DNA from: a virus
Length of the DNA stretch: 21,779 nt
Virus record (IMG/VR): IMGVR_UViG_3300042923_001832
Span: 1-21,779 of that record
Strand: one strand, 5' to 3'
Part shown: piece by piece, positions 1 to 21,779 of the stretch
Numbering within the stretch: the first letter of the stretch is position 1
Layout of the letters: the number at the start of each line of letters is the position of its first letter
The notes under the pieces: model-generated
What the model was told of the DNA's origin: nothing
Database searches by the model: none
The model's input: only the letters and a program-made list of their open reading frames with translations
Program-made: the position numbers and the translations under genes

Positions 1-216
1 GCGATGCGCCTTCAGCGCCGCCGCCTCGGCGGCATAGGCCGGGTTCGGATCATCGAGATAGGTGACGGCCGCGAGCATGCCGTCATACTGGCGCTCCTGC
101 GCCTTGGCATCGAGCATGCCCTGGATGGACGCGGAATAGGTTGCCAGCAGCAGTTGCTGCTGTTCGGCCGCCTTTTGGTCGGCGGTGATGTAGTCGGAAG
201 GGGAAAGCGTGCGCAT
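1..216 (-). CDS. Hypothetical phage protein, N-terminal 72 residues (runs off left edge)
   Basis: Reading leftward, an ATG at 216 opens a frame that stays open to position 1, giving 72 residues beginning MRTLSPSDYITADQKAAEQQ. The fragment is alanine- and glutamine-rich and probably alpha-helical (a QQQLLLATYSASIQGMLDAK stretch and a YDGMLAAVTYLDDPNPAYAA stretch), with no signal peptide. Its ATG shares one base with the TGA of the upstream gene (TGATG), so the two are probably translationally coupled. Small proteins of this kind commonly follow the tail fibre gene in Hyphomicrobiales prophages. Their function is not known to me, and a fibre-associated or fibre-assembly role is only inference from position. 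The C-terminus lies outside the window. Confidence 0.7.
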   Translation of the reverse strand, partial: MRTLSPSDYITADQKAAEQQQLLLATYSASIQGMLDAKAQERQYDGMLAAVTYLDDPNPAYAAEAAALKAHR

Positions 217-521
217 CAGAGGGTTTCCTCGTCGGCCGGCAGCACGATCGCGCCATCGGCCGGATTGAGGATCGGCGCCGGAAAGGCGACCGCGTGCGAC
301 GGCGACGGCCCGTGTGGCAGGATCAGCGTCAATTCGAGATCGCCGGCAACGCGGCTGACTTCGCCGACGATCCAGTCGGACAGAACCGCCCCGTTGGGAA
401 CGGTCGCGCCATCGGGTAGCCCGGAAAAGTCAATCGCCTCGCCATTGATGGTGAGCACGTCGCCATTCTTGAAGGCAGTAAGAGTATCGTCGCGACGCTG
501 AGGGGACAGATTGATTTTCAT
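216..521 (-). CDS. Hypothetical phage tail-region protein (101 aa)
   Basis: This small acidic protein begins MKINLSPQRRDDTLTAFKNG and ends PADEETL. The chosen ATG at 521 overlaps the TGA of the fibre gene as TGATG; a GTG nine bases earlier would add only three residues. The chain looks beta-rich (alternating stretches such as GDVLTINGEAIDF and DLELTLILPHG) and has no membrane segment. Genes of this size and place, directly after the fibre gene, recur in alphaproteobacterial prophages and are usually annotated as hypothetical. Being co-translated with the fibre suggests a fibre chaperone or a minor virion part, but nothing in the sequence proves it. Confidence 0.75.
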   Translation of the reverse strand: MKINLSPQRRDDTLTAFKNGDVLTINGEAIDFSGLPDGATVPNGAVLSDWIVGEVSRVAGDLELTLILPHGPSPSHAVAFPAPILNPADGAIVLPADEETL

Positions 522-1855
522 CAGTACCACCGTCCAATTGCATGATAATGGAAAGTCGGGCTGCCGCCCGTCGTGTCTCGCGCAGAGTTACTTACGTTGG
601 TGAAGTAAACGTTATTTATTCCAACAGCAGTTACCCCGGTTACAGACGTATAAACAAAGGGTGACCACGCGCCGTCGTAACTATTAGTTACAACAGGCTG
701 CGTTCCTCCAAGAAATGCGATTGGAAACGTGTAAGCGCCTGCGTCGGCAAACGCGTAGGATGCTAGATTGCCCGGCGCACGAACATGACGACGCCAACAT
801 ATCTGAGTGCCGTCGGCATAACGGACATAATCACCATTCGCATTAGTTCCCCGCTCGACGATCGCCCCGGTCGGCACTCCGCCCGCTTGCGATACGGCGC
901 CGACGACACTGGCCGCGTGGTAGATCTTATAGGCAACGGCTCCGTGGGACCCGCCGCCGACCTTCCACTGGTTGTCGGTATCCAGCCCGAGATAGGCGGC
1001 GAACGCGCCCGGTCGGTGGAGCAGAATCGCGGCAGCGCCGGTGCCGTTGCCGCGTATCTCGACTTCGCCACCAGCGACGGAGGCATTGGCGATGCCGTTG
1101 TCGGCCTGCCCTCCGCCTGCCGCAATCAAGCGGCCGTCCATGGTGTCGCCGCCCTTGCCGAGTGCCCCCAGCGTCGCGCGGGCCGCCTCCTGGTCGACGT
1201 CATCCCGCATGCCCTGGATGAAGGGGGAGAAGCCCAAGGCCGTCAGGAGCGCGCCGACGCTGGTCGATGGCATCAAGCTGCCGAAGTACGTTGAGGGCGC
1301 CACATAGGGCGCCCAGCCCGTCCCGTTCCAGATCGAAATGATGCCCGTCGCGGCGCTCACCACCGTCGTGCCGCGCTCCGGCGCGGTGAAAAGCCAAGCG
1401 GCCCCGGTCCATTGCCCCAGGTTGTTCGCCCGCCCTGCCCAGGCGCCGGTCGGCACGGTGCCGACGACATAGAGGCCGCCGGCGACCGGAGCGCCCGGCG
1501 GGACATTGGCGCCGAGCGACTGCACCTCATAGTTCGGCCGCGCGTTCTCGATCGCGCCGATGGCGCCGAGCACGCTGACGAGGCGGCTGTGCACGAAGGT
1601 CGCGTCGGCCGCCAGCGAGCTCTCAAGGGAGATCGCATAGGATGCGCCGGCGGCACTTGCGCCTGCCCAAGGCCGCGCCAGCGTCGCCGCTGTATCACTC
1701 TCGACCGACGCCAGAGGCATGCTGCTGTCACCGACAAACAGGATGCCGCCGGCGACTCCGTTCACAACGAGGCCGGCGCCGGCGAAGGTCACGGCGGTCG
1801 ACCCGTTAGTGACGGTAACCGTGCCGAGGGAAAAGACGGTGGGCGACGTCGGCAT
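521..1855 (-). CDS. Tail fibre / receptor-binding protein with DUF2793-like domain (444 aa)
   Basis: This is the probable host-recognition fibre. Residues about 1-105 form a Ser/Thr/Ala/Gly-rich N-terminal part. Residues about 108-190 match the DUF2793 pattern: a gly-rich lead, then NNLGQWTGAAWLFTAPERG and an ISIWNGTGWAPY repeat typical of phage fibres. Residues 215-245 (QGMRDDVDQEAARATLGALG, GDTMDGRLIA) and 290-320 (LGLDTDNQWKVGGG, AYKIYHA) are standard tail-fibre segments. Residues 340-357 (ERGTNANGDYVRYADGTQIC) lead into a tip domain ending GRWY. The ATG at 1855 has GAGGA six bases upstream, and that site overlaps the stop of the preceding gene. The tip-coding DNA is clearly AT-richer than the rest (23 of 60 bases are G/C at 601-660), which suggests exchange of the receptor-binding end. 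Confidence 0.85.
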   Translation of the reverse strand: MPTSPTVFSLGTVTVTNGSTAVTFAGAGLVVNGVAGGILFVGDSSMPLASVESDTAATLARPWAGASAAGASYAISLESSLAADATFVHSRLVSVLGAIGAIENARPNYEVQSLGANVPPGAPVAGGLYVVGTVPTGAWAGRANNLGQWTGAAWLFTAPERGTTVVSAATGIISIWNGTGWAPYVAPSTYFGSLMPSTSVGALLTALGFSPFIQGMRDDVDQEAARATLGALGKGGDTMDGRLIAAGGGQADNGIANASVAGGEVEIRGNGTGAAAILLHRPGAFAAYLGLDTDNQWKVGGGSHGAVAYKIYHAASVVGAVSQAGGVPTGAIVERGTNANGDYVRYADGTQICWRRHVRAPGNLASYAFADAGAYTFPIAFLGGTQPVVTNSYDGAWSPFVYTSVTGVTAVGINNVYFTNVSNSARDTTGGSPTFHYHAIGRWY

Positions 1856-1864
1856 GGAATGTCC

Positions 1865-3196
1865 TCAGCTGAAATCGGAGATGTTCATGGTGGCCGTGAA
1901 GCCCGGCGCGCTGCCCCAGCTGCCCGGTCGGAACCAGCCGCATTGCGTGCGGTTCGCTACCCATCCGGCGGGCGCGTGGCCGGAATAGCCCCAGACGCCG
2001 ACGGTCTGGTAGAATCCAAGCACGTCGAAATAGGCGACGCTCCCGCAGCCGCACCACCACTCGCCGATCTGTGGATCCCAGAGGATGAATAAGTTGAACG
2101 GCGGCCCGGCGCCGGCGGGTGGCGGCGACGGCAGGTTGAAGAACCCCGTGCCCTGCGAGGCGCCGACGGCGCTGAAGCCCTTGAGGCGTGGCGTCAGGCG
2201 ATCGGAATCGAACACGAGGTCGGCGATGCCGGCGGCATCGATGCCGATGTTATGCTTGGAGACGCGGACATAATCCCCGGTGATGTCGAGCCGGACGATG
2301 CCCGCCGCACCGTCCACGCCGCCCTGGTAGGCCGGGTCGCTCGCCACAACCGCGAACCGCACCGGCGTCGAGAAGCTCGCCGTCCCGAGAATGAGCAGGC
2401 GGCTCGCATTGATCCAGAAGACGCTGCAGTTGATCTGTTCCGAATTCCCGACGGAGTAGGCGATCACTGGCGGATAGTGAGGATAGGAGCCCGCGAGATC
2501 GACGAACGCGGCCGGCATGGCAAAGGAGTTGACGTTCGGATCGGCGAGCGGGTCGGTCATGACCGTGCCGGTCAAGCTAACGGTCCCGGTCTCGAAGATC
2601 TGGAAGACGTTCTTGCGGGTCGAGACCGCCATCTCGGCGAGGGTCGCCGTGTCGACATCGAAGCCCGGGCGCGAGGCATGAAGGCCGACGCCATGCAAAT
2701 CATGCTGCCCGATAATGATGCCGTTGCCGCCTGCGCTCTCCGCTGCCGTGCCATTGTTGCCGAACACGAAATACACGTAGTCGACGCCTGCGAGCTGCGG
2801 CGAAAGCAGGATGCTGTTGGTGCGCAGCGTGACGCCGCACTGGCGGTAGCCGCGCTGATAGCCCGTGGGCGTGTCGACTCCGCCAGAGGAATAGGTGACC
2901 GCCCCGGCGCCGCGGCGCGCCCATGCCAGTGTCGGCCGCGTCGCGTTCTCCCCGGCGCTCGGCAGCACCTTACACCGGCGGGTGATCGGCCCGTCGGCGC
3001 CGGCGGGATAGGTCACGGTCAGGTTCGCGAGGCTCGCCGCCGACACCACATTGTTGGCGAGAAGCCGCAGTGTCCCGCCCCAGAAGCTGTCGAAAGTCAG
3101 GTAGCGCTCGTCGGTATTCTCATCTTCCGGATCATGCCCCGGCAGCGCCGTGCGCAGCCGCATCGCTCCACCGGTTACGGTCAATGAGACAGGCAT
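1865..3196 (-). CDS. Phage tail-associated protein of unknown function (443 aa)
   Basis: The ORF lies between the tail-tip gene and the fibre gene and is coupled to the tail tip by a TGATG overlap at 3196. It begins MPVSLTVTGGAMRLRTALPG and is rich in Gly, Ser, Thr, Val and aromatic residues with alternating hydrophobic patterns, so a largely beta-sheet virion protein is likely. It has no signal peptide or transmembrane segment. The C-terminal region is unusually aromatic (WDPQIGEWWCGCGSVAYFDV, then a repeat-like WGYSGHAPAGW and CGWFRPGSWG). I recognise no catalytic motif. Position suggests an adaptor joining fibre and tail tip or a second host-contact protein; this is inference from synteny only. 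Confidence 0.75.
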   Translation of the reverse strand: MPVSLTVTGGAMRLRTALPGHDPEDENTDERYLTFDSFWGGTLRLLANNVVSAASLANLTVTYPAGADGPITRRCKVLPSAGENATRPTLAWARRGAGAVTYSSGGVDTPTGYQRGYRQCGVTLRTNSILLSPQLAGVDYVYFVFGNNGTAAESAGGNGIIIGQHDLHGVGLHASRPGFDVDTATLAEMAVSTRKNVFQIFETGTVSLTGTVMTDPLADPNVNSFAMPAAFVDLAGSYPHYPPVIAYSVGNSEQINCSVFWINASRLLILGTASFSTPVRFAVVASDPAYQGGVDGAAGIVRLDITGDYVRVSKHNIGIDAAGIADLVFDSDRLTPRLKGFSAVGASQGTGFFNLPSPPPAGAGPPFNLFILWDPQIGEWWCGCGSVAYFDVLGFYQTVGVWGYSGHAPAGWVANRTQCGWFRPGSWGSAPGFTATMNISDFS

Positions 3197-5799
3197 CAGC
3201 TCGTCGCCCTGATGCGAGCCGGATTGCTGGTGATCAGCAGCTTGCTGCCGGCCCCGGTGAGGGTGAAGTTGTTCACCGTCAGCCGCTTGATCAGGGCCTC
3301 GGTGATGATGACCTGGCCGAGCGTAGTATCGACCACGAAGGGCGGCAGGCGGGCATCGTTGGTCGGGTTGATGATGACGTACTGGTCGGCATAGTTGGCG
3401 ATGCGTGCGAACGGCAGCGCCGGGTTGCCGCCGGTGAAGCCGGTTTCCCAGATCGTGCCGACCTCGCGCCAGGCGCTGCCCACAGTCGCGCGCATGAGCA
3501 CGACGAGGCGGGCGGAGACGTCGCCGCTGCCGGCACGGGCTTCGATCCGCAGGAGGCCGGAAGCGCCGAGGTTGCCGACCGTGGCGCTGACCGTGGTCAG
3601 CGACGACGAAACGGCCAGAAGCCCGCTCTCGGTCGTTTCCACCCGCGCGGTGAGCGCATTCATTGCCGATGCCTGCCCGGCGAGCGTCCCGTTGATGCTG
3701 TCGATCGACGCGCTCACGGCGTTGATGATTTCGGCCATGGCGACGATCCGGTCGCCGAAATCCTGCACGGTGGCCTGCACGCTCTGGATTGCCGTCGCGT
3801 TCGCCTTGCCAAGCCGCGTCGCCACACTCGTGGCGGTAACCTGCCGACCGAGACCGACCGATGTGTCACGGACGATCATGTCCATCTGCTGCTTTGCCGC
3901 CGTCATGTCCTCGCGCATGCGTCGCAGCGCGTCGTAGGCGTCGCCCTTGATGTTGGCGAGGCGGACGTCGATGTCGGTATCGGGGATGGCGTCCGTGGTG
4001 ATCGTTTCGCCGGCGCTCCACACGGTGAGGCGCGGCGGCTGCGTCACCAGCCGGGTCCTGACCTTGTATTCCGTGGCACGCACGACGCCCTCTGAGAGCG
4101 TCACCACCGTCTGATCGACCGAAACCCTCCTGGTGAACACCGACGCCGGCTGCGCCACCGGCCAGTACTGCACGTCGACATAGGCCACGGTGACGTCGGT
4201 GATGTTCGACCACGCCGCCCGGATAGCCGGCAGCAGGCGGCCGTCGTCCCCGACAACGGTCACCGGCGCGAGACTGAAATCCTGCACCTCGCTGAGCAGC
4301 ACCGGCGCGCCGGGCGGCATCGGCGCCACGATCGGCGGCGCCGTGATGCCGTCATAGATCGCGCCGTCGACTTCCTGCAGCGTGACCGAGACGTTGCGCG
4401 GCCCGTCGGCATCGTGCGAGGCGAGCGACAGGCCGGTGATCTGATACACGCGGTCGCCATGCTTGCGGCCGACGCGGCGGATCCAGTCGCCGGGCTCCAG
4501 CACCTGAAACCGCGGGCGCCACACCTCGTCGCTGGTCGCCTCGTAGCGGTTCTCCTCGAGATAGATGCGAGCGAGCTGCGCCGCCTGATCCTTCGACCGC
4601 ACCATAGGGAAGTCGACGGCGATATCGCGGTTGCGGCGGTCGAGCGTCACCAGCGCCGGGCTGGTCTGCGTCTCATAGCCGATCATCGACCAAAGCTGAT
4701 CGGGATCGGGGAAGTTGCCGGCCACCGAGTTGACGAGGTCGCTCATCGAGCGGCGCGCCGTCCAGCGCGCAGGCGAACTGGAGATCAGGTCGTCGTCGGT
4801 GATGGTGGCGACCACCGCCTGATCATGGCCGACCAGCGGCCAGGACCCATCCACCGCATCGACCTTCTTGGCCCCGCACGACAGCTGCAGCGACGTGATG
4901 TTCTCGCCGTGCATGGCGGTGCAGTCGAGCATGATCGAGCAGCGGTAGCGCGTGCCGTAGTCCGTCGTCTCGTCGCAGATGTTCGCCGCCGCGGTCCATT
5001 TCGCCAGCGGCAAATCGCTGGCCGGCATGCCCATGCCGCAGAACATGTCGCCGTTCCATGCGATGCCGCGCCGGTAGTTGTATTCCATCACCACCGGGTT
5101 TTCGGTGTACTCATAGGTGGCGTAGTTCCCCCAGCGGTGGCCGCCGGAGCCGCCAACGGTGGAATCCTTGCGCCAGTCGTAGAGCCGCGCGCCATAGAAC
5201 TCGAAGAAGAAGTCGGGGAAGCTGGTGAGCGGCTCGGTATAGGCTAGCGCGACGTAGACATAGGCGACGCCGGCGCCGATGTGATTGGCGGTCCACCGGT
5301 CGGCCGGGTTTGCCGCCGACACCAGCCCTGCCAGAGCGGCGGTTTGCGTGCCATCGACGAACTGGACGCGGATAAGGTCGGCGTACTCGCCACTGGTGAC
5401 CTTCCGCATCCCGTCTTCGCCGACCGGGCCAAGTGTTACCCATTTGCCGTTGATGGCAACGCGCGACAGGCCGTGGCAGGGGAAGTCCGACAGCGTGTAG
5501 ATCTGCTGGAATATCCCGTTCGCCGGCCCGAACGTGTTCGCGTAGGTATCGTGGCCCGCGATGCCGCAAAGGCCGAGGGCGACCTGCCGCGGGATATCGC
5601 CGCCATATTGCCGTTCGAACTGCACGCCGCCGGGCTGCTTCTCCGCTTTTCCGGCCGTCTCCTTCTGGATGACGCTGGAGAGCACGCTGGCGCCGATGCC
5701 GAGCAGCGCCTGGCCGACGATGCCGAGGCTGCCGACGAACGAGCCGACGGCGCCGATGGCGGCACCAACGGCTCCAACTATCGGGGCAATGAACGGCAT
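3196..5799 (-). CDS. Tail tip / host specificity protein, lambda J-like (867 aa)
   Basis: This large protein is the likely central tail-tip (J-type) protein that plugs the tail tube and starts adsorption and DNA delivery. The first 50 residues are a hydrophobic Ala/Gly/Val stretch (GAVGAAIGAVGSFVGSLGIV) seen at the start of many siphophage tip proteins in this bacterial order. A body of beta-rich domains follows (QYGGDIPRQVALGLCGIAGH; GHRWGNYATYEYTENPVVME). Around residues 500-610 there is fibronectin-like sequence (AWSNITDVTVAYVDVQYWPV). Residues about 640-740 hold a helical segment (MREDMTAAKQQMDMIVRDTS, ARVETTESGLLAVSSSLTTV). The C-terminal part, through FARIANYADQYVIINPTNDA, resembles DUF1983. 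It starts three bases after the DUF6950 gene ends and overlaps the next gene as TGATG. It appears full length. Confidence 0.88.
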   Translation of the reverse strand: MPFIAPIVGAVGAAIGAVGSFVGSLGIVGQALLGIGASVLSSVIQKETAGKAEKQPGGVQFERQYGGDIPRQVALGLCGIAGHDTYANTFGPANGIFQQIYTLSDFPCHGLSRVAINGKWVTLGPVGEDGMRKVTSGEYADLIRVQFVDGTQTAALAGLVSAANPADRWTANHIGAGVAYVYVALAYTEPLTSFPDFFFEFYGARLYDWRKDSTVGGSGGHRWGNYATYEYTENPVVMEYNYRRGIAWNGDMFCGMGMPASDLPLAKWTAAANICDETTDYGTRYRCSIMLDCTAMHGENITSLQLSCGAKKVDAVDGSWPLVGHDQAVVATITDDDLISSSPARWTARRSMSDLVNSVAGNFPDPDQLWSMIGYETQTSPALVTLDRRNRDIAVDFPMVRSKDQAAQLARIYLEENRYEATSDEVWRPRFQVLEPGDWIRRVGRKHGDRVYQITGLSLASHDADGPRNVSVTLQEVDGAIYDGITAPPIVAPMPPGAPVLLSEVQDFSLAPVTVVGDDGRLLPAIRAAWSNITDVTVAYVDVQYWPVAQPASVFTRRVSVDQTVVTLSEGVVRATEYKVRTRLVTQPPRLTVWSAGETITTDAIPDTDIDVRLANIKGDAYDALRRMREDMTAAKQQMDMIVRDTSVGLGRQVTATSVATRLGKANATAIQSVQATVQDFGDRIVAMAEIINAVSASIDSINGTLAGQASAMNALTARVETTESGLLAVSSSLTTVSATVGNLGASGLLRIEARAGSGDVSARLVVLMRATVGSAWREVGTIWETGFTGGNPALPFARIANYADQYVIINPTNDARLPPFVVDTTLGQVIITEALIKRLTVNNFTLTGAGSKLLITSNPARIRATS

Positions 5800-5802
5800 C
5801 GG

Positions 5803-6207
5803 TCAGTCGACCCGGAAGGCGCGCGCGACGTCGGTGCAGGGCAGGAACACGGCGCGATCACCGTCGCGGGTGAGGAAGCCGAGGCCGGTGAAGACCCCAC
5901 CGGTGACGTCACCATTCGGCTGGTGGATGACGCCGATATCCCCGCGCTGCGCCATCATCGCCGGGATCTCGGTGAAGCGGGCCGCGAAGGCATCCGCAAC
6001 GGTCAGGAAGCCGCGCTTCCGCAGCTTCTTCGCGGCGCCGGCCGCCGTGCGATAGCCCCGCGCCCCCGTGAACATCCGCTTGCCGGTGACGGCTTCGACG
6101 GCGTCGTCGGCGATGATGTAGCAATCCGAGATGCCATAGGCCGACGGCAGGGCGATATGCTTCTCGACCACGAGCCGGAGCTCGCGTTCCCATCCCTTGA
6201 TCCGCAT
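5803..6207 (-). CDS. DUF6950-type tail assembly protein (134 aa)
   Basis: The start at 6207 gives MRIKGWERELRLVVEKHIAL, which is where this family normally begins; an upstream start at 6369 would add 54 arginine- and proline-rich residues that look like shadow coding and would overlap the previous gene. Family hallmarks visible are YGISDCYIIADDAVEAVTG (residues about 23-41, with the Asp-Cys pair also seen in NlpC/P60-like tail proteins), ARGYRTAAGAAKKLRKRGF (49-67), MMAQRGDIGVI (84-94) and a C-terminal VFLPCTDVARAFRV. The gene sits immediately before the tail-tip gene, the place of the lambda K-like or NlpC-like tail assembly gene. Whether it has peptidase activity is unclear: I see the Cys but cannot assign the full catalytic set. 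Confidence 0.85.
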   Translation of the reverse strand: MRIKGWERELRLVVEKHIALPSAYGISDCYIIADDAVEAVTGKRMFTGARGYRTAAGAAKKLRKRGFLTVADAFAARFTEIPAMMAQRGDIGVIHQPNGDVTGGVFTGLGFLTRDGDRAVFLPCTDVARAFRVD

Positions 6208-6223
6208 GGTGAGTGGTCCGCTT

Positions 6224-7063
6224 TCAGCGCCGGCGAGGCGTCGTCGATCGGGGCACCTGGGGTCGCGGCGCCGCGGCCTTTTCCCGCCCCCAGAAGATGA
6301 CTTCGCGACCGCGCATGGCGGCGTGCTCAAAGAACAGATCGCCCGGCGCGCGACGCGCCTGGTCGACAACGGTGCGCCGGCGCCCGTTGGTGCGGGTGTA
6401 GTCGAGCGCCCGGCTCTCGCACTTGGCCTCGAGCGTGTAGCCGTCCTCCGGATCGTCGATGTGGTCGATCGTGTCGATGTAGCCGCGCTTCAATGCCTGG
6501 ACGTGGAGCAACGCGCCGGTGTCGGGATGGAAATAGACGTCATAGATGGTCACCGGCCGGTCCCGGTAATCCTCGGCTTCGATCGTCAGCAGCACCTCAG
6601 GCGTCAGACCACCCTCGCTCCACCGATATTCGAGCTCACCATCGGCCCGGCGGCGAACGGTCACCAGATCCGGCCGAATGGGCTCCAGCGAGACGATCCG
6701 TTCGCCGCTCCGTTCGATCAGCGCATAGGCGTTACCCCAGAGCTCAAGGCTGATGCACATGAACTCCCAAAAGTCGATCGGCGTCTGATCGGCATTCGGG
6801 CTGTCGCGCAGCACGCGGGCAAGCGGATGATCACCCGCATCCTCGGGCCGGCCGTCGCGGTTACGCTGCACGTCAATGGGAAGCGCAGCCATCGTGCCGG
6901 CCAGCAGATTGACACATGCCCAGGCGGTCGAGAGAGCGAGCACGCTGTCGACCGTGATGCGCTCGCCGGCGTGACTGTCGCCGCCGTCGTAGCCCGGCAA
7001 ATGCCGGTCGCGCAGGCCGAACGGGCGCACGATGTAGCCAAAGGCCTTGCGCAACAGCTTCAC
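6224..7063 (-). CDS. Chimeric ORF: HK97-type portal N-terminus fused to C-terminus of a DUF2163-like tail protein (279 aa)
   Basis: The first part is an HK97-family portal protein: LALSTAWACVNLLAGTMAAL (residues 42-61), GDHPLARVLRDSPNADQT (77-94), FWEFMCISLELWGNAYALIE (98-117) and LEPIRPDLVTVRRRADGELE (126-145) are the usual N-terminal blocks. True portals are about 380-450 residues and continue with the stem and crown. Here, near residues 148-155 (about nt 6598-6622), the sequence changes to another family: EDYRDRPVTIYDVYFHPDTG (164-183), LKRGYIDTIDHID (191-203), CESRALDYTRTNGRRR (215-230) and a terminal GREVIFWGRE (252-261). That is the C-terminal half of the DUF2163-type minor tail protein normally encoded just before the DUF6950 gene. 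The frame is open across the junction. It starts with GTG overlapping the terL stop (GTGA). It is probably non-functional as a portal. Confidence 0.85.
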   Translation of the reverse strand: MKLLRKAFGYIVRPFGLRDRHLPGYDGGDSHAGERITVDSVLALSTAWACVNLLAGTMAALPIDVQRNRDGRPEDAGDHPLARVLRDSPNADQTPIDFWEFMCISLELWGNAYALIERSGERIVSLEPIRPDLVTVRRRADGELEYRWSEGGLTPEVLLTIEAEDYRDRPVTIYDVYFHPDTGALLHVQALKRGYIDTIDHIDDPEDGYTLEAKCESRALDYTRTNGRRRTVVDQARRAPGDLFFEHAAMRGREVIFWGREKAAAPRPQVPRSTTPRRR

Positions 7064-8898
7064 GACGCGGTCGCCATGCTCTTGAGGTAGCCGTCCATAC
7101 CGTCTGCCTCGTCGAATTCGTTGTCCGCCGCGCCGACGGCCATGGCGATCGTCACCATGCCGTCGATCCGGCCTCGCGAGCGCTTCTTATCGAAGGCACG
7201 GTTATCTTGGCCGTCGATGTCCATGTGCGCGTTGGCGGCACAGCTGTGCGTGACGGGCGACGCCTCAATCGTGATCGTGCGGGAGAGGATGCGATCCTCC
7301 AGCCGCTCCACAGATCGGGGCATCGTGAGCTGCTTGTCCTCGAAGCGCACCAGTTTGCCTTGGGCGTGGCTCACCAGCTTGAGGCCCGATCCCTCTGGCT
7401 CATCCGGCCCCGTCCAGCGCCAGACGTCGAACCCGATCTGTTCGCAAGCCGCTATGAAGTCGAGCATGCCGGCCGGGTCGAACGCCAGAAACTCAACCTC
7501 GTTAGCGGCGCATAGCTCTTTCACCTTCGCAGCCACGAAGGTCTTGTCGATCACAGCTCCCGGCACAGCCGCGAGCCGGGTAGTTGGATCAAGTGCCCAC
7601 TGGTCGTATGGCGTGTTGTCCGCCTTGGATCGATCGGCGATGCCGTCCGCGGTGGTCCAGTAGAATGTGCGCACCCAGAGGTGCCCGTCCTTGTCCTCCC
7701 AGCAGATACTGAGAGCCGTCAGGTCGTTCTTTTTCGAGAGGTCTAAGCTTAGCCAGCATCGGCGGCCCTTGACCTTGGCTTCATCGATCTGGCCCTGAAC
7801 CGCAACCCAGGCCTCTTCGGCGATCCAGAACTCGGTGGCGCCAATCGGAATGCCGAAATAGAGCCGTTTCACCGACTGGGCAGTCGATAGGAGCACCCGC
7901 GCGGTGTTCACCTCACCGATGATGTTCTCTTCGGGGAAGGTGATGCCCAGCGCCGGAAGCGCCTTGCGCCAGCAGGCCGGGTTGTCGAAAACGGCCTCGC
8001 GGTCCTTCGTGTCTACCCGGGCAATGAAGGCGAACGCCTCGTCGTCCCTGATCTCGCCGCGCGCGACCTTCTGGTAGAATTCGGAATAGTCGGTGCCGAC
8101 GATCTGGTCCGATGCCGGCGTATTCGTGCCGAGCAGCATCAGCGCATCGCCCGGCATCTTCGCGATGGCGCGCTTCCATGTCTCGATCGAATGGTTCGAC
8201 TTGAACTCGTGGATCTCGTCAGCCAGCACTGCGACAGGCCGCGGCCCAGATATGGCCTCGCCGTTGGCGAGCGACTGGAACTTCGAGCCGGTGGCGGGGT
8301 GCTCGATCTTCCAGGCGTTGTCGCCCTCGCCACGGATCAGCACGTCGCCGGTGTTTTCCAGCGTCTCCCGAATCTCCTCCGGCTCGTCCTCCTGGCCCGG
8401 CGTCGCGGCCCGGCACATCGCGACAGCATCCTTGAACAGGACGTTGGCGGTCGCGCGGTCCTGCCCAATGGAGAACACCTCGGCGCGGGGCACTCCGTAC
8501 CAGCCCATCAGGTAGAGCCCGATCGCCGCCATGATCGGCGACTTCGCCTGCCCCTTCCCGGTCTCCAGCCACGCCGAGCGAAAGCGCATTCGCCCGCTCT
8601 CCTTGCGCCAGCCAAACAGGCTACCCGCAACGAACACATGCCACGGGAGAGGATTGAAAGGCTGTCCAGCCGCCGAACCCGCAGTGATCGGCAGCATCGC
8701 GGGAAAGAACCGCAGTGCTCGGCCGGCCTTCTCCGGAACCCAGTGAAGGCCCCGTCCGCCGTCGACGATATCGCGTAGGTGGCGATCAGCCGCGGATGCT
8801 ACGATTTCTCCTACGACGATCCGCCCGTCGACTGCGTCACGCGCCCAACGCGTCGTCGGATCATCCGGCAGCTTTGCCTTTGAACTCATCCGACGCAC
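7060..8898 (-). CDS. terL: Terminase large subunit (612 aa)
   Basis: The packaging motor ATPase/nuclease cuts concatemers and pumps DNA into the prohead. Residues 111-120 (LETGKGQAKS) are a variant Walker A, 222-231 (VAVLADEIHE) a Walker B with the catalytic Asp-Glu pair, and 255-262 (LLGTNTPA) the coupling motif. The C-terminal RNase H-like nuclease shows SLDLSKKNDLTAL (384-396), FLAFDPAGMLDF around 475, and a final acidic region with MDIDGQDNRAFDKKRSRGRI. Length is normal for TerL. The frame begins at a GTG (8898) with AGGG upstream; an ATG at 8889 (MSSKAKLPDD) is equally possible. It overlaps the terS end by 38 bases and the next gene by three. All key residues look intact, so the motor gene is preserved although its portal partner is truncated. 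Confidence 0.93.
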   Translation of the reverse strand: MRRMSSKAKLPDDPTTRWARDAVDGRIVVGEIVASAADRHLRDIVDGGRGLHWVPEKAGRALRFFPAMLPITAGSAAGQPFNPLPWHVFVAGSLFGWRKESGRMRFRSAWLETGKGQAKSPIMAAIGLYLMGWYGVPRAEVFSIGQDRATANVLFKDAVAMCRAATPGQEDEPEEIRETLENTGDVLIRGEGDNAWKIEHPATGSKFQSLANGEAISGPRPVAVLADEIHEFKSNHSIETWKRAIAKMPGDALMLLGTNTPASDQIVGTDYSEFYQKVARGEIRDDEAFAFIARVDTKDREAVFDNPACWRKALPALGITFPEENIIGEVNTARVLLSTAQSVKRLYFGIPIGATEFWIAEEAWVAVQGQIDEAKVKGRRCWLSLDLSKKNDLTALSICWEDKDGHLWVRTFYWTTADGIADRSKADNTPYDQWALDPTTRLAAVPGAVIDKTFVAAKVKELCAANEVEFLAFDPAGMLDFIAACEQIGFDVWRWTGPDEPEGSGLKLVSHAQGKLVRFEDKQLTMPRSVERLEDRILSRTITIEASPVTHSCAANAHMDIDGQDNRAFDKKRSRGRIDGMVTIAMAVGAADNEFDEADGMDGYLKSMATAS

Positions 8899-9295
8899 GG
8901 GCGGCCCTCGACTTCCGCTCGACCTTGGTCACGGCACCACGACGGCGCGGCGAGAGCCCGAGCTCGGCTTCGAGTGTCGCCGCATCGTTGCCGGCCTCGC
9001 GCATGGCGGTGAAATGCGGGCTCAGCCGTGCGATGGCCTTGTTGTTTCCGCGCCGCGGCTTCGTCACTGCGCCGTGCTCGGCGACGTCGCGTGCCGAACG
9101 GTCAAAGATCACGTATGCCAGCACGAGCCGCTGGATGGCATGCCGATTGGCGGGCGCGAGCAGGTTGCGTTCGCGGAGCTCGGTGGTTACAGCCCGCCAG
9201 TATTCGGCCGCGGCCTCGATCTCCAGATCATCGGTCAACAGCATGCGCCAATGCGGTTCCGGCACGATCTGCCCGGAGCCCTCGATCACGTTCAT
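8861..9295 (-). CDS. terS: Terminase small subunit, P27-like (144 aa)
   Basis: This is the DNA-recognition subunit of the terminase, which binds the packaging site and recruits TerL. The layout fits the P27 family: an N-terminal helical part (EIEAAAEYWRAVTTELRERN, residues 26-45), a helical LVLAYVIFDRSARDVAEHGA block (57-76), a basic KPRRGNNKAIARLSPHF segment (79-95) and a final LEAELGLSPRRRGAVTKVER block (108-127). The place directly upstream of terL and downstream of an HNH gene is the classic order. The start at 9295 has GAGGGG nine bases upstream, part of a tight hairpin listed separately. The protein looks complete. Confidence 0.85.
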   Translation of the reverse strand: MNVIEGSGQIVPEPHWRMLLTDDLEIEAAAEYWRAVTTELRERNLLAPANRHAIQRLVLAYVIFDRSARDVAEHGAVTKPRRGNNKAIARLSPHFTAMREAGNDAATLEAELGLSPRRRGAVTKVERKSRAARASDEFKGKAAG

Positions 9296-9302
9296 ACGGC
9301 AT

Positions 9303-9317
9303 CACCCCTCTGGGGTG
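9303..9317 (-). promoter_or_regulatory. Hairpin enclosing the terS ribosome binding site
   Basis: On the leftward transcript CACCCC-AGA-GGGGTG forms a perfect six-base-pair stem with a three-base loop. The right arm contains the GAGGGG that is the only good Shine-Dalgarno match for the terS ATG at 9295. If folded, it would hide the site and limit small-terminase translation. It is seen directly in the sequence; the regulatory effect is inference, and chance is possible in DNA this GC-rich. Confidence 0.35.
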
Positions 9318-9437
9318 CCCTCAACTTTTTGTTCTGAAACTGGTTGCAGTGCGAATGCCGGGACCCGGCCGGTCCGGCCCCCGTAAGCCCTCGACTTTCG
9401 ATAGCCCCCCTGCCCCGGTCGGGCCGACGGCGTGGCC

Positions 9438-9791
9438 TCAGGCTCGGTTCCACGGGTGGTTCGGATCGAGAGGACGGCCATCCAGGTCGGAGCCGATCAC
9501 GCCGCCTGTCCGCTCCTGCTTCTGCTTGGTGCTGTTGTGGTGGGTTTCGCAGAGCGGCTGCCAGTTGGAGCGAGACCAGAAGAGCTTGGCGTCCCCTCGG
9601 TGGGGGATGACGTGGTCGACGACGGAAGCCGGAACGACCTTGCCGTGCTGCTCGCACATGCGGCAGAGCGGGTGCTCGGCGAGGAAGTGGAGGCGGGCAC
9701 GCTCCCACTTGCTGTCATAGCCGCGCTGTCGCGCTGAACCACGGCGGTCATCAGCCTGGTGCTTTGTCACTAGCCTGCTGCGTTGTCCCAT
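9438..9791 (-). CDS. HNH endonuclease, terminase-associated (117 aa)
   Basis: This is an HNH nuclease of the kind encoded next to terminases in many cos-type phages, where it assists DNA cleavage during packaging. From the chosen ATG at 9791, a zinc-binding CRMC pair is at residues 43-46, the HNH core SVVDHVIPHRGD at 57-67 with the metal/catalytic Asp-His at 59-60, the structural SNWQPLCETHHN at 75-86 supplying the middle Asn, a third Cys (81) and His-His. The preceding RRGSARQRGYDSKWERAR (16-33) is the usual lead-in. An upstream ATG (9917) would add 42 residues of atypical Ser/Pro/Arg composition overlapping another coding-like frame; a GTG at residue 8 is a further alternative. No strong Shine-Dalgarno marks the start. 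About 140 bases separate it from terS. Confidence 0.88.
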   Translation of the reverse strand: MGQRSRLVTKHQADDRRGSARQRGYDSKWERARLHFLAEHPLCRMCEQHGKVVPASVVDHVIPHRGDAKLFWSRSNWQPLCETHHNSTKQKQERTGGVIGSDLDGRPLDPNHPWNRA

Positions 9792-9963
9792 CGGGCTGTG
9801 GACCAGTGACCTCGTCGGAATTGCTCTCGTCCTTGAGCTTGTTCGCGATGTGCCCGGCCGCTTATTTGGTTTGGGCAGCGACAGCCCTGACATCGCCGCA
9901 CACGATGGCGCGGACATTGGTCTTGGCGGAGACGCGTGCCTCGATGCAAGATCGGCAGGTCAT
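9751..9963 (-). pseudogene. Small CxxC ORF interrupted by an in-frame TAA
   Basis: From the ATG at 9963 the leftward frame reads MTCRSCIEARVSAKTNVRAI, continues to residue 33, meets TAA at 9864-9862, and then carries on as sensible hydrophilic protein (AAGHIANKLKDESNSDE) for another 36 codons to a TGA at 9751. It resembles the tiny Cys-pair proteins sometimes found upstream of phage HNH nucleases. Either a 33-residue product ends at the TAA, or a protein of about 70 residues has been broken by a nonsense change. It overlaps the HNH start in another frame, and its ATG lies only 15 bases from the opposite-strand start at 9979. Coding status is uncertain. Confidence 0.35.
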
Positions 9964-9978
9964 GCAACGGAGCCCGTC

Positions 9979-10179
9979 ATGCTGGCGAAAGCGAAGTCAC
10001 CACGGGAACGAGCTGCTCGGGCGCTATGCCGCCTGTCCGGTAACCCTGAAGACACAATCTTCGAGGGCCAGCCGATGTGGATGAGTTTCCTGGACGAGGT
10101 CGATACCGTGCTCATCGCCGCCCTCACTATGGAAGAGTGGCGGAGGATTCGCGCTCTCGATCCTCCGGATCCTGAGTAG
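9979..10179 (+). CDS. Small conserved-looking phage protein (66 aa)
   Basis: The start ATG at 9979 has CGGAG about seven bases upstream. An upstream in-frame start at 9850 would add 43 residues lacking coding character and lying antisense to other frames. The protein contains RAARALCRLSGNPEDTIFEG and QPMWMSFLDEVDTVLIAALT, a pattern (ARALC-L-GNPE, then G-PMW) I associate with small unnamed proteins in Hyphomicrobiales prophages. It is probably a single alpha-helical, soluble domain. The orientation is opposite to the adjacent late operon. Its function is unknown to me. Confidence 0.65.
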   Translation: MLAKAKSPRERAARALCRLSGNPEDTIFEGQPMWMSFLDEVDTVLIAALTMEEWRRIRALDPPDPE

Positions 10180-10635
10180 CTCTCCATCTGGAGGCAGATC
10201 ACGCCTCTGCCGCCATTCCGGCTTGGGCGCAAATCACCACCGTTCCATTTCGTCCTTAAATTAACTCGAAATAGGTTAAAGTCAAGAACCGTCGTGCCCA
10301 GGCTGGGGACTGCCCAAATCTGGACAATCCACACACCTCAGGCGCCTAGGGCGGCTCTCCCCAGAATTGGGGAATCGAGCAATGGCAAGGACGGCTCATA
10401 TCTGAGCAGTCGACTTGCTCTCGCGCCGCGCGCTGGATCAACACGCCGCCTCAATTCCCGACCGGATTAGAGCGGATGGACGAAGTAACTGCCCCAAGCC
10501 GTACAGGGGTTTATTTTCGGTGCGCAGTCTCGCTGTTTGGTTCATGCGCAACTTTGGTCTACCTTTCTGAAATCGTCGGACGTTGCGTAGTGATTCGGTG
10601 CCACCCGCACCGTTTAAATGGCACGGAGATCCGTC
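10180..10635 (+). other. Non-coding gap with two short palindromes
   Basis: No convincing gene is seen on either strand over this stretch. Two short dyads stand out: CCCAG-G-CTGGG at 10297-10307 and CTCCCC-AGAATT-GGGGA near 10356-10372. Either could be a weak operator. I cannot place a clear promoter for the gene starting at 10636. The base composition moves gradually from GC-rich to the AT-rich pattern of that gene. Confidence 0.4.
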
Positions 10636-11223
10636 ATGACAACGCCCGAGCAAATCGAGCAGCGCCGCGCCAAGCACCGGAAATATATGGCCGAATATAG
10701 GGCCCGCAATCCGGAGAAGCAAAAACAATGGTTGAAAACCTATAGAACAAAAAATAGAAATACGATCAATGAGAAACATAGGGAATACATAATTTGCCAC
10801 GCGGATGAAGTGAGGATAAGCAAGCGCAACTATCGCAAGACTCATCGCGCGGAGATAAATAAATACAATTTAAGCTGGAAACTTACAACAAACGGCATCG
10901 CCTCCACCCGCCTCTCTCGGCTTCGCTATCAATCTAAGAGGAAGATTAGGTCCCTATCAGGCCGTCAGCTTCACGCGATGATAGAGAAGTTTGTGCCACA
11001 TAACCTCCCGCTGGACTTACGGCACGAAATCGTTTCGGAGACGGCTATTTCGCTCCTGACCGGTGAATGCCTGATCAAGAATATCCAGGCAAAGACGAAG
11101 CAGGCGCTACAAGCCCATCACCGAATGTTCTCGAAGTTTGGCCCTGTCTCTCTCGACGCGGCCCGGTTCGATGATGGTGCAAGTACGCTGCATGACACGG
11201 TAAGCGTGGGCCTCTGGGACTGA
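10636..11223 (+). CDS. AT-rich cargo-like gene, basic HNH-type N-terminus and sigma-like C-terminus (195 aa)
   Basis: The ATG at 10636 is preceded by CGGAG at a spacing of seven, better than the ATG at 10618. Residues about 5-75 are a highly basic helical array built from loose repeats (HRKYMAEYRARNPEKQKQWL, then KTYRTKNRNTINEKHREYI, then KRNYRKTHRAEINKYNLSW), as found at the start of many phage HNH-associated and DNA-binding proteins. No complete HNH active site is visible. The C-terminal part (LPLDLRHEIVSETAISLLTG; HHRMFSKFGPVSLDAARFDD; TLHDTVSVGLWD) resembles unnamed alphaproteobacterial phage proteins with a sigma-factor-like flavour. The DNA is strikingly AT-rich (17 of 60 bases are G/C at 10741-10800). 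It is probably a horizontally acquired DNA-binding cargo gene with unknown function. Confidence 0.75.
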   Translation: MTTPEQIEQRRAKHRKYMAEYRARNPEKQKQWLKTYRTKNRNTINEKHREYIICHADEVRISKRNYRKTHRAEINKYNLSWKLTTNGIASTRLSRLRYQSKRKIRSLSGRQLHAMIEKFVPHNLPLDLRHEIVSETAISLLTGECLIKNIQAKTKQALQAHHRMFSKFGPVSLDAARFDDGASTLHDTVSVGLWD

Positions 11224-11227
11224 TTAT

Positions 11228-11242
11228 GCGCGGACGCCGCGC
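11228..11242 (+). terminator. GC-rich hairpin after the AT-rich gene (no T-tract)
   Basis: GCGCGG-ACG-CCGCGC, a perfect six-base-pair stem, begins five bases after the stop at 11223. No run of T follows, so it is a poor intrinsic terminator and may only be a transcript-end or pause structure. From here to about 11470 I see no gene; a short rightward open stretch at 11339-11425 has reasonable codon use but no start or family resemblance. Confidence 0.25.
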
Positions 11243-11470
11243 GCAGAGGGGCTCCGGCGCCAATCTAGCCGCGGCGGGGAAGGCCTTCAGGGCCGGCACA
11301 CGACACCGCGCGGGACGGACCCTCTCTACAAACCAGTGTGGTGGACGCTGACCTGCAAGCCAACGACGGCAAGACCGTCGAGATCATCGCGCTTGTTACG
11401 GACGTGTGGCGGCCGGTAAGATGGTGAAAGGCCGTGTCGTGCGGCGCTTCGGGGTGATTGGGTAGGCCTA

Positions 11471-11547
11471 ATGCCTGCGATGTAGCACGCACAAATGGCC
11501 CTCCTGCGTGCTTGACTAGCAGGCATGATGCGTGCATATGCCTGCTA
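11471..11547 (+). promoter_or_regulatory. Promoter with palindromic operator sites upstream of the P63C gene
   Basis: A -35 like TTGACT (11512-11517) is followed after 17 bases by CATATG (11535-11540) as a weak -10. Two perfect inverted repeats lie on it: AGCACGCA (11484-11491) with TGCGTGCT (11505-11512) just before and into the -35, and TAGCAGGCAT (11517-11526) with ATGCCTGCTA (11538-11547), whose arms abut the -35 and cover the -10. The half-site ATGCCTGC occurs a third time at 11471-11478. A protein bound to these sites would block polymerase. These palindromes differ from the CI-type operators at 17.7 and 18.4 kb, so a separate regulator, perhaps the P63C protein itself or a host factor, is implied. 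Confidence 0.6.
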
Positions 11548-11568
11548 TATGAAATGCAGGAGGGCGCC

Positions 11569-12594
11569 ATGACTGATTCTGACGATCCGGGGAGCCGCCA
11601 TGCCAAAGGCGGCATCGCGCGTGCCAAGGCACTTTCGCCCGAACAGCGCGCCGAAAGCGCTCGAAAGGCCGCCGCTGCACGCTGGGCTAAGCCTCCCGCA
11701 CCGCCGCCAGCCTCCAGTGGTATCAAGGACCTAACTCAAGAAGAGCTAGACGCGCTGCCGTTCGCCAAGTGGCGCGGCAAGATCGATCTGGGCGGCAACG
11801 AACTCGATTGCTATGTCCTCAACGACGAGACGCGCGTCCTTTCGTCCGGCTCGACCACCAAGGCCATCGCGAATATCGAACGAGGAAGCCTGCAGGACTA
11901 CATAGGCCAGAAATCTCTTAACCCATTCATCGATAAGGACAAAATCCTGCAGGAAACTGTGCGATTTACGATTCCTGGAACGCAATGGGCCGCCATCGGT
12001 ATCACCACCGAACACTTCGAACTTATTTGCCGCGGATATGTCCAGGCGTTGTATGAAGGGGCCAGCCTTACCGACCGCCAGCGCGAGATCGCCATCCGAT
12101 GCGCTATGTTGACTGCGGGCCTCAGCCGCATCGGTCTTGACGCCCTTGTCGATGAAGCGACCGGCTACCAATACGAGCGCGCCGAAGATGCTCTGCAGGT
12201 GAAGTTGCGCGCCTTCATTTCGGAAGAGCTACGAGCGTGGGAAAAAACGTTCCCTGATCAGCTTTGGGAGGAGTTCGGACGGCTTACGGGGTGGAAGACC
12301 CCGCTGCAGAGCCGTCCGAAGTGGTGGGGAAAGCTTGTTACAGAACTGATCTACGACACGTTGGACGACGATGTTGCCAAATATCTGAAGGAGAATAAGC
12401 CCCCGGCCGGCGCGCGCTGGCATCAACAGCTGACCGACAACTATGGGGTTCGGCAGTTGGTGTCTCGCTGCTACGAGGTCATTGGCATGGCTAAAACATG
12501 CGATGACATGCACGAGTTGCGCAGTCGAGTTGGGCGGCACTACGGCAAGAAGCCGGTGCAATTCACGATGTTCTTGAAGCCACCAAACGATTGA
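11569..12594 (+). CDS. P63C domain phage protein (341 aa)
   Basis: The ATG at 11569 follows a near-perfect AGGAGG at a spacing of six. The N-terminus has the KGG-type segment (HAKGGIARAKALSPEQRAES, residues 11-30, then ARKAAAARW) that often precedes phage regulatory domains. Residues about 60-190 are a mixed alpha/beta region (FTIPGTQWAAIGITTEHFEL at 133-152). Residues about 194-310 match the P63C pattern: LVDEATGYQYERAEDALQ, LRAWEKTFPDQLWEEFGRLT, GWKTPLQSRPKWWGKLVTEL, IYDTL, and a final HQQLTDNYGVRQL. P63C proteins are widespread in phages and plasmids; their role is poorly known, and antirepressor-like or regulatory functions have been suggested. The gene is a complete transcription unit with its own promoter, operator and terminator inside an otherwise leftward phage, typical of an independently expressed accessory gene. 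Confidence 0.88.
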   Translation: MTDSDDPGSRHAKGGIARAKALSPEQRAESARKAAAARWAKPPAPPPASSGIKDLTQEELDALPFAKWRGKIDLGGNELDCYVLNDETRVLSSGSTTKAIANIERGSLQDYIGQKSLNPFIDKDKILQETVRFTIPGTQWAAIGITTEHFELICRGYVQALYEGASLTDRQREIAIRCAMLTAGLSRIGLDALVDEATGYQYERAEDALQVKLRAFISEELRAWEKTFPDQLWEEFGRLTGWKTPLQSRPKWWGKLVTELIYDTLDDDVAKYLKENKPPAGARWHQQLTDNYGVRQLVSRCYEVIGMAKTCDDMHELRSRVGRHYGKKPVQFTMFLKPPND

Positions 12595-12615
12595 TTCAAC
12601 CCCTGGCCGGCCGAC

Positions 12616-12647
12616 AGCCCGCCCTCCCCGTGAGCGGCGGGCTTTTT
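12616..12647 (+). terminator. Rho-independent terminator of the P63C gene
   Basis: AGCCCGCC (12616-12623) and GGCGGGCT (12636-12643) form a perfect eight-base-pair stem with a 12-base loop, followed by TTTTT. It begins 21 bases after the P63C stop. The T-run is on the rightward strand, so it terminates rightward transcripts. Confidence 0.88.
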
Positions 12648-12801
12648 CGTGCGCTCTCGACTCTCAGAACGTACCGGGCCACCATGTTAGCGCGCGGCCT
12701 TTGCGGGGACACGCCCATGACCAGGCGGCGGCTCCCACTGGACACCCGCGTACCTGTGCCTCGGCACCCGATGGATGTCGTAATCCGAGGGGTCACACAG
12801 G

Positions 12802-13023
12802 ATTCGCCAACACCTGTGCGCACAGGCAGAGGCGGCCCGGTACATCTACGAACGGCGGGTCATCCGTAGCGTAGAGGCCACCACCGCAACCTTTTGGGAA
12901 GCGGCGCGCCGCGGCCCGGAGGTATGGCCCATGAAGCCATCGATCCGCGTCGCGGTCACTGTGAAGGTCGACTTAGCAGCTTGCATCCGTGCTTGCGCGC
13001 TAATGATCTACCTCATCTCGTGA
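12802..13023 (+). CDS. Possible small protein without a normal start codon, C-terminal hydrophobic helix
   Basis: A rightward frame opens after TAA (12781-12783) and runs to TGA at 13021-13023. It reads as plausible protein: LCAQAEAARYIYERRVIRSV, EATTATFWEAARRGPEVWP, then MKPSIRVAVTVKVDLAACIR and a short hydrophobic tail (ACALMIYLIS). No ATG, GTG or TTG occurs in the first 40 codons; an ATT at 12802 has GAGGGG nine bases upstream, and CTG at 12814 is another option. A sure alternative is the ATG at 12931 (30 aa), preceded by GGAGG, in which case the upstream part is a remnant. Its stop overlaps the opposite-strand gene's end by 11 bases. The function is unknown. Between 12648 and 12801 I see no gene. 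Confidence 0.35.
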   Translation: MRQHLCAQAEAARYIYERRVIRSVEATTATFWEAARRGPEVWPMKPSIRVAVTVKVDLAACIRACALMIYLIS

Positions 13024-13414
13024 CCGGCAGGGGCTGGAGCAATCCGGCCCTTGTTTGTCGTTCAGCGAACCTCCCGACATCGCCACCCTGCCCAACTCGC
13101 GACGCCGCGCCCATTATCAGCTCGCATTCGAGCCGCGCCGACCGCTTCTTCCCGCGGACCTTGTGCACGCGACGGCCCGATAGCCGGTGCTGCTGGCATC
13201 GACGGTTCGGCTTGAACTCGGCTCCAGGCGTCCACGCTATGGTGAAGCCCTCGCCGCATGTGGCGCACTCGGCTTCAAGCACGTGGTAGCTGCACGGCTC
13301 GCCATGCCGGTTCGTCGTCTTCACGACGTCGACGAACCGATAGAGTTGGCCGTCGTACTTCACGCTGTAGCCGAGGCTCGTCGCGTCGGCCGGCAAATCA
13401 ACGCGGATGCTCAT
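13013..13414 (-). CDS. Hypothetical protein with Cys/His pairs (133 aa)
   Basis: It begins MSIRVDLPADATSLGYSVKY at an ATG (13414) preceded by a purine-rich AAGGGC. The middle holds ECATCGEGFTIAWTPGAEFK and RRCQQHRLSGRRVHKVRGKK: a CxxC pair followed about 20 residues later by Cys-x-x-His, which could bind one zinc ion, then a very basic stretch. This suggests a small nucleic-acid-binding protein. It is the last gene of the leftward early operon, downstream of the repeat array, and converges with the rightward small ORF. I do not recognise the family. Confidence 0.65.
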   Translation of the reverse strand: MSIRVDLPADATSLGYSVKYDGQLYRFVDVVKTTNRHGEPCSYHVLEAECATCGEGFTIAWTPGAEFKPNRRCQQHRLSGRRVHKVRGKKRSARLECELIMGAASRVGQGGDVGRFAERQTRAGLLQPLPVTR

Positions 13415-13483
13415 TCGCTGCCCTTTCCTTCTGGAGCGACGCGCGGCACGGCGCTAAGCCGGGGCCGCGTCGCGTCTCTTCAG

Positions 13484-13618
13484 GAGATTTCTTGAGGAAA
13501 TCTCTTCAGAGGTTTCTTCGTGGAACCTGTAGAGGTTGCGGGTGGTGTAACTTCTAAGGTTGCGACTGATGTAACCTCTAAGGTTCCACCGCCCGTAACT
13601 TCTGGAGTTGCAACATTC
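13484..13618. repeat. Iteron-like array: about six imperfect 24-bp units, each with a central palindrome
   Basis: An AGGTT-like core recurs at 13485 (variant AGATT), 13510, 13533, 13557, 13581 and 13605 (variant GAGTT), a period of 25, 23, 24, 24 and 24 bases. The last four units align base by base as 24-mers (13523-13546, 13547-13570, 13571-13594, 13595-13618). Each holds a dyad: AACCT-GTAG-AGGTT, AACTTCTAAGGTT, AACCT-CTA-AGGTT and AACT-TCTGG-AGTT. The first has GAGATTTC-TTGAG-GAAATCTC, a perfect eight-base-pair repeat. The array overlaps the last 41 bases of the winged-helix gene and fills the gap to the next gene. Being beside a helicase and an initiator-like gene, it is a candidate origin with initiator binding sites. 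Confidence 0.65.
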
Positions 13619-14183
13619 TGTAGTATTCCAACCCGTCTCTGCCTGCCCCGACGTGTTCGTAGACGATGCCAAGCGATGCCTCGTGAGCCTTCATCGCGGC
13701 AAGCGCCTGCTGTTTCTTGTGCTGCGGCACGATCCGGATCTCGTTTTCGAACTTCGCGTACTCGGGAAAGCCCTCACGCTCACGGAACCGGCAGAGCGGG
13801 ACGCCTTGCCGCCGGAGCTTTTCCACGCGGTTCCCTTCACGGCGCCCGTAAACCGCCTCCTCATTGAAGCGGCCTTCGATATCCATCATGCCGATCTGGA
13901 ACTTATGCGTGCTGCCCGCGCGTGCCTTGAACGTCAGCAGGTCGCGCTCCGCGAGCAACTTGACGTGCTTCGCCACCGCTTGCCGGGAAATCCCCAGCCG
14001 GGCGCCGATGGTGTCGAGCCCAACGTGGCACTTGCCATCTTTGTCGCTGTACTCGGCGATGATGCAGAGCACGCGGAGCGCGGCCGGATATCGCCCCAGG
14101 CAACAGGCGCCGGCCGCGAGCACGCGGAGCACCAGCACGTAGCCGTAGACCTGCCCCGGCTCGCGATCATGCTTCTTCGGCAT
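13578..14183 (-). CDS. Winged-helix DNA-binding protein, possible replication initiator (201 aa)
   Basis: The chosen ATG at 14183 gives MPKKHDREPGQVYGYVLVLR; earlier starts add 90 residues antisense in character and deep inside the upstream gene. Residues about 33-95 form a winged helix-turn-helix: AALRVLCIIAEYSDKDGKCH, then LDTIGARLGISRQAVAKHVK (recognition helix near 66-76) and LLAERDLLTFKARAGSTHKF as the wing. The rest is charged and helical, with no further motif. In phage early operons such proteins act as replication initiators or as transcription factors. The 3' end of the gene lies within the 24-bp repeat array, which resembles the arrangement of phages whose origin sits in or next to the initiator gene. 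It overlaps the upstream gene by 17 bases. Confidence 0.75.
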   Translation of the reverse strand: MPKKHDREPGQVYGYVLVLRVLAAGACCLGRYPAALRVLCIIAEYSDKDGKCHVGLDTIGARLGISRQAVAKHVKLLAERDLLTFKARAGSTHKFQIGMMDIEGRFNEEAVYGRREGNRVEKLRRQGVPLCRFREREGFPEYAKFENEIRIVPQHKKQQALAAMKAHEASLGIVYEHVGAGRDGLEYYRMLQLQKLRAVEP

Positions 14184-14766
14184 GCCACACCCGGATTTTC
14201 TCGCGCCGACCGCGCGGCGCGTTCTGGCGGTCCATGCGCCAAAGTCCGGCAAGCTCCCGAAGCCCGGCCCGGAGAAGCCCCAGAGCGCCCGCTGGCATCG
14301 AATCCTGCATGACGACGCGATTGACGACCGCGGCCACCTCGACGCCGTCCTGGAGGCTGTACAGGGCCGCAAGAGCCTCTTCGTAGCGCGCCGTTGCCCA
14401 GCTCTTGCGGTCCTCCGGCGTGCTGGTCGGCACCTCGCAATTGGCGAAGGCATCTCCGATCATCCGCCCGGCTGCCGAGCCCGCATCACGCGGCGCGGCG
14501 ATCACGCTGCGCCACTGGTTGACGGTGCGCTGCCACGCCTGCCCGGCCCAAAGCTCCGGCTCTGTGATCGCCTGAGCGAGGTAGAGCCGGCCGAGTTCGC
14601 TCTCGGCAAGCTGATCGAGGCGGGCGGTCTTCGGCAGCCACGCCCGATGAGGCTGGGCGAGCGCCACCGCCATGTTCTGCTGCGCTTCGGTGCGCTTGGC
14701 GGCCTTCGACCGCGACAACCGTCCGGACGGCGTGCGCAGACGGTTCTTGTGCTTGCGGCGTGCCAT
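14167..14766 (-). CDS. Hypothetical phage early protein (199 aa)
   Basis: It begins with a very basic MARRKHKNRLRTPSGRLSRS tail (residues 1-20), continues AAKRTEAQQNMAVALAQPHR and LAESELGRLYLAQAIT (53-68), and is otherwise helical and alanine-rich, ending in a basic segment. Proteins with the same opening (R-PSGRLSRSKAAK, then ALAQPHR) are common next to DUF1376 genes in alphaproteobacterial prophages and remain unnamed. The place between the DUF1376 protein and the winged-helix protein suggests a replication accessory role; this is positional inference. It starts two bases after the DUF1376 gene's stop. Confidence 0.75.
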   Translation of the reverse strand: MARRKHKNRLRTPSGRLSRSKAAKRTEAQQNMAVALAQPHRAWLPKTARLDQLAESELGRLYLAQAITEPELWAGQAWQRTVNQWRSVIAAPRDAGSAAGRMIGDAFANCEVPTSTPEDRKSWATARYEEALAALYSLQDGVEVAAVVNRVVMQDSMPAGALGLLRAGLRELAGLWRMDRQNAPRGRREKIRVWHAEEA

Positions 14767-14768
14767 GG

Positions 14769-15722
14769 TCAGCCCTCCAGCCGGGTTTCGAGGTCAAGGG
14801 ATGCCGCGAGCCCGAACTTCTCCAGGACGGCAGGCGAGAGGCGGCAACCGGGCTGCCCAGGCGGGGCACCCCAGGTGCCGGGCCACAAGCGGCGAGACAT
14901 GGCGTCCCGAACGCGATCGGGATGCGGGAGGTTGTGAGGCCAGTCAGGAGGGAGCGCTGGCGCCGACGCCGGCGAGGCGGCGATAGCATTTGGAGCCTCG
15001 CCATACTCCTCCCAAGCCCCGCTCAGGAACGTGGCGGCCTGTTTGACGTAGCTGGTCCCGAGGTTGCCCTTGCGCTCGACTTCGCGCCGGTATGCCGTCG
15101 CCGATGCGACCAGGCGCCCGGGATCGGTGCCCTTGCCGACGAGAGACCCGAACCGGGTGCGCGCCTTCGTCCAATCCTGCGAGCCGTCTCGCTTCGGATA
15201 GGCCGCTTTGAAGTCCAGAAACGCGGCTTCAATGTCCGATTTTGAATTAGGGACTATAGGGTTATTTCTAGTCTCTGGATTTAGAACGCGCGCGCGATGC
15301 TTGGAACCCGCTTCAAGCCCGGCTTCAGCCAAGCCACTGATATTGCTTTCCTCGGCGTTCTTTTCAGCCTTAAGTTTGCGAGTTTCAGCCGATTTATTTC
15401 CGCCTTTCGCGCCGTTTTCGGCGAGCTTTCGGGCAGTTTCCGCGGAGATATCGACCTCGCGCATCGCGCGCGGATTGATGATGAAACCGCCCTCGGCGAC
15501 AATCTTGCCCTCGTCGATCAGCGTGGCCCGGATCGTGTTCCATTTGCGGACGGAGCATCCGCAGTGACCAGCGATCCAATGCGCATTATCCGGGATAGGT
15601 CCGCGGCGGTCATAGATCAGATCGAGCACCACCGAATAGGCACCCTTGACCTCCAGAGGGAGCCCCGCTGTGCCGTGGAGAAAGTCTGACGGGTAGCGCC
15701 GATACCAGGGCTTTTCGCTCAT
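14769..15722 (-). CDS. DUF1376 (YdaU-type) phage replication protein (317 aa)
   Basis: The N-terminal DUF1376 domain is clear: KPWYRRYPSDFLHGTAGLPL (residues 4-23), EVKGAYSVVLDLIYDRRGPI (24-43), AGHCGCSVRKWNTIRATLID (51-70) and an EGGFIINPRA wing end (77-86). The following NGAKGGNKSAETRKLKAEKN (about 103-122) is a typical charged linker. A second domain (IEAAFLDFKAAYPKRDGSQD and YVKQAATFLSGAWEEYGEAP) is the helicase-interaction-like segment often found in phage O/DnaD-type proteins. The family is thought to replace or help the initiator/loader at phage origins. The gene is joined to the helicase gene as TGATG. Full length. Confidence 0.85.
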   Translation of the reverse strand: MSEKPWYRRYPSDFLHGTAGLPLEVKGAYSVVLDLIYDRRGPIPDNAHWIAGHCGCSVRKWNTIRATLIDEGKIVAEGGFIINPRAMREVDISAETARKLAENGAKGGNKSAETRKLKAEKNAEESNISGLAEAGLEAGSKHRARVLNPETRNNPIVPNSKSDIEAAFLDFKAAYPKRDGSQDWTKARTRFGSLVGKGTDPGRLVASATAYRREVERKGNLGTSYVKQAATFLSGAWEEYGEAPNAIAASPASAPALPPDWPHNLPHPDRVRDAMSRRLWPGTWGAPPGQPGCRLSPAVLEKFGLAASLDLETRLEG

Positions 15723-17155
15723 CAGCCCTCCCCGTTCGGATCGCGCACCGCCGAGGCGGCGATGTCGACGAACAAGTCGACGCCGACGGTCGGCCCGTTG
15801 CGGTTCTTGGCGGCGATGATTTCGAGGCGGTCGCGCACGAGGTCGTAGCGCGCCAAGGCGCTCGGATCGCCTTCCTTGTATTCGCTCGTGGTCGCGACGT
15901 AGTACGCCTCGCGATAGACGAAGAGCACGGCGTCGGCGTCCGCTTCGATGTCTCCGCTCTCTCGCAGATCCGCAAGTTGCGGGCGCTTGTCTTCCCGGCT
16001 CTCAACGCCGCGATTGAGCTGAGCAAGGAGCACGATGCAGACACCCTGCTCCTTCGCCACCGCGCGAAGGCCCGCGGTGATCTCGCCGACCTCATAGACC
16101 CGATTGCCCTTGTACCGATCAGCAGCGCGCAGGAGCTTCAGATAGTCGATGAAGACCACGCGCAGATCGACGCCGCGCGCGGCGAGGTTCCTCTTGGCCG
16201 CCAAGACCCGCGCCGACACCTCGGCAACGGACAAACGTGCCGAGTAGTCCAACTCCAGCGGCAGCGTCTTCAGCATGGCGTCGGCGCGCAGCAGGCTTTC
16301 CATCTGCGCGTCGGACACACGGCCGCGCTTCACGGCCGAATAGGCGATGGCGTTTCCGCGGTGAAAAGCGACATCGGTAACGAGCCGCGCGGCCAGATCG
16401 TCCCGCCCCATTTCCAGGCTGAAGTAAAGCGTGCCGTTGCCGGCCGAGGCGCACTGCCAAGCCGAACTCGTGCCGCAAGTGGTCTTGCCCATGCCGGGGC
16501 GTCCGGCGAGCACCACGAGCTGGCCAGGGATATATCCGCCCATGACGTCGTCGAGCGAGCGCCAGCCGGTCGTTGCACCCAGCAACATCGGCTCGCCCAT
16601 GCGGTGCGCATTCACCTTTGTCAGCAGCGCCTCAGAGCTGGCGCCGGCCGGCTGGCGGGTGCCTTCTTTCTCCGCGATGCCAGCGCGCACCTCGTCGACA
16701 GACGTCAGGATCGCGGCGAGGCGCTCGGATGCCATGCCGGGCGACGCTTCCACCTCCCGAACCGCGGCAAAGACGGCACGCAGCGCACCAGCGTCGCGGA
16801 TGTCGCGGGCATAGGACTTGACCATGGACGGCGGCGCTGCAGCGGAGCCGAGACGCGCCACGTAGGCGCCGAACGTCAGATCACCGAGGATCGGCTGATT
16901 CCATCCCGCCCCGAGGTCGTGCGCGAGAGACCGGGCATCAGAAAGGGAACCCCGTGCCGCACGCTCTGCCATAGCCGCATAGAGCCTGCCGTGCAGGGGC
17001 TCGGCGAAGCTCTCCGGCGATAGGAGTGCCGACGCCGCTGGGAAGGCGTCAGGCATCACCAGAAGCGCGCCGAGCAACGATTGCTCAATCTCGACGATCG
17101 CGTGGTTGGCATCTGCGGGCCGAACCGCGATAGCCATAGAAGACATGTCCATCAT
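15722..17155 (-). CDS. Replicative DNA helicase, DnaB-like (477 aa)
   Basis: This hexameric 5'-3' helicase would unwind phage DNA at the fork. The N-terminal DnaB domain covers about 20-110 (VEIEQSLLGALLVMPDAFPA, PLHGRLYAAMAERAARGSLS). The RecA-like domain begins near 195 (TTGWRSLDDVMGGYIPGQLV). Walker A is GRPGMGKTT (218-226), the catalytic glutamate lies in YFSLEM (244-249), Walker B is VVFIDYLKLL (333-342), the sensor is LLAQLNRGVE (376-385), and the RPQLADLRESGDIEADADAV block (391-410) is diagnostic of DnaB. The start at 17155 overlaps the upstream gene as ATGA; several internal ATGs (17146 and later) are possible. Everything needed for activity appears present. Confidence 0.93.
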   Translation of the reverse strand: MMDMSSMAIAVRPADANHAIVEIEQSLLGALLVMPDAFPAASALLSPESFAEPLHGRLYAAMAERAARGSLSDARSLAHDLGAGWNQPILGDLTFGAYVARLGSAAAPPSMVKSYARDIRDAGALRAVFAAVREVEASPGMASERLAAILTSVDEVRAGIAEKEGTRQPAGASSEALLTKVNAHRMGEPMLLGATTGWRSLDDVMGGYIPGQLVVLAGRPGMGKTTCGTSSAWQCASAGNGTLYFSLEMGRDDLAARLVTDVAFHRGNAIAYSAVKRGRVSDAQMESLLRADAMLKTLPLELDYSARLSVAEVSARVLAAKRNLAARGVDLRVVFIDYLKLLRAADRYKGNRVYEVGEITAGLRAVAKEQGVCIVLLAQLNRGVESREDKRPQLADLRESGDIEADADAVLFVYREAYYVATTSEYKEGDPSALARYDLVRDRLEIIAAKNRNGPTVGVDLFVDIAASAVRDPNGEG

Positions 17156-17343
17156 TCGGGGCGGGCCGATCCGAGCGCGCCGCGCTGAGCAGGCGTGATG
17201 AAGAGGTCAAGGAACCGGCGCCACGCCGCTCCGGCGGCCATTGCGTCATGCAACCGGCGCGAACGGTGGGCTGCGTCGAGAGCGGCGACGTATTCCTGCC
17301 ACGCCTTTTCTGCAGCGGCAGGGCTCGCAAGGCTATCAGTCAT
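17152..17343 (-). CDS. Small phage early protein (63 aa)
   Basis: It begins MTDSLASPAAAEKAWQEYVA and ends ALGSARPE. A single helical domain with an amphipathic AHRSRRLHDAMAAGAAWRRF segment is visible. It overlaps the end of the Cro-like gene by eight bases and the helicase start by four, so it is an integral member of the early operon. I do not recognise the family, and a helicase-loading or inhibitory role would be a guess. Confidence 0.65.
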   Translation of the reverse strand: MTDSLASPAAAEKAWQEYVAALDAAHRSRRLHDAMAAGAAWRRFLDLFITPAQRGALGSARPE

Positions 17344-17668
17344 GATGGGCTACCTTGTTCGAAGCAACCTCGTCCTCGCACGCGTGCTCGTGCACGCGTG
17401 GCGCGATGCGCGGGAGGGGAGCCGGAAGCTTGGTGCTGTCGACGCCGGGCCGGTCGTCATGCGCCGCCAGCAACATCTCCACCGTGATATCGAGGTCACT
17501 CGCGTCCGCTGCGTTCTCGATGATCAAGGGCCAATATCGGCTCGGGATGCGGCCTCGCCGGCGCATGTCATAAGCGCGCTGACTCGGATGCCGCGTGAAG
17601 CCGCATGCACGGCCGAACGTGCTCAGGCGGGTGAAGCTGTCGATGATTTCCGGAACAGACGTGCTCAT
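17336..17668 (-). CDS. Cro/YdaS-like helix-turn-helix regulator (110 aa)
   Basis: This is the first gene of the leftward operon, divergent from the CI-like repressor, the place of Cro. Residues about 6-52 hold a short helix-turn-helix: IIDSFTRLSTFGRACGFTRH followed by QRAYDMRRRGRIPSRYWPLI, the ARACG/ASQ-W-RRG-IP pattern used by Cro/YdaS-like phage proteins. The C-terminal half is hydrophilic and Pro/His-rich. The longer frame up to 18367 is antisense to the repressor, so the ATG at 17668 is chosen. The operator O1 lies only 10 bases upstream of this ATG. It probably competes with the repressor at the shared operators. Confidence 0.75.
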   Translation of the reverse strand: MSTSVPEIIDSFTRLSTFGRACGFTRHPSQRAYDMRRRGRIPSRYWPLIIENAADASDLDITVEMLLAAHDDRPGVDSTKLPAPLPRIAPRVHEHACEDEVASNKVAHHD

Positions 17669-17677
17669 AACGATCTG

Positions 17678-17696
17678 TTTACGCTCATCGCGTAAA
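17678..17696. promoter_or_regulatory. Operator O1 at the cro promoter
   Basis: TTTACGC-TCATC-GCGTAAA is a perfect seven-base inverted repeat with a five-base spacer. On the leftward strand it covers the region between a TTGCGC (-35-like) and TAAACA (-10-like) element immediately upstream of the Cro-like gene, so a bound repressor would block that promoter. Its core 18 bases recur inverted in O4. Confidence 0.85.
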
Positions 17697-17712
17697 AGGC
17701 GCAACGCAATTC

Positions 17713-17727
17713 TACGCGACATGCGTA
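17713..17727. promoter_or_regulatory. Operator O2 between cro and the repressor gene
   Basis: TACGC-GACAT-GCGTA is a perfect five-base inverted repeat with the same five-base spacer as O1. The centres of O1 and O2 are 33 bases apart, about three helical turns, which suits cooperative binding of repressor dimers. O2 ends 22 bases before the chosen repressor start and could mediate autoregulation. Confidence 0.8.
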
Positions 17728-17749
17728 ACGCATTGTGGGAAAAATGGGA

Positions 17750-18364
17750 ATGATGAGCGAACCAGGCGAACGTTTGGCTGAGGCGCGCAAGCGTGCCGGC
17801 TACAAGACAGGCTCCGACGCGGCGCGCGCGTTCGGCTGGCCCGTCTCTACCTATCTCGGGCACGAGAACGGGGACCGCATCCCCAGGATCGACGCAGCCA
17901 AGCGATACAGCCGCGCCTTCCGCGTACCGTGGACTTGGATCCTCGACGGCGGCGAACTGCCGGAGGATTACAGGCCAACGCTCCCGCTCGTCGGCTATGT
18001 CGGGGCCGGCGCAGAAGTGATCCCGTTTGATGACCACGCAATGGGTGCGGGCCTCGATGAGATAGAGGCTCCGCCAGGAGCTCCGGCCGATGCAGTTGCG
18101 GTGAAGGTCCGCGGCGAAAGCATGTGGCCGGTCTTTCACGATGGCGACACCATCGTCTTCGACGAGCGGCGATCCGGCCCGGATTTGGTGACCTATGTCG
18201 GGCGCGAGTGCATCATCCGTCTGGAGGACGGGCGCACCTTCATCAAGATGCTGACAAAGGGATCGGCTGAAGGCTTCTGGACGCTGATCAGCTATAATGC
18301 GCCCCCTGTCACGGACGTCGCCGTGGAATGGGCCGCGAAAGTGCACTGGATAGAACGAGCCTGA
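17750..18364 (+). CDS. CI-like phage repressor, XRE domain plus S24 peptidase (about 204 aa)
   Basis: The N-terminal XRE helix-turn-helix covers residues about 5-55 (ERLAEARKRAGYKTGSDAAR, WPVSTYLGHENGDRIPRIDA). The C-terminal LexA/CI S24 domain starts near residue 78 (LPLVGYVGAGAEVIPFDD) with a plausible Ala-Gly self-cleavage bond at about 86-87. The catalytic Ser lies in VRGESMWPVFHDGD (Ser about 124) and the Lys in TFIKMLTKG (Lys about 166), so RecA-stimulated autocleavage should be intact. Four starts are possible (GTG 17735, ATG 17744, 17750, 17753); 17750 is preferred because GGGA lies nine bases before it. The gene sits between two operator pairs and should hold both lytic arms off until DNA damage. 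Confidence 0.92.
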   Translation: MMSEPGERLAEARKRAGYKTGSDAARAFGWPVSTYLGHENGDRIPRIDAAKRYSRAFRVPWTWILDGGELPEDYRPTLPLVGYVGAGAEVIPFDDHAMGAGLDEIEAPPGAPADAVAVKVRGESMWPVFHDGDTIVFDERRSGPDLVTYVGRECIIRLEDGRTFIKMLTKGSAEGFWTLISYNAPPVTDVAVEWAAKVHWIERA

Positions 18365-18368
18365 CAAA

Positions 18369-18385
18369 TTACGCGCATCGCGTAA
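18369..18385. promoter_or_regulatory. Operator O3 after the repressor gene
   Basis: TTACGC-GCATC-GCGTAA is a perfect six-base inverted repeat with a five-base spacer, beginning five bases after the repressor stop and lying just upstream of the rightward promoter -35. Its centre is 35 bases from that of O4. Confidence 0.85.
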
Positions 18386-18393
18386 AAACTCTA

Positions 18394-18422
18394 TTGACCA
18401 TAATTACGCGATGAGCGTAAAT
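18394..18422 (+). promoter_or_regulatory. Rightward early promoter overlapped by an operator
   Basis: TTGACC (18394-18399) is a good -35. After 17 bases, GTAAAT (18417-18422) is a weak -10. Operator O4 fills the spacer and the -10, so repressor binding would exclude polymerase. Transcription would begin near 18428 and lead into the ATG at 18452. Confidence 0.6.
18404..18420. promoter_or_regulatory. Operator O4 inside the rightward promoter
   Basis: TTACGC-GATGA-GCGTAA has six-base arms. Read on the other strand it shares 18 consecutive bases with O1, including the spacer. It is the clearest evidence that the cro promoter and this rightward promoter answer to one repressor. Confidence 0.85.
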
Positions 18423-18451
18423 CCCTCGTGTCAGAACTCGAGGGGAACGCG

Positions 18452-19201
18452 ATGTATCACTCTCCGCACATCACCGAAGCCGCCTCTGCCGCCGATCCCA
18501 TGATTGCTTTCGCGGCGGCGTGGCGGGAAGAGGAGGCCAGCGTCCCTGTTGAGGACGGCAACGTCCCCGACAATTGGCCGCGTCCGCTGGACGAGCTGCT
18601 GCGTGCCGGGAGTCTTCCCGTCCCAACCACCATCGCGGGGGCCGCCGAGGCTATCCGGATGGCTGCTCAGGAAGCACGCGAGGGGATGGCAGATCCCGTC
18701 ATCACCACCTTGCTTGAAGTCGCGCTGATGTTCTTTGACGACAGCCCTAGCGCAGCGCCACCGCTGTGCCCGGCTGCCGTGATCGCTGACGTGATCGCGG
18801 CGCATATCGACGACCGCGAGGCGACCGAAGCGGCAGGCATGGACACGAGCCAAGGCAGCTGGCAGCGCGACTATTACGATCGCGTCGATACCGAGCTGGA
18901 CAATGGCATATCCGCGCTCCGCGATGCACTCGCCTATGTGCAGGCCATCAGCCCCAAGGGCGCACTCGCCCAGGTGTCGGTGATTTCCGCCCTGGTTTCC
19001 TGGATGAGCGGAATGGAAGACGTCGAGACCCGCAAGTCGCTGGCTCTCAGCGTCGACAATCTCGCGCACTCGGTGGCGAACTTCCTCGACGGCCAAGCGG
19101 ACGCGAGCCGCGATCACGCGGCCCCGACGTACTTTTTCCCCAGGACCGCCAGCCGCGTCCACGGACGGCAAGCACCGGAAGAACTCGCCTCCGCGAGCTG
19201 A
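18452..19201 (+). CDS. Hypothetical early phage protein (249 aa)
   Basis: The ATG at 18452 has AGGGG at a spacing of six, better than the GTG at 18428. The protein is acidic, alanine-rich and mostly helical: AADPMIAFAAAWREEEASVP near the N-terminus, AEAIRMAAQEAREGMADPVI and TLLEVALMFFDD in the middle, then ALAYVQAISPKGALAQVSVI and LALSVDNLAHSVANFLDG. There is no signal peptide, true membrane span or catalytic motif. The N-terminal ADP-IAFAAAWREEEA-V segment is a pattern I associate with unnamed proteins of alphaproteobacterial prophages. As first gene of the repressor-controlled rightward operon it would be made early after induction. Function unknown. Confidence 0.75.
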   Translation: MYHSPHITEAASAADPMIAFAAAWREEEASVPVEDGNVPDNWPRPLDELLRAGSLPVPTTIAGAAEAIRMAAQEAREGMADPVITTLLEVALMFFDDSPSAAPPLCPAAVIADVIAAHIDDREATEAAGMDTSQGSWQRDYYDRVDTELDNGISALRDALAYVQAISPKGALAQVSVISALVSWMSGMEDVETRKSLALSVDNLAHSVANFLDGQADASRDHAAPTYFFPRTASRVHGRQAPEELASAS

Positions 19202-19270
19202 GGCGCGCCGTCACCATCTGATCAGCCAGCTCTCACAGCCCGCTGCGTTGCCGTGGCGGAAGGAGAAGTC

Positions 19271-19717
19271 ATGCCCAACCATACTGCTGACAGCTTCGCG
19301 CCCGAGCTGATCCGCCTTTGGCGCGATCACAACGAGCTTTCAAGACGGGCAGGCCTGCAAAGCGGGACGCCAGAGTGGATCCGGAGAGAGAACCGGCAGA
19401 ACGCCGTCTACGGCCAGATCAAGGCCGTAGAGGCGGCTGCCTCCTACGCACCCGTTGAAGGACCATACGGGATTGTCCTTCTGCTCGGCCTGATCGCCGA
19501 CGCAGCTTCGGCGCTCGAAAGCCTCGTGCCTGCCGGTGTCGCCGACGAGAAAGCGGAGGAAATCAGCAATGCCATATCCCGGATGTCCTACGCGCTCGTT
19601 CGGTGGATCGAAGCCGTGCACCGCATCGATCGTGCCGACGCTGCCGGCGACATTTACTTGGCCGCCCGGTGCGATCCCTTCGATCCGCGCTCCACTGAGC
19701 CGGCGGAGGCTGCGTGA
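19271..19717 (+). CDS. Hypothetical early phage protein (148 aa)
   Basis: The ATG at 19271 is preceded by AGGAG at a spacing of five to six; the GTG at 19253 would place its start before that site. It is a helical, soluble protein: FAPELIRLWRDHNELSRRAG, then IRRENRQNAVYGQIKAVEAA, a more hydrophobic GIVLLLGLIADAASALESLV, and ISNAISRMSYALVRWIEAVH. It looks like a member of the same loose group as the gene before it (paired amphipathic helices, no motif), but I cannot show homology. The TGA overlaps the next ATG as TGATG. Confidence 0.75.
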   Translation: MPNHTADSFAPELIRLWRDHNELSRRAGLQSGTPEWIRRENRQNAVYGQIKAVEAAASYAPVEGPYGIVLLLGLIADAASALESLVPAGVADEKAEEISNAISRMSYALVRWIEAVHRIDRADAAGDIYLAARCDPFDPRSTEPAEAA

Positions 19718-20064
19718 TGGCACAGAGGTTCGCTGAAACCGGTTGCGCCATCGAGACGCCGGAACTTTCCGGGATGTCGATAGACGCTCTCAGAATGCTG
19801 CATCGAGCGGCGATAAGCGCCGGTGACCTTGTCGAGGGTCTCGGCTGGTCGACCCAGGACAAAAAGGCCAAGGACGCTCTTCTCGGCCTGTCGGACTGCT
19901 TCGCCAACCTCCAGAACGACATCGTCGATGAAATGGTCGGCCGGACGCCTTCGGATGACAGGGAGCGTCGACAGCGCGCTTTCGTGCTGCTGGACGATGC
20001 CGGACGCTGCCTCGATCCCGACGAGTACCCGACCGAACTCGCTGAACTCGTAGGGAGGCTATGA
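19717..20064 (+). CDS. Hypothetical early phage protein (115 aa)
   Basis: It starts at the ATG at 19717 with GGAGG seven bases upstream, inside the preceding gene. It reads as helical and acidic: LSGMSIDALRMLHRAAISAG, KAKDALLGLSDCFANLQNDI, then a charged DDRERRQRAFVLLDDAGRCL and a C-terminal DEYPTELAELVGRL. No domain is recognised. It is coupled to its neighbours on both sides by one-base overlaps. Confidence 0.72.
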   Translation: MAQRFAETGCAIETPELSGMSIDALRMLHRAAISAGDLVEGLGWSTQDKKAKDALLGLSDCFANLQNDIVDEMVGRTPSDDRERRQRAFVLLDDAGRCLDPDEYPTELAELVGRL

Positions 20065-20333
20065 TGTCGAAAGAACGCCCGGTCCACTTCCCTGTCGGGA
20101 ACGACGGCATAGACGACCTGAGGCAAGGCTTTGCCCTGCTGCGCATTGCCGAGGCCGCTATAGCTGCAATGGAAGCAAACCTTGTGGCCACCGACATCAT
20201 AGCGCTTCGGGCTGTCATCGGCGACGCCGTGCAGTACCTGGAAGGCGCAGACGCGCGGGCGATCGAAGCGCATAACAAACAGGCCGAGATCGACTATGCG
20301 ACGCTAATCTCGCGAGCAGGCAATGGCTCGTGA
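20064..20333 (+). CDS. Hypothetical early phage protein (89 aa)
   Basis: Two ATGs adjoin (20061 and 20064). The second is chosen because GGAGG lies five bases before it. The protein begins MSKERPVHFPVGNDGIDDLR and contains long helices (ALLRIAEAAIAAMEANLVAT, DIIALRAVIGDAVQYLEGAD), with a final DYATLISRAGNGS. No motif is recognised. Its end overlaps the excisionase-like gene by 11 bases, so it belongs to the same operon. Confidence 0.7.
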   Translation: MSKERPVHFPVGNDGIDDLRQGFALLRIAEAAIAAMEANLVATDIIALRAVIGDAVQYLEGADARAIEAHNKQAEIDYATLISRAGNGS

Positions 20334-20757
20334 TCCTCTCGCGCGAATTCGGCTCCGCCCGAGCATCGACCAGTGGCGCGACGATGAATCTATGACACTC
20401 GCGGAAGCCGCAGCCCTATTCTTCCCTGAAGGTCCGCTAACCACCGCGTCATTCCGCAAGGCTGCGAAGCGCGGCGACCTTGCGGTACGGCGCCTGCTGG
20501 GCAAGGATTTCACCACTCCCATGTCCGTCCGCGAGATGTTGAAGCCATGCCGGGCCGAAAGCCAAAGCCTCCCCGCCTCTATCTCCGAGAGCGCGACGGC
20601 CGCGAAAGGCTCTGGGTTATCATCGACCGGGGACGGGAAATCAGCACAGGCTGCGGCGAAAAAGAGGTTCGCGGAGCTGAAGAACGCTTCCAGGAATATC
20701 TCGCCGGCAAACACGTCTCGACCGTCGGCACCCGTGATTTCACTCGGCTCAAAGTAG
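20323..20757 (+). CDS. xis: Excisionase-like protein with C-terminal extension (144 aa)
   Basis: Residues about 24-70 form a MerR/Xis-type winged helix pattern: MTLAEAAALFFPEGPLTTAS, then FRKAAKRGDLAVRRLLGKDF and TTPMSVREML. This would bend DNA at the attachment sites and steer the integrase toward excision. From about residue 75 the chain becomes a low-complexity Ser/Ala/Lys tail (SESATAAKGSGLSSTGDGKS; KNASRNISPANTSRPSAPV), encoded in the same 211 bases that open the integrase gene in another frame. The folded domain ends where the overlap begins, so the tail may be dispensable. Operon position under operators O3/O4 fits expression on induction. Confidence 0.78.
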   Translation: MARDPLARIRLRPSIDQWRDDESMTLAEAAALFFPEGPLTTASFRKAAKRGDLAVRRLLGKDFTTPMSVREMLKPCRAESQSLPASISESATAAKGSGLSSTGDGKSAQAAAKKRFAELKNASRNISPANTSRPSAPVISLGSK

Positions 20758-21779
20758 CCGATGTCCTGACCTTTTACGCCGAGGCAAAGGCCCGTCCGGC
20801 CACCGCGACGGTGAAAGCCGCGGCGCGCTACCGAGAGATGCTCGCGTTCTGCGAAACGCTGTCGGAATGGTGGGGTGGGAAGAACGTCAGTGATATCCGC
20901 GGTGAGACATGCCGCCAGTACGTCGAGTGGCGGACCGCCCAGCCGCTGCGCCGCGCCAAGACCGAAGCGGCGCTCAAGAAGCGCGTCAGCCCCGCCACCG
21001 CGCGCCGTGAACTCGAGGTGCTTCGTGCGGCCGTGAACCTGTATCACGCCGAGTACACCCTTCCCTCAGTTCCCAAAATTACACTGCCGGAGAAGTCGGT
21101 GCCGCGCGATCGGTGGCTCACCCGTGCGGAGGTTGCCGCGCTGCTGTGGGCATGCCTGGGTTGGCGGCGCGAGGTCGACACAGGCCGCTGGGCTAAGATC
21201 CAGCCGGAAGGCATCCGCAAGCAGACGCGTACCCGACGCGCGCACATTGCTCGATTCATCCTCATCGGCCTCTACACCGGCACGCGCCACGAGGCGATCG
21301 AGCGGCTGCAGTGGCACGCGAATGTCGATGGTGGCTGGGTCGACCTCGGCCGCGGCTTGCTCTATCGGCGCGGCTCAGGAGAGCGGGAAACGAAAAAGCG
21401 TAGACCGCCGGCGCGCATTCCTCACCGTCTCATGCCTCATCTTCTCCGCTGGCAGCAGTTGGACCGGACGCACCCGACCTCGAACGAGCACCCGATCAGG
21501 CATGTCATTCACACCAGCACCGGCGAGGGCTTGTCTACGCCGATCCGAACAGGCTGGGAGGGCATCCGGAACGACGCCGCCCTCGGCGCTGACGTCGTCC
21601 CCCATGTGCTGCGACACACCTGCGTCACCTGGCAGCTTCAGGCCGGCGTGCTTCCGTGGGAGGTTGCCGGCGCCGTCGGCATGACCGTCGAGCAGATCGA
21701 GAACGGGTATGGTCATCACTCGCCGGACTATCAAAAAGCGAGCGCAGAGGCGTTTGGGAAGAGAACAACGCCGCCATGA
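20547..21779 (+). CDS. int: Tyrosine integrase (410 aa)
   Basis: This site-specific recombinase integrates and excises the element. The N-terminal arm-binding segment reads PPRLYLRERDGRERLWVIID and REISTGCGEKEVRGAEERFQ. A SAM-like core-binding domain covers about 70-175. The catalytic domain shows Arg247 in GLYTGTRHEAIERLQW, a Lys region near 283-284, the HxxR box HVLRHTCVTWQ (His353, Arg356), His390/391 in GYGHHSPDY and the nucleophile Tyr395. Length and residues are complete; the stop ends exactly at the window edge. Its first 211 bases overlap the xis gene out of frame. The attachment site should lie just beyond the right edge and is not seen. Confidence 0.93.
   Translation: MPGRKPKPPRLYLRERDGRERLWVIIDRGREISTGCGEKEVRGAEERFQEYLAGKHVSTVGTRDFTRLKVADVLTFYAEAKARPATATVKAAARYREMLAFCETLSEWWGGKNVSDIRGETCRQYVEWRTAQPLRRAKTEAALKKRVSPATARRELEVLRAAVNLYHAEYTLPSVPKITLPEKSVPRDRWLTRAEVAALLWACLGWRREVDTGRWAKIQPEGIRKQTRTRRAHIARFILIGLYTGTRHEAIERLQWHANVDGGWVDLGRGLLYRRGSGERETKKRRPPARIPHRLMPHLLRWQQLDRTHPTSNEHPIRHVIHTSTGEGLSTPIRTGWEGIRNDAALGADVVPHVLRHTCVTWQLQAGVLPWEVAGAVGMTVEQIENGYGHHSPDYQKASAEAFGKRTTPP

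Follow-up and report, generated by a model that had tools for sequence, protein, structure and literature searches.

The window (the whole stretch of viral DNA analyzed here, 21,779 nucleotides) contains an open reading frame of 279 residues in which the start of a phage portal gene runs in frame into the end of a tail hub gene, and the analysis confirmed that this frame (6224–7063, minus strand) is a true portal/hub chimera. The element that carries it is very probably a siphophage-type prophage that lost about 9–10 kb of late genes by illegitimate recombination and is now defective. The coordinates of the two halves, the junction and the other genes of the prophage are listed in Table 1.

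Table 1. Features of the prophage in the window.
Feature	Coordinates	Strand	Basis
Tail fibre protein	521..1855	-	phrog_2712, 7.5e-33
Tail-end protein, no family named, intact	1865..3196	-	95% to G011, 443/443 aa
Tail tip (megatron-like), intact	3196..5799	-	PF13550; phrog_5616, 5e-163; 87% to G011, 867/867 aa
DUF6950 protein, intact, first gene after the chimera	5803..6207	-	PF22262, 5e-34 over 134/134 positions; 99% to G011
Tail hub, C-terminal ~127 residues (chimera residues 152–279)	6224..6610	-	phrog_2048; G011/L023 hub
Deletion/recombination junction (residues 150–151, just before residue 152)	6611..6616	-	DNA comparison with G015 portal and G011/L023/L025 hub
Portal, N-terminal third (chimera residues 1–149)	6617..7063	-	PF04860; relatives' portals
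Terminase large subunit, intact	7060..8898	-	PF20441/PF03354; 90% to G012
Terminase small subunit, intact	8861..9295	-	PF05119, 7e-18; 92% in L132 of G012
DnaB-like replicative helicase of the prophage	15722..17155	-	PF03796, 2e-65
CI-like repressor	17735..18364	+	phrog_4, 7e-30
Integrase, right end of the prophage	20547..21779	+	phrog_1, 1e-30

The two halves of the chimeric frame and their join

The chimeric frame begins with a GTG codon and overlaps the stop of the large terminase gene (terL) by 4 nt. When the whole frame was used as a query, residues 45–158 matched the family Phage_portal (PF04860) over profile positions 1–108 of 321 (1.1e-30), and residues 152–275 matched phrog_2048, labelled 'tail protein', over positions 251–376 of 390 (1.5e-24). 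Searched alone, residues 1–150 returned PF04860 (4e-30, profile positions 1–102 of 321) together with portal PHROGs and no tail families, and residues 149–279 returned phrog_2048 (1.8e-25, again positions 251–376 of 390) and no portal families. The separate, non-overlapping matches uphold the proposal of an earlier note on this DNA that the gene starts as a portal and turns, near residue 150, into the end of a DUF2163-like tail protein. The label itself was well chosen, as an intact homologue of the hub (208 residues, G011/L160) matches over its residues 8–150 the family PF09931, 'Baseplate hub protein, N-terminal attachment domain', the family once named DUF2163. The full portal domain is absent from the chimera, at most positions 1–108 of the 321 being matched, and of the two parts of a hub, the N-terminal attachment domain and the C-terminal part, it holds only the stretch covered by the phrog_2048 match.

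At the DNA level, the similarity to the G015 portal gene runs in the window until ...TATCGGTGGAGCGAGG, and the similarity to the hub genes of G011, L023 and L025 restarts at GGTCTGACGCC. This places the join at residues 150–152, inside the interval of nt 6598–6622 in which it had been expected. The parental sequences have at most a few bases in common at the join, which points to illegitimate and not to homologous recombination. The open frame across the join had been attributed either to chance or to selection against polar effects; an in-frame join is a one-in-three chance, which is enough, and selection is neither needed nor supported. The join would thus have kept the frame by chance and left an open reading frame with a portal start and a hub end.

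The genes missing between the two halves

The portals of the closest relatives are full length, with 418–450 residues. The portal part of the chimera is 73% identical to the 418-residue portal of G015/L026, with which it has the GTG start in common, and 60% identical to the portals of G014 and G027, and the hub part is 97–98% identical to the hub of G011/L023. A single prophage of the same genus, that of G014, encodes a complete portal of 450 residues and a complete hub of 211 residues, and the points in it that match the two sides of the join lie about 9.9 kb apart. The interval holds the rest of the portal gene, a protease, a 431-residue capsid protein, connectors, an 805-residue tape measure protein, a distal-tail-like protein of 219 residues and the hub up to about residue 80; the protease, the capsid, the connectors and the distal tail protein are labelled by their position and their resemblance in sequence as opposed to profile matches, and the family of the tape measure is confirmed by PF20155 in G011. 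In G027, both the portal and the hub halves are present at a spacing similar to that of G014.

Further loci show the same linkage. In L171, a hub of the window type is linked to a portal at 48–52% and a capsid at 53%, and in L151, L153, L167, L168 and L170 a portal and a hub of the window type are linked, with the portal cut by the end of the locus. The N- and C-terminal halves of the hub adjoin in 27 of the 27 loci that hold the region; 28 loci had been fetched with the tail-tip profile, one of which (L158) starts downstream of the hub, and L160, L162 and L163 are identical to the records L024, L023 and L025. A distal tail gene lies upstream of the hub in 26 of these 27 loci. The window itself yielded no match for the capsid, protease, tape measure or distal tail genes and none for a full portal. 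The earlier note had expected a complete relative to hold the rest of the portal, the protease, capsid, connectors, tube and tape measure between the two halves. This content is correct as listed; the extent was drawn too short, as the loss also takes in the distal tail gene and the hub up to about codon 81.

In the favored reading, the illegitimate recombination event broke the portal gene at codon ~150 and the hub gene at codon ~82, and the rest of the portal, the prohead protease, the major capsid protein, the connectors, the tail tube, the tape measure, the distal tail protein and the beginning of the hub were lost. The window is mosaic in its affinities, and its closest relatives differ from one side of the join to the other. 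The two terminase genes are closest to those of G012 (90–92%), whose portal differs (28–31%), the portal part to that of G015 (73%), and the tail end to that of G011 (87–98%), whose portal is only 28% identical. A single intact parent with terL, portal and tail all of the window type was not found among the relatives. In the records that combine a close terL with a portal of the window type (L054, L062 and L088–L102), no tail tip of the window type was found, except for a weak match of 29% in the L101 record. Such a pattern is what would be seen had the junction arisen by illegitimate recombination between two similarly organized phages or prophages, with the lost block never present as a whole in one parent. 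We regard this origin as unlikely, though worth keeping in view: phages of this kind are normally modular mosaics and one mosaic parent suffices, and portals and hubs of the window type occur in one phage in G014, in G027 and, at lower identity, in L171. Because they co-occur in this way, it is simplest to assume that one mosaic phage underwent the deletion, and we favor an origin within one phage. The single deletion claimed by the earlier note is accordingly the simplest reading, but not a proven one, given that each side of the join has its nearest relative in a different phage.

A further mosaic joint was observed near the end of terL. This gene is 90% identical to that of G012 up to about residue 599, but it ends in residues (GYLKSMATAS) that resemble G015, as does its overlap of 4 nt with the portal start (window 7060–7120). 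The terL gene of G015 is otherwise unrelated to that of the window, which points to an older joint at this place.

Integrity of the assembly and state of the remaining genes

The genome is a draft assembly of 71 contigs, in which the portal gene of another prophage is broken between two contigs that overlap by 33 bp; it could be asked whether reads from two places were misjoined, the prophage being complete in the cell. We consider such an artefact improbable. The junction sequence was found once, and the few bases that the parental sequences have in common there are far below an assembly k-mer. None of the contigs holds the missing C-terminal part of the portal, the capsid, the tape measure, the distal tail gene or the N-terminal part of the hub, in a genome rated 99.6% complete. 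A query of 1902 residues from the missing proteins was matched in the own genome at 45% at best, by proteins in other phage-like clusters, and at 93–99% in G011 and G015 and 43–66% in G014. The N-terminal part of the hub, found at 90–98% in the record of L023 and in G011, is absent from the own genome. Reads could have been wrongly joined only through a k-mer common to both sides, of which none exists, and the block should then have remained as a contig of its own, which makes misassembly unlikely. A test for a wrong join through a repeat did not support misassembly either: the junction is unique and contains no repeat, and the block was not found elsewhere in the genome.

The prophage split in this way, the second one of the genome, on contigs C17 and C42, was examined as a possible holder of the missing block and rejected, as its portal pieces join each other through the 33-bp overlap and are only 31–34% identical to portals of the window type. 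The overlap is exact (G000:C17:1–33 and G000:C42:18284–18316; L038 and L045), and annotating the two contigs separately would yield two truncated portals. Besides its portal, this prophage encodes proteins that by sequence resemblance are a capsid, a tape measure and a protease of the ClpP-like kind. A separate 413-residue portal with a protease nearby is found at G000:C65:33405–35339, with similar proteins in several genomes of the same genus; this is possibly a gene transfer agent cluster.

The genes on both sides of the chimera are intact, as they had looked in the earlier note. The two terminase subunits, the DUF6950 protein, the tail tip and the 443-residue tail-end protein align with their relatives end to end or nearly so, the DUF6950 gene (5e-34) being placed directly downstream of the chimera. 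The integrase, repressor, helicase and replication genes have kept their open reading frames. No sign of relaxed selection was seen in the synonymous and non-synonymous counts on the window branch for the C-terminal part of the hub, DUF6950 and the tip, with 37 synonymous and 23 non-synonymous changes on this branch and 70 and 52 on the sister branch. The counts for the C-terminal part of the hub by itself (4/3 on the window branch versus 14/1 on the sister branch) are too few for a conclusion. The absence of relaxed selection fits a recent deletion; it dates nothing, as most of the divergence may predate the deletion. On balance, the deletion is presumably recent.

A P63C-domain protein (PF10546, phrog_2384) is encoded between the packaging and the replication genes (window 11458–12594, plus strand). 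At the left edge of the window, the contig breaks within a small gene of the tail region (1–215). The window covers one end of the prophage; neither its remaining part nor a second attachment site was found.

Function of the remnant and comparison with known systems

Two marks of a defective prophage were found: integration and regulatory genes are present (integrase, CI-like repressor and DnaB helicase), and essential virion genes are missing, in the window and, for the same phage type, in the rest of the genome. The product of the chimeric gene would be no portal, with two thirds of the domain lost, and no working hub, with ~80 N-terminal residues lost. With no capsid encoded in the part of the element seen here, it alone would be unable to build a particle. 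Portal and hub function, and particle production by the element alone, have thus probably been lost.

A remnant kept for a function, with the fusion itself selected, would see its genome packaged as a satellite by its own terminase into the heads of another prophage, or would serve as a retained adsorption module. The open integrase, repressor, helicase, terminase and tail-tip genes agree with such a role, as do the window branch without relaxed selection and the second prophage on C17 and C42, with its portal, protease, capsid and tape measure and a TerL that is 68% identical. We nevertheless hold this to be highly improbable. The intact genes are equally well explained by a young deletion, and satellites are recognized by recurrence, whereas this arrangement is known from one genome only. 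No fused portal/hub frame was found in 30 genomes of the genus, in 297 genomes of the family or among the viral hits. A scan of genome contigs with the chimera as query returned no relative, and one with the tail-tip alignment returned relatives at 40–53% identity only. The fusion therefore lacks the recurrence of a phage satellite of the PICI or cfPICI kind. The C17/C42 prophage could in principle supply heads to the truncated element, and nothing here indicates that it does. That the element is a working satellite, with its own terminase and tail tip and with heads and tail tubes borrowed from the second prophage of the same cell, is scarcely credible.

The very probable reading, a decayed prophage, has a practical side that sets the case apart, in that a large deletion is hidden inside one open reading frame. 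Naming by best hit could report the chimera as a portal protein and the prophage would be rated too complete; a check of the coverage of the portal model would expose such cases.

The tail end of the window resembles genes g13–g15 of RcGTA (PMC7296036) in the order of hub, small protein and megatron-like tip. The intact homologue of the window hub carries the attachment domain PF09931, like the RcGTA hub g13. In contrast to RcGTA, the hub of the window is without the N-terminal part of this domain and is fused to the start of a portal, and genes for the head, the tail tube and the tape measure are missing from the window. The intact prophages of G014 and G027 resemble the window with the portal at about 60%, the hub at 76–78%, DUF6950 at 71%, the tip at 54–55% and an identical gene order. 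Unlike the window, G014 has ~10 kb of genes for head and tail between a full portal and a full hub, and the terL there is only about 20% identical.

Incomplete prophages are preferentially without portal, capsid and lysis genes, and are enriched in tail fibre and integrase genes (PMC7744054, PMC6379469). The element in the window resembles defective (cryptic, 'grounded') prophages, in which structural genes are deleted and the integrase and tail-end genes are retained. It differs from the usual defective prophages in that both breakpoints are intragenic, an open in-frame fusion is left and the terminase is retained. It is best read as ordinary prophage decay, one more example of a known phenomenon.
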